Assembly: GCA_009835985.1 (NCBI GenBank)
Contig: VXWI01000036.1
Span: forward strand, 107,470-171,469
DNA length: 64,000 nt
DNA from: Acidobacteriota bacterium
Lineage (GTDB): Bacteria; Acidobacteriota; Vicinamibacteria; Marinacidobacterales; Marinacidobacteraceae
Direction of reading: 5' to 3'
In this document: one piece after another, positions 1 to 64,000 of the stretch
Position numbering within the stretch: position 1 is the first letter of the stretch
Layout of the letters: each line of letters starts with the position of its first letter
Position numbers and translations under genes: made by a program
Notes under the pieces: model-generated
Told to the model about the DNA's origin: nothing
The model's input: only the letters and a program-made list of their open reading frames with translations
The model's database searches: none

Positions 1-1067
1 CGCAGCGTGCGGCTCCGCGCGGCGACCACCTCGGGGGGAAGGTGTCCGGGGACGCTCGCGGCCCGGGTCCCGGCGCGCGACGAGTAACTGAAGACGTGGT
101 AATAGGCGAACGGCAGCGCTTCGAGGCGGTCGCAGGTGCGCCGGAAGGCGTCCTCCGTCTCGCCGGGAAAACCGACAATCACGTCGGTCCCGAGCCCGAG
201 TCCGGGCACCTTCTCCACCGCCCGCTCCGCAAACTCGAGATAGTCCCGGAAGGTGTAGCGGCGGCCCATCCCGGCCAGCACGCCGTCGTCGCCGCTCTGC
301 ACCGGGAGGTGGAGATAGCGGCAGAGCGCTCCGCGTTCCGCCATGCGTTCGAGGAGGCGGTCCTCGACGGTGGTGGGCTCGATCGAGGTGATCCGGATCC
401 TCCGCACCCCGGGGATCTCCTCGAGCCGGTCCGCAACGTCGGCGAGGGTCCGCCCCCCGCTCCGGTAGCGCCCGATGTTGACCCCGGTGAGCACGAGTTC
501 GCGGTACCCGGCCCCGGCCAGTTCTCCCGCCTCGCGGACCAGATCGTCGAAGCGCCGGCTGCGCTCCCGGCCGCGCGTGTAGGGGATGATGCAGAACGAG
601 CAGAAGAAGTCGCAGCCGTCCTGCACCTTCAGGTTGGCGCGGGTCGAGTCGTAACGCCCGGTGGAGGGAACCTCGAACTCGTGCCGGGAAATCCTGGCGG
701 AGTGCAGCACGACCGGCTCGGGGAGTTTCCGGGGCCGATCCAGATAGTCCGGGAACGTCTCCTTGAACTCGGTCCCCACGATCATGTCCACCCCCGGGAT
801 CTCCCGGAGCGCATCGAGGCCCGACTGGGCGTAGCAGCCCGCCACAACCACGAAAGCCTCCGGGGAATGGCGCAACGCCCGTCTCACCGTGTTCCGGCAG
901 TGGGCCTCCGCCCGGTGGGTCACCGAACAGGTGTTGATCACGGCGAGATCGGTGGGATCCCCCCAGGGAACGATCGTGTAGCCTTTGCCCGCGAACTGTC
1001 CTGCCCAGTTCGCAGCCTCCGTGTGGTTGAGACGACAGCCCAGCGATGTAAACGAAGCCCGTGGCAC
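1..1067 (-). CDS. mtaB: tRNA threonylcarbamoyladenosine methylthiotransferase MtaB, C-terminus cut by window edge
   Basis: A radical-SAM enzyme that adds a methylthio group to t6A37 in tRNAs reading ANN codons. Starting at GTG 1067 the protein opens with the UPF0004 domain: Cys11 in SLGCRLNHTE, Cys47 in INTCSVT and Cys78 in AGCYAQS bind the auxiliary cluster. The radical-SAM motif CDFFCSFC has Cys at about 152, 156 and 159. Later come LTGVNIG, LHLPVQSG and DVIVGFPGE, then YYHVFSYSSRAGT, which fits MtaB better than MiaB. About 355 codons are visible, so the last 70-80 residues lie outside. No ATG exists in frame near the start. GTG 1067 follows a GGGAG about 20 bases upstream, so the exact start is less sure than the identity. 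It diverges from the lactate permease with a 72-base gap. Confidence 0.9.
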   Translation of the reverse strand, partial: MPRASFTSLGCRLNHTEAANWAGQFAGKGYTIVPWGDPTDLAVINTCSVTHRAEAHCRNTVRRALRHSPEAFVVVAGCYAQSGLDALREIPGVDMIVGTEFKETFPDYLDRPRKLPEPVVLHSARISRHEFEVPSTGRYDSTRANLKVQDGCDFFCSFCIIPYTRGRERSRRFDDLVREAGELAGAGYRELVLTGVNIGRYRSGGRTLADVADRLEEIPGVRRIRITSIEPTTVEDRLLERMAERGALCRYLHLPVQSGDDGVLAGMGRRYTFRDYLEFAERAVEKVPGLGLGTDVIVGFPGETEDAFRRTCDRLEALPFAYYHVFSYSSRAGTRAASVPGHLPPEVVAARSRTL

Positions 1068-1139
1068 GGGCGGCAGCGTAGCATCGGCTCTCCCGGCCAG
1101 CCCGCCGGAAAGCCGGGAAGGCGGTAGCGGATAACGGTC

Positions 1140-2909
1140 ATGGGAACTCTCGGTCTCGCCGCGGTGGCGCTCGTCCCGATCGCCGTCGTGGCGCTCTTCC
1201 TCGTGGTGCTGCGCTGGCCCGCCTCCCGGGCGATGCCGCTGAGCTGGCTCGCCGCCGCCGGCCTCGCGTGGCTGGTGTGGGACATCTCGGGCATACGGAT
1301 CGCGGCAGCATCGATCAACGGCCTGGTCGTGGCGGCGACCCTGCTCTACATCATCTTCGGCGCCATCCTGCTCCTGCACACCCTTCAGGAGAGCGGCGCC
1401 CTCGCGGTGATCCGCCGGGGCTTCATGGGAATCACGCCGGATCGGCGCATTCAGGTCCTCGTGATCGCCTGGCTGTTCGGGGCCTTCATCGAGGGTTCGG
1501 CCGGTTTCGGCACTCCGGCGGCGGTCGCGGTGCCCCTCCTGGTGGGACTCGGATTCCCGCCGCTCGCCGCCGTGGTCGCGGGCATGCTGATCCAGAGCAC
1601 CCCCGTCTCTTTCGGCTCCGCCGGAACCCCGATTCTCGTCGGGGTCTCCACCGGGCTTTCCGGGTCGGAGGCAGTGACCGCCTACGCGGCCAGCCTCGGC
1701 CTTGCCGAATGGGCCGACCTCATGGCCTTCATCGGTGTCCGGGTCGCGGTGCTCCACACCGTGGCGGGAACGCTGGTCCCGCTCATCGTGGTGGCCACCA
1801 TGACCCGCTTCTTCGGCGCCAACCGGAGCTTCCGCGAGGGTCTGGCGGTATGGAAGTTCGCGCTGTTCGCCGCGCTCGCGATGACGGTGCCCTACATGCT
1901 CACCGCGTGGCTGCTCGGGCCCGAATTCCCGGCGCTGTTCGGCGGCCTGGTCGGCCTCGGGATCGTGGTCACCGGGGCCCGGAGGGGTCTCTTCGTCCCC
2001 CCGCCGGAGGAGCACTTCGAGTTTCCGGCGCGCTCGGCCTGGGAAGCGGACTGGACCGGGGACAAGGCCGAATCCGTCGCCGAGCCCACGGGGGGCCGCG
2101 CGATCGGCGCCGTGTCCGCCTGGGCGCCCTATGGCGTGGTCGCGGGGTTGCTGCTGCTGACCCGTCTCCCCTCCCTGCCCTTCCGGGACCTCCTGTCCGG
2201 AGTCGTGCTCCGCTGGCCGGACATCCTCGGGAGCGGCATCAGCGCGAGCGCCGCTCCGCTCTTCCTTCCCGGGACCGTCTTCGTCGCGGCGTCCCTGTTC
2301 GCCGTGGTGGCGCACCGGATGGATCGCGAACAAACGACCCGGGCGGTCACCGCTTCGCTCCGGAGTACAGCGCTCGCCTCGGTGGCGCTGGTCTTCACCG
2401 TGCCCATGGTCCAGGTCTTCCTGAACACCGGCGGCGGAGCGGCGGGACTGGCCTCGATGCCGATCGCCCTCGCGGAGGGCGCCGCGCAGGTCGCGGGGTC
2501 GGCCTGGCCGTTCTTCGCTCCCTTCATCGGGGGTCTCGGCGCCTTCGTCGCCGGCAGCAACACCGTGAGCAACATGATGTTCTCGCTCTTCCAGTTCGGG
2601 GTCGGCGAGCGGCTCGCGGTGGATCCCGGATGGGTGGTTGCGCTCCAGGCGGTCGGAGGCGCGGCGGGGAACATGATCTGCGTCCACAACGTGGTGGCGG
2701 CTTCGGCGGTGGTGGGGCTGGTCGGCCGGGAGGGCGCCGTGATCCGGCGCACGCTAGTGCCGTTCGTCTACTACGCCCTGGTGCCCGGAGCGCTCGGCTA
2801 CGCGATCCTGTGGTCCGGCACGCTGGGACCGGTCAACGCCGGTTCGCTCGTCGTCGTCGGCATCTTCGTGGCGGCGGGCCTGTGGATCTTCCGCAACCGC
2901 ACCGCCTGA
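1140..2909 (+). CDS. lldP: L-lactate permease family transporter
   Basis: An integral inner-membrane carrier of the LctP family, which imports L-lactate (and in relatives glycolate or D-lactate) with protons. The 589-residue length is typical, and the protein is almost entirely hydrophobic with roughly a dozen membrane segments. Family signatures are visible: [28 protein letters not shown] near residues 115-140, [13 protein letters not shown] near 150-160, and the C-terminal [11 protein letters not shown] followed by [22 protein letters not shown] 1140 is the first start after the divergent mtaB. No lactate dehydrogenase gene lies beside it, so the substrate is taken from the family and not from context. 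Transcribed alone; the next gene is convergent. Confidence 0.9.
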
Positions 2910-2937
2910 GGACCAGAGCCCGGCGTGGCGGGCGGAT

Positions 2938-5109
2938 TCAGCCGGGCAGCAGCGAGGTTCCGTCCATCTCCTCCGGCGGGTTGATCCCGAGCAGGTCCAG
3001 GACCGTCGGCGCGATGTCCATGAGCGACGCGGGCCCCCGGAGCGGCAGGTCCGAAGCGAGCACCCCGGCGGTGTCCTCCATGGAGCAGTGGTCCCCGCTC
3101 CAGTTGTCCAGGTTCGGGGTGATCACCGACGCGGGCATCCCTCCCAGCGTGCTCTGCCACCCGATCCGGTAGCCGGGCTCCAGCCCGAGAATCAGGTCGG
3201 GCGCCTCCTCCACGAACGGACCCTCGTAGATCTCCTCCCGCCGGTACACCTCGCGTACCACCAGATCTCCGGTCTCGGGGTCGCGAAACGTCTTGAGGTC
3301 GGCGATCAGCCTCTCGATCAGCTGGTCGCGCTCGGGACCCGGCTCCACGATGCCCTCGGGCTCCCGTTCGCGCTGGTTCAGGTAGATCCCGGAGAGGCCG
3401 AGGGCGAAGGCGCTCGTCCGGCTCCAGTCCACTCCGGGGAAGAAGAGCGCTTCCGGGTCGAACAGGTCTTCGAGCCGGCGCTGTCCCGAGTCCCCGGCCG
3501 CCCGCAGATACCCGTTCCGGGCGAGCCAGGTGTTCACGTTGAACTGCTTCCGGAAGGAGTGGAAGCCGTGGTCGGAGACCACCACGAACCGGGCGCCCGC
3601 GGGGGCCGCCGACATCGCCTCGCCGACGATGCGGTCCATCTCCCGGTAGGCGTCGGCGATGCCGCCGCCGTAACGCCGCGCGAGTTCCGGATCGTGGTTC
3701 GGGTGCTCGGGGTCGGCAAACCGGTAGAGCATGTGCTGGATGCGGTCGGGAAACAGGAAGACGGACACCAGCAGACGCCAGGAGTCATCGCCCAGCGCGT
3801 CCAGCAGCAGCCTCTCGTTGGATTCGCGGGCGAACCGGGCGTCCTCGAGGAAGGCGTCGAAGTCCACCGCCTCGTCGCGCAGCGGGTTGGTGATGATCTT
3901 CCAGCCGACGGTCTCATAGGGGCCCGTCCGGCGGGCGAGATCCCCCGCGAAGTCCTGGGGGAAGGACAGGTCCACGATGGGTGGCAGCCGCTCGGGATCG
4001 AAGTTGATCGGCTCCATGTACACCGCGACGTTCGGTTCGAGCGACAGCACCCGGAAGCGGACCAGGCCGGACACGCTGATGAGCGGATTCAGCGCGAAGT
4101 GGACCGACACGAAGTCGGACCATTCGCCGCTGGCCAGACTCGCGAACTGGCCGGAGGTCTCGATTTCGAGGCGTTCCCCGACCCGCCGGAAGCGGACCGG
4201 GATCTCGACCTCGGGCTGCTCGGCCTCGGTGACCGATACGGTGAAGTTCCGCGGCCCGCGGACCACACTCTCCGCCACGCCGTCGTCGAAGCGGAGCGGG
4301 AAGCGGGTGCCGCCGGTTTCGGTGGACTCCTCGTCGAGGAGGTCTGTCGTGTACACCGCCCAGAGTCCGAACGACTTTCGGGCGTCCGGGACCCCGAAGC
4401 CAGCCAGGATCCGGGTGCCGGGCGACTCCTCGACCGGGAACTCCATCGGCGCCTGAAGCGCGATGGTGGAAACGCCCGCCCCACCGGCGATCTTCCAGAA
4501 GGCGTCTCCCTGCCGGGCCCGGACCGCCTGGGGAACGGCATCCGGAACCCAGGCCGCGAGGAGCGCCGTTCCCGCGGCGGGCACGATCGTCGCCGCCGCC
4601 AGCACCGGCCAGCGGTACCGGGGATGGGCGCGCATGCGGTGGAGCACCCAGCTCGCCACGATGCCCGCGCCCAGGGCGATCACCAGCACGAGGCCCACCC
4701 GGAAGGGCGTTCCCGGGAGTTCGCTGGCGGCCTGCCGAACCAGCGCGATCTGGGGGACGTAGCTGCCCTCCCGTACCTCGAGGAAGTCGAAGATCCCCGT
4801 CCGGCCCGGGTTCATGCCGGTCGCGAAGGTCGCCCAGGCCACGGGTGACTCGGAGGGTTTGGTGGTCTGGAGCGGAGCGAGCGTTCCACGCTCGCCGAGC
4901 CGCCGGAGGTTCGGCAGTTCCCCGGCGGCGATCATGGCGTCGATGGTGTCCGGATCCGCGCCATCGAATCCCAGCACCACCACCCGTTCCGGCGGTTGCG
5001 CCAGGGCCTCGCCGCCCGAGACCGGACCGAACCCGGCGGTGGCGGCGATCAGCACTCCGAGGATCCGGGCGCGGGACGCGGGTCTCGGTGCCGGGCGCTC
5101 GAACTCCAT
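2938..5109 (-). CDS. Secreted or membrane-anchored type I phosphodiesterase / nucleotide pyrophosphatase (alkaline phosphatase superfamily)
   Basis: A 723-residue metal-dependent phospho- or sulfo-ester hydrolase of the PF01663 group. The start ATG 5109 gives a signal peptide (MEFERPAPRP... ending near ALAQ). Metal-site motifs are visible: VLGFDGADPDT supplies the first Asp, KPSESPVAWATFATGMNPGRTG supplies the nucleophile Ser/Thr region, VVSDHGFHS supplies Asp-His, and SGDHCSMEDTAGVL the last His. Two hydrophobic stretches (around residues 145-190) interrupt the N-terminal part and may anchor it in the membrane. The C-terminus DIAPTVLDLLGINPPEEMDG is a family hallmark. The physiological substrate cannot be read from the sequence. 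Its 3' end faces the lactate permease with 28 bases between. Confidence 0.85.
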   Translation of the reverse strand: MEFERPAPRPASRARILGVLIAATAGFGPVSGGEALAQPPERVVVLGFDGADPDTIDAMIAAGELPNLRRLGERGTLAPLQTTKPSESPVAWATFATGMNPGRTGIFDFLEVREGSYVPQIALVRQAASELPGTPFRVGLVLVIALGAGIVASWVLHRMRAHPRYRWPVLAAATIVPAAGTALLAAWVPDAVPQAVRARQGDAFWKIAGGAGVSTIALQAPMEFPVEESPGTRILAGFGVPDARKSFGLWAVYTTDLLDEESTETGGTRFPLRFDDGVAESVVRGPRNFTVSVTEAEQPEVEIPVRFRRVGERLEIETSGQFASLASGEWSDFVSVHFALNPLISVSGLVRFRVLSLEPNVAVYMEPINFDPERLPPIVDLSFPQDFAGDLARRTGPYETVGWKIITNPLRDEAVDFDAFLEDARFARESNERLLLDALGDDSWRLLVSVFLFPDRIQHMLYRFADPEHPNHDPELARRYGGGIADAYREMDRIVGEAMSAAPAGARFVVVSDHGFHSFRKQFNVNTWLARNGYLRAAGDSGQRRLEDLFDPEALFFPGVDWSRTSAFALGLSGIYLNQREREPEGIVEPGPERDQLIERLIADLKTFRDPETGDLVVREVYRREEIYEGPFVEEAPDLILGLEPGYRIGWQSTLGGMPASVITPNLDNWSGDHCSMEDTAGVLASDLPLRGPASLMDIAPTVLDLLGINPPEEMDGTSLLPG

Positions 5110-5199
5110 GGGCGGGGAGAGGTTACTGCGGCGGGCGGGCCGCATTCCCGGCCTGCCCGCGCCCACTTTTCCGGGAGCGCTCCGGTGCCGCCCGTCCGG

Positions 5200-5205
5200 T
5201 AGCAT
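5200..5205 (+). promoter_or_regulatory. Candidate -10 box (TAGCAT) for leaderless transcript of the M20 peptidase gene
   Basis: TAGCAT lies 9 bases before the ATG at 5215, and no Shine-Dalgarno sequence is present between them. Initiation about 7 bases after the box would place the RNA 5' end at or next to the start codon. The same box recurs before rsgA, with the TAGAAT variant before hisF and hisG. No clear -35 is visible. Confidence 0.4.
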
Positions 5206-5214
5206 TGGGCGGTT

Positions 5215-6525
5215 ATGCCGCTGCCAGGTCACCGACTCCGGCGTTTCGCCGCCCCGGCGGCGCTCCTGCTGCTTGCGATTCCGGGCCTCACCGCCCAGGA
5301 ACTCGAGATCCTGCCCGACTACGAGACCGAGATGGCTGCGATCACGGCCGATCCCCGGGTCGTGGCCGCACTCGACGACGTGCTCGCGATGGACGAGGAG
5401 AACGAACGTCTGCTCATCGAGTTGACGGAGATCGAGGCGCCGCCCTTCAAGGAAGAGAAACGGGCTCTCCACTACCGCGGACTCATCCGGGAAGCGGGGC
5501 TCGACGCGGACCTGGATGAGATCGGCAACGTCGTCGCGCGCCGGGCCGGGCGGGGAGGAGGCCGGACGGTGGCCGTGGTGGCCCACCTCGACACCGTGTT
5601 CCCCGAGGGCACCGACGTCACGGTCCGCAGGGAGGGCGACAAGCTCATGGCCCCCGGCATCGCCGACGACGCGCGCGGCCTGGTGACCATCCTGACCATC
5701 CTCCAGGTCATGGACCGCCACGGACTCGATACCCGGGACGACGTGCTCTTCGTGGGATCGGTCGGCGAGGAGGGAATCGGCGACCTCCGCGGGGTGAAGC
5801 ACCTCTTTCGGGACGGCGGGCCGAGCATTGACGCCTTCATCGCAATCGACGGCACGACCAACACGCGCGTCCTGAATCACGCGATCGGTTCCCATCGCTA
5901 CCGGGTGCGCTTCCTGGGTCCGGGCGGGCATTCGTGGGGCGCGTTCGGCCTCGGGAACCCCGCTCACGCCATGGCCCGGGCCATCAAGCTCTTCGACGAC
6001 CGGGCCGGGGAGTACGTCACCGCGGGCGCCAGGACGACCTACAGCATCGGCCGCATCGGCGGTGGAACCTCGGTGAACTCGATCCCGTTCGAGAGTTGGA
6101 TGGAAGTCGACATGCGCTCCATGGAACCCGGGCGGCTCAAGGAGATCGACGCCATCTTCCAGGCCGCGATGACCGAGGCGCTCGCCGAGCAGAACGAGCT
6201 GCGGCGCGACGGCGAGGAAATCACGGTGGACATCGAGATGATCGGTAACCGTCCCTCCGGAATCGTCCCCATCGACACCCCCCTGATCCAGCGGGCCTTT
6301 GCCGCCACCCGCGCGGTGGGCGCCGAGCCCGAGCTCAGCATGGGTTCGACCGATTCGAACGTCGCCATCTCGCTCGGAATCCCGGCCACCACGATCGGGA
6401 GCGGCGGAGAGGGCTTCGGCGCCCACTCGCTCCACGAGTGGTGGGCCAACCGGGACGGGCACCTCGGGATCCAGAAGGCGCTACTGCTCGTGCTGGCCGA
6501 GGCCGGCTTCGAAGCCGCGAACTAG
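5215..6525 (+). CDS. Exported M20 family metallopeptidase (tripeptidase/dipeptidase-like)
   Basis: A 436-residue zinc exopeptidase of the M20 family (peptidase T / carboxypeptidase G2 group). A signal peptide covers about residues 1-27 (hydrophobic core AAPAALLLLAIPGLTA), so it should act in the periplasm or outside. Zinc and catalytic residues are visible: His124 and Asp126 in VAHLDTVFP, Asp151 in GIADDARG, the Glu pair in GSVGEEGIGD near 185, and C-terminal GEGFGAHSLHEW with a ligand His. The dimerisation domain lies between (about 215-340, starting at GGHSWGAFG). The ATG at 5215 follows a TAGCAT box and has no RBS. A conserved small gene follows 9 bases downstream, suggesting cotranscription. 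Confidence 0.88.
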   Translation: MPLPGHRLRRFAAPAALLLLAIPGLTAQELEILPDYETEMAAITADPRVVAALDDVLAMDEENERLLIELTEIEAPPFKEEKRALHYRGLIREAGLDADLDEIGNVVARRAGRGGGRTVAVVAHLDTVFPEGTDVTVRREGDKLMAPGIADDARGLVTILTILQVMDRHGLDTRDDVLFVGSVGEEGIGDLRGVKHLFRDGGPSIDAFIAIDGTTNTRVLNHAIGSHRYRVRFLGPGGHSWGAFGLGNPAHAMARAIKLFDDRAGEYVTAGARTTYSIGRIGGGTSVNSIPFESWMEVDMRSMEPGRLKEIDAIFQAAMTEALAEQNELRRDGEEITVDIEMIGNRPSGIVPIDTPLIQRAFAATRAVGAEPELSMGSTDSNVAISLGIPATTIGSGGEGFGAHSLHEWWANRDGHLGIQKALLLVLAEAGFEAAN

Positions 6526-6534
6526 GAGGCAGCC

Positions 6535-6831
6535 GTGTCCGCTTGCCAGTTCGACTTCAGCCTGCCGGCCGAGGTATCGAGCCTCCTCGAGGGGCTGCGG
6601 GCCGATTTCGCCCGCTTCGGGGGCACGGTCAGCGGTGACGGCGGGCCCGGGTTCGGAGAGTTCTCGCTGCCGACCCCGCTCGGGACCTTCTCCGGAACCT
6701 ACGAGGTCTCGAGCGACACCCCGGGGGTCTGCGCCGTCCACATCGAAGTGGACGAGAAGCCGATGTTCGTCCCCTGTTCGGCGATCGAGGAACACCTCGG
6801 GCGACGCCTCAGCAAGGCCGCCGCCCGTTAG
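6535..6831 (+). CDS. Conserved hypothetical protein, 98 residues
   Basis: A short acidic protein starting with GTG (MSACQFDFSL). It begins 9 bases after the M20 peptidase stop, preceded by AGGAGG, a good ribosome-binding site. It has no signal peptide or membrane segment, two or three Cys, and a pattern of alternating strands (GTFSGTYEVSSDT, VCAVHIEVDEKPMFVPC) ending in a basic tail. I do not recognise the family. Its position after the peptidase suggests cotranscription, but nothing shows a functional link. The stop codon is the first part of a strong hairpin, so transcription probably ends just after it. Confidence 0.65.
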   Translation: MSACQFDFSLPAEVSSLLEGLRADFARFGGTVSGDGGPGFGEFSLPTPLGTFSGTYEVSSDTPGVCAVHIEVDEKPMFVPCSAIEEHLGRRLSKAAAR

Positions 6832-6918
6832 GAGTCTGCGCCGCAGACTCCTCGGGAGCCCCCACCGGGAGAACTGGGCCGGCCTCCAGGCCGGCACGCG
6901 CTGGCCCCAGGCCAGCGC
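6831..6918. terminator. Tandem strong hairpins between convergent genes (bidirectional terminator region; repeat-family member)
   Basis: Three perfect stem-loops follow one another: 10-bp arms at 6831-6840/6842-6851 (GGAGTCTGCG), 8-bp arms GCCGGCCT at 6878-6885 with AGGCCGGC at 6888-6895, and 9-bp arms GCGCTGGCC at 6898-6906 with GGCCAGCGC at 6910-6918. There is no U-tract. Between the first two lies CCCCCACCGGGAGAACTGG, a 19-mer found again at 51085-51103, so this block belongs to a dispersed intergenic repeat family. The rest, up to 7019, is GC-rich with weaker inverted repeats and no gene. Confidence 0.6.
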
Positions 6919-7019
6919 CCGGCGCTTCGCTGCTCGCCCCAGGGTCCCTCCGGACCTGAAGGGAGCGCCGGTCCGGCCTGGTCACAGGCGGCCCGGAACC
7001 GCAGGCCGGGCCGCTCGGG

Positions 7020-7892
7020 TCAGCGGCGGGCGACCGGGTTCTCGAGGACCCCGGCCGTCTCGACCTCGACGGAGACCGTGTCGCCCTCGCTCATCGCCTG
7101 CGTGGTCCCCGGGGTCCCGGTGAAGATGACGTCGCCGGGCATCAGGGTCACGTAGCGGCTCACGTAGCTCACGATGTCGCTCGTGTCGAAGATCAGGTCG
7201 CTCGTCCGCTGCTGCTGGACGACCTCCCCGTTCAGCCGGGTGGTGAGTTCAAGATCGTCGTAGTTGACGCCGCGCGAGATCACCGGGCCGATGGGGCCGT
7301 AGGTGTCCGCCGCCTTGGCGCGGAACCACTGGAGATCGGCGCTCTGCCAGTCGCGTTCGCTGACGTCGTTGCCGGCGGTCACCCCGAAGATGTACTCCTG
7401 CGCCGCCTCCACCGGGACGTCGCGCGCCTCCTTGGCGATGACCAGCACCAACTCGCCCTCGTAGTGGACGTTGCCGGCGTCCTCGGTCATTTCGATGGCG
7501 TCGCCGGGGCCGACGATGCTGGTCGGCAACTTGGCGAAGACGCCGGGATAGGGCGCCGGTTCGCGCCCGCCCAGGTGCGAGGCGTAGTTGAGGCCGATGG
7601 CGATGACCTTGCCGGGGTCGGCCGGCGCCAGGAGGCTTGCTCCGTCCCGCGCCACCCGGTCTCCGGTGGGGGCGCCACCCGCCCAGGGCGCCGCGTGGAG
7701 CGCCACGATCTCATCGCCCTCGATCCGCCCCCAGGCCGGCGCGCCCGAGGCGTCCGCAAACCGCACGTACTCGCCGGCCGGCTGGTCGTCCACGGCGAGC
7801 GCGGCCGGCTCCATGGGCTCCTCGACGGGTGGAGCCCCGCAACCGAGCAGGAACGAGACAGCGATGAGGGTCAGGAAAACGGTTCTGGGCAC
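7020..7892 (-). CDS. Lipoprotein-anchored fumarylacetoacetate hydrolase (FAH) family protein
   Basis: A 290-residue FAH-fold protein. Relatives cleave or decarboxylate C-C bonds in acylpyruvates and are cytoplasmic. This one begins with a lipoprotein signal: MPRTVFLTLIAVSFLLGC, with the lipobox LLGC placing the lipidated Cys at 18. The FAH core starts near residue 40 (YVRFADASGAPAWG). Metal ligands are visible in HYEGELVLVI (Glu pair), and the family signature GVTAGNDVSERDWQ is present, then GPIGPVI and the C-terminal GDVIFTGTPGTT. The catalytic core looks intact; only the location is odd. It stands between a convergent terminator region and the DCC operon, which it follows by about 46 bases on the same strand. 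Confidence 0.85.
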   Translation of the reverse strand: MPRTVFLTLIAVSFLLGCGAPPVEEPMEPAALAVDDQPAGEYVRFADASGAPAWGRIEGDEIVALHAAPWAGGAPTGDRVARDGASLLAPADPGKVIAIGLNYASHLGGREPAPYPGVFAKLPTSIVGPGDAIEMTEDAGNVHYEGELVLVIAKEARDVPVEAAQEYIFGVTAGNDVSERDWQSADLQWFRAKAADTYGPIGPVISRGVNYDDLELTTRLNGEVVQQQRTSDLIFDTSDIVSYVSRYVTLMPGDVIFTGTPGTTQAMSEGDTVSVEVETAGVLENPVARR

Positions 7893-7938
7893 GGGAATCC
7901 TCCTCGGACGGACCGGAGTGCAGGATATCGGTTAGCGG

Positions 7939-8358
7939 TCAAGGATTGAGGAGACGGCAGTTTCGGTTGCGGGCGACGATCTCGTACGCGGCGAGTTCGG
8001 CGAGCAGGAGAGGGGGCAGGACATAGGCGGCCACCACCAGGAAGCGGGCCGGAAGACCCGTCCAGCCGGGTGGGGCAGCGTGCAGGAGGAACCGGTTGAC
8101 CGCGAAGGCCCCGCCGTGGAACGTGCCGCGGGCGTCCCGGAAACGGACCCGCTTCTCGCACGCGCTCCGTGAAACGCCCAGTTGCCGCAGCTGGTCGTCG
8201 GTCAGTTCCTGATGCGCGACGAAACGGACCGGCCGGTCTTCCGCGAAGCGGGCCGCCGCGACCGCGGCGCGCGCGCAGAACCCTCAACCGCCGTCATAGA
8301 TGACGACGGGAACCCCATCCGCGAAACGTGCGTCCGGCCGGGGAGCGCCCGAACTCAA
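7939..8358 (-). CDS. DCC-family (DUF393) thiol-disulfide oxidoreductase with in-frame UGA at the first redox Cys: candidate selenoprotein
   Basis: Read on the minus strand from TTG 8358 (TTGA overlap with the preceding stop), the frame gives VPVVIYDGG-UGA-GFCARAAV and then runs without a stop through QELTDDQLRQLGV and AAYEIVARNR to the end at 7939 (139 residues). The DCC family signature is YDGxCxxC. Here the UGA at 8286-8284 (codon 25) stands exactly where the first Cys belongs, leaving UxxC. A hairpin with a 6-bp stem and a GGUC loop lies 20 bases beyond the UGA. The rest of the domain is intact and of normal length. The sequence supports either Sec decoding or a nonsense or sequencing change; Sec is favoured by position and hairpin. 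sel genes are not in this window. Confidence 0.6.
8254..8269 (-). promoter_or_regulatory. Candidate bacterial SECIS hairpin downstream of UGA 8286-8284
   Basis: On the minus strand, CGCCGC (8269-8264) pairs perfectly with GCGGCG (8259-8254) around the loop GGUC. The loop begins 20 bases after the UGA. Bacterial SECIS elements are recognised by SelB as a short stem-loop about 16-37 bases after the UGA with G early in a small loop, and these features are all present. Caution: at this GC content, hairpins of this size occur often by chance. Confidence 0.4.
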
Positions 8359-8639
8359 CTGAGATCGAGCCGGGGGGTGTCCCGTCCGCTTCCGTTGAAG
8401 CTGTTCTCCGGATACCGGCGCAGCAGCCAGACGCGAAAGATCCCCACGCCGAGCCCGATCAGCACGGTGCCGAGGAGCAGCGTTCCGGCGAGGGCGAAGG
8501 ATTCGAGGATGAGCGTCAGGATGCCGCGTTCCGGTTCCTCGCTCGGGAGCGTGACGTACTCGACGACCTGCCGCTGCTGGAGCATGGCCCGGGAAGCGAG
8601 GGAGTCGAGGAAACCGAACGGCTGGATCATTCCGGACAT
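8355..8639 (-). CDS. Small single-pass membrane protein
   Basis: A 94-residue protein (MSGMIQPFGFL...) with one clear membrane segment at about residues 42-72 (LTLILESFALAGTLLLGTVLIGLGVGIF), followed by a basic RVWLLRRYPE stretch. The N-terminal half is therefore likely outside. No known domain recognised. It sits 31 bases after the Fic-like gene, and its stop overlaps the TTG of the DCC gene (TTGA), so the three genes look like one operon. A role in holding the DCC thiol protein at the membrane is possible but is only inference from neighbourhood. Confidence 0.65.
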   Translation of the reverse strand: MSGMIQPFGFLDSLASRAMLQQRQVVEYVTLPSEEPERGILTLILESFALAGTLLLGTVLIGLGVGIFRVWLLRRYPENSFNGSGRDTPRLDLS

Positions 8640-8670
8640 CGGGCCGGCGCCGGTGGAGCGGCGCCCTCGA

Positions 8671-9438
8671 TCACCCGATGTTTCGGATTGTAGCGGGCGA
8701 CCCGGCTGGACTGGCGATGCGGTCCAGGGAACGGTGCAGGGAGCGTTCGATGCGCTCGGTCAGCGGCGCGGTGTCGAAGCGGAAGGCGCGCGACACGTCC
8801 TCGCGAATGCCCGGCGCGTCCTCCACCTCGAACCAGATCGGCGGCTGGTCGTCGGCAAGGGCAAAGAAGGTGAGCATCAGGTGCGCCACCCGGAAGTTGG
8901 CGCGTTCGAAGGGTGAGATCTCGAGGAAGCGGGCAAAGAAGAGCGCCGCGCGCGGTGCGGTTTCGAGATCGCGCCCGCTGGCGCCCGAGACCCACTCCAG
9001 GAGGTTGCCGAGCCGGAGCGCCACGGTCTGCGGCGGCGAGAGACCGGCTCCCTGAAACTGCGGTTCGATCTGTTGGGTGCGGAAGGGGCTTGCTCCGGCG
9101 AGGCCGGCGGAGACGGCGTGCAGCTCACCGATCAGCTCCTCGGTGGGGTCGCGTTCGGCGGCAGCGTTTCCGATGAGCCCGAGGGCCCCGAGGGCCGGAC
9201 CGAACGCGGGGGTTGGCGCACCCCGGCGCGCCGCCTGAATCTCCGGTTCGGTCAGGGCCGTCCCGGTCAGCTGCAGCGTCGCGCGGGCCGCCTCCACCAC
9301 CAGCTCCCCCCGGCCGGAACGCCACCGTTCGCTGCCGGTCTGCGCCCGGACCCGGTCGCGCCGCGCGCGGATTTCCTGTCCGGGCCCCTGGGGACGCGGC
9401 GCCCCCGTGCCCGGGTGAAGCGGCAGGGTCTCGCTCAT
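8671..9438 (-). CDS. Fic-like protein with degenerate active-site motif
   Basis: A 255-residue protein. Residues about 137-195 read like the core of a Fic/DOC domain: RLGNLLEWVSGASGRDLETAPRAALFFARFLEIS, then SPFERANFR (175-183), then VAHLMLTFFAL and PPIWFEVED. In active Fic enzymes the motif is HPFx[D/E]GNGRxxR. Here the catalytic His is Ser175 and GNGR is replaced by ANFR, so AMP transfer is not expected. The N-terminal 45 residues are Pro/Arg-rich and probably disordered. It is the first gene of the operon with the membrane protein and the DCC gene. Identification rests on the local match and spacing; it could also be an unrelated helical protein. Confidence 0.5.
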   Translation of the reverse strand: MSETLPLHPGTGAPRPQGPGQEIRARRDRVRAQTGSERWRSGRGELVVEAARATLQLTGTALTEPEIQAARRGAPTPAFGPALGALGLIGNAAAERDPTEELIGELHAVSAGLAGASPFRTQQIEPQFQGAGLSPPQTVALRLGNLLEWVSGASGRDLETAPRAALFFARFLEISPFERANFRVAHLMLTFFALADDQPPIWFEVEDAPGIREDVSRAFRFDTAPLTERIERSLHRSLDRIASPAGSPATIRNIG

Positions 9439-9551
9439 TCGGCGAAGTTTAGGAGTCCGTCCCGGGTTTGTCGCGTGTCCTGGCGTGCCGCCGCGGGCCG
9501 GCCGGAGGTCGGCGTGCCGCGCCGGCAGGCGGCGTCCGCGGCGCCAGAGCC

Positions 9552-9557
9552 TAGAAT
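9552..9557 (+). promoter_or_regulatory. Candidate -10 box (TAGAAT) for leaderless hisF transcript
   Basis: TAGAAT ends 6 bases before the GTG start of hisF at 9564, and no ribosome-binding site lies between. Transcription would begin at or beside the start codon. The 125-base gap 9439-9563 between the divergent Fic-like gene and hisF otherwise holds only GC-rich inverted repeats. Confidence 0.45.
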
Positions 9558-9563
9558 CGTTCC

Positions 9564-10367
9564 GTGCTCGCCCGCCGGATCATTCCCTGTCTCGATGTGA
9601 AGAACGGCCGGGTGGTCAAGGGCGTGCGCTTCCAGAACCTCACCGACGAGGGGGATCCGGTGGAATGCGCCGTGGCGTATGGCGCCGCCGAAGCGGACGA
9701 GTTGTGTCTCCTCGACATCACCGCCACCTGGGAGGCGCGCGGGACCGCGTTGAACACCGTCGGGCGCGTCGCGGAAGCGCTCACCATTCCCTTCACGGTC
9801 GGAGGCGGGGTGCGCTCGGTCGCCGACATGGACAACCTGCTCCGGGCCGGCGCCGACAAGGTCTCCCTGAACAGCGCCGCGGTCGCGCGGCCGGAACTCC
9901 TCGCCGAGTGCAGCCGCCGGTTCGGGTCCCAGTGCCTGGTGCTCGCGGTGGATGCCCGCCGCACCCCGGGAGGCGGGTTCGAGGTGGTGGTGGCGGGAGG
10001 ACGGATCCCCACCGGACGGGACGCCATCGAATGGCTTCGGCGCGGCGAGGATCTCGGCGCCGGGGAGATCCTTCTTACCAGCATGGACCGGGACGGAACA
10101 ACGGACGGCTATGACCTCGAGCAACTCCAGGAAGCGACCGAGGCCGTCTCCGTGCCGGTGATCGCCTCCGGCGGCGCCGGTCACCCCTCGCACCTGGCCG
10201 AGGTCTTCGAAACGACCGGCGCGAGCGCGGCGCTCGCCGCGTCCATCTTCCATCGCGGCGTTCACCCGGTTGCCGAGGTGAAGCGTTTCCTCGCCCGGCG
10301 GGGGATCCCGATCCGTCCGCCGGAAAGCGACTTCTTCACCGTTCCCGAACCCACTGTCGCTCAATGA
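9564..10367 (+). CDS. hisF: Imidazole glycerol phosphate synthase subunit HisF
   Basis: The cyclase half of IGP synthase. With ammonia passed from HisH it converts PRFAR to imidazole glycerol phosphate and AICAR (histidine synthesis, cytoplasm). The 267-residue TIM barrel begins [22 protein letters not shown], with catalytic Asp11 visible. Phosphate-binding motifs follow at [34 protein letters not shown] (second catalytic Asp) and [13 protein letters not shown]. The start is GTG at 9564, directly behind a TAGAAT box. hisIE overlaps its stop by ATGA. Its partner HisH is encoded on the other strand at 11818-12441. Confidence 0.95.
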
Positions 10368-11026
10368 AACCGAAGGTCAAGTGGAACGAAGCCGGCCTCG
10401 TTCCGGCGGTGGTCCAGGACGCGATGAGCGGCCGCATCCTCATGCTCGCCTGGATGAACGCGGAGGCCCTGACCCGGACGATCGAGAGCGGGCGGGTTCA
10501 TTTCTGGTCGAGGAGCCGCCGGACCCTCTGGAGGAAGGGCGAGACTTCGGGCAACGAACTCCATCTCCGCTCCCTGACCGCCGACTGTGACGGCGACGCC
10601 CTCCTGGTGCAGGCGGACCCCGCCGGTCCGAGCTGTCACACGGGCCGGACATCGTGCTTCTTCGAGCCGGTGGCGGAGGGAGGCGAAGCTCCGGAATCCG
10701 CGTCCGCTCTCGAACTTGGCCCCGCGCTCGGCGCGCTGACCCGGATTGTCCGGGAACGCGCGGTGAGTCGTCCCGAGGGCTCCTACACGGCGGCCCTGCT
10801 CACGGCGGGCACCCCTCGGATCGCCCAGAAGGTGGGCGAGGAAGCCGTCGAGGTGTCGCTCGCCGCGGTCTCCGGGTCAGCCGGCGAGGTCGTGAACGAG
10901 TCCGTGGATCTCCTCTACCACCTGCTCGTCCTGCTCGAGGCGCTTGGAATCGACGGGCGGGAGGTGGCGGCGGAGATCACCCGCCGGTTCCCCGCCCAGG
11001 GTTCCTCAGCGGACCGAGACCCCTAA
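10364..11026 (+). CDS. hisIE: Bifunctional phosphoribosyl-AMP cyclohydrolase / phosphoribosyl-ATP pyrophosphatase HisIE
   Basis: Carries out steps 2 and 3 of histidine synthesis on the PR-ATP made by HisG. The N-terminal HisI domain (about 1-110) shows [29 protein letters not shown], the zinc/magnesium stretch [10 protein letters not shown] and [12 protein letters not shown]. The HisE domain (about 120-215) shows [24 protein letters not shown] and [15 protein letters not shown]. The start ATG 10364 overlaps the hisF stop (ATGA), so translation is probably coupled. It converges with hisA, the two stop codons overlapping within 11023-11026. Confidence 0.95.
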
Positions 11027-11814
11027 CGGAGCGCCCGCCGGGCCTCGGGAAGCGTGAAACGCCCCTCGTAGAGCGCCCGCCCCAGAATGACGCCCGCGAG
11101 GCGGCCCGTCACGGGACGGGCGCCGAGCGCGAGTTCATGCTCCCGGGCTGCGGTGCGCACCGCCCGCAGATGCGAGAGCGCCCCGACGCCGCCCGCCACC
11201 ACCGTCGGCAGTCCGGAAGCGGCGGCCACGCGCAGCGCGGCCTCCGCATCCGGCCCGTCCATGGTGCCGTCGCGCTCGACGCTCGTGTACACGATGGCGG
11301 ACGCCCCGCACTCGCCCCAGTGGCGCGCCGCGGCTTCCGGCGTCATCCCCGCCCGGGCGGCGCCGCTGGCGGCCGGTTCGACCCAGCCCCGCGTCTGCAG
11401 CCGGCCGCCACGGACGTCGAGCGCTACCGCGACCCCCGCCCCGTCCATCCGGATCGCCTCCTCCACCACCCGCGGGGCCTCGACGGCGACGGTTCCGAAC
11501 ACGACCCGGGCGGCGCCCGCTTCCCGGAGCGCCGCGTAGGACTCCACCGTCCGGACGCCACCCGCGACCTGTACCTTGAGCGGCGACTCTTGCAGAAGCC
11601 GCAGGATCGCATCGCGGTTGCCGCCGTCCCCGAAGGCGGCGTCGAGGTCCACCACGTGCAGCCAGCGCGCTCCGGCGGCGGCGAAACCGCTCGCGGTCCG
11701 GAGCGGATCGTCGCCGTACACCGTCTCGCGCTCCCGCAACCCCCGGAGCAGGCGCACGACCCGCCCGCCGGAGAGGTCCACCGCGGGAACGGGCTCGAGC
11801 GCTCCGGAGGACAC
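11023..11814 (-). CDS. hisA: Phosphoribosylformimino-5-aminoimidazole carboxamide ribotide isomerase HisA
   Basis: Converts ProFAR to PRFAR, the substrate of HisFH. The 263-residue (beta/alpha)8 barrel has [16 protein letters not shown] (catalytic Asp near residue 12), [39 protein letters not shown] and [15 protein letters not shown] (second Asp), then [14 protein letters not shown]. Starts with GTG 11814, 3 bases after the hisH stop, as last gene of the minus-strand his operon. It converges with hisIE with a 4-base overlap. Confidence 0.94.
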
Positions 11815-11817
11815 GGC

Positions 11818-12441
11818 TCAGCGCTCTTCCCCGCCGAGCGCCAGAAAGTTGGAGAGCACCCGGGCGCCGAGGCGACCGCTCTTCTCGGGGTGGAACTGAA
11901 TCCCGGAAACACGGCCGTTCCCCGCCGCCGACGCGAATCGGACTCCGTACTCGGTAGTGGCCAGCCAGTGGCGCCCCTCGGCGGGGTCCGCGTAGAACGA
12001 GTGGAGGAAATAGGCGTAGCCGCCGTCGGGGATGCCGCGAAACAGGGGAGCCCCACCGAACTCCTCCAGTTGGTTCCAGCCGATGTGCGGCACGCGGAGC
12101 CGGCCGCCGAAACGGCGGACGCGTCCCGGCAAAAGGCCGAGCCCGCGAACTCCGGGCGCTTCATCGCTTCCGGTGAAGAGCATCTGCAGGCCGACGCAGA
12201 TTCCGAGCAGCCAGGCTCCGGAACCGATTGCGCTTTCCAGGGGCGCTTCGAGCCCGCGCTCCCGGAATGCCCGCATCGCTTCGCCGAAATGCCCGTCCCC
12301 TGGCAGGACCAGGCGCTTCGCGGTGGCAATGCGCGCGGGATCGGAGGTGAGGACCACTTCAGCCCCCTGCCTCCGGAGGGCGCGGACCACACTGGCGAGG
12401 TTCCCGGCGCCGTGGTCCACCACGACTGCTGCGGCGGCCAC
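11818..12441 (-). CDS. hisH: Imidazole glycerol phosphate synthase glutaminase subunit HisH
   Basis: A class I glutamine amidotransferase that supplies ammonia to HisF. In its 207 residues the nucleophile is Cys82 within GICVGLQMLFTGS, the oxyanion motif is LPGDGHFGEAM, and the His-Glu pair lies in GIQFHPEKSG near the C-terminus. The start ATG 12441 lies 6 bases after the hisB stop. Length and motifs are complete. It is on the opposite strand from hisF, so the two halves of the complex come from different transcripts. Confidence 0.94.
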   Translation of the reverse strand: MAAAAVVVDHGAGNLASVVRALRRQGAEVVLTSDPARIATAKRLVLPGDGHFGEAMRAFRERGLEAPLESAIGSGAWLLGICVGLQMLFTGSDEAPGVRGLGLLPGRVRRFGGRLRVPHIGWNQLEEFGGAPLFRGIPDGGYAYFLHSFYADPAEGRHWLATTEYGVRFASAAGNGRVSGIQFHPEKSGRLGARVLSNFLALGGEER

Positions 12442-12447
12442 GGGTTG

Positions 12448-13071
12448 TCAGTCGGAAAGAGTGCCCTTGGTCGAGGGGACGGCGCCGCTCACGACCTCCT
12501 TCGCCTCGGCGAAAGCACGGGCAAAAGCCTTGAAGACCGTTTCAGCCACGTGATGGGCATTCCGGCCGGTGAGCCCGTCCACATGCACCGTGAGCCGCCC
12601 CCGGTCGGTGAGGGCCCGGAAGAAGTCCTCGAAGAGCTCGGTGGGCGTCTCGCCGACCCGTTCGGCGAGGAACGCCACCCGCCAGCCCAGGAACGGCCGC
12701 CCGCAGAGATCCACCACCACCCGCGAGAGCGCTTCGTCCAGGGGTACGTGGGCGGCGCCGAACCGGCGGACTCCCTTGAGATCGCCGAGCGCGTCGGCGA
12801 GGCACTCGCCCAGGGTCAGGCCCACGTCCTCCATGGTGTGGTGGGCGTCCACGTGCAGGTCGCCCTCGGCCTCCACGGTCAGCGAGATCCCGGAATGGCG
12901 CGCAAACGCCTCGAGCATGTGATCGAAGAAGCCGATACCCGTGGAGATCTCCGCCGACGGCTCCGCCGGATCGAGGTCGAGGGCGACCCGGACCCGCGTC
13001 TCCCGCGTCTCCCGGAGACGGGCGGCCTGCCGGCGCCGCGCGGGATCGCCCGCCGGGGCGGAAACGCTCAC
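12448..13071 (-). CDS. hisB: Imidazoleglycerol-phosphate dehydratase HisB
   Basis: Dehydrates IGP to imidazole acetol phosphate. At 207 residues it is the monofunctional dehydratase without the phosphatase domain of enteric HisB. The two metal-binding His-rich repeats are visible as GIGFFDHMLEAFARHSG and DVDAHHTMEDVG, and again as LCGRPFLGW...NAHHVAETVFKAFARA. Starts at GTG 13071, overlapping the hisC stop (GTGA). A separate histidinol-phosphatase is needed and is not in this window. Confidence 0.94.
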   Translation of the reverse strand: MSVSAPAGDPARRRQAARLRETRETRVRVALDLDPAEPSAEISTGIGFFDHMLEAFARHSGISLTVEAEGDLHVDAHHTMEDVGLTLGECLADALGDLKGVRRFGAAHVPLDEALSRVVVDLCGRPFLGWRVAFLAERVGETPTELFEDFFRALTDRGRLTVHVDGLTGRNAHHVAETVFKAFARAFAEAKEVVSGAVPSTKGTLSD

Positions 13072-14195
13072 GCGACCGGAGACTCCGGCATTCCCGCGAT
13101 CTGGAGTTCCGAGGCCTCGACCGGAGAAGACAGCGCATCGGCGAGCGCGTCCAGGAAGACCACGTTCTCTTCGGGGGTCCCGACGGTCACGCGGAGCGTT
13201 CCCTGGAGCAACGGATGGCGGGAGAAGTCGCGCAGCGCGACGCCCCGGTCGAGGAGCCGGCGCGCCAGCACCGTGCTCTCCATCGGCGTCCTGAAGAGCA
13301 GGAAGTTCGTGTGCGACGGCCAGACGGAGACGTCCGGCACGGCGGCGAGCCGCGCCGCCAGCGACTCCCGCTCAGCGGTGATCCTGGCGGTCATTTCGAG
13401 CAGCGCGTCCCGCTGCCTCATGACCGCGGCGGCCGCCCGGCAGGTGTACACCCCGACGGGAAACGGCGGCTGCGCGCGGCGGAAGCCCGAGATCGCCTCG
13501 GGGACGCCGAGGAGGTAGCCGAGGCGGGCTCCGGCCATGGCCATCGCCTTCGAGAAGGTCCGGAGCAGGATGACGTTTCCGAATTCATCCAGCAGCGGCC
13601 GGGCGGTCTGCCCGCTGAACTCGTGGTACGCCTCGTCGACCAACAGGAAGCCCGGCGCTGCCGCGGCCAGTTCGCGAAGCGCGCCGAGCGGCAGCAACTG
13701 CCCCGTCGGGTTGTGCGGATTCGTGATGAAGACGAGCGAGGGCCGCTCGGCCTCGATCCGCCGCAGGAACTCCGGGACGTCGTAGGAGAGATCGCCGCAG
13801 AGCGACACCGGAGACGGTTCGCCGCCTGCGAGCCGGACCGCCCAGGGATACATGGAGAAACCCGGAGACGGATAGAGCGCGCGCCGTCCGGCGCCGGTGG
13901 TGGCGAGCCCGGTCAACGCGAGCATGTCGTCCCCACCGTTGCCGAAGGCCACGCCGTCGGGAGTCCAGCCGGCGAGACGGGCGATGGCCTCGCGCACGGC
14001 CGGATAGCCTCGATCCGGATAGGGCCTGGCATCGGTGCCCGCGATCGCGTCCGCCATCGCGCCGAGGACGCCTTCGGGCAGCGGCCAGCGGCTCTCGTTC
14101 CAGTCGAGGTAGATCGGGACATCCGGACGCGAGCCGATGTCGGGGGCGAGCTCGAGCACTTCGGGTCGGATCGCGTCCAGCGGAACGGGTTTCAT
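13068..14195 (-). CDS. hisC: Histidinol-phosphate aminotransferase HisC
   Basis: A PLP-dependent fold type I aminotransferase that makes histidinol phosphate from imidazole acetol phosphate and glutamate. In 375 residues: NESRWPLPEG near the N-terminus, the cofactor loop FGNGGDDMLALTG, FITNPHNPTGQ, LVDEAYHEF (PLP Asp/Tyr) and the Schiff-base Lys in LRTFSKAMAMAGARLGY. ATG 14195 (MKPVPLDAIRPEV) is chosen over an upstream in-frame ATG at 14252, because that one lies inside the inserted 185-bp element. The element now separates hisC from hisD. There is no strong RBS. The stop overlaps the hisB start. Confidence 0.93.
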   Translation of the reverse strand: MKPVPLDAIRPEVLELAPDIGSRPDVPIYLDWNESRWPLPEGVLGAMADAIAGTDARPYPDRGYPAVREAIARLAGWTPDGVAFGNGGDDMLALTGLATTGAGRRALYPSPGFSMYPWAVRLAGGEPSPVSLCGDLSYDVPEFLRRIEAERPSLVFITNPHNPTGQLLPLGALRELAAAAPGFLLVDEAYHEFSGQTARPLLDEFGNVILLRTFSKAMAMAGARLGYLLGVPEAISGFRRAQPPFPVGVYTCRAAAAVMRQRDALLEMTARITAERESLAARLAAVPDVSVWPSHTNFLLFRTPMESTVLARRLLDRGVALRDFSRHPLLQGTLRVTVGTPEENVVFLDALADALSSPVEASELQIAGMPESPVA

Positions 14196-14221
14196 GCGGG
14201 CAATGTAACGAAACCTGGGTT

Positions 14222-14406
14222 TAGCTGCCTGTGGATGAAGTGACGGGAGCACCGAGAACGGCGAGGCGCCCGGCTGACAAGGCGCGTGAGGGAGGAATAC
14301 CGGGCGTATTCCGACCGAAACGCAACGATGAGGGCCGCAACGCGGCCCGGTTCAGACGGGATGCATCGCCGTTCGAATGCCGCGTGACTTTGTCCACAGG
14401 CTGCTA
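14222..14406. mobile_element. 185-bp structured MITE-like element, copy 1 (between hisD and hisC)
   Basis: Bounded by 13-bp inverted ends: TAGCTGCCTGTGG at 14222-14234 and CCACAGGCTGCTA at 14394-14406 (one mismatch). A second copy of exactly the same length, differing at about 16 sites by hand count, lies at 25440-25624. Internal perfect stems: 9 bp (14256-14264 with 14366-14374), 7 bp GGAATAC/GTATTCC (14294-14312), 7 bp GGGCCGC/GCGGCCC (14332-14348) and a 5-bp GCGCC/GGCGC (14266-14270, 14281-14285). Between the copies, stems B and C are unchanged while their loops differ. It encodes no protein. Ends in TA on both sides, consistent with a TA target duplication. The right end provides the TAG stop of hisD. 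Confidence 0.8.
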
Positions 14407-15783
14407 ACCCCGTTCAGGAGGGGGCGCGGGAACACCGGAAACACTGGTCTTCCCGGGTCCCGCCGCTTCAAAGCGAATGGCGACCGACCGGGCGTGGGCC
14501 TCGAATCCCTCGATGCGGGCAAAGCGCTCGAAGTCCCCCCGGAGCGCCGCGAGGGTCCGCTCGCCGTAACGGAGGACGCTCTGCCGCTTGAGGAAGTCGC
14601 CGACCGAGAGCGGCGAGGCGAAGCGGGCGGCCCCGCCGGTCGGCAGGACGTGGTTGGGACCCGCCCCGTAGTCGGAGGCGGCGACGGGCGAGTGATCGCC
14701 GAGGAGGACCGCCCCCGCGCTCGGAAAGCGGTCGGCAAGCGCCTCGGGGTCCCGCGTCATCACTTCGAGGTGCTCGGGGGCGATCTCCTCCGCGACCTCG
14801 ACGGCCTCGTTCAGATCCTCGACGACCACCACCGCCCCGTGGCGGGCGAGCGCGCGGGCGATCGTCGCGGCGTTCGGTTGCCCTTCGGCCTGCCGGACGA
14901 GCTCGGCAACCGCCGCCCGGGCGAGTTCGCGCGAGGTCGTCACGAGGATCGCCCGTTCCTCGCCGGAGCCGTGCTCGGCCTGGGCGAGAAGATCCGCCGC
15001 GATCCAGTCCGCCCGGGCGGTCGCGTCGGCGAGCACCACAACCTCGGAGGGGCCCGCGAACGCATCCGTTCCGACGAGCTGACCGAGCTGGCGCTTGGCC
15101 TCGGCGACGTACGCGTTCCCCGGACCCACGACCTTGTTCACCCGGCGGACCGAGGCCGTCCCGAACGCGAAGGCCGCAATCGCCTGGGCCCCGCCGATGC
15201 GGTACACCTCGTGGACTCCGGCCGCGAGGACCGCGGCCGCGAGGACCGGACTGCGTTCGAGCGCGCCGGGAGGAGTCGCGAGCGCAATCCGCGGAACCCC
15301 GGCGACCGCGGCCGGAACCGTGTTCATCAGCACGGTGGATGGATAGACCGCGGCCCCGCCGGGGACGTACACCCCCGCGGCGGCGATCGGGAGCGATCTC
15401 CATTCGAGACGCGAGCCGTCCCCGATGTCCATCCGGAACGAGGCCTCCCGCTGGCGGTCATGGTACGCGGCGATGCGCGCCCGGGTCCGCCGAAGGAGCG
15501 CCCGCGCTTCCGCTCCGGCGCCGCTGGCGCGCGCTTCGAGTTCCTCCCGGGACACCCGGAGCCGGGACGGATCGAAATCGGGCGCGTCGAACCGGCGCGC
15601 CAGGTCGACGAGCGCTTCGTCGCCTTCGCGCCGCACGCGCTCGAGGATGGCCGCGGTCGCCGCACGAACGTCCTCGCCGGAGCCGTTTCCCTCCGCACCG
15701 GCTCGCCGCGGGTCGGCCCGCCAGGCGGCGGCGCCCTCGAAGAGCGGGACCGCGCCGGGGGGGCCGGGGTCGCCGCTGCTCAT
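14404..15783 (-). CDS. hisD: Histidinol dehydrogenase HisD
   Basis: The zinc/NAD enzyme for the last two oxidation steps from histidinol to histidine. In 459 residues: VPGGAAVYPSTVLMNT, GVHEVYRIGGAQAIAAFAFGT, KVVGPGNAYVAEAKRQ, AGPSEVVVLAD, DLLAQAEHGSGE, EIAPEHLEVM (catalytic Glu-His) and NHVLPTGGAARFASPLSV. The start ATG 15783 overlaps the hisG stop (ATGA), so it is preferred to the longer frame beginning at 15819. The last codon is TAG made by the terminal TA-G of the inserted element. The original stop was probably TAA, since the sequence just past the element begins with A. Confidence 0.94.
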   Translation of the reverse strand: MSSGDPGPPGAVPLFEGAAAWRADPRRAGAEGNGSGEDVRAATAAILERVRREGDEALVDLARRFDAPDFDPSRLRVSREELEARASGAGAEARALLRRTRARIAAYHDRQREASFRMDIGDGSRLEWRSLPIAAAGVYVPGGAAVYPSTVLMNTVPAAVAGVPRIALATPPGALERSPVLAAAVLAAGVHEVYRIGGAQAIAAFAFGTASVRRVNKVVGPGNAYVAEAKRQLGQLVGTDAFAGPSEVVVLADATARADWIAADLLAQAEHGSGEERAILVTTSRELARAAVAELVRQAEGQPNAATIARALARHGAVVVVEDLNEAVEVAEEIAPEHLEVMTRDPEALADRFPSAGAVLLGDHSPVAASDYGAGPNHVLPTGGAARFASPLSVGDFLKRQSVLRYGERTLAALRGDFERFARIEGFEAHARSVAIRFEAAGPGKTSVSGVPAPPPERG

Positions 15784-16403
15784 CCTTCCTCCGTGGCGGC
15801 TTCGAGACGCCGGAGCCACGCCTGGAGCTCCGCTGGGCGAAGCCGGAAGGAGGCGCGATTCACCACCACGCGCGCGGTGCTCTCGAAGAGCGTCTCCTCC
15901 TCGACCAGGCCGTTGTCCCGGAGGGTCGCGCCGGTCTCGACCAGGTCCACCACGGCGTCGGCGAGATCCATCGCGGGCGCCAGTTCGATGGCGCCGGACA
16001 ACCGGATCAACTCGAGGGGCACGCCACGCGCACCGAAGTGGCGGGCCGTCACCGACGGGTACTTCGTCGCCAGCCGCAGCGGCGGCTCGGGCAGCGGCCG
16101 GGCCGCCCGTCGGGCCACCACCATCCGGCAGCGCCCCACCCCGAGGTCCAGCGGCTCGTAGATGTGCGCGGGCTGCTCTTCCAGGATGTCGCGGCCGACC
16201 ACCCCGAAGTCAGCGACCCCGTGCTCGACGTAGATGGGGACGTCGCGGTCCTTCGCGAACAACACCTCCATCCCGTTGTCCCGGAGGCGCAGGCGGCGGT
16301 CGGCGCTCCCCTCGGGCAGGGGGACGCCGGCGCGTCCCAGCAGCCCGGTCACCGCCCGCAGTAGCCGCCCCGTGGGCAGGGCGGCGACGAGCGGGGGGTC
16401 CAT
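15780..16403 (-). CDS. hisG: ATP phosphoribosyltransferase catalytic subunit HisG, short form
   Basis: First step of histidine synthesis: ATP plus PRPP to PR-ATP. At 207 residues it is the short form that lacks the C-terminal regulatory domain and works with HisZ, encoded just upstream. Motifs: LPTGRLLRAVTGLLGRAGV near the start, VEHGVADFGVVGRDIL, LGVGRCRMVVA, ATKYPSVTARHFG and the PRPP loop DAVVDLVETGATLRDNGL. Start ATG 16403. An 88-base gap to hisZ and a TAGAAT box 12 bases ahead of the ATG suggest an extra promoter for hisGDCBHA. Confidence 0.94.
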   Translation of the reverse strand: MDPPLVAALPTGRLLRAVTGLLGRAGVPLPEGSADRRLRLRDNGMEVLFAKDRDVPIYVEHGVADFGVVGRDILEEQPAHIYEPLDLGVGRCRMVVARRAARPLPEPPLRLATKYPSVTARHFGARGVPLELIRLSGAIELAPAMDLADAVVDLVETGATLRDNGLVEEETLFESTARVVVNRASFRLRPAELQAWLRRLEAATEEG

Positions 16404-16415
16404 GGTGGCGCGAAG

Positions 16416-16421
16416 ATTCTA
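16416..16421 (-). promoter_or_regulatory. Candidate internal -10 box (TAGAAT) before hisG
   Basis: On the minus strand TAGAAT (16421-16416) is followed by 12 bases and then the hisG ATG at 16403. No RBS is present. It would give a transcript with almost no leader. The 88-base hisZ-hisG gap is the largest between the genes of this block apart from the inserted element. Confidence 0.35.
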
Positions 16422-16491
16422 GGATGATGCGCCGGCGGCGCCACGAACGCGCGCGTCGTGCTCGCGGCCCCCGGGACGCGGCCCGCGCCGG

Positions 16492-17592
16492 TCAGGACGA
16501 AGGTTCGAAGCGGACGGCGGAGCCGGCGGCGCGGGCGGCCCGGGCGGCCCGGAAGCGCGCCGCCAGCGCGCTCCGGGTGTCGGGTCCGCGGGCGACGGAT
16601 TCGGTCGCGCCCTCGCGGGCGTCCGACGATTCCGGCAGGATTCCGGCGATCCGGTCCACGGAGAGCGAGAACCCCACGGCGGGGCGCGGGTCGCCGAAGT
16701 TGGCGAGCAGGTCGTTGTAGCGGCCGCCTCCCCCGATCTCCTGCCCGGCGCCGGGAGCGTGCGCCTCGAAGATGAGCCCGGTGTAGTAGTCGAAGCCCCG
16801 GAGTTCGGCCAGGTCGAAACGGAACCGGTCGGCGAGTTCCAGATCCTCCAGCGCGCGGGAGATCGCGCTCAGCCGCGCAACCCCCTCCCTCGCCCCGTCG
16901 GGAAGGGGGCGTCTCCGCGCCTCCTCCAGCACTTCCCGGCCACCGAAGAACTCGAGCGCCTCGACCAGCGGACCCGCCCGCTCGCCGAGCGCCCCCCGGA
17001 TCCGGGACGGATCGCGCCGCCAGAGGCCCCGCAGCGCCTCCGCGCGCCGTTCGCTCCGATCGGGACCCTCGGGAAGCGCCTCGTCGAGCAGCCCCAGCGG
17101 GAAACCGGCGTGGCCGAGGGTGAACACGAACCCGTCCACGCCCAGGCGTTCGAGGACCTCGAAGGCCACCAGCAGGATCTCCAGATCGGCTCCGGTCCCC
17201 GCCGCGAAGTGCTCGATGCCAACCTCCCGGAACGCCGACGGGCCGAGTCCCCGGCCCGGCCGGCGGACGACCTCCCCGCGGTAGAAGAGCCGCTCGGCCT
17301 CCCGGGGCAGCCCGGTGACGGCGGCCCGCGCCGCCAGCGCGGTGAAGTCGGCGCGGAGGGCGAGCAGATCCCCGCCCTCGGTGAACCGGTAGCTGGACCG
17401 CTCCGACCAGCGTCCGCCGCCGCGGGCGAAGACCTCCGCGTGGTCGAACAGCGGCAGCAGGACCTCCTCGTAACCCCAGCCGCGAAACACCGCGGCGGCG
17501 GTCTCCTCGACCCGCCGGCGGCGGCGCGCGGCGTCCCCCACATGGGTGATCGCCCCCGCGGGGGCGCGGAGCAGAGAATCGGTGGACTTCAT
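16492..17592 (-). CDS. hisZ: ATP phosphoribosyltransferase regulatory subunit HisZ
   Basis: A paralogue of the histidyl-tRNA synthetase catalytic core. It binds short HisG and is needed for its activity and for feedback control by histidine. 366 residues from ATG 17592 (MKSTDSLLRAPAG). Class II synthetase motifs: YEEVLLPLFDHAEVFARG, RADFTALAARAA, RLFYRGEVVRRP (motif 2-like), ELRGFDYYTGLIFEAHAPG and IGGGGRYNDLLANFG (motif 3-like). The anticodon-binding domain of true HisS is absent. The Ala/Arg-rich tail after residue 330 is unusual. Begins 5 bases after the ThiF-family stop, so it is cotranscribed with that gene. Confidence 0.92.
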   Translation of the reverse strand: MKSTDSLLRAPAGAITHVGDAARRRRRVEETAAAVFRGWGYEEVLLPLFDHAEVFARGGGRWSERSSYRFTEGGDLLALRADFTALAARAAVTGLPREAERLFYRGEVVRRPGRGLGPSAFREVGIEHFAAGTGADLEILLVAFEVLERLGVDGFVFTLGHAGFPLGLLDEALPEGPDRSERRAEALRGLWRRDPSRIRGALGERAGPLVEALEFFGGREVLEEARRRPLPDGAREGVARLSAISRALEDLELADRFRFDLAELRGFDYYTGLIFEAHAPGAGQEIGGGGRYNDLLANFGDPRPAVGFSLSVDRIAGILPESSDAREGATESVARGPDTRSALAARFRAARAARAAGSAVRFEPSS

Positions 17593-17597
17593 TCGGA

Positions 17598-18647
17598 CTA
17601 GTTTCCAATGTAGCGGGAGACCAGGGTTCGGGCTTCCGCCGGATCCCCGCTGCCGTGCACGATCGTCCTCCCGTCGGGGAAGACCACCAGGCGGCGGCCG
17701 GCGACCTCGAACTGCAGGAGATGGCTCGTGCGTCGCAGCGACTCGCGCACCTCCGGCAGTTCGGCGAGGCGGGCGCCCAACTGCTCCAGGAACTCCGGGC
17801 CGGCGCCGTTCGGGACCGGCGAGGCGGCGGGCCGCACCTGCACCGCGTTCCGGCCGCAGAGCGTCAGCAGCGCTCCGCTCGCGTCCCCTTCGAGGAAGGG
17901 GAACTCGCGCCGGCCGCAGGCCGGGCAGTCGGCGTCCGGCTTCCCGATGTCCATGCGGTAGGCCGTCCGTTCCCAGACGTCGAGGTGCCAGATGCCGGTG
18001 GCGAGATCCTCGTCCCGCCCGGCCAGCAGCTTCAGCGCCTCGGTGACCGCGTAGGACGCCACCGCCTGCACCGCCGGCGCGATCACCCCCGCGGTGTCGC
18101 AGGTCGGTGACGCTCCGGGAGGCGGGACGTCGGGAACCACGCATCGCAGGCATCCGGTGCGCCCCGGCAGCACGGTGAGCGTCATTCCGTAGCTGCCGAC
18201 GCAGGCGGCGTAGATCCAGGGAGTCGCGGTGGAGACGGCGGCGTCGTTGATGAGGTACCGGGTCTCGAAGTTGTCGGTGGCGTCGAGAACGAGGTCCGTC
18301 CCCGCCATGACCTCCCGGACGTTTCCGGCGTGCAGGTCGAGCGCCAGCGGTTCGAGCGCCACCTCGGGGTTCACCGCCGCCAGTCTCCGGCGCGCTCCCT
18401 CCGCTTTCGGGATCCCCTCCCGGGCGTCCTCTTCGTCGTACAGCGACTGCCGCTGCAGGTTGGACGTCTCCACCGTGTCCCGATCCACGAACCGCACGGT
18501 CCCCACGCCGGCCCGCACGAGCATGTCCAGCGCGGCGGAACCGAGCGCCCCCGCCCCGACCACGAGCACGCGGCCCTGCGCCAGGCGCTCCTGCCCCTCC
18601 GGGCCAATGCCGGCGAAGAGCGTCTGGCGGGAGTAGCGGTCGGACAT
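17598..18647 (-). CDS. ThiF/MoeB/HesA-family adenylyltransferase (E1-like)
   Basis: An E1-like enzyme that adenylates the C-terminal Gly-Gly of a ubiquitin-like sulfur carrier (MoaD or ThiS type). 349 residues from ATG 18647 (MSDRYSRQTLFAGIGPEG). It has VLVVGAGALGSAALDML for ATP, FVDRDTVETSNLQRQSLY, DATDNFETRYLINDA, the two zinc Cys pairs GCLRC and CPAC, and SPTCDTAGVIAP containing the possible acceptor Cys. An extra C-terminal domain of about 75 residues (LQFEVAGRRLVVFPDGRTIV...ARTLVSRYIGN) follows, as in some MoeB proteins. Whether it serves molybdopterin or thiamine cannot be told. It leads the operon with hisZ and diverges from a lipoprotein gene. Confidence 0.87.
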   Translation of the reverse strand: MSDRYSRQTLFAGIGPEGQERLAQGRVLVVGAGALGSAALDMLVRAGVGTVRFVDRDTVETSNLQRQSLYDEEDAREGIPKAEGARRRLAAVNPEVALEPLALDLHAGNVREVMAGTDLVLDATDNFETRYLINDAAVSTATPWIYAACVGSYGMTLTVLPGRTGCLRCVVPDVPPPGASPTCDTAGVIAPAVQAVASYAVTEALKLLAGRDEDLATGIWHLDVWERTAYRMDIGKPDADCPACGRREFPFLEGDASGALLTLCGRNAVQVRPAASPVPNGAGPEFLEQLGARLAELPEVRESLRRTSHLLQFEVAGRRLVVFPDGRTIVHGSGDPAEARTLVSRYIGN

Positions 18648-18738
18648 GCTGCGGGATAGGAGAAAGTGTAGGACTCGGGACTGCCGCGGCACCCGGGGTG
18701 CCCGCTGGCACGTCGAATGCTTGCGCTTCGCCGAGACG

Positions 18739-19257
18739 ATGGAGGGACGGATTCTGAGACTCATCTTCGCCCTGCTCCTGCTGGCCGGATCCGGCTGCAC
18801 GACCATCCAGACGCTGCTTCCGCAGGACACGGCTCCCGATCCGACGAACTTGCCCGGCGGGGACGGCCCGCTGCGCGCCACCTGTCAGGAGCTCGGCGAG
18901 ACCGCCGTACAGCAGGTTCCCATTCAGTATCGTGATCGGTTGGGCCAATCAGTCGCGCTCGTGGCCTACCAGGAATGCATCGAGGTCTTGGTGGTCATGG
19001 TGTCGGTGGCCATGGTGGCGGGCGACACGACCCAGGACGGTGTGGACGCCGTCCGTGCGCAGCTTGCGGGAGCCGACTCGCAATACCTGGCAGATACCTG
19101 TGACGACCACTTCCGGTCCTGGCGCTTCCTTCGGAATCCCGAGATCGGATACCTGAACGCGCTCGAGGGTGCGAGTGCGGGCAATCAGTACGACGGCTGG
19201 ATGGACCGTTGCTACCGGGTCGTGCGGCCGCTGTCGGTCGGCGGAGAGGCGCCTTAG
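18739..19257 (+). CDS. Putative lipoprotein, 172 residues
   Basis: A predicted lipoprotein starting at ATG 18739 (MEGRILRLIFALLLLAGSGC), whose lipobox AGSGC places the lipidated Cys at 20. The mature part is helical with a hydrophobic stretch SVALVAYQECIEVLVVMVSVAMVAG and six or so Cys (CQELGE, ECIEV, DTCDDHF, DRCYRV). No family recognised. The track of in-frame codons opens upstream at 18646, but that would put a charged segment before the signal and overlap the divergent ThiF-family start. The hydrophobic centre might associate with the membrane. Confidence 0.65.
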   Translation: MEGRILRLIFALLLLAGSGCTTIQTLLPQDTAPDPTNLPGGDGPLRATCQELGETAVQQVPIQYRDRLGQSVALVAYQECIEVLVVMVSVAMVAGDTTQDGVDAVRAQLAGADSQYLADTCDDHFRSWRFLRNPEIGYLNALEGASAGNQYDGWMDRCYRVVRPLSVGGEAP

Positions 19258-19352
19258 CGCCAATTCCCCGCATCTTTCCCGCGGGCGTCCCACTCCGCCT
19301 CGCGAGCAGCATCGGATGCGGCGGTAGCATTCCGCCCTTCCGAGATTTCGTC

Positions 19353-21167
19353 TTGAGAACCCATCTTGCGATGGGGTGCCTGCTCGCCGGGTTGGCGGGT
19401 GGCGCACTCCAGGCCGCCGCCCAGACCGCGATCCTGCCGCTCGACGAAGTGCGGCCGGGAATGGTCGGAGAGGGTCGCACCGTCTTTGCCGGCGAAGAAG
19501 TCGAGAGCTTCGGGGTGGAGATCGTCGGGGTGCTCGACGGCGCCATGCCCGGCCGCAGCATCGTGCTGGCCAACCTGTCCGGCGGCCCCCTCGCCCACAC
19601 CGGCGTCATGCAGGGGATGAGCGGCAGCCCGGTCTACGTGGACGGACGCCTCCTCGGCGCCGTGGCCTACGCCTTTCCCTTCGCCAAGGATCCCATCTGC
19701 GGCATCACTCCGTTCGAGGAGATGGTCCGGTTCACCGAGATGCCGCTCGGCGCGGGAGCCGCGCCGGGCGTCGCGGCGACGCCGGCGCTCCGGTTCTCGC
19801 CCGCCGGAGAGCCGTCGTTCGACCCGGCGCCCGTCCCGGAAGTCGGTATCGCGCGCGACGGCCGGCAGTTGCTTCCCATCCGGACGCCGGTCGCGGCCAG
19901 CGGCCTGAGCCCCGCCGCCCACCGGACCCTGGCACCCGTCTTCCGTCAGCTCGGGATGGAGCTGTCTCCCGGGGGCTTCACCGGCGCCACGCGCGCCGGC
20001 GCGGCGGCGCAGACGGGGGTTTCCCCGCTGAAGCCCGGCAGCCCGGTGGGCGCCACCCTCATTGGGGGCGACCTGGTGCTGATGGCGAGCGGGACCGTCA
20101 CCCACGTGGACGAGGCCACCGGCGAGGTGTTCGCCTTCGGCCATCCCTTCACCGGTCTCGGCACCATCTCCATTCCGATGCAGGCGGCGCGGGTGGAAGC
20201 CAACGTGGCTTCGCTCTCCAATTCGTTCCGCGTCACGAGCGCCGGGAGTCCGATCGGGGTATGGCAGCAGGACCGGGCCACCGGAGTCCGCGGACGCCTG
20301 GGCGTCCGCGCCCGGACCATCCCGCTCCGGATACAGGTCGAGGGGAGCCGCGGCGGCCGCCGTGACTACGACCTCGAGATCGTGGATCACGACCTCTACA
20401 GTCCTTTGCTGGCCTTCTCCGCCCTGGTGGCCGTCCTCTCCCAGGAAGAGCGGCCCGCAGGAACCCAGACCATCCGGCTCGGCGCCCGCATCGGTGTCGC
20501 GGACGGGCGCACGCTCGCGGTCGAGGACGTTTTCGCGTCCGGAGCCGCCGGCGTCCTGACGGGCGCGGCCGCACTCGTGGCGGCTCCGGTGGCGCTCCTG
20601 CTCGGCAACCCCGTGGAACGAATCCCGGTGCGGGACATCGAGGTGGATGTTTCCGCCAGCGAGGAGGCCCAGGCGGCGACGCTCAGCCGCGCCTGGCTGA
20701 GATCCTCGCGGGTCCGCCCGGGAGGCACGGCCACGCTCCGGGTCGCCCTGAGGGATTTCCGCGGGGCGGAAGCGACCCGGGAACTGGAGGTGCCGATTCC
20801 CCGGAGCGCCGCGGGGAGCCGTTTGACGCTGCTGGTGGCGGACGCCCTCTCGGTGGCGCTCTCCGACCAGCGCCAGGGCGTCACGGGGACTCCGACCCGG
20901 GTGGAACAGATCTATCGGGCCATCAGCCGCCACCGCCGGCAGAGCCGCCTCTACGTGCGGCTCGTGGGATCCGGCCGCAGCGCGGCGGTGGTGGGCGGCG
21001 AGTACCTGCCTTCGCTGCCTCCGAGCGTGCGCTCGGTGGTTTCGCGGGACTCCTCCGGCGGGTTGACCCGGGAACTTCCGGCTTCGGTCCTCTGGGAAGG
21101 GCACCTCGACGTCGACGCCACGGTGAGTGGATCGCGGCAACTGACCTTGCAGGTAGAGGCCCGGTGA
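19353..21167 (+). CDS. Exported S55-type (SpoIVB-like) serine peptidase domain protein
   Basis: The N-terminal part matches the S55 peptidase family. After a signal peptide come ILPLDEVRPGMVGEGRTVFAG, VEIVGVLDGAMPGRSIVLANLSG and GVMQGMSGSPVYVDGRLLGAVAY, where GMSGSPV holds the expected catalytic Ser. The rest (to about residue 600) has FAFGHPFTGLGTISIPMQ, also typical of these acidobacterial-type proteins, then a strand-rich C-terminal half. TTG 19353 is preferred as start because it gives a basic n-region (RTH) before the hydrophobic core. ATG 19371 would have none. In sporeformers S55 controls sigma-K; no such role is implied here. The next gene overlaps its stop (GTGA). Confidence 0.75.
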   Translation: MRTHLAMGCLLAGLAGGALQAAAQTAILPLDEVRPGMVGEGRTVFAGEEVESFGVEIVGVLDGAMPGRSIVLANLSGGPLAHTGVMQGMSGSPVYVDGRLLGAVAYAFPFAKDPICGITPFEEMVRFTEMPLGAGAAPGVAATPALRFSPAGEPSFDPAPVPEVGIARDGRQLLPIRTPVAASGLSPAAHRTLAPVFRQLGMELSPGGFTGATRAGAAAQTGVSPLKPGSPVGATLIGGDLVLMASGTVTHVDEATGEVFAFGHPFTGLGTISIPMQAARVEANVASLSNSFRVTSAGSPIGVWQQDRATGVRGRLGVRARTIPLRIQVEGSRGGRRDYDLEIVDHDLYSPLLAFSALVAVLSQEERPAGTQTIRLGARIGVADGRTLAVEDVFASGAAGVLTGAAALVAAPVALLLGNPVERIPVRDIEVDVSASEEAQAATLSRAWLRSSRVRPGGTATLRVALRDFRGAEATRELEVPIPRSAAGSRLTLLVADALSVALSDQRQGVTGTPTRVEQIYRAISRHRRQSRLYVRLVGSGRSAAVVGGEYLPSLPPSVRSVVSRDSSGGLTRELPASVLWEGHLDVDATVSGSRQLTLQVEAR

Positions 21168-23377
21168 CCGGTCGAGCCCGGTCCCGGCGCCGGGAAGCGG
21201 GGCGGCGACGCATCCTGACGGCGCTCTTCCTGGCGTCCGCGGCGGGATTGGCGTTCTCCGGGAATCGGGATTTCTGGCGCTTCGAGACCTCGGGAGATTT
21301 CCTCGCCGGGGAGAGCGACGGCGTGAGCATCGGTCCGGAGGGCCAGGTCCGGCTGGCCCCGGCCCTCAGGGGCCTGCACGAGTCCGAACAGCCCTTCATC
21401 TGGTCGGTGGCTCCCGATGGTTCCGGGGGAGTCATCGCCGGCGGGGGAGCCCAGGGGACGCTGATCCGGATCCGGCAGGGCGCCTCCGAGGTGCTGGCCG
21501 ACACCGGAGAAGTCGGAATCCACGCCGTGGCGGTCGGCGGCGACGGCGCCGTCTATTTCGCGACCGCGCCGGGAGGGAGCGTGCAGCGCATCCTGCCCGG
21601 TGGGGAGCGCGGGGTCCTCCACCAGCCGGAGGCCCGCTACATCTGGGCGATCGTCCCTGAACCGGGGGGCAGCCTGCTGGTGGCCACCGGAATGCCCGGC
21701 TCCGTGATCCGCGTGCAACCTTCGGGAAGCGCGGAGACCATCTTCGCCACCAGCGAGGAAAACGTGACGGCGCTCCATCGCGCGCCCGACGGAACGATCT
21801 ACCTCGGAACGGAACCTTCCGGCATCGTCTTCCGGATCGACAGCGAGTCGGGGTCGATGGCGCTCTATGACAGTCCCCTCGCGGAGATCCGCGCCCTGGC
21901 GCTGAACGCTGCGGGTGAGGTCTTCGCCGCGGCGGTCGCCGCGTCCCCGCGCGGCGCGGCGGCGGGCGCCGCGGCGGTCCCGGCGGCGCCCGAGACCCCT
22001 ACGGGGAGTGCGGGAGTGGTGGCCACGACGTCCTTCCGGGTGCTCGCGGCTGCAGGTCCGGCGCCGGGACCGGGCGCAACGCCGGCCAACGGGCTCATGG
22101 GCGCGCTCTACCGCATCGCGCCGAGCGGGGCGGCCCAGACGATCTGGGAGTCAAACCGCGACCGGCCGCTGTCCCTCGCGATGCTCCGCGACGAGCGTCT
22201 CCTCCTAGGCACCGGCGACCGCGGGCGGGTGTACCGCCTCACCCGCGAAGGCGAGGTCACGCTTCTGTCCCGCGTGGATTCGGAACAGGTCACCGCGGCG
22301 GTCTCGGAGGGCGGCGTCACCCTGCTCGGCGCCTCGAATCCGGGGAGGGTGCTCGAACTCTCCGCTTCCCCGCGGACCGAGGGCGCGTATCGCTCGCGTG
22401 TCCTGGACGCCGGCGGCGCGGCAAGTTTCGGGCGCATCTCCTGGGAGATGCGGACGCCTCCCGGTTCCGCGGTGAGCATCGACACGCGAACCGGGAACTC
22501 GGCGGAACCGGACGACACCTGGAGCAACTGGGTGTCCGCGGCGGCGGATGCCACCATCGCGAGTCCTGCCGCGCGCTTTCTGCAGTGGCGGGCAACCCTG
22601 CGTTCGGACGGCAGTTCCTCTCCGGAGCTGGCGTCGCTCGAAGCGGCGTATCTCCCCGTGAACCTCGCTCCCCGCGTGACCGGGATCACCCTCCACCCTC
22701 CCGGGCTCGCCTTCGAGGAATTGCTGAACACCTCAGCGCCCCGCCTTCAGGGGATGGATCGCCGGCCGGAGGTGACCGACGCCGCCCGCCGGGGGCAGCC
22801 GGGTTCCACGCTCCCCGCGGGGAGCGGGCGCCAGCTCTATCTCCACGGGGTCCGCACCGCCACCTTCCGGGCGGACGATCCCAATGGCGACCGGCTTCGC
22901 TACCGAGTTTCGGTGCGCCGCCAGGGCGACGTGCCCTGGCAACCCCTGCGGTCCGGACTGTCGGAGACCATCGTCGCCTGGGACACTTCCACGATGCCCG
23001 ACGGCCGCTACGAACTCCGGGTCGAGGCCGAGGACTCTCCCGACAATCCCCCCGGCGAGACGCTCGCCGGAAGCCGGACCAGCCGGCCCTTCACGGTGGA
23101 CAACACGCCGCCGGTGATCTCGGATCTCACGGTTACGGCGGACGGCGGCATCCGCTTCCGCGCGAGCGACGCCGGGAGCCCGATCCGGCGTGCCTCCGTC
23201 TCCGTGGACGGCGGCCCCTCGCGCGTGGTCCGGCCCGTGGACGGGATCGCCGACTCTCCGAGCGAGGAGTACGACGCGCGCCTCGACGGTTTCCCCTCGG
23301 GAGCCGGATCCGTCGTGGTGAAGGTGGAGGACGACATGGGGAACGCGGGTGCGGCGGAGGCCCGGGTCGGGAGTTAG
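21164..23377 (+). CDS. Exported beta-propeller protein with C-terminal Fn3/Ig-like region
   Basis: A 737-residue protein of unknown function. It begins GTG 21164, overlapping the S55 gene stop (GTGA). The N-terminus has Arg clusters followed by ILTALFLASAAGLAFSG, a signal peptide or anchor. Residues about 60-400 hold repeats of the form GxxxAVAVGGDGAVYFATAPGGSVQRI and DGTIYLGTEPSGIVFRID, which look like propeller blades. An Ala/Pro-rich linker (AAVAASPRGAAAG...) interrupts them near 250-290. The C-terminal 350 residues are strand-rich, with RYRVSVRRQGDVPW, DGRYELRVEAEDSPDNPPG and FTVDNTPPVISDLTV, typical of Fn3/Ig-like modules. Probable function is cell-surface binding or scaffolding next to the peptidase. 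Confidence 0.7.
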   Translation: MTGRARSRRREAGRRRILTALFLASAAGLAFSGNRDFWRFETSGDFLAGESDGVSIGPEGQVRLAPALRGLHESEQPFIWSVAPDGSGGVIAGGGAQGTLIRIRQGASEVLADTGEVGIHAVAVGGDGAVYFATAPGGSVQRILPGGERGVLHQPEARYIWAIVPEPGGSLLVATGMPGSVIRVQPSGSAETIFATSEENVTALHRAPDGTIYLGTEPSGIVFRIDSESGSMALYDSPLAEIRALALNAAGEVFAAAVAASPRGAAAGAAAVPAAPETPTGSAGVVATTSFRVLAAAGPAPGPGATPANGLMGALYRIAPSGAAQTIWESNRDRPLSLAMLRDERLLLGTGDRGRVYRLTREGEVTLLSRVDSEQVTAAVSEGGVTLLGASNPGRVLELSASPRTEGAYRSRVLDAGGAASFGRISWEMRTPPGSAVSIDTRTGNSAEPDDTWSNWVSAAADATIASPAARFLQWRATLRSDGSSSPELASLEAAYLPVNLAPRVTGITLHPPGLAFEELLNTSAPRLQGMDRRPEVTDAARRGQPGSTLPAGSGRQLYLHGVRTATFRADDPNGDRLRYRVSVRRQGDVPWQPLRSGLSETIVAWDTSTMPDGRYELRVEAEDSPDNPPGETLAGSRTSRPFTVDNTPPVISDLTVTADGGIRFRASDAGSPIRRASVSVDGGPSRVVRPVDGIADSPSEEYDARLDGFPSGAGSVVVKVEDDMGNAGAAEARVGS

Positions 23378-23380
23378 TTC

Positions 23381-23425
23381 GGAGCGCCGGCCTCCGGCCG
23401 GCATCGACCGCCGAGAGGCGGTCGA
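23381..23425. terminator. Hairpin pair downstream of the propeller gene; member of dispersed GC-rich repeat family
   Basis: Positions 23381-23402 hold a 22-base block beginning GGAGCGCCGGCCTCC, which is itself partly palindromic. The identical block occurs at 50962-50983 and its exact complement at 51110-51131. Next to it TCGACCGCC (23404-23412) pairs with GGCGGTCGA (23417-23425) around GAGA. No U-tract. Likely terminates the S55-propeller transcript. Confidence 0.5.
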
Positions 23426-23496
23426 AACCGCACCGCTCACCCATCCTCACCAGGCACAGGACATGATCCGGACCGGCTGAGGCAGGGACTCATCCG

Positions 23497-24213
23497 TTGA
23501 CCTGCACGGCTCCGTCCCGCCGCCTCTCGGTGTTCACCCGGGTACCCGAGCCCGGCAGGGCCAAGACCCGCCTCGTCCCCCCGCTCACCGCGGACCAGGC
23601 GGCCGCACTGCAGCGCGCCATGACGGAGGACCTGCTGGAGCGGCTGGATCGCACCTTCGGCGCCGCAGCCGCGGAAGCCCCGCCGCTCTCACTGGAAGTC
23701 CGATGCGACGGGCGGTTCTCGCCCGGAGCCCTGGAGGTCCCGAAGAGCTGGGCTACCACCAGCCAGGGCTCCGGGGACCTGGGCGAGCGGCTCGCGCGGG
23801 CCACCCGGGGGGCGCGGCGGGACGGAATCGGACGCCTCGTCATCATCGGCTCCGACGCTCCCCTGCTCCCGCTACCGCTGGTAGGGGCAGCGTTTTCCGG
23901 CCTGGCAGACCGGGACGCGCTCGTCGCCCCCGCGGAGGACGGCGGCTACGTCCTGATCGGCCTCGCCCTCGAGCGGGTGCCGCCGGCGGCGGTCGACTCC
24001 CTGTTCGCTGGCATTCCGTGGGGCACCGGTGCCGTCCGGGAGGCCACCGCCGAAGCTGCCCGGCGCGCCGGCCTCGGGTTCGGCGAACTGGCAGGCCATT
24101 GGGACGTGGATCGGCCCGAAGATCTACCCCGCCTCGCGGCCTCCATCCGCGCCCTGGACGCGGCAGCACGCCCCCGCCGCACGGGAGGAGTCCTCACCGC
24201 ACTGGGATTCTGA
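23497..24213 (+). CDS. TIGR04282/DUF2064 family transferase
   Basis: A GT-A-like nucleotidyl/glycosyltransferase-fold protein of 238 residues. Characteristic pieces: RLSVFTRVPEPGRAKTRLVPPLT near the N-terminus, QGSGDLGERLARATR, VIIGSDAPLLPLPLVGAA, DALVAPAEDGGYVLIGL, FAGIPWGTGAVREAT and WDVDRPEDLPRL. Relatives are often annotated as glycosyltransferase A, but the substrate is unestablished. The start is TTG 23497, inferred from where the conserved N-terminus begins. Its 3' end overlaps the convergent HipA-like gene by 20 bases. Confidence 0.8.
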   Translation: MTCTAPSRRLSVFTRVPEPGRAKTRLVPPLTADQAAALQRAMTEDLLERLDRTFGAAAAEAPPLSLEVRCDGRFSPGALEVPKSWATTSQGSGDLGERLARATRGARRDGIGRLVIIGSDAPLLPLPLVGAAFSGLADRDALVAPAEDGGYVLIGLALERVPPAAVDSLFAGIPWGTGAVREATAEAARRAGLGFGELAGHWDVDRPEDLPRLAASIRALDAAARPRRTGGVLTALGF

Positions 24214-25429
24214 GCGCCCGTCGAGCCTCCTCGTTCTCGAACGCGGGTTCATAGGACCGGATCTCCTCCTCGCTGAGGCCGGCGGCGGCGAGGCTCCCGC
24301 GCCATTCGCGCCGAATCGTGGCGGCCATGCCGGCCGCTGTTGCCGCCGCCTGGTCGAGCCGCACTTCGAAGAAAGGCGCGGCTTCGAGCGCCGCCTCAAG
24401 CGAAGCCTCGTTGCCGCTGAGTTCGCTGATCCCGGTTTCGAGGTGGCGATGACGGTGGGGTTCGGGGTTCACGTCGAACGCCGGCGCGAGAACGAAACGG
24501 CCAGCTCCAGCATGCAGCAGGCCGTGGTTCTTCAGGTGATCGTCGCCATTCGCCACGAGAATGGTGAACAGAATGCGGCGATAGAGCTCGGTGAGCTGCT
24601 GGAGCGGTTCGGCGGCGTGGACGCGAAGGGCATCGGCAATGTCCGTGTAGAAGGCGACGGCCCCGGGCTCGAGGTCGAGGAAGGACAGTGCCGACAGGTA
24701 GTGGACCCGGTCCGCGCTTGTGCGATCGAATCGCCGGATCAGGGCAACTGGAAGTTCGGATTCCGGAAGGGCGATCCGTGCGCTCGCCGCATCGATGCCG
24801 ACGCTCCGGGCAAGCTCGAGCGTCGCAACCTCGACTCGCTCGATCGGCCGGGTGTCCTGCCGGGCGGTGAACTTCGCGACGAGGAGCCAGTCGTCGTCAT
24901 CCCGCAGGCTGGCCTTGGGACGCGCACCGCCGAGGGAACCGGCGCTCCGCACCAGCGCGCGTCGATCAGGGCCGCTCAACTCGTGAGCGTCAGCCAACCG
25001 CCGCAGCTCCGAAAGAGCTTTCAGGGGAAACGTTGCTTCGGGAGGAGCGAGTGGAGAGCCTTCTTCGTCGAGGTAGCGAAGGGAACCCTGCCGGGTCTCA
25101 TCGTTCACGGCGAGGAGGTAGTCGAACTCGGAAAGTGCCCCGGCGAACACCCGCCGGATGAGCCCTCGTCCCCAGGCATCGGGGGCGCCGTCCCTGAAGA
25201 CTCCCGAAAGCGCCGACCGGCGATCGGTCCCCGACCCGGATGCGAAGAACCGTCCTTCGGAAAGTGGGAGTCCCGGCGCGATGGCGAAGCCCGCCGGATC
25301 CGTCAGCCATCCCGGCGAGTAGCGGAACATGCTCGTTTCCCGACGGCCGTCCGACTCGAACGTGAGCTCGCCGACGTCACGGAGCGCCGCGCCGAGCGCT
25401 ACCCGGACGGTACGCGTGGTCTTGGGCAT
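24194..25429 (-). CDS. hipA: HipA-family Ser/Thr kinase (toxin-type)
   Basis: A 411-residue HipA-like kinase. In the classic HipBA module, HipA phosphorylates glutamyl-tRNA synthetase (or another target) and stalls growth. Key parts: RDGAPDAWGRGLIRR, the phosphate loop SLGGARPK (165-172), ATP-binding Lys187 in LVAKF, catalytic Asp300 with Asn305 in NGDDHLKNHG, and metal-binding Asp323 in APAFDVNP. All appear intact. ATG 25429 has the RBS AGGAGG 6 bases before it, and the 185-bp element ends exactly against that RBS. The upstream HipB-like gene is on the same strand. Whether it is toxic here is inference. Confidence 0.85.
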   Translation of the reverse strand: MPKTTRTVRVALGAALRDVGELTFESDGRRETSMFRYSPGWLTDPAGFAIAPGLPLSEGRFFASGSGTDRRSALSGVFRDGAPDAWGRGLIRRVFAGALSEFDYLLAVNDETRQGSLRYLDEEGSPLAPPEATFPLKALSELRRLADAHELSGPDRRALVRSAGSLGGARPKASLRDDDDWLLVAKFTARQDTRPIERVEVATLELARSVGIDAASARIALPESELPVALIRRFDRTSADRVHYLSALSFLDLEPGAVAFYTDIADALRVHAAEPLQQLTELYRRILFTILVANGDDHLKNHGLLHAGAGRFVLAPAFDVNPEPHRHRHLETGISELSGNEASLEAALEAAPFFEVRLDQAAATAAGMAATIRREWRGSLAAAGLSEEEIRSYEPAFENEEARRALRIPVR

Positions 25430-25439
25430 CGGCGCCTCC

Positions 25440-25624
25440 TAGCAGCCTGTGGTGGAACTGGCGTGAGCACCGAGAACGGCGAGGCGCCCGGCTGACGAGG
25501 CGCGTGAGGGAGGAATACCGGGTGTATTCCGACCGAAACGCAACGATGAGGGCCGCCTAGCGGCCCGGTTCAGCCGGGATGCATCGCCGTTCGAATGCCG
25601 CGAGAGTTTCACCACAGGCTGCTA
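25440..25624. mobile_element. 185-bp structured MITE-like element, copy 2 (between hipB-like and hipA-like genes)
   Basis: Ends TAGCAGCCTGTGG (25440-25452) and CCACAGGCTGCTA (25612-25624) are perfect 13-bp inverted repeats. Same length as copy 1 at 14222-14406, with the same stems: GAACGGCGA paired with TCGCCGTTC, GGAATAC with GTATTCC, and GGGCCGC with GCGGCCC. The two hairpin loops differ (CGGGT for CGGGC, CTA for AAC). On the minus strand its first three bases are the TAG stop of the HTH gene, and its last base abuts the AGGAGG of hipA. Removing it with one TA would leave a stop codon 9 bases before the hipA ATG, a normal tight operon junction. Confidence 0.82.
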
Positions 25625-25939
25625 GCCCCCGAGCGGTCCCGGGCGGCGGATGCGCTGCGGGAGGGCTGATATGTCGAGCAGGAGCCCGGTGTCGTCCCGG
25701 GAGACGTCAAGCAGCTCGTCGAGACGACGCAGCTCCCCGAGCACCAGCAGCGCCATGGCGAATGCCCCCAGCGAAACGCCTGGCTCGCCCCTCTCCAGCC
25801 GGCCGAGGGTGCCGAGTGAAACACCCATTCGCTCCGCGAAGTCCGCCATGGGCATCCGGCGTTTCTTGCGCGCGATCCGCAGATCCCGACCCAGAGAGCG
25901 CAGCGCGCGCGTCGCCGAAGGTGTCAGTGGTTTGGACAT
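25622..25939 (-). CDS. hipB: XRE-type helix-turn-helix repressor (HipB-like antitoxin)
   Basis: A 105-residue DNA-binding protein with an XRE HTH at about residues 17-72: LGRDLRIARKKRRMPMADFAERMGVSLGTLGRLERGEPGVSL. In HipBA modules this subunit represses the operon and neutralises HipA. The short Pro/Gly-rich tail ends at the TAG supplied by the inserted element. The ATG at 25939 lies inside an AT-rich palindrome (25938-25963), which points to autoregulation. The insertion separates it from hipA by 192 bases, so the usual tight coupling of antitoxin and toxin is broken at the DNA level. Confidence 0.85.
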   Translation of the reverse strand: MSKPLTPSATRALRSLGRDLRIARKKRRMPMADFAERMGVSLGTLGRLERGEPGVSLGAFAMALLVLGELRRLDELLDVSRDDTGLLLDISALPQRIRRPGPLGG

Positions 25940-25963
25940 AACAACTCATATACTAGTCGTTAT
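25938..25963. promoter_or_regulatory. Palindromic operator over the hipB-like start codon
   Basis: Two 9-base arms, ATAACAACT (25938-25946) and AGTCGTTAT (25955-25963), are inverted repeats with one mismatch around CATATACT. The stretch is strikingly AT-rich against its surroundings and overlaps the start codon of the HTH gene, the expected place for HipB-type autorepression. The following 25964-26042 is AT-rich leader sequence with no gene. Confidence 0.6.
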
Positions 25964-26042
25964 CGATATTAGCAATCTGTTTGAAGGCATGAAAGAAGCA
26001 TGCCTCCAGAGTGCAGATCTCGGCCGGGGTCGGATCGTCCCG

Positions 26043-28997
26043 CTAGTTTGGGCTCGCGGAACTGCTCAGCGTCGCCCTCGCCTCGTTCAGCCGGGTGCGC
26101 AGAGCCTCGAACCGGCGACGGTGGACGATCGTGGGGGCGTCCAGCGTCCCTTGCCGGACGTCGTCGCCGGTGAACTCGCCGTACAGGCGGCCGAGACGGG
26201 CCAACGTGGAGGGATTCCGGAAGCCGCCGCCGGGCCGGAGCTGCCGGAGGGCGTCACGGGCGGCTTCGGAGAGGCTCTCCGGATCTCCGGCGGCCGCGGC
26301 CGCCCGGCACGATTCGCGAATCACGCCATGAATCTCCGCCAGGAAGGCCGCGCGCTGGTCATACGCGGCCTCGCTCACCGTGACCGAAGGGTCGAGCCGG
26401 ACTTCGAGCGGAACCGGCGGGGTTTCTCCGGCGCCGGTCAGGCGGACCTCGTAGGTTCCGGTGGGAACCCGGGGAGGAGGTGAGGCGCACGCGCCCCGTG
26501 CCTGCTCCGGCACGGCGCCTGCCCGGAGGTCCCAGACGATGCGCTGGAATCCGGACCGCGCCTCGACTGCGGGGCTCGCGACCACCTCGCCCGAGGCGTC
26601 CCGGATCTCGAGCGCCCGCTCCGCCGGCCCGCCGTCACCGGGGAGGAACACGGTCAGCAATGCGCCGGCCGGGGGGTTCTCCCCCGCGTAGCGCGCCTGC
26701 CCTTCGTAGCTTTCGTGCTTCCAGGGCAGGAAGACCGACGCCGACCCGGGTTCGAAGAGTTCGGCCGTCGCGGTCTCCGGGTCGTGCCAGGCGAGGGGGG
26801 CGCTGTCGTCCAGGATGTAGATGGAGCGCCCGTGGGTGCCGAACACGAGGTCCCGCTCGCGCGGATGGATCTCGATATCGTCCACGGGGACGTGGGGGAG
26901 TCCTCCGCCCACCCGCACCCAGGAACCGCCCCGGTCGAAGGAAAGGAACGCGCCGACCTCGGTGCCGGCCACCAGCAGGTTCTCGCCCCCGGGGTGCTCG
27001 ACGACGTCGTTGACCCATCCCCGCGGCAGCCCCGCACCGATCGGGGCGAAACTGGCGCCCCGGTCCTCGGACACGAAGACGTAAGGGGCGAAGTCGCCGA
27101 GATGATGACGGTCCACCGCCACGAAGAGGCGGTCTTCCCGGTGGGCCGACGGGGTGACGCGGCTGATCGTGGCCCGGAGCGCTTCGAGCGGCAGGTTGGC
27201 TTCCAGGAACTCCCAGGTTTGGCCGTCGTCGTCGGAGCGGGCCACCCGCCCGTCGTCGGAGCCGACGTAGATCAGGCCGGGAACCAGCGGTGACTCCGCG
27301 AGCGTGGTGAGGGTTCCCCAGTGGCTCACCCCGTCGTGCATGGAGAGCATCCCTTCGGCCGGGAGCACCCCCAGGATGGGGAGCTCGCTCCGGTCCTCGC
27401 GCAGCGTCAGGTCCTCGGTGGCGCGCCAGTCGCTGCCGAGATCGTCGGACAGGAAAAGCCGGTTGCCGCCGAAATAGAGGCGCCCCGGGGTGTGGGGGGA
27501 AGAGGCCATCGGCGAGAGCCAGTGGAAGCGGTAGCGGTCCTCGTCCTCGTCGGGGAAGGGCCGGACCGTGGTCCGGTTCCCCGCGGCGGTGTCGATCCGC
27601 ACGGGATTGCCGTTCTGGGAAGCGGCCAGGGCGATCCCGGGCTCCCGGGGTATCGCTTCCTGATCCATTCCGTCGCCGAAGTTGGTCTGCCTCCAGTCGC
27701 TGTTCAGGATGCCCGCCTGATTGCGGGTGGCGGAGGGGCCCACCCACGAATGGGTGTCCTGCGCGCCGCCGTAGATGTTGTACGGCGTCTCCATGTCCAG
27801 CGAGATCGCGTAGAACTGGGTGAGCGGAATGTTGTTGATCTTCCTCCAGGTCACGGCCCGGTCCCACGACTCGTAGATCCCGCCGTCGTTGCCGAGGAGC
27901 AGGTGTTCGGGAGCCTCCGGGTCGATCCAGAGCGCGTGGTGGTCGCCGTGGACCCCGATGTCGTAGGTCGGGGTCATGTCCCGATTGGTCGAGAAGGTGC
28001 GCCCCCCGTCTTCCGAGATGTGAAACTGCGATCCGAGCACGTAGACCCGGCGAATGTCCGTCGGGTCCACCTCGACGTGCGAGTAGTACATGGGACGCGG
28101 GTTCAGGTCCGAAATCCGCTCCCAGGACGCGCCGCGGTCGCCGGACACATAAAGACCCGAGGCCGTCCGGTGTTCCACGAGCGCGAAGACGTTCAGCGGG
28201 TCGGACCCGGCGATCTCGATGCCGATTCGGCCGAGCGGACCCTCGGGAAGCCCTTCGTCGAGGCGTTCCCAGGTGTCTCCGCCGTCGGTCGTCCGGAAGA
28301 TGCCGCCCTCGGGACCGCCGCCGTTGAAGCCCCACGGGGTCCGGCGGCGGGTGTAGGCGCCGGCGTAGAGGATGGCCGGGTTCCGGGGGTCCATCTCGAG
28401 GTCCACCACCCCGGTGTCAGCGGAGATGTCGAGCACGTGCTCCCAGGTCGCGCCGCCGTCCTCGGTGCGGAAGACGCCGCGCTGGCCGCCGGAACGCCAG
28501 AGCGGCCCGACCGCGGCCACGAAGGCGCGCCGCGGCCGGTCCGGATCGGCGACGATCCGCCCGATGTGCTCGGTCTCCTCGAGGCCGGCGTGGCGGAAGC
28601 TGTCCCCGCCGTCGAAGGACACGTACACCCCGTCGCCGAAGGAGGAACTCTGCCGGTTCGCCGGCTCGCCGGTGCCCACCCAGACGGTCGCCGGATCGGA
28701 CGGCGAGAGCGCGATCGCGCCGATGGAGGTGGTCGTGAAGTGGTCGAAGATGGAGTCCCAGGTGGCGCCGTTGTTCCGGGTCCGGAACAGACCCCCCGAC
28801 GCGGTGGCCGCGTAGAACTCCCAGGGGCGTCCGGGCACGACTGCCAGGTCGGAGACCCTTCCGGCCATTACCGCGGGTCCGATGGAGCGGAGCGGCAGGT
28901 CGTCCATGACGGGGGTGGTTTCCCCGGCGTTTTGGGCGGTGGCCGGCGCTGTCACCGACAGCGCAAGGGCCAATACGAGAAGGACGCGGTGATTCAT
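26043..28997 (-). CDS. Exported VPS10/sortilin-type BNR-repeat propeller protein
   Basis: A 984-residue secreted protein. The signal peptide starts at MNHRVLLVLALALSVTAPATAQ (ATG 28997; upstream in-frame codons to 29045 would spoil the signal). The next 700 residues are a multi-blade beta-propeller with at least eight Asp-box copies such as SFDGGDSF, TEDGGATWE, TTDGGDTWE, SGDRGASWE, SEDGGRTF, SDDDGQTWE, SEDRGASF and SFDRGGSW. The C-terminal 250 residues hold a strand domain (TVFLPGDGGPAERALEIRDASG) and then a helical bundle. This layout is common in Acidobacteriota and Bacteroidota and is often called glycosyl hydrolase, but no catalytic residues for that are seen. Role unknown; possibly substrate binding or surface display. 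Confidence 0.8.
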   Translation of the reverse strand: MNHRVLLVLALALSVTAPATAQNAGETTPVMDDLPLRSIGPAVMAGRVSDLAVVPGRPWEFYAATASGGLFRTRNNGATWDSIFDHFTTTSIGAIALSPSDPATVWVGTGEPANRQSSSFGDGVYVSFDGGDSFRHAGLEETEHIGRIVADPDRPRRAFVAAVGPLWRSGGQRGVFRTEDGGATWEHVLDISADTGVVDLEMDPRNPAILYAGAYTRRRTPWGFNGGGPEGGIFRTTDGGDTWERLDEGLPEGPLGRIGIEIAGSDPLNVFALVEHRTASGLYVSGDRGASWERISDLNPRPMYYSHVEVDPTDIRRVYVLGSQFHISEDGGRTFSTNRDMTPTYDIGVHGDHHALWIDPEAPEHLLLGNDGGIYESWDRAVTWRKINNIPLTQFYAISLDMETPYNIYGGAQDTHSWVGPSATRNQAGILNSDWRQTNFGDGMDQEAIPREPGIALAASQNGNPVRIDTAAGNRTTVRPFPDEDEDRYRFHWLSPMASSPHTPGRLYFGGNRLFLSDDLGSDWRATEDLTLREDRSELPILGVLPAEGMLSMHDGVSHWGTLTTLAESPLVPGLIYVGSDDGRVARSDDDGQTWEFLEANLPLEALRATISRVTPSAHREDRLFVAVDRHHLGDFAPYVFVSEDRGASFAPIGAGLPRGWVNDVVEHPGGENLLVAGTEVGAFLSFDRGGSWVRVGGGLPHVPVDDIEIHPRERDLVFGTHGRSIYILDDSAPLAWHDPETATAELFEPGSASVFLPWKHESYEGQARYAGENPPAGALLTVFLPGDGGPAERALEIRDASGEVVASPAVEARSGFQRIVWDLRAGAVPEQARGACASPPPRVPTGTYEVRLTGAGETPPVPLEVRLDPSVTVSEAAYDQRAAFLAEIHGVIRESCRAAAAAGDPESLSEAARDALRQLRPGGGFRNPSTLARLGRLYGEFTGDDVRQGTLDAPTIVHRRRFEALRTRLNEARATLSSSASPN

Positions 28998-29199
28998 GCG
29001 GATTCTCCGGACGGGTGGGGCCGGGTAGCGTATGGGAAGGTCCATCCGCGCTCTCCCGCCTTGGCAACATCACCACGGTGCGATGGTGCTGATGGGGCTT
29101 GGGCCGACGGGGCCGCCATCGTTCCAAGCTGAGCGGCCCCAGATCGACTGATCGGTTCACCACCCAGTGGGTGCGGCAGGAGGCGGCGCGCGTGGCGGT

Positions 29200-29997
29200 T
29201 CAGGATTGCCGTTGGGCCAAGAAGCCGCAAAGAGCCCCTGCGACGGCCACGACCAACTCGGCCTCCGTGGGATCGACAACCTGTTGTTCGCGGATGTGAC
29301 GACCGCGATCGGAGGCATAGCCCCAGAGTTTGTGGACGGCTTGGTCGAGTGGTGGGGGTAGGTCGAGCAACGACACCAGCTTGCCCAAAGTGAGATTGGG
29401 TCGACCGGCGACCTCTCGAGCGGTGCCTTCGAGTGCTCCCATGGCGTGCTGTAGGGCCCCGGTGATGTCGGGCTCCGGACGACGCGAGATGTCTCGAAGC
29501 GCCTCTCGCATTTCCTTCGCTGCGCGCTGGAAGCCCGAGTCTTCCAACGAGTCAGGGACTTCGTGGGTGCTCCGTGCGAAGATCTCCGAGCCCCTGCGAG
29601 AGATCTGCCCGTCGCGGAGTTCCCAGCCGATACCGGTCTCCAGGAGGAAGTCGTTCAGGCGTCGTTCGAACTCCTGGGCAGGCCGGGAGTCCCACGGCTG
29701 CATGGCGGCGATTTCGGCGTGCAGCGCCTCGATGATGTCGTAGACCTTGTGCCAGCGAGCCCCATCGATCAGCCAGGCGACCTCCTCCGAGATGTTCGGA
29801 TACTCGGACCAGTTGGCGGGATCGGGCCTTACCAACAGGACTCTGCAGATCACGCGGCGCATGGCGGACGGCTTCAGTCCCGCCTCCTCCGCAATCAAAG
29901 GAACAGCGGCGCGCAGTCGGGATGGGGCGTCCTCACGGACGAGGATCTCCGCAGCGGGCGCGCGGTAGCCCTGGCGGTTCGAGAATCGTTGGATCAT
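29200..29997 (-). CDS. AbiJ-like abortive-infection protein with C-terminal HEPN domain
   Basis: A 265-residue protein resembling the AbiJ group of phage-defence proteins. N-terminal half (1-100) matches AbiJ_NTD-type sequence: FSNRQGY, ILVREDAPSRLRAAVPLIAEEAGLKPSAMRRVICRVL, PDPANWSEYPN, WHKVYDIIEAL. The C-terminal half is HEPN-like: ALQHAMGALEGTAREVAGRPNLTLGKLVSL, then LWGYASDRGRHIREQQVVDPTEAELVVAVAGALCGFL, where the Arg-His segment is the likely RNase site. ATG 29997 has RBS AAGGAGG at 30006-30012 and a near-consensus promoter (TTGACA-17-GATAAT) in the shared region with the divergent HTH-HEPN genes. Family assignment is from recall of the AbiJ pattern; the activity is inference. Confidence 0.7.
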   Translation of the reverse strand: MIQRFSNRQGYRAPAAEILVREDAPSRLRAAVPLIAEEAGLKPSAMRRVICRVLLVRPDPANWSEYPNISEEVAWLIDGARWHKVYDIIEALHAEIAAMQPWDSRPAQEFERRLNDFLLETGIGWELRDGQISRRGSEIFARSTHEVPDSLEDSGFQRAAKEMREALRDISRRPEPDITGALQHAMGALEGTAREVAGRPNLTLGKLVSLLDLPPPLDQAVHKLWGYASDRGRHIREQQVVDPTEAELVVAVAGALCGFLAQRQS

Positions 29998-30035
29998 GGT
30001 AAGGGCCTCCTTGGGCAGCTCCCTGAGGGTCTCGG

Positions 30036-30123
30036 ATTATCGGCTTTGAGACTGAGAGTGTCAAGAAGCACGTCAAGACGAGACAAGATTTCCTGGACAT
30101 TCATGAGCATCCTGCTTTATACT
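30036..30123. promoter_or_regulatory. Divergent promoters with heptamer repeats between the AbiJ-like gene and the HTH-HEPN operon
   Basis: Minus strand: TTGACA (30064-30059), 17-base spacer, GATAAT (30041-30036), leading to the AbiJ-like gene. Plus strand: TGGACA (30094-30099), 18-base spacer, TATACT (30118-30123), leading to the HTH gene. Between them stand GTCAAGA at 30060-30066 and 30072-30078 and GACAAGA at 30082-30088. The first heptamer overlaps the minus-strand -35 box. This is the most consensus-like sigma-70 region in the window and suits a shared repressor site. Confidence 0.65.
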
Positions 30124-30155
30124 CTGTTCTGATCAGCCAGGAGGAGGCCCGCGAG

Positions 30156-30536
30156 ATGCACGAAACGGCAGTGGATCGGGTGCGGCGACGCCGCAAACAA
30201 CTGAGCGAGGAGATTGCGAAACTGGAAGAGGAAAGGGGTCGGTTGGACGCGTTCCTGACCGTTCACGAAGAGTTCAGTCGCCCCACGATCCGGACGATCT
30301 CCGGAAGGGAAATCGACGCGCTGTGTCTGGTCGTGCTGCGGGATGTCGACAAGCCAATGACGCCCGCACAGCTTGTAGGCGAACTCAAGAAGCGCTTCGG
30401 CGCCGAAATCGAGGCGGCGAATCCCGCGAGGCTGGTGTCCACGCGCATGTCCACGCTCGCTTCGGTCCGGAGCACGGAACATGGTTGGCGGCTAGTACTG
30501 CCCAGCATCACACCCGAATCGGAGGCGTACGAATGA
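30156..30536 (+). CDS. Coiled-coil plus winged-helix protein (HARE-HTH-like), first gene of the HEPN pair
   Basis: A 126-residue protein. Residues 1-45 form a charged coiled coil (VRRRRKQLSEEIAKLEEERGRLDAFLTV). Residues about 50-115 look like a winged helix of the HARE-HTH/restriction-associated type: REIDALCLVVLRDVDKPMTPAQLVGELKKRFG, then ARLVSTRMSTLASVRSTEHGWRL. ATG 30156 has an excellent RBS (AGGAGGAGG at 30139-30147). The following HEPN gene overlaps its stop by ATGA. A repressor or antitoxin role towards the HEPN protein and the divergent AbiJ-like gene is plausible from layout. Base composition is clearly less GC-rich than the rest of the window. Confidence 0.65.
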   Translation: MHETAVDRVRRRRKQLSEEIAKLEEERGRLDAFLTVHEEFSRPTIRTISGREIDALCLVVLRDVDKPMTPAQLVGELKKRFGAEIEAANPARLVSTRMSTLASVRSTEHGWRLVLPSITPESEAYE

Positions 30537-31423
30537 CCATGAAGACGAGTTACCGGGAACCGCTTTACATCTGGACGTGGCTCAACACGGCGCTGAAGAA
30601 GGAATGGCAGAAGTACTCGGCGACCCCTGTAACGCCGGACTTGATACCAGGACACGAGGCGGCCCAGGGGTGGGGGTACGTCGTCGCGGGGTACTCCCTG
30701 ATTGAACAGGGACTCAAGGCGATTCTTCACCTGCGGGGCCAGAAAAAACCACCGAAGACGCATTCGCTTTCAGTCCTGTTTGCTGAGCTGGCAAACGAGG
30801 ACCAAGACGTGCTGAGGGCTTACTACAGCGACTTCCGCCAGACGTTTCCCGGGATGAAGTCATTTCCTCTGGCGACCCTCGAGGACTTTCTAGTGAACCT
30901 GGACGGTGGGCGGAACGATCAAGGCAAGTTCATCGGCTCGTTCGACTGGCGCTATTTCCCGACGGAAGAAGGAAGTGGTTCCCCAATGCCCCTCGTTAGC
31001 GTCAACGTCATGCATGAAGTCATGTACGGGTGCGTTCAGCTCATCCTGTCGATCGAAAGGGGAGACCGTCACGCCAGCACATCCACTTATGGCTGGCGGC
31101 TCCATCGAGAGAGATCCCGGCGCCATCGCGACTGGCTGACAGTCAGGATGAACTCGCCAGGATGGGGAGAGGAGGGCGACCGACTCGAGATCCTTGCGGG
31201 ACCGGACCCCAGCGGTCGGTCCGACTACATAGTGTTTGAAGGCGGCCAGATCCGGGTCTTCTTCGCACCCCTTCCGAAAGCTGAGGCCATCGCGCTCCCG
31301 ATAGTGGACAAACGGCCCGAACTGGACTCCTTTGACCCCGCCGCTGCCTTCCAGAGCATCGGTGTCACCATGGACCGAACGATGAGGGATCAGGAACCCG
31401 CGTCCCGCCACATCATGTACTAG
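30533..31423 (+). CDS. HEPN-domain protein of unknown function, second gene of the pair
   Basis: A 296-residue protein from ATG 30533 (overlapping the previous stop by ATGA; the longer open frame from 30323 runs antisense-like through the HTH gene and is rejected). Residues about 45-90, GYVVAGYSLIEQGLKAILHLRGQKKPPKTHSLSVLFAEL, have the helix-loop-THSL pattern of HEPN domains. The long C-terminal part (about 150-296) is strand-rich with basic patches (RLHRERSRRHRDW), and I do not recognise it. Low GC compared with neighbours suggests recent transfer. HEPN proteins paired with a small regulator are commonly RNase toxins or phage-defence effectors; that is inference here. Confidence 0.6.
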   Translation: MTMKTSYREPLYIWTWLNTALKKEWQKYSATPVTPDLIPGHEAAQGWGYVVAGYSLIEQGLKAILHLRGQKKPPKTHSLSVLFAELANEDQDVLRAYYSDFRQTFPGMKSFPLATLEDFLVNLDGGRNDQGKFIGSFDWRYFPTEEGSGSPMPLVSVNVMHEVMYGCVQLILSIERGDRHASTSTYGWRLHRERSRRHRDWLTVRMNSPGWGEEGDRLEILAGPDPSGRSDYIVFEGGQIRVFFAPLPKAEAIALPIVDKRPELDSFDPAAAFQSIGVTMDRTMRDQEPASRHIMY

Positions 31424-31616
31424 GGCTCCCGGCCAATCCGACCAATGCTGACAGGGCCCCAGGAGCCCGGGCGATAGGGCACCGACTCACGACCTCGTAG
31501 CGTTGCCGTGCGGGTCTGGATGGAGACCGGCGGTCCAAGCCGGTACGCCATCGGGACATACGGCTCGACGCGCCGCGGGCCTGCGGCCCGGGTGCCGGTC
31601 TGAAGACCAGCGCGCC
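31424..31616. other. Intergenic stretch between convergent genes
   Basis: This 193-base gap separates the HEPN gene from the sigma-54 activator, which converges on it. It contains GC-rich inverted repeats, for example GACCGGC...AAGCCGGT near 31527-31545 and GCCGCGGGCCTGCGGCCCGG near 31571-31590, that could serve as terminators for both sides. No gene or RNA recognised. The change back to high GC marks the right edge of the low-GC accessory segment. Confidence 0.4.
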
Positions 31617-32618
31617 CTACGGGATCCCGTGGCGGCGGAGCTTCTGCCAGAGGCTCTGGCGAGAGATGCCCAGCTCCCGGGCGGCGCGGACCCGGCTGCC
31701 GGCGGCGCGGCGCAGCGCCCGCAGCAGGACGAGTCGCTCGAAGGCCGCCCGGGCAAGCGCCAGCCTGCGGATCTCGATCACCGCGTGGAGCGGGTCCGGC
31801 GCCGCAGGGGCCGGACCGGACGTCTCCTCGGTGCGTCCGGCCACCATCTCGGGACCGATGACGCCGGTTCCCGCGCGCCGCATCAGGGCTTCGGCGAGGA
31901 CCGACTCCAGCTCGCGGACGTTCCCCGGCCAGTGGCGGCGGGCCAGCGACTCAAGGGCCTCCGCCGACAGCCGGGCGGGCGCGAGACGGTGCCGGCGGGC
32001 GAGCCTCGCCAGGAGGGTCGCCGCGAGTTCGGGAATCTCCGATCGCCGTTCCCGGAGCGGCGGCAGGCGGAGCCGGACGACCCGCAGCCGGTAGAAGAGG
32101 TCTCGACGGAACTCGCGCGCGGCGGCGAGCTCGGCGAGCGGACGGTGGGTCGCCGCGATCAGGCGGAAGTCGGATCGCCGCACCCGGATCTCTCCGACCC
32201 GGCGGAACTCCCTCTCCTGAAGCACGCGGAGCAGGGTCGCCTGCCCCTGCGGCGAAAGCTCCCCCACCTCGTCCAGGAACAGCGTGCCCCCGTCGGCGGC
32301 CTCCAGGAGTCCCGGGCGCGCCGCGTCCGCCCCCGTGAAAGCACCCCGGGCATGGCCGAAGAACTCCGCTTCCAGGAGCCCGTCCGGCAGCGCGCCGCAG
32401 TTCACCGCCACCAGCGGACGGTCCCGCCGCGGGCTCCGGCGATGCACGTAGCGGGCGAGCAGTTCCTTGCCCGAACCCGTCTCCCCTTCGATCAGCACCG
32501 GCACGTCGAAGCGGGCCACGCGCGCCGCTTCCTCGAGCAGCGACCGCATCGCCGCCGACGCGGCCACCAGGCCGGCCGCGAGACGTTTCGGTTCAGGCGC
32601 GTTCCCGGACGACCGCAC
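31617..32618 (-). CDS. Sigma-54-dependent transcriptional activator without a receiver domain (PspF-like)
   Basis: A 333-residue AAA+ activator of sigma-54 RNA polymerase. The protein starts almost directly in the AAA+ domain: Walker A GETGSGKE, then [11 protein letters not shown] with the intact sigma-54-contacting GAFTGA loop, Walker [21 protein letters not shown] and [10 protein letters not shown] Fis-type helix-turn-helix closes the protein ([22 protein letters not shown]). No receiver, GAF or PAS sensor domain is present, so control must come from a partner protein, as with PspF and PspA. GTG/ATG candidates place the start near 32618, overlapping pheT by 26 bases. Its targets are not evident; no -24/-12 promoter was seen nearby. 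Confidence 0.87.
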
Positions 32619-35031
32619 CGTGGTTGGCCTTGAGCCGCTTCAGGATGGTGCGCCGCACCTTGGCAATGTCGTTCTCGTTCAGCGTCCGGTTGCGGGCCTG
32701 GTAGCGGACGGAGATGCCGAGGGACCGCCTCGCCGCCTCCCCGTCGCCCGGGGCGCCGGAACGCTCGACCAGGTAGTCGTCGAAGACACGCGCCTCCGCC
32801 ACCAGGGGGTGCCCGAGCGCCTCCCGAACGAGGTCCTGGGCGAGGACTTCCGGTCCCACCAGTAGCGCGAAGTCCTCGACCGCGGACGGATGACGCGGCA
32901 GGGGGGCGGCGGCCCTTGGCTCGGTCACTCCCGGAGCGGCCTCCAGCAGTGCCGTGAGGTCCAACTCCCACAGGAAGGCGTCCTGCCCGACTCCGAAGCC
33001 GGCCGCGGTGTCGGGGTGGACCTGACCCAGCACCCCGACGACACGGCCCTCCACCGAGACTTCGGCCGTCCGCTTCTCGAGCAGGCCGAAAGCGGCGGCC
33101 GGCCGGAAGGTGGGCGCGGTACGCAGTCCCGCGAGAATGTGCTCGAGCGGCGCCTTGGCATCGAAGAAGTCGAGCCCCTCGTCGGTCGGACTTCCGAAAC
33201 GGTCCACCCGGACGCCCACGACGAGCCCCGCCGCCTGCTCCCGTTCCTCCGGCCGGCCGTCGTCGCTCCCGGGTGCGGGGTGGTAGGACCTTCCGACCTC
33301 GAACAGACGCACGGCCCTGGCGCCCCGGGCCAGATTGCGCGCGGCGGCGCGCAGGATCCCGGGACGAAGCGATGTCCGGAGCGTGTCGCGCGCCTCTCCC
33401 AGCGGGTTCCGGACCTTGAGGCGGGGCGTGTCGCGCATCTCCGGCGGGGTCACCGCCGCGAGGTCCGCGTCCGACAGGAGCGAATAGGTCTGCACCTCGT
33501 AGAGCGCCGCTTCGGCGGCGAGATCGCGCACCCGTTCCCGCAGTTCGCGGGCGGGGAGCGCCGGATGATGCGGAATGGGGCCGGCCAGGGGCGACGCCGG
33601 AAGATCGTCGTAACCCGCGATGCGGGCCACCTCTTCCACGAGGTCATCCGGAACCCGCACGTCACGGCGCCAGTAGGGAACGCCGACCGTCAGCGTCCCA
33701 TCGTTCTCCTGCACCTCGAAGCCGAGGCCGTCCAGCGCCGCCCGCACGGCCGGCGCCGGGATCTCCATGCCGAGGACCTGCGGGATCCGCGAGCGGCGGA
33801 GCTGGATGGTGACGCCGGGTTCGCGTACCGGCCAGGCATCCACCATCCCTGCCGCGACGCGTCCGCCGGCGTACTCGGCGAGCAGCCGGCAGACGCGTGC
33901 GGAGGCGACCGGCGGCAGCTGGGGAGGCAGGCCCCACGCGAACCTCCGGGCTGCGTCCGAGAGCAGGTCGAAGGCACGGGCGGTGCGGCGCACGCTTGCC
34001 CGTTCGAAGTTCGCCACCTCGAGAAGGATGTTCCGCGTCGAATCGGTGATCTCGGTTTCGAGGCCCCCCATCACTCCGGCAAGCGCGATCGCCCCCCCGG
34101 GGTCCGCGATGACCAGCCGCTCCGGACTCAGCTCGTGGGTCTTCCCGTCCAGGGTGGTCAGGGCCTCGCCCGCGGCCGCCCGCCGGACGATGATGTGATG
34201 GTCGCGCACCGTGTCGTAGTCGAACGCGTGGACCGGCTGGCCCAGCTCAAGCATCACGTAGTTGGTGATGTCCACCAGGTTGTTGATCGGACGCATGCCG
34301 GCGGCCGTCAGCCGTTCCTGCATCCAGGCGGGGGAAGGAGCGATCTCGACATCCTCGATGAGGGCCAGGGTGAAACGGCGGCAGAGATCGGGGTCGGCGA
34401 TCTCGACGGAGGCGCGTCCCTCGATGCCGGGTCCCGGTCGCGGCGCCGAGACATCCGGCATGGTCAGCGGGCCGCCGGTGAGCGCCGCGACCTCGCGCGC
34501 CACCCCAAGGACGGACAGGGCGTCCGCCCGGTTCGGGGTGAGGTCGAACACGTAGACCCGGTCTCCGAGCACGTCCCGGAGCGGTGTCCCCGGCGGCCGG
34601 GAGGTGTCGAGAACGAGGATCCCCTCGTGTTCCGCCGACAGGCCCAACTCCGCTTCCGAACACACCATCCCGCCGGACACCACGCCGCGAATGCGGGACT
34701 TCTTCAGTTTGCGGAGATTCCCGGTCCGCGGGTCGGTGAGCATCGCCCCCTCCGGCGCGAACGCGATGTCCTGTCCGGTGGTCACGTTCGAGGCGCCACA
34801 GACGACGGTCTGCCGCTCCCCGCCCTTGTCCACGGTGACCAGCCGGAGCCGGTCGGCATCCGGATGGGGCTGCACGTCCAGCACCCGGCCGACGACCACG
34901 CGGTCCCAGTCCCCACCCGTTCGTTCGATGCCGGTCACCTCGAGACCCGCCAGCGTCAGCCGGTGGGCGAGGGCCTCGATGTCGTCCGGCAGCGGCACCA
35001 TCGTCTCGAGCCACCGGAGCGGCACGCGCAC
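32593..35031 (-). CDS. pheT: Phenylalanyl-tRNA synthetase beta subunit
   Basis: The large subunit of PheRS, needed for tRNA-Phe charging and for editing of mischarged Tyr-tRNA-Phe. 812 residues, the normal length. The start is GTG 35031 ([15 protein letters not shown]), matching the family N-terminus. The tRNA-binding OB domain (about 35-150) shows [24 protein letters not shown] and [15 protein letters not shown]3/B4 editing and B5 domains follow ([38 protein letters not shown]), and the C-terminal FDX-ACB domain has [12 protein letters not shown] and [19 protein letters not shown]. It follows pheS with about 20 bases between. Its stop lies inside the start of the sigma-54 activator gene. Confidence 0.95.
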
Positions 35032-35051
35032 TTCAGTCGGCTCCTGGAACG

Positions 35052-36059
35052 CTAAAACTGGCGCAGGAAGCGCAGGTCGTTCTCGTAGAAGCGGCGGATG
35101 TCCCGGATCCCGTGGCGGAGCATCGCGATCCGCTCGACCCCGAGTCCCGCGGCGAACCCTGTATGGATCTCCGGGTCGTACCCCATGTTGGCCAGGATCT
35201 CGGGGTGCACCATGCCCGCGCCGAGGATCTCGATCCAGCCGTCGGGACTGCTGATCGAGACCTCGACCCCGGGCTCCACGAACGGGAAGTAATCGCAACG
35301 GAAACGGATCTCCCGGTCCTCTCCGAAGAGATGCCGGGCGAATTCGTAGAGGGTGCCCTTGAGGTGCGCGAGCGTGAGTCCGCGGTCCACGGCCAGCACT
35401 TCCGTCTGCGTGATCATCCATTCGTGGGTGGCGTCAGTCGCCTCGTTCCGGTACGTGCGCCCCGGAGCGATGAGCCGGATGGGCGGGTCGTGCCGCTCCA
35501 TGTAGCGGATCTGGTTCGGTGAGGTGTGCGTACGCAGCAGGAGCGGGGGCCGGTCATCGGGACCGTCGAGGTAGAAGGTGTCCATCGCGTCCCGCGCCGG
35601 ATGATCGGACGGGATGCGCAGCGCCTCGAAGTTGTAGTACTCGAGTTCGACCTCGGGCCCCTCGATGACGTGGAACCCCATCGAGGCAAAGGCGGCAACC
35701 ACGGCCCGCTCGGTCCGGGTGATGGGATGCAGGCCGCCGGCGGGAAGCGGGCGTCCGGGGAGACTCACGTCGAGCGCCGCCAGACCCTGGGTCCGGCGCG
35801 CCTTGAGATCGCCCTGCTTGGCCGCGAGGGCTTCGCCGAGCCGCGTCTTCGCCTCGTTCAGCAGCCGCCCGACCGCGGCGCGGCGGGACCGGTCGATTCC
35901 CCCGAGCGCCCGCAGCGACACCATGAGGCGCGATTTCCGCCCGAGGTGCTCCGTGCGCCACGCATCCACGTCGCGCTCGTCGCTGAGGCTCTGGAGCGCC
36001 GCGATCGCGTGCGCAACCTCCTCCGGAGCGAGCAGGGAGTCCGGGTTGGAAACGGTCAC
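35052..36059 (-). CDS. pheS: Phenylalanyl-tRNA synthetase alpha subunit
   Basis: The catalytic subunit of PheRS (335 residues). An N-terminal coiled-coil arm (LSDERDVDAWRTEHLGRKSRLMVSLRALGG) leads into class II motifs: HPITRTERAVVAAFASMGFHVIEGPEVELEYYNFEALRIPSDHPARDAMDTFYL region, RTHTSPNQIRYM, GRTYRNEATDATHEWMITQTE (motif 2), RCDYFPFVEPGVEV and LGAGMVHPEIL...GFAAGLGVERIAML (motif 3). GTG 36059 is the only fitting start. Upstream 36060-36235 holds the divergent promoter of the initiator tRNA. Confidence 0.96.
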   Translation of the reverse strand: MTVSNPDSLLAPEEVAHAIAALQSLSDERDVDAWRTEHLGRKSRLMVSLRALGGIDRSRRAAVGRLLNEAKTRLGEALAAKQGDLKARRTQGLAALDVSLPGRPLPAGGLHPITRTERAVVAAFASMGFHVIEGPEVELEYYNFEALRIPSDHPARDAMDTFYLDGPDDRPPLLLRTHTSPNQIRYMERHDPPIRLIAPGRTYRNEATDATHEWMITQTEVLAVDRGLTLAHLKGTLYEFARHLFGEDREIRFRCDYFPFVEPGVEVSISSPDGWIEILGAGMVHPEILANMGYDPEIHTGFAAGLGVERIAMLRHGIRDIRRFYENDLRFLRQF

Positions 36060-36186
36060 AAACGCACTCGGTAAACAGGCGGGTCGGCGGACGAAAGGAG
36101 CGCCGACAGCACCGCCGAGGTCCCGCCGGATCTCCTTTTCATAGTAACTCGCGACCCGGGCGTCGAGGGCGTCGGGAGTTGAGGCT

Positions 36187-36216
36187 TTGACAGACTCCGC
36201 GGCCGGAATGTACAGT
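36187..36216 (+). promoter_or_regulatory. Promoter of the initiator tRNA gene
   Basis: TTGACA (36187-36192), an 18-base spacer and TACAGT (36211-36216), 19 bases before the tRNA 5' end at 36236. The -35 is a perfect consensus, as expected for a strong stable-RNA promoter. Confidence 0.6.
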
Positions 36217-36235
36217 CCGCTCCCCCAAATCCGGA

Positions 36236-36310
<75 letters not shown>

Positions 36311-36478
36311 CCGGATTGGGGTTCGGGCCGCGACACCGGCGGCCCGTTCTGGTGCGAAGACGCCCCGTTCGGCCCCAACCGGTTCCATGAGCCCTCCCTT
36401 TCCCGGGCAAGCGCGGCCAGACAAGGCGCACCACGGCCCCGCGTCTTCCTCGGCAGACCGTCCGGGCGGGAGCATTCC

Positions 36479-37510
36479 GTGAACGTCTTCCGGCCCTGGC
36501 TCCGCGCCCGGTGGCATTTCGGTTTCGGCGCCGCCGCCACGGCGGCCGCCGGCGTCGTCGTCTCCGGCACGCTCGGGTTCATGTGGATCGAGTCGTGGGA
36601 CCTCGCGGACGCGTTCTACATGACGATCATCACGGTCTCGACGGTGGGCTACGGCGAGGTGCAGCCGCTCTCGCCCACCGGCCGGCTCTTCGCCGTACTG
36701 CTCATCGGGGGCGGAGTGGCAACCCTGGGGTACTCGTTCGGAGCGCTGGCCCAATGGGTCACCGAGGCGCCGCTGCAGCGGCAGGAAAGGAGAGTGAGAC
36801 GCATGAAGGACCACATCATCGTGTGCGGCTTCGGCAGGATGGGCCAGCGGGTCACGGCAGGTCTGCAGCGGCACGGGAACGAGGTGTGCGTGATCGAGAA
36901 GTCTCCGGACGTCGTCGAAGCCGCGCTCCGCCAGGGAGTCACCGTGATCCACGGGGATGCAACGGCGGAAGAGACGCTCGAACACGCCGGGGTACGGCGC
37001 GCTGCGACCATCGTCGCCCTCCTCGCGAACGACAGCGACAACCTGTCGATCACCATGACCGCCAGCGCGCTCCGTCCCGGGGTCCGCGTCATCGCCCGGT
37101 CCGAGGAAGACCGTTCCCGCGCGAACCTGGAACGCGCGGGCGCCGCCACCCACGACGTCATCTCGCCGCACCTCACCGCCAGCCGCGTAGTGCTCCGCAA
37201 TCTCTGTGGTTCGGACACCCACCACCTGCTGCACGGGATCTCCGAAATGACTCATCCGGGATTCGGGTCCGCTGAACTCTTCGTGACCGCCGGGTCCGAA
37301 CTCGCAGGAAGAACGATCGCCGATTCGGCCCTGGGTCGGGAAGCCAACGTCCTCGTGCTGGCGATTCGACGCGACGGACAGGAACTCATGATTGCACCCA
37401 CGGGGGATCAGCCGATCGAGCGCGGCGACAAGCTCATGCTCATCGGAGACCGGGAGGACCTGAAGAAGCTGGGAGCGTCGATCGAGGAATACCAGGTGGA
37501 TGCGCCCTGA
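36479..37510 (+). CDS. Potassium channel protein with cytoplasmic TrkA-N/TrkA-C (RCK) gating domains
   Basis: A 343-residue K+ channel subunit of the MthK/Kch type. The N-terminal region has a hydrophobic helix (HFGFGAAATAAAGVVVSGTLGFMW), a pore helix and the selectivity filter TVGYGEV near residue 58, then a second membrane helix (LFAVLLIGGGVATLGYSFGALAQWV). The RCK Rossmann domain starts at DHIIVCGFGRMGQRV, and TrkA-C lies at the end (AGRTIADSALGREANVLVLAI). GTG 36479 (VNVFRPWLRARW) is chosen because it has GGGAG 7 bases before it; the frame is open to 36242 but runs through the tRNA. The 168 bases from the tRNA to this start hold no recognised feature. Confidence 0.88.
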   Translation: MNVFRPWLRARWHFGFGAAATAAAGVVVSGTLGFMWIESWDLADAFYMTIITVSTVGYGEVQPLSPTGRLFAVLLIGGGVATLGYSFGALAQWVTEAPLQRQERRVRRMKDHIIVCGFGRMGQRVTAGLQRHGNEVCVIEKSPDVVEAALRQGVTVIHGDATAEETLEHAGVRRAATIVALLANDSDNLSITMTASALRPGVRVIARSEEDRSRANLERAGAATHDVISPHLTASRVVLRNLCGSDTHHLLHGISEMTHPGFGSAELFVTAGSELAGRTIADSALGREANVLVLAIRRDGQELMIAPTGDQPIERGDKLMLIGDREDLKKLGASIEEYQVDAP

Positions 37511-37571
37511 CGGACCGTTCGTCAACGGGCGCATCCAGTCAGGTCAGTCCGGGCTTCCCGCGGAGGCCCCG

Positions 37572-37988
37572 ATGACTTCGCCGCAACCGCGCAGCTATCG
37601 CGCCTGCCTCGCGTACGGAGCCGCCTATACCGGCGTCTTCGTGGCGGTCGCCGTGGGGCGCCTGCTGTTGATGGAAGACGTGGGGGCGCTCCCGGTCGTG
37701 AACCTCGCCACCGTCATCCCCGGGCTGGTCCTCGCCTACGCCGCCGGGTGCCTTTTCGCCCTGCCGCTGATCTGGACGCTGCGGCGTTTCCGGATGAGCC
37801 CACGGATTCCCATCCTGTTCTGGTCGGCGGCGGTGCCGGTTTCCGCGCTCGGGAGCATTCTCGGCGGACTGCTCGGGCCGCCCGGCATCCTGCTCCTGGG
37901 CGGACTCCCCGTTCTGGCCGCGCTCGGGCTGGCCTTCGCGCTCCAGGCGGTCTGGACGCGGCGCGGCTCCGCAGCGCCGGACGGCTGA
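37572..37988 (+). CDS. Small integral membrane protein, 138 residues
   Basis: Begins ATG 37572 (MTSPQPRSYRACLAYG), 61 bases after the channel gene. An in-frame ATG at 37500 overlaps the channel and adds a polar tail, so it is not preferred. Four hydrophobic segments: YTGVFVAVAVGRLLLM, VNLATVIPGLVLAYAAGCLFALPLIWTL, IPILFWSAAVPVSALGSILGGLLG, and GILLLGGLPVLAALGLAFALQAVW. No family recognised. The last base of its stop codon is also the 3' base of tRNA-Thr on the opposite strand. Its position suggests cotranscription with the channel, with no functional evidence. Confidence 0.65.
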   Translation: MTSPQPRSYRACLAYGAAYTGVFVAVAVGRLLLMEDVGALPVVNLATVIPGLVLAYAAGCLFALPLIWTLRRFRMSPRIPILFWSAAVPVSALGSILGGLLGPPGILLLGGLPVLAALGLAFALQAVWTRRGSAAPDG

Positions 37989-38059
37989 GCCGGCGAGTGG
38001 ATTTGAACCACCGACCTGCTGATTACGAATCAGCTGCTCTACCCCTGAGCTACACCGGC
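37988..38059 (-). tRNA. tRNA-Thr (anticodon CGT)
   Basis: Reads GCCGGTG...CGCCGGC on the minus strand with discriminator U73 and no encoded CCA. The anticodon arm is CTGAT-TCGTAAT-style, with CGT in the loop TTCGTAA, and the T arm holds GGTTCAAATCC. D arm: GCTCAGGGGTAGAGC. All stems pair, with one G-U at 6:67. It decodes ACG (Thr). Confidence 0.95.
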
Positions 38060-38184
38060 TAGCCTTCGCAATTGTAGGCTGGCGCCGGACCCCGCGGGGC
38101 ACCCCCGGCTCGGCCGCCTCGATCGGCGATGCCCCGGCCGGGTGGTGCGGTGCGTGACGGCGAGACGCTCAAACTCCCCTCCCC

Positions 38185-39228
38185 ATGACGAGAGACCCAC
38201 CGCACCGGTCGGCAGACGGAGGTCTCGCCTACCAGCGGCGCATCCTGGAAGGCGTCGCGCGGACGTTCGCGCTCACCATCCGCCCTCTGCCCGGGAATCT
38301 CTACGACGCTACCGGGAATCTCTACCTCCTCTGCCGGATCGCCGACACCATCGAGGACGAGCCGGCCCTCTCGCCGGACGAGAAGGGAGCTTTCTCGAGC
38401 CGCCTCGTCGCGCTCGTCTCGGGCGACGGCGACCCCGTCGGGTTCTCTCGTGATCTGGGAGAGCGGCTGTCCGCGGCCACGGCGAACGAACGCGACCTGA
38501 TCGCCAATGCGGAGCGGGTCCTGAGCGTCACCGCCCGCTTCAGCGACGCGCAGCGCGAGGCGATCCAGCGCTGCGTCCGCATCATGACGCGCGGCATGGT
38601 GGAGTTTCAGCGCGGCGCCAGCATCCGCGGCCTCCGGAACCTCGAGGACCTGAACCGCTACTGCTACCACGTCGCCGGGGTGGTGGGGGAAACGCTCACT
38701 GCGTTCTTCTGCGAGTACTCCGCCGAGATGCGCAAGCGGCGCGAGGACCTGTTCGCGCTGTCGGTTTCCTTCGGCCAGGGGCTCCAGATGATCAACGTCC
38801 TGAAGGACATCTGGGAGGACCACCGCCGCGGCGCCTGCTGGCTGCCGCGGGACGTCTTCCGCGCCGCGGGTCTCGAACTCCACGCGCTTCCCGCCGGAAG
38901 GAGCGATCCGGCGTTTGCCGCGGGGCTGCTCGAACTCGTCGCCGTCACCCGCCAGCATCTTGAGGCGGCGCTGCGTTACACGCTCATCATTCCGTCCCGC
39001 GAGACGGGAATCCGCCGGTTCTGCCTGTGGCCCCTGGGTCTGGCGATGCTGACCCTGAGGCGTATCCGGCGGACGCCAGCGTTCGCGAGCGGTGGGGAGG
39101 TCAAGGTATCCCGCCGCACCGTCTGGGCGGTCGTGGTCATCACCAGCGTCTTCGCCCGCTCGAACCTGGCCCTCCGGCTCCTTTTCAGACTTTGCGCCCG
39201 CGGCCTCCCGCAGCCGTCGGGAGCATGA
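38185..39228 (+). CDS. Squalene/phytoene synthase family protein, copy 1
   Basis: A head-to-head prenyl transferase of 347 residues. Aspartate-rich motifs for diphosphate binding: LYLLCRIADTIEDEP (DTIED) and QGLQMINVLKDIWEDHRRGACWLP (DIWED). The squalene-synthase signature NRYCYHVAGVVGETLTAFFCEY is present, and the C-terminus has a hydrophobic helix (VWAVVVITSVF) that could anchor it. The sequence is closer to farnesyl-diphosphate farnesyltransferase than to carotenoid CrtB, so squalene is the likely product. ATG 38185 fits the conserved start. The second copy overlaps its stop (ATGA). No squalene-hopene cyclase or hpn genes are in this window. Confidence 0.85.
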   Translation: MTRDPPHRSADGGLAYQRRILEGVARTFALTIRPLPGNLYDATGNLYLLCRIADTIEDEPALSPDEKGAFSSRLVALVSGDGDPVGFSRDLGERLSAATANERDLIANAERVLSVTARFSDAQREAIQRCVRIMTRGMVEFQRGASIRGLRNLEDLNRYCYHVAGVVGETLTAFFCEYSAEMRKRREDLFALSVSFGQGLQMINVLKDIWEDHRRGACWLPRDVFRAAGLELHALPAGRSDPAFAAGLLELVAVTRQHLEAALRYTLIIPSRETGIRRFCLWPLGLAMLTLRRIRRTPAFASGGEVKVSRRTVWAVVVITSVFARSNLALRLLFRLCARGLPQPSGA

Positions 39229-40277
39229 CGATCGCGTCGCCCGGCAACGGGACGGACAGCGACCTCGCCTACCAGGCGAGGATCCTCCAGGCCGTTTCGC
39301 GCACCTACGCCCTCACGATCCCCGCCCTTCCCGATCGTCTCCGCCCGGTGGTCGGCAACGCCTATCTGCTCTGCCGCGTCACCGACACGATCGAAGACGA
39401 GTCCGGGTTTTCTCCAGCGCAGAAAGCGGTGTTCTGGGAACGCCTGATCGAGGTCGTCGCCGGACGCGGGGACGCGGCATCCTTCGGCCGCGATCTGGCG
39501 GCGGCGCTGACGCCCGCGACGCCGGAGCCGGAGCGGGAGCTCGCGGCGGGCGCGAGGCGCATCCTGCGCGTGACCGCGCGGCTTCGCGCCCCGCAGCGGG
39601 CGGCCATCGAACGCTGTATCCGGGTGATGTCGCGGGGCATGGCGGAGTTTCAGCGGGACCCGGGCTCCGTCGGCCTGAAGGACCTCGGCCAACTCGACCG
39701 GTATTGCTATTTCGTCGCCGGGGTCGTCGGCGAAATGCTCGTCGAGCTGTTCTGCGACTACTCCCAGGAGATCGCGGACCGCCGGAAGGAGCTGACGGCC
39801 CTCGCGGTCTCCCACGCCCAGGGGCTGCAGATGGCCAACATTCTCAAGGACCTCTGGGACGACTGGGAGAACGGCGCCTGCTGGCTCCCCGAGGACGTGT
39901 TCCGCGCCGCCGGTTTCGACCTCGCCTCCCTCGCCGCGGGCCGGGCCGCTCCGGGATTCGACGAAGGGCTCTCCCGACTGGTGGCGATCACCCGCGGCCA
40001 CCTGTCGAACGCACTCCGGTTCATCCTGCTGATTCCGAGGCGCGAGACCGGGATCCGTCGGCATCTCCTGTGGGCCGTCGCACTGGCGGTGCTCGTGCTG
40101 CGGCGCATCCACCGAAACCCGTCCTTCCGGCTGGGCCGAACGATCCGGCTGTCGCGGTTCAGCGTGGGCGCCGTCGTCGCGGTCACGAGCGTCGCGGCCA
40201 GCCGGGATTCGGTCCTGACGTTCCTGTTCCGGGCGGCGACCCGCGGACTGCCGCCGGTCCCGCCGCCCGGAAGCTGA
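39225..40277 (+). CDS. Squalene/phytoene synthase family protein, copy 2
   Basis: A 350-residue paralogue of the preceding gene, cotranscribed through an ATGA overlap. Same motifs: AYLLCRVTDTIEDESG, DRYCYFVAGVVGEMLVELFCDY and QGLQMANILKDLWDDWENGACWLP, so both Asp-rich sites (DTIED, DLWDD) are preserved. The C-terminal hydrophobic helix is also present. By eye the two copies agree at roughly half their positions. They may form a heteromer or split two half-reactions, as HpnC and HpnD do. That comparison is functional analogy only; no HpnE oxidase is nearby. Confidence 0.83.
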   Translation: MTIASPGNGTDSDLAYQARILQAVSRTYALTIPALPDRLRPVVGNAYLLCRVTDTIEDESGFSPAQKAVFWERLIEVVAGRGDAASFGRDLAAALTPATPEPERELAAGARRILRVTARLRAPQRAAIERCIRVMSRGMAEFQRDPGSVGLKDLGQLDRYCYFVAGVVGEMLVELFCDYSQEIADRRKELTALAVSHAQGLQMANILKDLWDDWENGACWLPEDVFRAAGFDLASLAAGRAAPGFDEGLSRLVAITRGHLSNALRFILLIPRRETGIRRHLLWAVALAVLVLRRIHRNPSFRLGRTIRLSRFSVGAVVAVTSVAASRDSVLTFLFRAATRGLPPVPPPGS

Positions 40278-40283
40278 CGGGCG

Positions 40284-41102
40284 CTACCGGTTGGTGTTGA
40301 GGCGGACGACGATCCCGAGGGTCAGCGCGGACACCGTGGGACTCCCCACTCCACCTTCGGCGAGCCGCAGCGCGTCGGTTTCTTCGTCCCGGAACTCGAT
40401 CCGGCGGTAGTCGAACGCCAGCAAGACCGGAGCCCCCGGGAAGGGCACCTTGATCCCGATGCCGACCACGACCGCACCGGATTCGAAGGGCTCGGCTCCC
40501 TCGACCTCCGACGTTCGCCACGCGTAGCCGACGACTCCATAGGGAGTGACGGCGGCGCGCGGCCACTGCAACACCGCGGACACCGAGGCCTCCTGGCTCA
40601 CCTGTTCCAAAGGCTCCGGGAAGACGGTGAACCCGGCCTCCTCATCGGTCACCGAGAACTCGAAATCGGTCGTCGTCCGGGTGAAACCGGCTTCCGCTCC
40701 CAGGTAGCGGTTCACGAAGAACGCTCCGCGGGCGCCGAGGTGCTGGCCGAACCCGACGTCCTCGGCTTCCGCGCTCACCGTCTGGAAGATGTTCCGGGAA
40801 AACCCGAGGTCCTGATTCACCAGTTGGCTGCCGATGACGACGCCGGCTTCGGCGTGCGTCCAGTCCCCCGGTTGCGAGAAGACGGGCCCCTGGCGGCTCG
40901 GCGCCGCCTGCGTGACGCTGGATGCCCGCTCCGCCGCCTCGCGGAGGCTCCGCAGGATCTCGCCGAGTTCGCGGGCATCCGGGCCGGGAACGGCCGACCC
41001 GCCGGGGTTCGGGCCCGGACTCGTTCCCGGGGGCGCCGCGGCGGCGAGGCTCGCCGTCAGCACGACCAGCAGGGCCGCAGCGACTGGCGGCCGCGGGTTC
41101 AC
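40284..41102 (-). CDS. Exported outer-membrane beta-barrel-like protein
   Basis: A 272-residue secreted protein. GTG 41102 overlaps the matrixin stop (GTGA), and the signal peptide is VNPRPPVAAALLVVLTASLAAAAP. A Pro/Gly linker and a short helix (ARELGEILRSLREAAERAS) precede a region of alternating amphipathic strands: HAEAGVVIGSQLV, LGARGAFFVNRYLGAEAGFTRTTTDFEFSV, VTPYGVVGYAWRTSEVE, SGAVVVGIGIKVPF, LLAFDYRRIEF and SALTLGIVVRLNTNR. It ends in a polar-aromatic-free strand. This looks like an 8-strand OmpW/OMP_b-brl barrel. It closes a three-gene exported operon. Confidence 0.65.
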   Translation of the reverse strand: MNPRPPVAAALLVVLTASLAAAAPPGTSPGPNPGGSAVPGPDARELGEILRSLREAAERASSVTQAAPSRQGPVFSQPGDWTHAEAGVVIGSQLVNQDLGFSRNIFQTVSAEAEDVGFGQHLGARGAFFVNRYLGAEAGFTRTTTDFEFSVTDEEAGFTVFPEPLEQVSQEASVSAVLQWPRAAVTPYGVVGYAWRTSEVEGAEPFESGAVVVGIGIKVPFPGAPVLLAFDYRRIEFRDEETDALRLAEGGVGSPTVSALTLGIVVRLNTNR

Positions 41103-42109
41103 TGGCTGACCTCGAGGTTGACCTCGGTCGCCCCGCCCTCCGCGACCGCCACGAGGCGGGGATGCACGGAGACGCTGAAGTCCGTGTCCGCCCGACCGAA
41201 CGGGAAGAAGTAGGCGGTGGCCGTATGGCCCGCGGGGATCGGATTCACGCGCAGCACGTAACGGCCGTCGGGCAGTCCGGCGATCTCGTAGCTGCCCTCC
41301 CCGTCCGCCCAGCCTCCCACGGTGTGGTCGAGCACCGGCTCGTAGGCGACCACGTGGGCATAGCGCACCGCCTCCCCCGAAGCGCGGCGAACCACGCCGT
41401 GGATGCTCCCGGCGGGAGCTGTCGCGCCGGGGTAGAGAACCGACGCTCCGGTGACATCGTCGGCAGTGAGCTCCCGCCCGAGGGCGGTGCCGCTTCCGAA
41501 CCCGTACGGCCACATGACGCTCGAGCCGGCAAGCAGCGAGCCCTCCGACTGGCGGCCGACACCCGAATGACCCAGCCCGAGAAAGTGGCCCACTTCGTGA
41601 ATCATCGTCGAGCGGTAGTCCCAGCCTCCCGCTTCGGGGGTGTCTGTCCAGGCATAGGCCGGGTTGATGATGATGTCCGCCTCGGCAATGACTCCGGTCT
41701 CGATGATGGTGAGCCAGCTCGTGACCGCCAGCGTGGCGTCGGAGAGCCCGAACTGCGCCAACTGTTCGCGCGAAGTGAAGCCCACCGCGTTGGTCCGGTC
41801 GAAGAACTCGAAGGGCCGCTGGTTGGTCTTGCCGCGGTACGAGAACGCGAGACCGACCGCGTCCGGGGCGCTCCAGGTGTCAAAGGCCGCTCTCGTCTCG
41901 GCGACCACCTCGTCCACCGTCATCGAGTCGTCCGCCACGTTGGCCACCCAGTACCCGACGGGACGGAGGCCGTCGGCCCAGACGAAGCCGCGACCGCGGA
42001 TCAACTGGTATGCGGAGGCTGCCGGGATCCCCAAGGACAGCACAAGCAGGGCCGCGAGCCCGCGGACCGCCCGGCGGGACCCGGCGGCGGAGGAACGCCG
42101 CCCTCTCAC
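41099..42109 (-). CDS. Exported matrixin-type (M10) zinc metalloprotease with C-terminal carboxypeptidase-regulatory-like domain
   Basis: A 336-residue secreted metalloprotease. The signal peptide ends near SAYQLIRG. The zinc site is HEVGHFLGLGHSG at about residue 170 (HExxHxxGxxH, three His ligands and the catalytic Glu), followed by a Met-turn in SSVMWPYGF. LTADDVTGASVLYPG is typical of matrixins. Residues about 245-300 (GSIHGVVRRASGEAVRYAHVVAYEP...GSYEIAGLPDGRYVLRVNP) form a CarboxypepD_reg/Cna-B-like module. GTG 42109 overlaps the upstream stop (GTGA), and the barrel gene overlaps its own stop. No propeptide cysteine switch is obvious. Confidence 0.85.
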   Translation of the reverse strand: MRGRRSSAAGSRRAVRGLAALLVLSLGIPAASAYQLIRGRGFVWADGLRPVGYWVANVADDSMTVDEVVAETRAAFDTWSAPDAVGLAFSYRGKTNQRPFEFFDRTNAVGFTSREQLAQFGLSDATLAVTSWLTIIETGVIAEADIIINPAYAWTDTPEAGGWDYRSTMIHEVGHFLGLGHSGVGRQSEGSLLAGSSVMWPYGFGSGTALGRELTADDVTGASVLYPGATAPAGSIHGVVRRASGEAVRYAHVVAYEPVLDHTVGGWADGEGSYEIAGLPDGRYVLRVNPIPAGHTATAYFFPFGRADTDFSVSVHPRLVAVAEGGATEVNLEVSQ

Positions 42110-42681
42110 TGAGCGAGCGCCTCCCGCACGATGCGGCGCACCTGGTCGAGCGGCACCGGTCCCGCCGACAGGGCGGAGCCGGGCGCCGGCGGCACGCCGT
42201 CGGGATCCTTGAGGGTCAGGCCGGCCAGGGACCGGTCGAGCACCCGGTTGCCGGTCTTCGGATCGCGGCCCACCGTGAACTTGCCCGACGCCATGCCCAG
42301 CACGGTCGGAACTCGCCCGGCACCGCCGTCGCTGAACACGAGAACCTCCTCACCGAGGTGAAAGGCGGGAGATCCCGGGACCACGAGCCGGTAGCCCTCG
42401 GCCTCGCCTCCCAGGAACCTCAGGGTAAGCACGTTTCGGCGGCCCCCCTTGAGGTACTCGTCCACCTCGATGGTGACGAAGGTGTGGATGCCGGTGCGCC
42501 GCGCATTCAACTGGCTGGCGATGCCGATCACCTGGCCCGTGAAGATCTGGTCCGCCTGGACGGCCATCTCATCGAGCGTCAACCGCCGCACCGTGGACGC
42601 CTCGAGCCCACCGGCCAGGACCACCAACGCGAGCGTCGGAAGGACCCTGGCCACACCGGTTTGCGTCACTCTCGCGGACAC
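42106..42681 (-). CDS. Exported protein of unknown function, first gene of the matrixin operon
   Basis: A 191-residue secreted protein starting at GTG 42681 (GGGGAG 10 bases upstream; a second GTG at 42669 is possible). The signal peptide is LPTLALVVLAGGLEAS. The mature part begins TVRRLTLDEMAVQADQIFTGQVIGI and contains strand motifs HTFVTIEVDEYLKGG, VLTLRFLGGEAEGYRLVVPG, FHLGEEVLVFSDG and MASGKFTV. I know this pattern from bacterial proteins found beside matrixins, but it has no established function. It is translationally coupled to the protease gene and could be its inhibitor, chaperone or substrate. Not supported beyond position. Confidence 0.65.
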   Translation of the reverse strand: MSARVTQTGVARVLPTLALVVLAGGLEASTVRRLTLDEMAVQADQIFTGQVIGIASQLNARRTGIHTFVTIEVDEYLKGGRRNVLTLRFLGGEAEGYRLVVPGSPAFHLGEEVLVFSDGGAGRVPTVLGMASGKFTVGRDPKTGNRVLDRSLAGLTLKDPDGVPPAPGSALSAGPVPLDQVRRIVREALAQ

Positions 42682-42866
42682 GGATACAAGGCTCCCCGAC
42701 GCATTCGGCACGGCTTCAGAAAGGTAGCACGGCGAAACCGCCCGGCCCGCCGGCGCCCGGCCATCCGCGCCGGATCGCGACGTGAGGCGGCGCTGGGCGC
42801 GGCTCGGAGCGCCGCGCGGTGCCGAGACCGGCGTGCCGCACCCACCGCTCCGCCGTCCTGCCCCAT

Positions 42867-42872
42867 TAGCAT
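42867..42872 (+). promoter_or_regulatory. Candidate -10 box (TAGCAT) for leaderless rsgA transcript
   Basis: TAGCAT ends 7 bases before the rsgA ATG at 42880, with no RBS between. It is identical to the box before the M20 peptidase gene. The 198-base gap 42682-42879, between the divergent matrixin operon and rsgA, holds no other recognised feature. Confidence 0.42.
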
Positions 42873-42879
42873 CCTGCCG

Positions 42880-43926
42880 ATGAGCCGGTCCGGGACCGTG
42901 GTGCGGATCGGCCGCAAGGTTGCGACAGTGCTGCTCGCTCCCGGCGCGCGCGGGGAGCCGGAGTCGCTGTTCCGCTGCGCGCTCGGTGGAAGGCTCTTCG
43001 GATCGCGGGGTGGGCGAGCGTCGGGAACCGCCGCCGTCGTGGGAGACGAGGTTCTCGTCGAGGAGATCGAGCCAGGCGGACGGGAGCCCTCCCGGCCCGG
43101 GAGGCCCGGCGGGCGCATCACCGCGGTGCTTCCTCGCAAGAACGCGCTGCGCCGGGCGGTCGGACCGCCGGAACGGCGGGAGATGCGCGTCTTCGCAGCG
43201 AATCTGGACCGGTGCTACATCGTCTCGGCTTTTGCGGAGCCGCCGTACCGGACCGGTTTCGTCGACCGCTCGCTGGTGGTTGCCTACGACGCCGGCGTGA
43301 CGCCGGTCCTGGTCTTCAACAAACTCGACCTCGCGGCGCGGGGCGACCTCGAGGGTCTCGATCGGGACCTTGCGCCATATCGCGCCCTGGCGCTGGAAGT
43401 GCACCGCACGAGTACGCGAAGCGGAGCGGGCCTCGACGCGTTCCGGGCCGGTGTGGCGGGTGGCCGGGCGGTGCTGTTCGGCCATTCGGGAGTCGGGAAG
43501 ACGGAACTGCTCGCCGCCCTCGGAATACCCGGACGACGGAGCGGCGGACTCGATCGCCGCGGCCGGGGCCGCCACACGACGACCGCCGCCGAACTGATCC
43601 GGCTCCCCGGCGGCGGCGAGATCGTGGACACGCCGGGAATCCGGGCGCTGGGCCTCGACGGGCTGACCGAGGCCCGCATCCGCGCCGCCCATCCCGACCT
43701 CGCCCGGTACGCCGGAGACTGCCGCTTCCCCGACTGTTCCCACCGCACCGAACCCGACTGCGCGGTCCGGGCGGCGGTGGCCGCCGGGAAGGCCGACCCG
43801 GCCCGCTACGAGACCCTGAACCGCCTCGCCGGCGAAGCCGCCGGACTCACCGAAGCGGCAGACTCGACGGCGGTGGAGCCGGCGCGCGAAACGACGGACC
43901 AACTCCTGCCGGCTTCACGGGAATGA
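42880..43926 (+). CDS. rsgA: Ribosome small subunit-dependent GTPase RsgA
   Basis: A circularly permuted GTPase that checks late 30S assembly. 348 residues from ATG 42880 (MSRSGTVVRIGRKV). It has an N-terminal OB fold (to about 95), then G4 VFNKLDLAA, the P-loop GHSGVGKTELL, G2 region GRHTTTAAE and G3 DTPGIRALGL in the permuted order. The C-terminal zinc knuckle is CRFPDCSHRTEPDCAV. The last 30 residues (EAADSTAVEPARETTDQ) extend beyond the family core and overlap hflX on the other strand by about 80 bases. Confidence 0.93.
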   Translation: MSRSGTVVRIGRKVATVLLAPGARGEPESLFRCALGGRLFGSRGGRASGTAAVVGDEVLVEEIEPGGREPSRPGRPGGRITAVLPRKNALRRAVGPPERREMRVFAANLDRCYIVSAFAEPPYRTGFVDRSLVVAYDAGVTPVLVFNKLDLAARGDLEGLDRDLAPYRALALEVHRTSTRSGAGLDAFRAGVAGGRAVLFGHSGVGKTELLAALGIPGRRSGGLDRRGRGRHTTTAAELIRLPGGGEIVDTPGIRALGLDGLTEARIRAAHPDLARYAGDCRFPDCSHRTEPDCAVRAAVAAGKADPARYETLNRLAGEAAGLTEAADSTAVEPARETTDQLLPASRE

Positions 43927-45559
43927 GGCGGGCGATCTCGCCCACCAACTCCTCGAGTCCCTCTCCAGTGACCCCGGAAACGTGCCAGGTCTCGACTCCG
44001 GCCAGACGCTCCGGCAGCGCGGCCCTGGCCACCTCGTCGAGCCGGTCCACCTTGTTGAGCAGGACGATCCGCGGGATCTCCTCGAACCCCAACTCCGCGA
44101 GCAGTCCTTCCACGGCGCCGGCCCGGGAGTCGAGACGGGGACTCGAGGCGTCCACCACCTGCAGCAGCAGCGACGCCGCCGAGATTTCCTCGAGCGTGCC
44201 GCGAAACGCCTCGATGAGGTCCTCGGGGAGATCGTGGATGAAACCGACGGTGTCGGCGAGCAGCACCTCGCGCTCGACCGGCACCCGCAACCGCCGGTTC
44301 GTCGGATCGAGGGTTTCGAACATGCGGTCGCCGGCAGCCACTTCGCTGCGGGTCAACCGGTTGAGCAGCGTGGACTTGCCCGCGTTCGTATAGCCGACGA
44401 GGGACACCACCGGAAGGCCTCGCACCTCGCGGCGCTTCCGGCGCACGCCGCGCTTGACCGCGACCTGGGCGAGGTCGCGCTGCAGCCGGGCGATGCGCTC
44501 GCGCACCCGCCGGCGGTCCACCTCGAGGCGCGTCTCTCCAGGTCCCCGGCCCCCGATCCCGCCGCCGAGCCGCGAGAGCGAGGTGTCCCGCTGGACGAGC
44601 CGAGGCAACCGGTAGCGCAACTGGGCGAGCTCGACCTGCAGCTTCCCCTCCCGGCTCGTCGCCCGGCGGGCGAAGATGTCGAGGATCAACTGGGTCCGGT
44701 CGAGGACCTTGAGATCGGTGGCCTGCGAGATGTTTCGCGCCTGGGACGGGCTCAGGTCGCAGGCGAACAGGATCAGGTCCGCGCCGCGGTCGAGCGCCCG
44801 GATCACCATCGCCTCGAGCTTCCCGCGGCCCACCAGCGTGCGGGGATCGAGGCGGGCCCGGCGCTGCACGAGCGAGTCCACCACTTCGAGACCCGCATCC
44901 CGCGCCAGTTCCGCCAGTTCCTCCGTCACGTCCCCGAGCGGGAGCGCCTTCTCCCCCACCCCGACGAGAATCGCGCGTCCCGAGTACCGGCGGCCCGGGC
45001 GGTCCGGGGCGAATCGGGCGAACATTCGCTCCAGGTCCGAGAGGAGCTCCGTGCAGTCGAGGTCCAGTTGACTCGGAGCAACCGACGGCAGCAGCTCCCA
45101 GGGCGTCTCCGCTTCGGACCCTTCGTGACTGGGACGGCCGGGCGGCCGCAGGTGAGCGGCGTGAACGACTCCGGGAAGACCGTCGTCCCGCACCGTCAGG
45201 GCCGCGATCAGGTCGAGCCGGAGCAGAACGAGGTCGGCGAGGTCGTCGCGGGTCAGCGGTTCGTCAGCCAGGTGGGTGTGGACGAACCGCAACCCGCGCA
45301 GCCGCCGCCCCGCAACCCGCTGGCGCTTCAGGTCCGGCAGTTCGATGCGGTGCGCGTCTCCCACCCCGACCCAGGTGATGGTCCCGCGCCGGTCCACGAG
45401 CGCCCCCACCTGCCGCCGGATCGTGTGGGAAATGCCCGCGAGCTGGCGGGCGAACTCCTGGGTAAGGAGCGCGGCCGGAGGCAGCCGCCGCTGGCCGAGG
45501 CGCTCCAGTACCTTCCGGTCGCGGGACTTGAGGCCCGCGGTTTCCCCTTCTACCCGCAA
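43847..45559 (-). CDS. hflX: Ribosome-associated GTPase HflX, long form
   Basis: A 50S-binding GTPase that splits or rescues stalled ribosomes. The core has the HflX N-terminal domain (ILVGVGEKALPL...ELARDAGLEVVDSLVQRRARLDPRTLVGRGKLEAM), the Gly-rich RLGGGIGGRGPGETRLEVDRRRV, and G motifs GYTNAGKSTLLNRL, DTVGFIHDLP and LLNKVDRLD. At 570 residues it carries an extra N-terminal domain of about 170 residues (RRQVGALVDRRGTITWVGVGDAHRIELPD...RFVHTHLADEPLTRDDLADLVLLRLD), as in long HflX proteins of some phyla. TTG 45559 is the first start after an in-frame TAA. It follows the TPR lipoprotein gene by about 31 bases and converges with rsgA. Confidence 0.92.
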   Translation of the reverse strand: MRVEGETAGLKSRDRKVLERLGQRRLPPAALLTQEFARQLAGISHTIRRQVGALVDRRGTITWVGVGDAHRIELPDLKRQRVAGRRLRGLRFVHTHLADEPLTRDDLADLVLLRLDLIAALTVRDDGLPGVVHAAHLRPPGRPSHEGSEAETPWELLPSVAPSQLDLDCTELLSDLERMFARFAPDRPGRRYSGRAILVGVGEKALPLGDVTEELAELARDAGLEVVDSLVQRRARLDPRTLVGRGKLEAMVIRALDRGADLILFACDLSPSQARNISQATDLKVLDRTQLILDIFARRATSREGKLQVELAQLRYRLPRLVQRDTSLSRLGGGIGGRGPGETRLEVDRRRVRERIARLQRDLAQVAVKRGVRRKRREVRGLPVVSLVGYTNAGKSTLLNRLTRSEVAAGDRMFETLDPTNRRLRVPVEREVLLADTVGFIHDLPEDLIEAFRGTLEEISAASLLLQVVDASSPRLDSRAGAVEGLLAELGFEEIPRIVLLNKVDRLDEVARAALPERLAGVETWHVSGVTGEGLEELVGEIARLIPVKPAGVGPSFRAPAPPPSSLPLR

Positions 45560-45590
45560 GGGAGGGCGTTAGCAGCCTGTTCCGGTGCCG

Positions 45591-46826
45591 TCAGCGGATC
45601 GGCCCGTCGCCGGGCGATTCCCCGCCGCGGGACCGCTCCCGCTGGGCATCCCGCAGGAGATCGAGCTTGGCGCGGGCGGAGATGTAGTTCGGGTCGATCT
45701 CGATCGCCCGCTCGTATTCCCGCATCGCCCTGTCCTCGTCGCCGAGCTTCAGCAGCGCCTCGCCGAGGAAGAACCGGGCGTCCGCCATCTGCCGGTCACG
45801 GGAAATGGCCTGGCGGAAATAGTCGGCCGCCTGCCGGTACTTGCCCTCGTGGTAGTGCAGCACCCCGAGGTGATAGACCACGTAGGCATCGGAGTTGTCG
45901 TGCCGCGCCGCGAGCCGGAACTGCTCGATCGCCTGGTTCGTTGCTCCCTGGGAGTAGTAGGCGCTCGCGAGGTTGGCGCGGGCCTCGGTGAATTCGGGTT
46001 CGAGGTCGAGCGCCAACTGGTACTGCTCGATCGCGTCGTTCACCCGGCCGCGACGCTTGAAGGCGACTCCGAGGTTGTTCCGGGCGCGGTTGAAGTTGGG
46101 CCGGATCGAGAGCGCCAGTTCGTACATCTCGATCTCCCGGGCCAGCGGGTCGAAGCCTCCCTGGTCGGCGAGCGCTTCCGCGAAGTAGCCGTAGAGGAAG
46201 CCCTGGTTGTTGTAGAAGTTCGAGATGGCCTCGAAGTCGTCGATGATCTTGGCGCCCGCGTACTCGCGCTCCGGATTCGAGGTGAAGTCCACGAAGATCA
46301 GATCGGGGCCGTCCTTGATGCCGCCGGTGATGTGCCCGCTGTTCACGATGACTTCGGCTTCCTTGGTCACCCTCTCGATGGTGGTGACGTCCACGTAGAC
46401 CGCCTCGACGCCGACGGCCCGCGACATCCCGACGAAGAGGTTCGTGTAGGCGAGACAGTTCCCGCGGCCTTCCCGGAAGACGCTCTTGGCGGTCTTGTTG
46501 GAGAGCCAGTCGTACGAGATCGTCCCGCCGGTCTGCTGCCGGATCGCCCGGATGATGGCCCGCATCTTCTCCTTGTCGGTGCGGAGGTTCTCGGTGACCC
46601 GGAACGCGAGTTCGCGGATCTCGTCGTCGATCTCGAAGGGAATCTCGACGCTGGCCAGTACGTCCGGAGTGATCCGGTGGTTAAGGTCCGCGCGGATTTC
46701 TTCCACGGTCCAGGTGCGCTTGGGGGCGGTTCCGCAGCCCACGGCCCAGGGCGCCAGTCCGGCGAGGAGAAGGCCGGCCGCGGCCGGGCGAATTCGGCGG
46801 GGCAACCGGGGTATTGAAGGCGACAT
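45591..46826 (-). CDS. Lipoprotein with transglutaminase-like domain and TPR repeats
   Basis: A 411-residue protein anchored by a lipobox (LAPWAVGC, Cys at about 31). A transglutaminase-like cysteine protease fold follows: GRGNCLAYTNLFVGMSRAVG (nucleophile Cys), NSGHITGG (His) and LIFVDFTSNPE (Asp), with the order and spacing of the catalytic triad. From about residue 220 come four to five TPR units (ALSIRPNFNRARNNLGVAFKRRGRVNDAIEQYQLALDLEPEF and similar). It is probably a surface or periplasmic protein that processes or scaffolds other proteins. Substrate unknown. Begins near a divergent GWxTD gene; hflX is downstream. Confidence 0.8.
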   Translation of the reverse strand: MSPSIPRLPRRIRPAAAGLLLAGLAPWAVGCGTAPKRTWTVEEIRADLNHRITPDVLASVEIPFEIDDEIRELAFRVTENLRTDKEKMRAIIRAIRQQTGGTISYDWLSNKTAKSVFREGRGNCLAYTNLFVGMSRAVGVEAVYVDVTTIERVTKEAEVIVNSGHITGGIKDGPDLIFVDFTSNPEREYAGAKIIDDFEAISNFYNNQGFLYGYFAEALADQGGFDPLAREIEMYELALSIRPNFNRARNNLGVAFKRRGRVNDAIEQYQLALDLEPEFTEARANLASAYYSQGATNQAIEQFRLAARHDNSDAYVVYHLGVLHYHEGKYRQAADYFRQAISRDRQMADARFFLGEALLKLGDEDRAMREYERAIEIDPNYISARAKLDLLRDAQRERSRGGESPGDGPIR

Positions 46827-46956
46827 CGAAATCGAGTATAGCGTGGTCTCCGATGCTTGCGGGAAACCCCCCGCGGACGTATTCTTTCAGGTCAATTTCA
46901 CGGGCTTGCGTGTCGCGTCCGGGGTGGAGCCCCGGCCAGGTGGCCGCTCCAGCTTC

Positions 46957-46962
46957 AGGAGG
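46957..46962 (+). promoter_or_regulatory. Perfect Shine-Dalgarno for the GWxTD gene
   Basis: AGGAGG lies 4 bases before ATG 46967, fixing that start over the in-frame ATG at 46814. A TATAGC at 46837-46842, between the two divergent genes, may be the -10 of this gene. Confidence 0.6.
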
Positions 46963-46966
46963 CCTC

Positions 46967-48577
46967 ATGCCTGATCGAACGCGGGTTACCCCCCGCTTTT
47001 CCGTCTTTGTGGTGGGTATCGCCGCGCTCGCAATGCTCGCGCTCGCGCTCCCCGCACTGGCCCAGGACAGCCTGAGCCGGGGCGACCGGCGCTGGCTGGA
47101 AGAGGTCGAGCCCATCATGACCGCGCAGGAGCGGCAGGTGTTCGAGAACCTCCCGCGCAACCAGCGCAACCGGTTCAAGGAGCACTTCTGGGCGCGCCGC
47201 AGCCAGAATCCGCACGACCCGGACCGCGCCGAGGACCAGTTCAACAATTGGCGGGAGCAGGCCGACGACCAGTTCGGCCAGCGGGGTCAACGGGGCTCCC
47301 GCACCGACATGGCGCTCGTGATGCTGCTCTTCGGACCGCCGGACAACCGCGAGCGGACCGGAGGCCGCATGTCCTCCGGAGGCGGCGGGCGTCCGCCGGC
47401 CGGCGCCACCGGCGAGAACCCGGTAACCGGCGGTGGCGGAGCTCCCGGCGCTGGTGGAGGTGGCGGCGGCGGCGGCATGGGCGGCCCGGGCGGCGGGATG
47501 AAGTTCACCTACGTCCCCAATCCGGACCGCGGCCTTCCCGACGGACTCGAACTCGAGTTCCGGACCACGAACCTGGGGATGCGGCTCATCCGGAACGACG
47601 AGATCGAAGCCGCCATCGAGCGGTCGCGGGCGCGGCAGATCGTCTGGCCCAGCCAGATCAACTTCACCCTGAACGCTGACGGCGAACTCCCGGACGTCGA
47701 GGACCTCTTCGGCGCCGAGACGCGCGCACTGCTGGACCCGAACAGCCCCGGCAAGACGATCCTGAACGCGCTCCGCGCCGGCGGCGAGCCGGGTACCGGC
47801 ATCGGAATCGACGCCGCCTACTCGTTCTTCCGCTCGAACGTCGGCGATACCTACGTCGCCGCGGTGTTCGAACTCGATACCGACTCCATCACCTGGAACG
47901 GCGACCGGGCCACCCTGTCGGTGTTCTACAACGTGGTGGACGCGCTCGGCACCGTGATCGGCTACGACGAGCGCGCGGTGGAAGTCCAGAAGGGGCCGGC
48001 GGGCGGCCCGACCGTCCTGGAGATGCCGATGCAGATGGCGCCAGGCGCCTACTCGGTCTATGCCGGCATCCTCGATCCCGCCACCCAGACCCACGGGACG
48101 GTCACCAGCCAGATCGAGAGCCCCAACTTCGGGCGCGGCGAACTGATGCTCTCGTCCGTGGCGCGCTTCTCCGATGGTTCCCGCGTCGAGGATTTCACGC
48201 CGGAGCCCGGCAGGGCGCTGCTGGTGGGAGGATTCCACTTCGTCCCCAAGGTCTCCACCGTCTACGCGCCGGGAGATGCGCTGCGCCTGGTGTTCAACGC
48301 CTACGGCTACGACACCAGCGGCGAGCCGAACCTGTCCTGGCAGATCACTTTCACAAAGGACGGCGAGCAGTACCTCCGTTACAACCCGACGGCGTTCAAC
48401 CTCGCCTCCGAGGAACTCTCGATCGCGATCGTGGACGTTCCCCTCGCGAGGCTCTTCCAGGACGGCCGGCGGGAGGACTTCGAAGCCGGTGACTACACCG
48501 CCGAGATCACCGTACGGGACGCGGGCAGCGGGCAGTCGGTGACGGAGACGGTCGAGTTCCAGGTGTCCGGCTCCTGA
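46967..48577 (+). CDS. Exported GWxTD-domain-like protein with Gly-rich insert
   Basis: A 536-residue secreted protein. The signal peptide is FSVFVVGIAALAMLALALPALAQ. An N-terminal part reads LSRGDRRWLEEVEPIMTAQERQVFENLPRNQRNRFKEHFWARRSQNP, the pattern seen in GWxTD-domain proteins common in Acidobacteriota, followed by DMALVMLLFGPPDNRERT. A low-complexity Gly/Pro insert covers about residues 145-182 (GGGGAPGAGGGGGGGG). The C-terminal 300 residues are strand-rich (TYVAAVFELDTDSITWNGDRATLSVFYNVVDALG, YTAEITVRDAGSGQSVTETVEFQVSG) and resemble Ig-like modules. Function unknown. The next gene appears to start on its stop (CTGA). Confidence 0.7.
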   Translation: MPDRTRVTPRFSVFVVGIAALAMLALALPALAQDSLSRGDRRWLEEVEPIMTAQERQVFENLPRNQRNRFKEHFWARRSQNPHDPDRAEDQFNNWREQADDQFGQRGQRGSRTDMALVMLLFGPPDNRERTGGRMSSGGGGRPPAGATGENPVTGGGGAPGAGGGGGGGGMGGPGGGMKFTYVPNPDRGLPDGLELEFRTTNLGMRLIRNDEIEAAIERSRARQIVWPSQINFTLNADGELPDVEDLFGAETRALLDPNSPGKTILNALRAGGEPGTGIGIDAAYSFFRSNVGDTYVAAVFELDTDSITWNGDRATLSVFYNVVDALGTVIGYDERAVEVQKGPAGGPTVLEMPMQMAPGAYSVYAGILDPATQTHGTVTSQIESPNFGRGELMLSSVARFSDGSRVEDFTPEPGRALLVGGFHFVPKVSTVYAPGDALRLVFNAYGYDTSGEPNLSWQITFTKDGEQYLRYNPTAFNLASEELSIAIVDVPLARLFQDGRREDFEAGDYTAEITVRDAGSGQSVTETVEFQVSGS

Positions 48578-49833
48578 TCCCACGCGCAGCGGCGCCGGGC
48601 CGGGCCTCTGACAGGCCGCCCCGGTGGCGGAGAAGGGTCGCCGCCAGCCTGGCGGCCGCCTCGGCGGTCATCGCCCTGGCGGCCGCCGGGGCCGTCCCGG
48701 TTGCGGGCGGAGACGGTCGCCCGGCCGGCGCGGTTGCCCAGGAGTCCACCTACCAGGCGCTCGAAGTGTTCAACGGCGCCCTGATGCTCATCCGGGACCA
48801 GTATCTGGAACCGGTCGACCCGGCGTTCCTGATGGACGGAGCCGTGCGGGGCATCTTCGAGGCGCTCGACGCCGACAGCGCGTACCTGAGCGCCGGCGAA
48901 CTCGCCCGCTACCGGAGCCGCGGGACGCTGACCGCCGGGGTCGGAGTCGGTCTGCAGAAGCGGTACTACCTGCACGTGGACGACGTCCTGCCGGGCTCGC
49001 CGGCGTCCGAGGCCGGGATCGAGCGCGGCGTCGCGATCACGGCGATCGACGGCCGGAACACCCGCGAGCTACGGATCCCCGTCGCCCTCCTGCTGCTCGC
49101 CGGGGAGCCGGGCACCTCGGTGGAACTGTCGCTCCGCGGCCCCACCGACGCGGAGTCCCGCCCCGTCACGCTGGAGCGCGACGTGCTCGCCGATCCCCCC
49201 GTGGAGCACCGCATGCTGGACGAGGGAATCGGGCTGCTCAGGATCCGGCGGTTCCACGAAGAGACGATGGCCCAGTTGACGGCGGCGATCGACTCGCTCG
49301 CGGGCAGTGGCGCGGACAGCCTGGCGCTCGACCTGCGGGGAAGCCGCGGCACCAATGGCTGCGAGGCCGGGGCCGAGGTCGCCGGCGTCTTCGCGGTAGG
49401 TGAGCCAGCGCGGCTCGTGCAGCGCAATGCCGAAGGTGAGGAGATCACGACGCCACTCGAGGCGCCGGCCGGCGAGCCGCTCTTCGACGGACCGCTGGCG
49501 GTGGCGATCAACCGCGCCACGACATGTCCCGGAGAAGTGCTCGCGGCGATCCTCAAGACCCGCGAGAACGTGGACGTGGTCGGGCGGCGCACGGCGGGCC
49601 GCACCGGGCGGCCGGAACTCATCGAGCTGCCGGAGGGGGACGCGATCCTGCTCTCTACCGCGCACATCCGGGGACCGGACGGCGAGGACATCCTCGGAGT
49701 CGGGGTGACCCCCAGCCTGCGTCCGGCCGACCTCGAGGTCGAGCCCGTGGAGCTCGACGACGACGATCCGGAGCTGGACCTGGCGACCCGGGCGCTGCAG
49801 CGGCGCCGGGCGGCGGCGAACGACCCCGGCTGA
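48574..49833 (+). CDS. Exported S41-peptidase-like (CtpA/Tsp) protein with altered catalytic residues
   Basis: Layout of a carboxyl-terminal processing protease: signal peptide, PDZ domain (LQKRYYLHVDDVLPGSPASEAGIERGVAITAIDGRNTREL), then an S41 domain (GIGLLRIRRFHEETMAQLTAAI, SLALDLRGSRGTNGC, AVAINRATTCPGEVLAAILKTRENVDVVGRRTAGRTG). The usual SASASE nucleophile motif is TTCPGE, putting Cys318 where Ser is expected, and the usual Lys of GEKTFGK is Arg. It is either an inactive relative or uses a Cys nucleophile. The first normal start (GTG 48766) would cut off the signal peptide. CTG 48574, overlapping the upstream stop as CTGA, restores it. Confidence 0.7.
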   Translation: MIPRAAAPGRASDRPPRWRRRVAASLAAASAVIALAAAGAVPVAGGDGRPAGAVAQESTYQALEVFNGALMLIRDQYLEPVDPAFLMDGAVRGIFEALDADSAYLSAGELARYRSRGTLTAGVGVGLQKRYYLHVDDVLPGSPASEAGIERGVAITAIDGRNTRELRIPVALLLLAGEPGTSVELSLRGPTDAESRPVTLERDVLADPPVEHRMLDEGIGLLRIRRFHEETMAQLTAAIDSLAGSGADSLALDLRGSRGTNGCEAGAEVAGVFAVGEPARLVQRNAEGEEITTPLEAPAGEPLFDGPLAVAINRATTCPGEVLAAILKTRENVDVVGRRTAGRTGRPELIELPEGDAILLSTAHIRGPDGEDILGVGVTPSLRPADLEVEPVELDDDDPELDLATRALQRRRAAANDPG

Positions 49834-49864
49834 TCCGTCGGAGCGCGACGCGGAGGCAGGAACC

Positions 49865-50923
49865 ATGTCCCGGCCGGGCCGGTGGCTGGTTCCCGTGCTG
49901 CTTGGTGGCCTGGCCGCCGGGGCTCTCGGGCTGCTGGGCTACCGGTTCTTCTACCTGAAACCGCTCGACGAGGCGCTCGAGCGTCCGTACGCCGCGCATC
50001 GGGGCACCGTCCTCTTCCGGGTGGGGCGGGGATCGAACGCAGAGACGATCGCGAACCGCCTCGAGGCCTCCGGAATCGTCGTGGACCGCCGCGTCTTCCT
50101 TCGCGGGGTCGCCCGGGCGGAGTCGGGAGCCCGCCTGCAGGCCGGCCTGTACCGCTTCGAGGGCGCCCTCACCCCGATCGAAGTCATCGCCAGGATCGTG
50201 GATGGCGAGGTGGCGACCCTGCCGGTCACCATTCCCGAGGGCCTCGACCGCCAAGGGACGGCGGCCGTCCTCGCCGGACAGGGCGCCGGGAACCCGGACG
50301 CGCTCCTCGCCGTTTTCTCGGACCCGGCGTCGGCCCGGCGCCTGATCGGCGATCTGGACCCCGAGGCGAGGGATCTCGAGGGCTATCTCTTTCCGAGCAC
50401 CTACCGGCTGCCGCCAGAGGCCGGCCCGGAGCGGGTGACCGCGGTGCTCGCGGGACAGTTCCGGGCGCTCTGGACCGAGCGGCGCCGCGCCCGGGCGGAG
50501 GAACTCGGCCGCTCGCTGCGCGAGATCGCCACCCTGGCCTCCATCGTGGAGAAGGAGACCGGAAGCCCGGACGAGCGCGCCCTCATCGCCTCGGTCTTCT
50601 GGAACCGGCTCGAGCGCGGGATGCCGCTCCAGTCCGATCCGACCGTCCTGTTCGCGATGCGGCAGGCGGGCGACACCGGGAACAACATCCGGAGGCGGGA
50701 CCTCGACATCGATTCGCCCTACAACACCTACCGGGTGGGCGGGATTCCCCCGGGACCCATTGCCTCGTTCGGGATCGCCGCGCTCGACGCGGTGCTCTTT
50801 CCGGCGGAGACCGATTTCCTCTACTTCGTCTCGCGAAACGACGGCACCCACGAGTTCAACCGGTCGCTCCGGGAGCACAACCGCGCCGTGCGGCGGTGGC
50901 AGGTGGAGTACTTCCGGCGGTAG
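49865..50923 (+). CDS. mltG: Endolytic murein transglycosylase MltG (YceG family)
   Basis: An inner-membrane lytic transglycosylase that cuts nascent glycan strands and sets their length. 352 residues: N-terminal anchor (LVPVLLGGLAAGALGLLGYRFFYL), a LysM-like domain (VLFRVGRGSNAETIANRLEASGIVVDRRVFLRG), VTIPEGLDRQGTAAVLA, LEGYLFPSTYRLP, and the catalytic Glu in IATLASIVEKETGSPDER. The substrate loop LQSDPTVLFA and SPYNTYRVGGIPPGPIASFG follow. ATG 49865 lies 31 bases after the S41-like gene, so both may be one transcript. It ends before a repeat-rich terminator region. Confidence 0.93.
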   Translation: MSRPGRWLVPVLLGGLAAGALGLLGYRFFYLKPLDEALERPYAAHRGTVLFRVGRGSNAETIANRLEASGIVVDRRVFLRGVARAESGARLQAGLYRFEGALTPIEVIARIVDGEVATLPVTIPEGLDRQGTAAVLAGQGAGNPDALLAVFSDPASARRLIGDLDPEARDLEGYLFPSTYRLPPEAGPERVTAVLAGQFRALWTERRRARAEELGRSLREIATLASIVEKETGSPDERALIASVFWNRLERGMPLQSDPTVLFAMRQAGDTGNNIRRRDLDIDSPYNTYRVGGIPPGPIASFGIAALDAVLFPAETDFLYFVSRNDGTHEFNRSLREHNRAVRRWQVEYFRR

Positions 50924-51157
50924 CTGTCGCGCGGGTCGGCCAACGGGCGCGATGGCGCCTCGGAGCGCCGGCCTCCGGCCGGCGTCGCGCGGGAGCGCGA
51001 AACACGCGCTGATGGCGCCGCGCCATGGAAACGTGAGAGCCGCAGGCCGCTCATTGGGGCTGGGCGGTTTCGCCTCGCTCCGCGCCCCCACCGGGAGAAC
51101 TGGGGCGATGCCGGCCGGAGGCCGGCGCTCCGAGCCGGTCCGAAGGCCCGCGCTCCC
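50924..51157. repeat. Repeat-rich intergenic region with long inverted repeat
   Basis: A gene-free 234-base gap between convergent mltG and the thiolase gene. A 22-base block at 50962-50983 recurs as its exact complement at 51110-51131, which could fold the region into one large hairpin. The same block is present at 23381-23402. CCCCCACCGGGAGAACTGG at 51085-51103 matches 6859-6877. GTCGCGCG/CGCGCGAC-type smaller stems lie inside. Best read as a dispersed 3'-end repeat family that doubles as a bidirectional terminator. Confidence 0.6.
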
Positions 51158-52330
51158 CTACCGCTCGAACAACGCGGCCACGCCCATGCCGCCGCTGACG
51201 CAGAGGGTCGCGATTCCGTAGCGCGCGTCGCGGCGCTTCATCTCGTGGAGCAGGGTGACCACGATGCGAGCGCCGGTGGCCCCGATGGGATGGCCGAGGG
51301 CGATGGCGCCGCCGTTCACGTTCAGCCGCTCCGGATCGAGATCGAGGTCGCGGGCGCAGGCGAGCACCTGCGGCGCGAACGCCTCGTTCAGTTCCACGAG
51401 GGCGACGTCTTCGAGGCTCAGTCCCGTCCTTGCCAGCAGGTCGCGTACCGCGGGGACGGGCCCGATCCCCATCACGCGGGGGTCCACGCCAGCGGTCGCG
51501 TAGCCGGCGAGTCGGGCCATCGGCTCGACCCCGAGTTCGGACGCCCGGTCGGACGAAAGCACCAGCACCGCGGCGCCGCCGTCGGTGATGCCCGACGAGT
51601 TTCCGGCGTGCACCACACCGTCTTTGCGAAACACGGGCTTGAGCTTCGCGAGCGATTCCGGCGTCACCCCGTCCCGGGCATGTTCGTCCCGCGCGACTTC
51701 CACTTCGCCCTTCCGCGTCACCACGGCGACCGGCGCGATTTCCCGGTCGAAGTGGCCCGCCGCCCGCGCCGCCTCGGCGCGGTTCTGGCTGGTGGCCGCG
51801 TACGCGTCGCACTCGGCGCGGGACAACCCGTACTGGTCGGCGAGCGTCTCTGCGGTCTCCCCCATGAGCTGATCGGCCAGCGGGCAATGGAAGCCGTCGC
51901 GGTACATCCCGTCGTCGAGCGGGCCGTCGCCGAAGCGCTGTCCCCAGCGCGCCGAGGGGAGCAGGAACGGCGTGTTGCTCATGCTCTCGGCGCCGCCGGC
52001 GAGCACCGCCCGCGCGTCTCCGAGGCGGATGTCGGCGGCCGCGTCCAGGATCGCCCTGAGACCCGAGGCGCACGCCTGGTTCACGGTGCGCGCCGGCACC
52101 CGATCCGCGAGTCCGGCGCGCCGCCCGACCTGGCGCGCGGGGTTCGGGCCGACTCCGGCCTGGCGGGCGTTCCCGAAGACGACCTGGTCCACCGCCTCGG
52201 ACGGCATCGCCGCGGCGCCGAGGGCGCTCCGGGCGGCGGCGGCGCCGAGCTCGGGAGCGGTCAGCGAGGCGAGCGCTCCGCCAAACCGACCGATGGGCGT
52301 GCGGCGCGCCCCCGCGAGGACTATGTCCAT
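51158..52330 (-). CDS. Acetyl-CoA C-acyltransferase (thiolase)
   Basis: A 390-residue thiolase that cleaves a 3-oxoacyl-CoA to acetyl-CoA plus a shortened acyl-CoA, or runs in reverse. Catalytic residues: Cys88-region [51 protein letters not shown], and the His and Cys of [18 protein letters not shown] and TLCVSGGMG. Start ATG 52330. It lies just downstream of boxB and boxC on the same strand (3-base gap), so here it may act late in aromatic degradation, for example on 3-oxoadipyl-CoA. General beta-oxidation is equally possible. Confidence 0.88.
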
Positions 52331-52332
52331 CA

Positions 52333-53739
<1,407 letters not shown>

Positions 53740-53756
53740 GTCTTGGTCTGCGATTG

Positions 53757-55406
53757 TCAGGTTCTCTTCCAATCGAATTCCGGGCGTTCGGGTCTGCCGT
53801 AGGTGGTCAGGGCGCCGCGCTCCCCGATCGCGTTCGGGCGCTGGAAGATCCAGTTCTGCCAGGCCGAGAGGCGGCCGAAGATCCGGGTCTCCATGGTCTC
53901 GGGACCGGCGAACCGCAACGACGCCTCCATCCCGGTGAGCGCGTCCGGCGAGAACCCGACCCGTTCCTCGATCGCCACCCGGAGCTCGTCCTCCCAGTCG
54001 AGGTCGTCGGGAGCGAAGGTGGCGAGGCCGAGTCTTTCCGCCTCCGCGGCAGCGATGGCCCGCAAGCCAAGCCCCTTGGCGCCGTCGGGATTTCCGAAAA
54101 AGCGGGTCGCGAGCCGCGAGAGGCCGTTCGCCATCACGTAGTCGCCGTAGTTCAACTCGGTCAGCTCCACCCCGGCGGGGCGGTCCGGATCGTCGCAGAG
54201 GTAGGACCGGTCCGCCGCGAGGAGCAACTCGGCCAGCGTCCCCGCGAACCGCTCCCCGGCCTCCGCAACCGCAAAGAAGCTCCGCGCCGTCTGGTCGAGC
54301 CGGCGGAACGTCTGCCCGACGCGGAATCGGGTCTGGGAGGCGAGCCAGACCAGGCCGCACCGGAGGAGGCGCTCGTCCGCCTCCTTGACGGCATCGGGAT
54401 CCCCCGCGGTCCGCAACACCACCACCCCGAGTTCCGGCTCGTTGAAGCGCAGCCGGCAAAGCGCGTCGTCGAGTTCCCGCGCCATCCGCAGGTGCCACAG
54501 CGACGCCCCCGCCGCCGCAAGCGCCGCCTGGTCCTCTGGAAACGGGTCCTTGGGGGCGTGCACGATCACCGTCGCCGTCCGTTCGCTCCGGTCGAGGCGC
54601 AGCTCGACGTGGCGATACCGGACGGCGTCGGGACTTTCCTCCGGTTCCAGGGGATCGAGGACGATTCCGCGCTTCTCGCGGCCGGCGGTACCCGGGGAAG
54701 GGGCGGCGAGCGCCGCCGCCCGTTCCCGGATCCGGTCCTCGAAACGGCTCCGCGGGGCGAGGCCGTCCACGAGGCCCCACTCGAGCGCCCGGCGGCCGCG
54801 AATTCCCTCAGCCAGGGTGGAGAACGCGTCCGCGCGGTCCCTCCGTACCCCGCGCTTGTCGATGACTCGCGTCAGCCCGCCCGTTCCCGGGAGCACGCCC
54901 AGCAGCGGCACTTCCGGAAGCGAGACGGCCGAGCTGCCGTCGTCCACCAGCAGGATCTCGTCGCAGGCGAGCGCGAGTTCGTAGCCGCCGCCGGCGCAGG
55001 TGCCGGAAAGCGCCGCCAGGTACTTCTGGTCGCTTCCCAGGCTCGCCTCCTCGATGTGGAGCCGCGTCTCGTTCGTGTACTTGCAGAAGTTCACCTTGAA
55101 CCCGTGGGAGGAGCCGGCCAGCATGAAGATGTTGGCGCCCGACGAGAAGACGCGGTCGAGGGCGCTCCGGATCACCACCGCTCCCACCCAGGGGTGCTCG
55201 AACCGCAGCCGTTCCACGGCGTCCGCGAGTTCGATGTCCACCCCCAGGTCGTAGCTGTTCAGCTTGAGGGCGTACCCCGGCCGGATGCCGCCTGCCTCTT
55301 CGACCTGGAGCGTCAGGGTGGCGATCTCCCCGTCGACGTCCAGGTTCCAGTGGTGGTAGCGCGACGGATGGGTCTCGAAGCGGATGGGGGGAGGAGCAGA
55401 ACTCAT
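53757..55406 (-). CDS. boxC: 2,3-epoxybenzoyl-CoA dihydrolase BoxC
   Basis: A crotonase-superfamily enzyme that opens the epoxide ring of 2,3-epoxybenzoyl-CoA hydrolytically to a C6 semialdehyde-CoA plus formate. 549 residues, the expected double-length form. The N-terminal crotonase core is visible in VGAVVIRSALDRVFSSGANIFMLAGSSHGFK and AALSGTCAGGGYELALACDEILLVDDGSSAVSLPEVPLLGVLPGTGGLTRV. The second half includes LTELNYGDYVMANGLSRLATRFFG and ends FDWKRT, as in known BoxC. ATG 55406 is the first gene of this operon. A GATAAT (55441-55436 on the minus strand) 29 bases upstream may be its -10 box. Confidence 0.93.
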   Translation of the reverse strand: MSSAPPPIRFETHPSRYHHWNLDVDGEIATLTLQVEEAGGIRPGYALKLNSYDLGVDIELADAVERLRFEHPWVGAVVIRSALDRVFSSGANIFMLAGSSHGFKVNFCKYTNETRLHIEEASLGSDQKYLAALSGTCAGGGYELALACDEILLVDDGSSAVSLPEVPLLGVLPGTGGLTRVIDKRGVRRDRADAFSTLAEGIRGRRALEWGLVDGLAPRSRFEDRIRERAAALAAPSPGTAGREKRGIVLDPLEPEESPDAVRYRHVELRLDRSERTATVIVHAPKDPFPEDQAALAAAGASLWHLRMARELDDALCRLRFNEPELGVVVLRTAGDPDAVKEADERLLRCGLVWLASQTRFRVGQTFRRLDQTARSFFAVAEAGERFAGTLAELLLAADRSYLCDDPDRPAGVELTELNYGDYVMANGLSRLATRFFGNPDGAKGLGLRAIAAAEAERLGLATFAPDDLDWEDELRVAIEERVGFSPDALTGMEASLRFAGPETMETRIFGRLSAWQNWIFQRPNAIGERGALTTYGRPERPEFDWKRT

Positions 55407-55482
55407 GGAGTGGTTTCGCAGAAGGGACTTCCGGCATTATCGCGCCCGGACGAGCCGGCGGGCGCCGGACTACGCTTCCCGA

Positions 55483-57501
55483 ATGCGCCCTTCCGCGATC
55501 CGGCTCGCCGCGCTGGCCGGGATCGCCGTGCCGCTGCTTCTCCTACCGGGGGCGGGCGCGACGAGCCAGCCGCCGCAGCCCGCACAGCTCGTCGAGCCGG
55601 ACCAGGCGCTCGCACTCGAGACGGCGCTCGGCCTTCCCCAGGCGCTCGGCTTCGGCGTATCGGCGGACGGTCGCCGGGTCGTTCTCGCGGCGGCGACCCG
55701 GAATCGTTCCACCCTGTTCCTGACCGCCGCGGGCGCCCGGCCGGGAAGGCTTACCGAGGGGCGCCGCTGGGACTCGGCGCCGCGGTTCGTGGGGGACACC
55801 ATGTCGGTCGTCTTCGTCTCCGGACGGCGGCCGCGGGGCGACGAGGAGGAAACCGGCCGCCTCTTCCGGCTGGAGCTGTGGGGCGAGCCGGAACCCCTCA
55901 CCGCACCGGATCTCGAGGCGCGGAGCCCCGCCGTGGACCCGGTCGGGCAGCGCGTCGCCTTCCTTGGCAGGCGGATCCTCGTGGACGAGCCGGACCCCGA
56001 GCCCGGCGCCGGGTGGGACATCTGGCTGGTATCCACCGGCGGCGGCGATCCGGAGCGGCTCACGCAGCACCCGGGCGACGAGGGGCCGCCGGTCTGGTCG
56101 CCGGACGCGACCCGCATCGCCTACAGCTTCGCGTCGGGCGCCGGGCGCGACCTGGCGGTCCTGGCCCTCGGCGAGGGAAGCGCACCTCTCGTACTGACGG
56201 CCGGGAGCGGCCGTGTGGTCCGGGGGCTTCCCGACTGGACCCCCGATGGCGGCGGACTCACCTGGGCGAGCGGCGCTTCCTGTGACCCGGAGTGTCCGGA
56301 CGGCGGGTTCGACGCCGTTCATTTCGTGCGCGCGGACGGCAGCGGCGAACCGTATGCGCTGCTCGCGGGCGAACGTGACCTCGCCGAGCCCCGGTTTCGC
56401 CCTGCGGGAAGCGCACCGGACGAACTCGAGATCGCGTGGATCGAGGCCGACCGGGGCAGCCGGCGCATCCACCGGTCGCGGCTCGGGCGCGACGAGCGAG
56501 GACGCTGGACCCCCGCGGGCCGGGCCCGGATCGTCACCCGCGGCGCCGGGGTGGCGCGCGGCCTCCGCTGGAGCCGGGACGGAATGAGGCTGTTCGCGTT
56601 GCACGAGGCGCCCGTGTTCCCGCGCGACGTGTGGTCCTATCCGGTCACCGGGGGACGCGAGCGGATCACGGACACCCTGTTCGCCGACATCGACGTCCGC
56701 CGCTTCTCGCGGCCGGAAGGGATCGAGCTGGAACGGGACGGCGCCACGGTCCGCGCCTTCCTCTACCGGCCGGCATCGCCGCCCGAGAGCGCGCCGGCGC
56801 CCCTGCTCGTGCATGTCCGGGGGAAAGCCGGGGATGCCTGGAGGAACGGTTTCGACCCCATCGTGCAGTTGTTTACCGCGCAGGGATACGCGGTCCTCGC
56901 GCCCAATGTGCGGGGAACGGACGGGCGCGGGGCCGCGTTCGCCGCGCTCAACGACGCGGACTGGGGAGGCGCCGATCTCGAGGACCTGGTCGCGCTCACG
57001 CGCGCCGCCCGGGAACTGCCTGGCGTTTCTCCGGACGGGGCCTGCATCTTCGGGGTGGAGTACGGCGGTTTCCTCACCCTCGCGGCCCTTGCCCGGCACC
57101 CGGACCTCTTCGCGTGCGGTGTGGAGGCCATGGGGTTCGCGGACCCGCGCACCCTGAACCGGTCCCTCGACCCGGAGCGGCGGGCCTTCGTGGAACGCGA
57201 ACTCGGGCCGGTGCGCGGGAATCTCGAGAACTACCGGCGCCTGTCGCTGAACGGGGGAGCGGGTCCCATCCGGGCGCCGCTCCTGTCGTTCCACGGCGAG
57301 GAGGTGCCGGAGGCGCCGCTCGCAGCGAAGAGCGACTTCCTCGCCGAACTGCGGTCCAGGGCCGACTATCCCCTCGTGGAGCTGTACTTCCGCGGAGACA
57401 CCGGCCGGTCCATCTTCCGTTGGGAGACCGACCGGGGTGCGAACTACGCCTTCTTCCAGAAAGTGCTGGAGTTCCTCTCCGTCCACCTCCAGGTGAACTG
57501 A
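55483..57501 (+). CDS. Exported S9 prolyl-oligopeptidase-like protein lacking the catalytic triad
   Basis: A 672-residue secreted protein with the S9 architecture. It has a signal peptide (IRLAALAGIAVPLLLLPGAGA), an N-terminal TolB/PD40-type propeller (about 60-400; GWDIWLVSTGGGDPERLTQHPGDEGPPVWSPDATRIAYSF), and an alpha/beta-hydrolase domain (about 430-672; LLVHVRGKAGDAWRNGFDPIVQLFTAQGYAVLAPNVRGTDGRG). In active enzymes the nucleophile elbow is GxSYGG; here it is GVEYGG with Glu526. The usual catalytic-His motif GEGHGF is GDTGRSIF (Arg642), and the catalytic Asp loop reads HGEEVPEAP. It is therefore expected to be inactive as a peptidase. ATG 55483 is chosen to give a clean signal peptide. 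The gene diverges from boxC. Confidence 0.82.
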   Translation: MRPSAIRLAALAGIAVPLLLLPGAGATSQPPQPAQLVEPDQALALETALGLPQALGFGVSADGRRVVLAAATRNRSTLFLTAAGARPGRLTEGRRWDSAPRFVGDTMSVVFVSGRRPRGDEEETGRLFRLELWGEPEPLTAPDLEARSPAVDPVGQRVAFLGRRILVDEPDPEPGAGWDIWLVSTGGGDPERLTQHPGDEGPPVWSPDATRIAYSFASGAGRDLAVLALGEGSAPLVLTAGSGRVVRGLPDWTPDGGGLTWASGASCDPECPDGGFDAVHFVRADGSGEPYALLAGERDLAEPRFRPAGSAPDELEIAWIEADRGSRRIHRSRLGRDERGRWTPAGRARIVTRGAGVARGLRWSRDGMRLFALHEAPVFPRDVWSYPVTGGRERITDTLFADIDVRRFSRPEGIELERDGATVRAFLYRPASPPESAPAPLLVHVRGKAGDAWRNGFDPIVQLFTAQGYAVLAPNVRGTDGRGAAFAALNDADWGGADLEDLVALTRAARELPGVSPDGACIFGVEYGGFLTLAALARHPDLFACGVEAMGFADPRTLNRSLDPERRAFVERELGPVRGNLENYRRLSLNGGAGPIRAPLLSFHGEEVPEAPLAAKSDFLAELRSRADYPLVELYFRGDTGRSIFRWETDRGANYAFFQKVLEFLSVHLQVN

Positions 57502-57643
57502 GCCGGGCGGCTCGGGACGCCGGCCGGTTCTCGCGGTAGCGGCCTCCGGACCGGCGCGCTGCGCACCTCGCGCCCCCACCCGGAAGAGGTGGCTCCCGCC
57601 TCGGCGCGGAGGTCCCGAAGGGGTTTACGCGCCGGCTCGGACC
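57502..57643. terminator. GC-rich inverted repeats between convergent genes
   Basis: This 142-base gap between the S9-like gene and lipA contains several inverted repeats, for example GCCGGCCGG at 57520-57528 against CCGGACCGGC further on. It also contains GCGCCCCCACCCGGAAGAGGTGG near 57570-57592, a degenerate version of the CCCCCACCGGGAGAACTGG repeat found at 6859 and 51085. Likely a bidirectional terminator. No gene. Confidence 0.4.
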
Positions 57644-58564
57644 CTAATCCGGAATCTGGTTCGCGGCGTGGTAGGAGCTACGTACCAGCGGTCCGGCCTC
57701 CACGTGCCGGAGACCGATCGCCTTGCCCCGCTCGGCGACCGCCCGGAACTCGTCCGGCGGCACGAACCGCTCGACGGGAAGGTGCGCCGGGGTGGGCTGG
57801 AGGTACTGGCCGGCGGTCAGGATGTCCACCGAATTCCGGACGAGGTCTTCCATGAGGGCGTCCAGTTCTTCGGCCGTTTCCCCGAGCCCGAGCATCACTC
57901 CGGTCTTGGTCAGCGCCCCGGGCCGCAGTTCCTTGGCGCGGCGCAGCAGATCGAGCGAGCGCTGGTACCGCGCTCCGGGTCGGACCGCCTTGTAGAGGCG
58001 CGGCACCGTCTCCACGTTGTGATTGAGGATCTCGGGTTCCTTCTCCATCACGATGGCGAGCGCCGACCAGTCCCCCTGGAAGTCCGGGATCAGCACCTCG
58101 ACGGTGGTGTCCGGGCAGCGACGCCGGACGGCCCGGATGGTCTCGGCGAAGATGCCGGCGCCGCCGTCCGCCAGGTCGTCCCGGTTCACCGAAGTGATCA
58201 CCGCGTGGCGGAGCTCCATGAGTTCGACGGCGTCGGCGACCCGCTCCGGTTCTCCGAGATCGAGGCCGACCGGGCGTCCGGTGGTCACGGCGCAGAACCG
58301 GCAGGCCCGGGTGCAGATGTCACCCAGGATCATGAACGTGGCGGTTCCCTGACCCCAGCACTCCGCGACGTTCGGGCAGCGGGCCTCCTCGCACACCGTG
58401 TGGAGGTTCTTCTCGCGGAGAAGGCTCCGGAGCCGTGCCCAGGTGGGGCCGGACGGGACCCGTACCTTGAGCCAGTCCGGCCGCGGACGGCGGGCGGGGC
58501 GCGGTGCGATCTCGGGAAAGGGACCCGCTCCCGAGCCGATCACGGGGAGGGGGACCGCGCTCAA
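57644..58564 (-). CDS. lipA: Lipoyl synthase LipA
   Basis: A radical-SAM enzyme that inserts two sulfurs into the octanoyl group on the E2 (and GcvH) lysine, the step after LipB. 306 residues. The auxiliary cluster uses Cys58, 63 and 69 (CEEARCPNVAEC); the radical-SAM cluster Cys84, 88 and 91 (CTRACRFC). Other signatures: VITSVNRDDLADGGAG, VEVLIPDFQGD, NHNVETVPRLY and the C-terminal VRSSYHAAN with the conserved RSSY. The start TTG 58564 overlaps the E2 stop (TTGA). Last gene of the lpd-lipB-E1beta-E2-lipA operon, so the complex and its cofactor synthesis are expressed together. Confidence 0.95.
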   Translation of the reverse strand: MSAVPLPVIGSGAGPFPEIAPRPARRPRPDWLKVRVPSGPTWARLRSLLREKNLHTVCEEARCPNVAECWGQGTATFMILGDICTRACRFCAVTTGRPVGLDLGEPERVADAVELMELRHAVITSVNRDDLADGGAGIFAETIRAVRRRCPDTTVEVLIPDFQGDWSALAIVMEKEPEILNHNVETVPRLYKAVRPGARYQRSLDLLRRAKELRPGALTKTGVMLGLGETAEELDALMEDLVRNSVDILTAGQYLQPTPAHLPVERFVPPDEFRAVAERGKAIGLRHVEAGPLVRSSYHAANQIPD

Positions 58565-59904
58565 GGCTTGAGGTCGCCCTCGGGCCAGTTCTCGAGGCGG
58601 GACTTCACGGCGGCCATGAACTGATCCGCGACCGCGCCGTCGATAAGGCGATGGTCGAAGGACAGGGCCAGGAACACCATGGAGCGCACCGCGATGGCGT
58701 CGCCGTCCACCACCACCGGCCGCTTGTGGACGCCGCCGACGCCGAGGATCGCCACCTGCGGCTGGGCGATGATGGGTGTGCCGAAGAGAGCCCCGAAGGG
58801 GCCCGGATTCGTGATCGTGAAGGTGCCGCCCTGGACTTCGTCCGGTGTCAGCGCGCCGGTCCGGGAACGCTGGGCCAGGTCTTTGATTCCGCGGGCAAGA
58901 CCCATGAAGTTCCGCTCGTCCGCGCGCTGGAGCACCGGCACGATGAGCCCGTCGGCGAGGGCGACGGCGACGCCGAGGTTCACGCTCCGGTGGTACACGA
59001 CGTGATCTTCGCCGAGCGAGGCGTTGAGGATCGGGAACTCGCCGAGCGCATCGATCGCCGCCTGGGCGAAGAAGGGCATCAGGGTGAGCCGGACGCCCGC
59101 CCGCTCTTCGAAGGCCGGCCCGTTGGCGGCCCGGATGGCGACCACCCGGGACATGTCCACCTCGAACACCGTGGTGACGTGCGCCGAGGTCCGGCGGGAA
59201 CGGACCATGTGGTCGGCGATCGAGCGCCGCATGTGAGTCAGGGGTTCGCTCCGGTCGCCGTCCAGCCTCGCGGGGGCTGCCGGAGGCGGCTGCGGATCCG
59301 GGGCGGGGGCTTCTGCGGCGGGCGCCCCGGCGGCGGCCGGCGGCGCTTCGACGACTTCCGGTTCCGGAGCGGGGGGCGCCTCGCGGCTCTCCAGGAACGC
59401 CAGCATGTCCCGCTTGCTGACCCGGCCGCCCTCGCCGGTCCCCGGGACGTCGGCAAGGTCCACCCCGTGTTCCCGAGCCATGCGCCGCACGAGCGGCGAG
59501 CTCCGGGGCTGACGCCGGACCGGCCTCGGGAGCGCCTCCTCTTTCGCCGACGCGGAGTCGGGGGCCCGGGAAGGTGCCTCGGTCGGAGCGTCATCGGTTT
59601 CGGCAGCGACCCCAGAGGCCGGCTCGCCGTCCGATTCCGACGTTTCGTCGGGAGACCAGGCCTCCCCTTCCGCTGCGATGCGCCCCACCACGCTGTTCAC
59701 CGTGACCGTTTCCCCCTCGGGGACCAGGATCTCCACGAGCCGCCCGGTCAGCGCGGCGGGGACCTCGGTGTCCACCTTGTCGGTGGCGATGTCGAAGAGG
59801 GGGTCATCCCGTTCGACGGTGTCACCGACGGCAACCCGCCACTTGGTGATCGTCCCCTCGGTGATGCTCTCCCCCATCTGGGGCATGATGATGTCGCTGG
59901 GCAC
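58561..59904 (-). CDS. pdhC: Dihydrolipoamide acyltransferase E2 of a 2-oxoacid dehydrogenase complex
   Basis: Core subunit of a pyruvate or branched-chain 2-oxoacid dehydrogenase, passing the acyl group from its lipoyl arm to CoA. One lipoyl domain (1-78) has the target Lys43 in DIATDKVDTEVPA. A Pro/Ala linker follows, then the E3/E1-binding domain near 132-172 (SSPLVRRMAREHGVDLADVPGTGEGGRVSKRDML). A second Ala/Pro-rich linker precedes the catalytic domain from about 215 (EPLTHMRRSIADHMVRS), with the active-site His in SFDHRLIDGAVADQF. 447 residues. Substrate specificity cannot be read. ATG 59904 follows the E1beta gene after a 118-base gap that holds only GC-rich repeats. Confidence 0.92.
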   Translation of the reverse strand: MPSDIIMPQMGESITEGTITKWRVAVGDTVERDDPLFDIATDKVDTEVPAALTGRLVEILVPEGETVTVNSVVGRIAAEGEAWSPDETSESDGEPASGVAAETDDAPTEAPSRAPDSASAKEEALPRPVRRQPRSSPLVRRMAREHGVDLADVPGTGEGGRVSKRDMLAFLESREAPPAPEPEVVEAPPAAAGAPAAEAPAPDPQPPPAAPARLDGDRSEPLTHMRRSIADHMVRSRRTSAHVTTVFEVDMSRVVAIRAANGPAFEERAGVRLTLMPFFAQAAIDALGEFPILNASLGEDHVVYHRSVNLGVAVALADGLIVPVLQRADERNFMGLARGIKDLAQRSRTGALTPDEVQGGTFTITNPGPFGALFGTPIIAQPQVAILGVGGVHKRPVVVDGDAIAVRSMVFLALSFDHRLIDGAVADQFMAAVKSRLENWPEGDLKP

Positions 59905-60022
59905 GAGCGGGGAATTCTATTGTGGCGGCGGGTGGGCGCTCACGCTGTCCCGGCCGAGGCGGGCTTTGCCGGCTGCGACCCGCGTTCCGAGCCGGGCGCG
60001 CTTTCCGCCGGGCGGCGCTCGT

Positions 60023-61003
60023 TCAGTAACGGACCAGGCGGAGCGCCGCCTCCACCACCCGGTCCGCGTTCGGGAGCACCGCGTCCTCGAGTTCCGCGGC
60101 GTAGGGTACCGGGGTGTCGGCCGCCGCGACCCGCGCCACCGGGGCGTCCAGGTCGCCGAAGAGGTGCTCCGCGGCGAGCGCCGCGATCTCACCGCCGAAA
60201 CCGCCGGTGAGGTTGTCTTCGTGCAGCACCAGCAGCCGGCTGGTGCGGCGGACGGAATCGAAGAGCGCCTCCCGGTCGAACGGGACCAGGCAGCGCAGAT
60301 CGATCACCTCCGCTTCTACCCCTTCGGCGGCGAGTCGCTCCGCGGCGTCGAGCGCCACCCACACGGCAGCTCCGTAGGCGGCGATGGTGAGCGCGTCCCC
60401 TGCGCGCCGGATCGCGGCCCGCCCGAGTGGAACCACCTCCGGGGCGCTCTCGAACTCCTCGTCCGGAACCTTCAGGCTCCGGTAGAGGCGTTTGTGTTCC
60501 AGGAACAGCACCGGATCGTCGTCCCGGATGGCAGCGCGCAGCAGCCCGGCCGCGTCCGGCGCCGTCGCGGGAGCCGCGACCTTGATTCCCGGCGTGTGGG
60601 CGAAGTGCGCTTCCGGGTTCTGCGAGTGGAAGGGTCCCGCGCGGACTCCGGCGCCCGAGGGGCCGCGCAACACCAGGGGAACGGCCGCGCCCGCGCGGTA
60701 GCGGCTCTTGGCGGCGAAGTTCGTGACCGCGTTGAAGGCGCTCGCGATGAAGTCCATGAACTGGAACTCCACCACCGGACGAAGGCCGGCGAGCGCGGCC
60801 CCCACCGCCATCCCGGTGAATCCCTCCTCGCTGATCGGGGTGTCCATCACACGGTCCGGGCCGAAGTCGTCGAGGAACCCGTCGGTCAGGCGGAACGCCC
60901 CCCCGTAGATGCCGATGTCCTCGCCGAGCAGGATCACCCGCGGATCGCGCTCCATCTCCGAACGCAGGGCCCGGCGAATGGCCTCGAAGTAGGTGACCGG
61001 CAC
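60023..61003 (-). CDS. pdhB: 2-oxoacid dehydrogenase E1 component, beta subunit
   Basis: The beta half of a heterotetrameric thiamine-diphosphate E1. 326 residues from GTG 61003 (VPVTYFEAIRRALRSEMERDPRVILLGEDIG, matching the family start). Key pieces: TPISEEGFTGMAVGAALAGLRPVVEFQFMDF, the ThDP-activating Glu region, LRGPSGAGVRAGPFHSQNPEAHFAHTPG, DDPVLFLEHKRLYR, VEVIDLRCLVPFDREAL and HEDNLTGGFGGEIAA. A CTG at 61021 overlapping the lipB stop is another possible start. The alpha subunit, which binds ThDP and is normally next door, is absent from this operon and from the window. Confidence 0.92.
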   Translation of the reverse strand: MPVTYFEAIRRALRSEMERDPRVILLGEDIGIYGGAFRLTDGFLDDFGPDRVMDTPISEEGFTGMAVGAALAGLRPVVEFQFMDFIASAFNAVTNFAAKSRYRAGAAVPLVLRGPSGAGVRAGPFHSQNPEAHFAHTPGIKVAAPATAPDAAGLLRAAIRDDDPVLFLEHKRLYRSLKVPDEEFESAPEVVPLGRAAIRRAGDALTIAAYGAAVWVALDAAERLAAEGVEAEVIDLRCLVPFDREALFDSVRRTSRLLVLHEDNLTGGFGGEIAALAAEHLFGDLDAPVARVAAADTPVPYAAELEDAVLPNADRVVEAALRLVRY

Positions 61004-61017
61004 GGCGCTCGTGACCG

Positions 61018-61731
61018 TCAGGAACCGTGGTGAGCACCCACTGCGGTTGGGAGGTCCCCCGGCGCCGGAACCAGCCGGCGGCCCAGGACCTCCGCGAACG
61101 CATCCGCCAGCCGGTCGGCGACCGCGTCCAGCGGCACGGCGCGGCCGGTCTCCGCTTCGAGCGAGGTCGCCCCCGCATCCCGGATGCCGCAGGCCACGAT
61201 GTGGGAGTACCAGCCCAGGTCGGTGGTCACGTTGAACGCCAGTCCGTGAGACGCCACCCACCGCGAGACCCGGACGCCGATGGAGGCCAGCTTGCGGGGG
61301 GCTCCACCGGCGCAACACCACACGCCAGTCAATCCCTCGCGGCGGGTGGCGGCCGTTCCGAACCGCGCCGCCGTGTCGATGGCCGCCGCCTCCAGCGCCC
61401 GCAGATAGGCGTGGACGTCCTTCCGCCAACCGCCCAGATGCACGATCGGATACGCGACCAGTTGGCCGGGGCCATGAAACGTCACGTCCCCGCCGCGATC
61501 GGTCTCGACGACCTCGGCGCCGCGGCCGGCGAGTGCTTCCGGCGGTTCGAGCAGGTTCTCGCGCTGGGCGCTCTTCCCGAGCGTGAAGACCGGCGGGTGC
61601 TCGGTGAGCAGGAGGACATCGGGAATCTCGTCACGCTGGCGGCGCGCCACCAGATCCCGCTGGAAACCCCAGGCGGCCCGATAGCCGAGCGGCCGGCGAT
61701 CGACCCGCCAGAGCGGCGGCGCCGGGGTCAA
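61018..61731 (-). CDS. lipB: Octanoyl-[ACP]:protein octanoyltransferase LipB
   Basis: Moves octanoyl groups from acyl carrier protein to the lipoyl domain Lys of E2 and GcvH, preparing it for LipA. 237 residues from TTG 61731, which overlaps the lpd stop (TTGA). Motifs: LLLTEHPPVFTLGK, RGGDVTFHGPGQLVAYPIVHL, catalytic Lys147 in RKLASIGVRVSRWVASHG and thioester Cys181 in HIVACGIRDAGATSLE. All key residues are intact. The operon context with E1beta, E2, E3 and lipA is a strong functional fit. Confidence 0.94.
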   Translation of the reverse strand: MTPAPPLWRVDRRPLGYRAAWGFQRDLVARRQRDEIPDVLLLTEHPPVFTLGKSAQRENLLEPPEALAGRGAEVVETDRGGDVTFHGPGQLVAYPIVHLGGWRKDVHAYLRALEAAAIDTAARFGTAATRREGLTGVWCCAGGAPRKLASIGVRVSRWVASHGLAFNVTTDLGWYSHIVACGIRDAGATSLEAETGRAVPLDAVADRLADAFAEVLGRRLVPAPGDLPTAVGAHHGS

Positions 61732-63143
61732 GCGTGGAGCGGCGCGCCGGAGGCGGCGAGCGCCGCCTCGGCCACCGCTTCGGAGAGCGTGGGATGGGGG
61801 TGGACGCTGCGCGCGAGCGAATCGAGGGTCGCCTCGTGGTCGAGCGCCACCACCGCTTCCGCGATCAGGTCGGTGGCGTGGGGACCGACGATGTGCACGC
61901 CGAGCACCTCGCCGTACTCCGCCTCGGCCACCACCTTCACGAAGCCGGTCGGATCCCCCAGGATGTTGGCCTTGCTGTTCGCGGCGAAGGGGAACCGGCC
62001 CACCCGGAGCTCGTGGCCGGCGGCGGCGGCCGCTTCCTCGGTCAGCCCCACCGAACCCACTTCCGGCACGCAGTAAGTGGCCGCGGGCATTCGGTCCCGG
62101 CGGAGCGGCGGAACGTCGCGTCCGGCGATGGTCGCCACCGCCACGTCCGCCTCCGCGGAGGCCACGTGTGCGAGCTGCGCGGTCCCGACCACGTCCCCGA
62201 TGGCGAAGACCCCCGGCGCCCCGGTTCGGCACAACCCGTCCACGGGAATGAAACCGCCTCTCTCGAGCTCGATGCCGACCGTGTCGAGGCCGATGTCCGT
62301 CGTACGCGGCGCCCGCCCCACGGCCACCAGCAACCGGTCGTACTCGGCGGTCCGGGTCTCCTCCCCCGCCTGGTAACGGACCTGCACACCCGTCTCCACG
62401 ACCTCGGCGGCCTCCACGCGGGCTTCGGTCCGCACCCGGATCCTGCGCTTCCCGAACGCCTTGCCCACGACTTCCGAGACCTCGGCGTCCTCGAGCGGGA
62501 GGACCCGGGGCAGCACCTCGAAGAGTTCCACCTCGGAGCCGTAGCTGCGGAACATCGACGCGAACTCGGCGCCCACCGCGCCGGCGCCGATGATGCCGAG
62601 CCGGGCGGGAAGCTCATCGAGGGAAAACATCTCCGCGTTGGTCACGATGCGGTCGCGGTCGAGCGGCAGGAAGGGCAGCGTTCGGGCCTCGGAACCGGTG
62701 GCGATGATGACGTTCCGGGCCTCGAGACGCGTCGTCCCGGAGTCGTCCGGGGCCACGACCTCGACGCGGCCCGGGCCGGCCAACCGGCCGAAGCCGTGCA
62801 AGGCCTCCACTCCACCCCGTTTCAGGAGGAGCGAAACCCCGCCGGCGAGCTTGGCGATGACCCGGCGGCTGCGGCGCTTCAGCCCGTTCCAGTCGAGGCT
62901 TGGGGCGGCCACCTCGATTCCCATCTTCTTCGCTTCGCGGATTTCGTCGAGCAGCGATGCGGTGTGGAGGAAGACCTTGCTGGGAATGCAGCCGACATGC
63001 AGGCACGTCCCCCCGAAGCGCGCGTCCTTCTCGACGACCGCCGTCCGCAGTCCGGCGGCCTGCGCCTTGAGAGCGGCCACGTAGCCTCCGGGACCGCTCC
63101 CGATGACGACGACGTCGAACGCTTCGCGGGGGCTCTGATTCAT
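61728..63143 (-). CDS. lpdA: Dihydrolipoyl dehydrogenase (E3)
   Basis: A flavoprotein that reoxidises the dihydrolipoyl arm of E2 and reduces NAD+. 471 residues from ATG 63143 (MNQSPREAFDVVVIGSGPGGYVAAL). FAD-binding GSGPGG, the redox disulfide Cys47/Cys52 in GGTCLHVGCIPSK, NAD-binding GIIGAGAVGAEFASMF, FAD-contact VFAIGDVVG, and the active-site His-Glu in VHPHPTLSEAV are all present. It is the first gene of the complex operon; its stop overlaps lipB. Upstream in-frame codons to 63395 lack any support and cross the divergent promoter region. Confidence 0.95.
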   Translation of the reverse strand: MNQSPREAFDVVVIGSGPGGYVAALKAQAAGLRTAVVEKDARFGGTCLHVGCIPSKVFLHTASLLDEIREAKKMGIEVAAPSLDWNGLKRRSRRVIAKLAGGVSLLLKRGGVEALHGFGRLAGPGRVEVVAPDDSGTTRLEARNVIIATGSEARTLPFLPLDRDRIVTNAEMFSLDELPARLGIIGAGAVGAEFASMFRSYGSEVELFEVLPRVLPLEDAEVSEVVGKAFGKRRIRVRTEARVEAAEVVETGVQVRYQAGEETRTAEYDRLLVAVGRAPRTTDIGLDTVGIELERGGFIPVDGLCRTGAPGVFAIGDVVGTAQLAHVASAEADVAVATIAGRDVPPLRRDRMPAATYCVPEVGSVGLTEEAAAAAGHELRVGRFPFAANSKANILGDPTGFVKVVAEAEYGEVLGVHIVGPHATDLIAEAVVALDHEATLDSLARSVHPHPTLSEAVAEAALAASGAPLHA

Positions 63144-63169
63144 GAGTTGCTTCCGGGCCGGAAACCGGA

Positions 63170-63205
63170 ATGTTACGCATCGGCGTGGAATTCGGGTGGT
63201 AACAT
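63170..63205. promoter_or_regulatory. Inverted repeat in the lpd / thioesterase divergent region
   Basis: ATGTTAC (63170-63176) and GTAACAT (63199-63205) are perfect 7-base inverted repeats 22 bases apart, about 30 bases upstream of lpd. Such a site could bind a dimeric regulator. The rest of the 200-base region 63144-63343 has no clear promoter boxes or other features. Confidence 0.3.
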
Positions 63206-63343
63206 GGCGGGTTAGGTGTCGTTCGTCGCAGACTGGCAGTTTCGGCTTTCGGTTGGTTCCCGTTCCCCGGTTGCGCCGGGCGTTGTCGTTGTCGGTTTCG
63301 CGCTCGGAGGGAATCGGAACCCGCGCCGAGGAAGGGGAGCCGC

Positions 63344-63946
63344 TTGAGCGATTCCGGGACCGGCGCGCCCACCTCCGCGGCCGAGAGTCCCCCACGACGG
63401 ACGCGGGCGGCCGCCGAGTCGTTCCATGCGCGGCGCCGCGGCGCGGTGGAATCGCAGCCTCCGGCCAGCGGGCCCGATCCGGTCCCCGAGTTCGAGCCGG
63501 TCACGCTGAGTGAGTCCGAACCGACCGAAAGCGGCTACGGACGTGAGCGGATGACGCTCCGCCGGCGCCTGCAGAAGGATCTCGACAGCGCTCCCCTGGC
63601 GGGACAGACCGGGCTCCGGCTGGACTACGCGGACAACGGCGTCTCGCGGATCCACCTTCCGGGCGAAACACGGAACACCGAGCCGGGACCGCTCGAGGGA
63701 GGGATCATCGGCACGCTCTGCGTCGCCGCCGGTCACCTTGCCGCGGCCTCGGTCGCTCCCGGGGTCGGAATCCGTCTCGTGGAGTACAAGGTCAACATTC
63801 TGGGAGTCGTCCAGGGCGACCTGCTCGCCATCGGCGAGGTCGTCCGCAAGGGCCGCACGCTGGTCTCCTGCCGCGTCGAGGTCGTAGAGGACAACGACCG
63901 CGTGGTGGCGGCGGGCTTGGCCACCTACCTCCTCCAGCAGGCGTAG
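63344..63946 (+). CDS. PaaI-type hot-dog fold thioesterase with disordered N-terminus
   Basis: The C-terminal 120 residues match the PaaI/4HBT hot-dog family: GLRLDYADNGVSRIHLPG, PGPLEGGIIGTLCVAAGHLAAASVAPG, VEYKVNILGVVQGDLLAIGEVVRKGRTLVSCRVEVVEDNDRVVAAGLATYLL. Such enzymes hydrolyse acyl- or aryl-CoA esters. The usual catalytic Asp in the GGxxxTLxD position is not seen here (TLCVAAGH), so activity is uncertain. Residues 1-70 are Pro/Ser/Arg-rich and probably disordered. TTG 63344 with GGGGAG 4 bases before it is the best start. Divergent from lpd. An involvement in aromatic CoA metabolism is only a guess. Confidence 0.75.
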   Translation: MSDSGTGAPTSAAESPPRRTRAAAESFHARRRGAVESQPPASGPDPVPEFEPVTLSESEPTESGYGRERMTLRRRLQKDLDSAPLAGQTGLRLDYADNGVSRIHLPGETRNTEPGPLEGGIIGTLCVAAGHLAAASVAPGVGIRLVEYKVNILGVVQGDLLAIGEVVRKGRTLVSCRVEVVEDNDRVVAAGLATYLLQQA

Positions 63947-64000
63947 GGGTTCGGCGCTTGTGCTCGGTGGCGCGGTACAGCGCGTCGATCCGGTCCGCAA

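Follow-up and report, generated by a model that had tools for sequence, protein, structure and literature searches.

An inserted AbiJ-NTD4 and HEPN-like gene locus of an Acidobacteriota bacterium, with relatives in two phyla

Closest described systems and layout of the locus

AbiE is a two-gene operon in which a winged-helix protein, AbiEi, is encoded first and a nucleotidyltransferase toxin, AbiEii, second. It belongs to the type IV toxin-antitoxin (TA) systems (PMC3985639). HEPN toxins are also established members of TA pairs, and proteins combining AbiJ-NTD4 with HEPN have been described, for which conservation of an Rx4-6H motif is reported (Anantharaman et al. 2013, PMC3710099). For HEPN-T and AbiV proteins, which lack the His of Rx4-6H, Anantharaman and co-workers proposed an alternative active site (PMC3710099).

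Here we describe a locus within a 64-kb stretch of Acidobacteriota DNA (64,000 nucleotides, hereafter the window), the parts of which resemble known kinds of defence genes. The combination of an AbiJ gene, a small gene and a HEPN gene had no description or name in the literature searched, which is weak evidence of novelty given that most subscription papers lay outside its coverage. Like AbiE, the locus contains a two-gene operon in which a small putative winged-helix protein comes first; however, its effector is HEPN-like rather than a nucleotidyltransferase, no sequence relation was found to AbiE, and related loci can do without the small gene. An MNT-HEPN (HepT/MntA) TA system likewise has a HEPN protein within a two-gene operon, but no MNT gene was recognised beside the HEPN gene in the window or in its two closest relatives, L058 (a Gammaproteobacteria metagenome-assembled genome, MAG) and L059 (a Bryobacterales MAG). 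The features of the locus are as follows.

29041-31495: insertion of about 2.45 kb that contains the three genes and hardly anything more, with approximate edges at 29041-29055 (left) and 31496-31575 (right)
29200-29997, minus strand: AbiJ-NTD4 protein P0001, 265 aa; PF18863, PADLOC PDC-S32; homologues 43-73% identical
29998-30155: divergent regulatory region, 158 bp, with two divergent sigma-70-like promoters whose positions are kept in L058
30036-30064, minus strand: AbiJ promoter, TTGACA-17-GATAAT (11/12); counterpart in L058, TTGACA-17-CATGAT
30060-30088, plus strand: heptamers GTCAAGA, GTCAAGA and GACAAGA
30094-30123, plus strand: promoter of the small gene-HEPN operon, TGGACA-18-TATACT (10/12); counterpart in L058, TTGACG-18-GATACT
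30156-30536, plus strand: small protein P0002, 126 aa; 63% identical homologue in L059
30533-31423, plus strand: HEPN-T-like protein P0003, 296 aa; PF05168 below cut-off; homologues at 65, 61 and 45% identity

A sequence-only reading of this DNA had proposed three genes at these positions, namely those for an AbiJ-like protein, a small coiled-coil winged-helix protein and a HEPN protein, and the gene coordinates confirmed all three. They also confirmed the proposed coupling, since the small gene and the HEPN gene overlap in the sequence ATGA (30533-30536) and are translationally coupled. The near-consensus sigma-70 promoters claimed for both strands of the 158-base region were borne out as well, with two promoters observed against 0.1 expected in shuffles. 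The heptamers fared differently. GTCAAGA occurs twice in the divergent region together with a single one-mismatch copy (GACAAGA), yet some 7-mer is just as frequent in 178 of 1000 dinucleotide-shuffled versions of the region, which is chance level. Read on the opposite strand, the first copy is the AbiJ -35 box plus neighbouring bases, and copies 2 and 3 are absent from the homologous region of L058. On the shuffle test and this non-conservation, a heptamer operator was rejected. An Rfam search over the locus returned no match.

Insertion of the three-gene block

The three-gene block is an insertion, because empty sites are present in the genus and in the family. In two genomes of the same genus (G301 and G305) and in one of the same family (G297) both flanks are adjacent, with approximately 85, 33 and 167 bp, respectively, between the aligned ends, and another genome of the family (G298) agrees with an empty site. 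The insertion site lies between a sortilin-like gene and a gene for a sigma-54 regulator. The lower GC content that had been noted relative to the flanks was also verified: it is 61.1% in the insert versus 70.9% in the rest of the window, and the interval 30001-31000 is the lowest in GC among the 64 kilobases of the window. Nothing clear was found in the way of terminal repeats or a target duplication at the edges of the insert, and no phage DNA matched it.

The right edge of the insert adjoins a GC-rich, hairpin-forming dispersed repeat of REP-like type (31496-31618). Every genome of the genus has many partial copies of this repeat; the one analyzed here has about ten or more, and some are in tandem in relatives. 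In addition, a HipBA-like pair was detected on the minus strand at 24194-25939, 3.3 kb from the insert, with a HipA gene (PF07804, E=6e-39) and an HTH gene upstream. It is a separate presence/absence variant, being found in one genome of the genus (G301) and not in another (G305).

Proteins encoded by the locus

The AbiJ protein matched PF18863 (AbiJ_NTD4) with E=1.1e-20 (75 bits, cut-off 34), and its homologue in L058 did so with E=4.4e-24. PADLOC profiles of the candidate defence system PDC-S32 spanned most of its length (PDLC04997, E=3e-22; PDLC04996, E=2.4e-18). It resembles AbiJ-type Abi proteins in an AbiJ_NTD4 domain above the curated cut-off, in near end-to-end homology to the PDC-S32 models, in a putatively HEPN-like C-terminus with an Ex3R motif, and in the plasmid and defence-type neighbourhoods of its relatives. 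The C-terminus appears to be a divergent Abi_C/HEPN-like region (PF14355, 12.4 bits, below the cut-off of 24), in which Ex3R (E190, R194) and RH (R233, H234) are conserved across homologues. It differs from AbiJ-type proteins in this sub-cut-off Abi_C score and in the adjacent RH found where AbiJ is reported to have Rx4-6H; that motif is absent, its position is held by S...RH, with R directly next to H in 15 of 16 homologues. A further difference from AbiJ-type proteins and PDC-S32 is the divergent coupling of this gene to a HEPN operon.

Relatives of the AbiJ protein on plasmids (38-57% identity) stand alone in varied settings, with HipBA, AbiEi/AbiEii, a ubiquitin-like cluster, an AAA/UvrD pair and other defence-type genes as neighbours. 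None of seven fetched plasmid AbiJ regions matched the small-protein or HEPN profiles. In a Methylocystis plasmid (L009:3169-9500), for example, the AbiJ-NTD4 homologue lies between AbiEi/AbiEii and a multiubiquitin/E2/ThiF cluster. The family is rare in the phylum (7 of 297 sampled genomes), and inspection by eye revealed no comparable operon alongside the other AbiJ homologues of the phylum (L099-L101 and L103).

The 296-aa protein matched the HEPN family PF05168 with E=0.0018 (18.9 bits, below the Pfam cut-off of 22), and its homologues scored 12-17 bits. Residues E58, K62, H77 and R140 are invariant in 10 full-length sequences; no full-length homologue found departs from the motifs E58-x3-K62, H77 and W139-R140-Y141, and the Ex3K, the alternative His and the R are invariant wherever the region is readable. 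This invariant motif set backs the HEPN assignment, which is weakened by the sub-cut-off score. Among described families, the protein is most like HEPN-T (PF05168) and AbiV, with Ex3K on helix 2, a conserved His in an insert after helix 2, a conserved Arg, and no His in Rx4-6H (PMC3710099). It differs from them in its sub-cut-off PF05168 score, in a WRY motif of its own, in a C-terminal region that is specific to the family and has no known relatives, and in lacking a nucleotidyltransferase (MNT) partner. Because the canonical Rx4-6H is missing from both the HEPN protein and AbiJ, RNase activity is uncertain. The structure model had a pLDDT of 45 and no PDB match below E=0.1; Foldseek searches with the poor models of the locus proteins gave no meaningful match, nor did PDB sequence searches give any.

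Homologues of the HEPN protein share 65, 61 and 45% identity across nearly the whole length, or 25-29% over the HEPN core. They are likewise rare in the phylum (4 of 297 sampled genomes), and none was found on plasmids or in viral contigs. The phylum relatives at 25-29% identity are without the small gene and have defence-like surroundings; the islands of these distant relatives contain HsdM- and HsdS-like genes, a methyltransferase gene and a Vsr-like gene, as named by eye from sequence. One homologue, L022 (G222:C147), has an in-frame stop and is a probable decayed copy.

The 126-aa protein had no match above cut-off among family profiles. Its long N-terminal helix, a predicted coiled coil, is confidently modelled (residues 5-38, pLDDT about 74-90). 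A winged helix is hinted at by WH_GDS1 matches in two homologues (E=0.06-0.19) and is of low confidence in the model. Of the protein identities in the sequence-only reading, that of AbiJ thus stood (PF18863, E of about 1e-20), that of HEPN stood less firmly, with sub-cut-off PF05168 and the invariant motifs as backing, and that of the winged helix was weak. The protein is likely a DNA-binding autoregulator or sensor. No credible homologue of it was found in 347 genomes of the phylum, plasmids, phages or viral contigs; a weak match in the phylum (L030) was rejected since its frame makes no sense as protein.

Related loci and separable modules

Two close HEPN relatives, in L058 and L059, emerged from 84,980 scanned species genomes; with the window they make three close loci, all in draft assemblies. 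In L058, AbiJ (73% identity) and HEPN (65%) point away from each other, and each promoter has a counterpart at the matching position. The co-occurrence of AbiJ and HEPN in other genomes, and the sharing of the divergent region by a homologous locus, were thus found in another phylum. Directly upstream of the unit are a tRNA-Thr(ggt) gene, a full phage integrase and a C-terminal integrase fragment (L058:2414-4794), and the unit is probably carried on a tRNA-borne mobile island. Of the small gene, L058 retains a 53-codon open frame without roughly the first 30 residues and with most of the putative winged helix gone, next to full-length AbiJ and HEPN genes (in a draft assembly, where an assembly fault is possible in principle). 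In L059, the small gene (63%) overlaps HEPN (61%) in the same manner as in the window, and hsdM/hsdS genes of a type I restriction-modification (RM) system and an AAA gene occupy the place where AbiJ would stand; no AbiJ of this family was matched elsewhere in that genome. In two relatives of the L059 genome (L069 and L070), HEPN homologues at 45% identity were accompanied neither by AbiJ nor by a detectable small gene. On the minus strand at L069:3908-4804, 1-2 kb from the 45% homologue, another small putative winged-helix gene, unrelated to the first, precedes a HEPN gene (PF05168, E=5.8e-6). This hints that pairs of a small regulator and HEPN recur.

The genes are under purifying selection, with amino acids conserved and silent divergence high. 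Between the window and L058 or L059, HEPN has dN of 0.23-0.27 and dS of 1.4-1.8 (dN/dS about 0.13-0.2); the small gene has dN of 0.24 and dS of 0.97 between the window and L059 (dN/dS about 0.25); and AbiJ has dN of 0.17 with saturated dS between the window and L058. Because L058, L059 and the 45% relatives each miss parts, HEPN is the constant part, from which both AbiJ and the small gene can be separated.

These loci bear on how the three genes are related. Unrelated genes could simply have piled up in a defence hotspot without a functional link; the region does collect such genes, as the HipBA pair 3.3 kb away is a separate presence/absence variant, and AbiJ neighbours vary on plasmids. We regard this as improbable, since the divergent pair recurs with its two promoters in another phylum and a single insertion holds only these genes. 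At the other extreme, the locus might be one integrated system in which infection is sensed by the small protein, which would govern both promoters and thereby release AbiJ and HEPN together for joint action. The divergent layout and both promoters are kept in two phyla, all three genes arrived in a single insertion, and the rarity of both AbiJ and HEPN in the phylum makes their adjacency in two of the three close loci not casual. However, the small gene is decayed in L058 with both effectors intact, L059 has no AbiJ, plasmid AbiJ homologues stand alone, and the putative operator repeats are neither conserved nor significant. The same evidence, with the failure of the heptamer argument, leaves unsupported the earlier proposal that a single DNA-binding regulator governs two HEPN effectors, and we consider an integrated system rather unlikely. 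Equally doubtful is a composite system, in which AbiJ-NTD4 and a HEPN-T protein with a non-canonical site would be co-regulated from one divergent region as a 2.4-kb unit moving between phyla, giving a two-layered, RNA-targeting abortive infection. The survival of the divergent layout across phyla leaves room for a function shared by AbiJ and HEPN, which we likewise rate as rather unlikely.

Within the operon, the small gene and HEPN could form a TA pair like AbiEi/AbiEii, in which the winged-helix protein would be both the repressor of the operon and the antidote to a toxic HEPN. This is compatible with two modules, and an overlapping two-gene operon with the regulator first is kept in two loci (the window and L059); the second small putative wHTH and HEPN pair in L069 also favours it. 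Against it, a partner would be expected wherever the toxin is intact, yet the HEPN of L058 is full length and conserved beside a truncated small gene, no partner of the small-protein kind is detectable beside the 45% homologues in L069 and L070, and HEPN has no canonical RNase motif. An obligate antitoxin is disfavoured because it should not be lost first, and a TA pair is accordingly a tentative possibility, with a little more in its favour than an integrated system. The small protein appears useful where present but HEPN is kept without it, a pattern that fits an autoregulator or accessory sensor better than an obligate antitoxin. The pair can dispense with AbiJ too.

Our best reading is that the locus is not one system under an essential regulator. 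We favour, with somewhat better than even confidence, a horizontally acquired 2.4-kb defence cassette of two back-to-back modules. This is supported by the empty sites, by recurrence near an integrase in L058, by the position beside type I RM genes in L059, by purifying selection, by AbiJ relatives beside defence-type genes, by the defence-like islands of distant HEPN relatives and by the invariant HEPN motifs. Against it stand the missing Rx4-6H, the sub-cut-off HEPN and winged-helix assignments, the poor models and the small number of close loci. The first module would be a stand-alone AbiJ-NTD4 protein of PDC-S32 type, whose NTD4 may sense an infection-linked signal, upon which the HEPN-like C-terminus would attack RNA and cause abortive infection. 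The second would be the two-gene operon, with the small coiled-coil, probably winged-helix protein repressing its own promoter; this protein may also act as a signal sensor or keep hold of HEPN. The HEPN-T-like effector would use an alternative E58/K62/H77/R140 site to bind or cut RNA. The sequences themselves demonstrate the gene structure, the insertion, the conservation of AbiJ, HEPN and their promoters between phyla, purifying selection, the conserved motifs and the separability of the modules; the defence function, the RNase activity and the repression by the small protein are what we infer.

The natural variants provide a dissection series: all three genes; AbiJ and HEPN with a dead regulator; regulator and HEPN without AbiJ; and HEPN only. 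In addition, a HEPN subfamily that lacks Rx4-6H yet carries a proposed alternative site allows the question of RNase activity to be tested directly.
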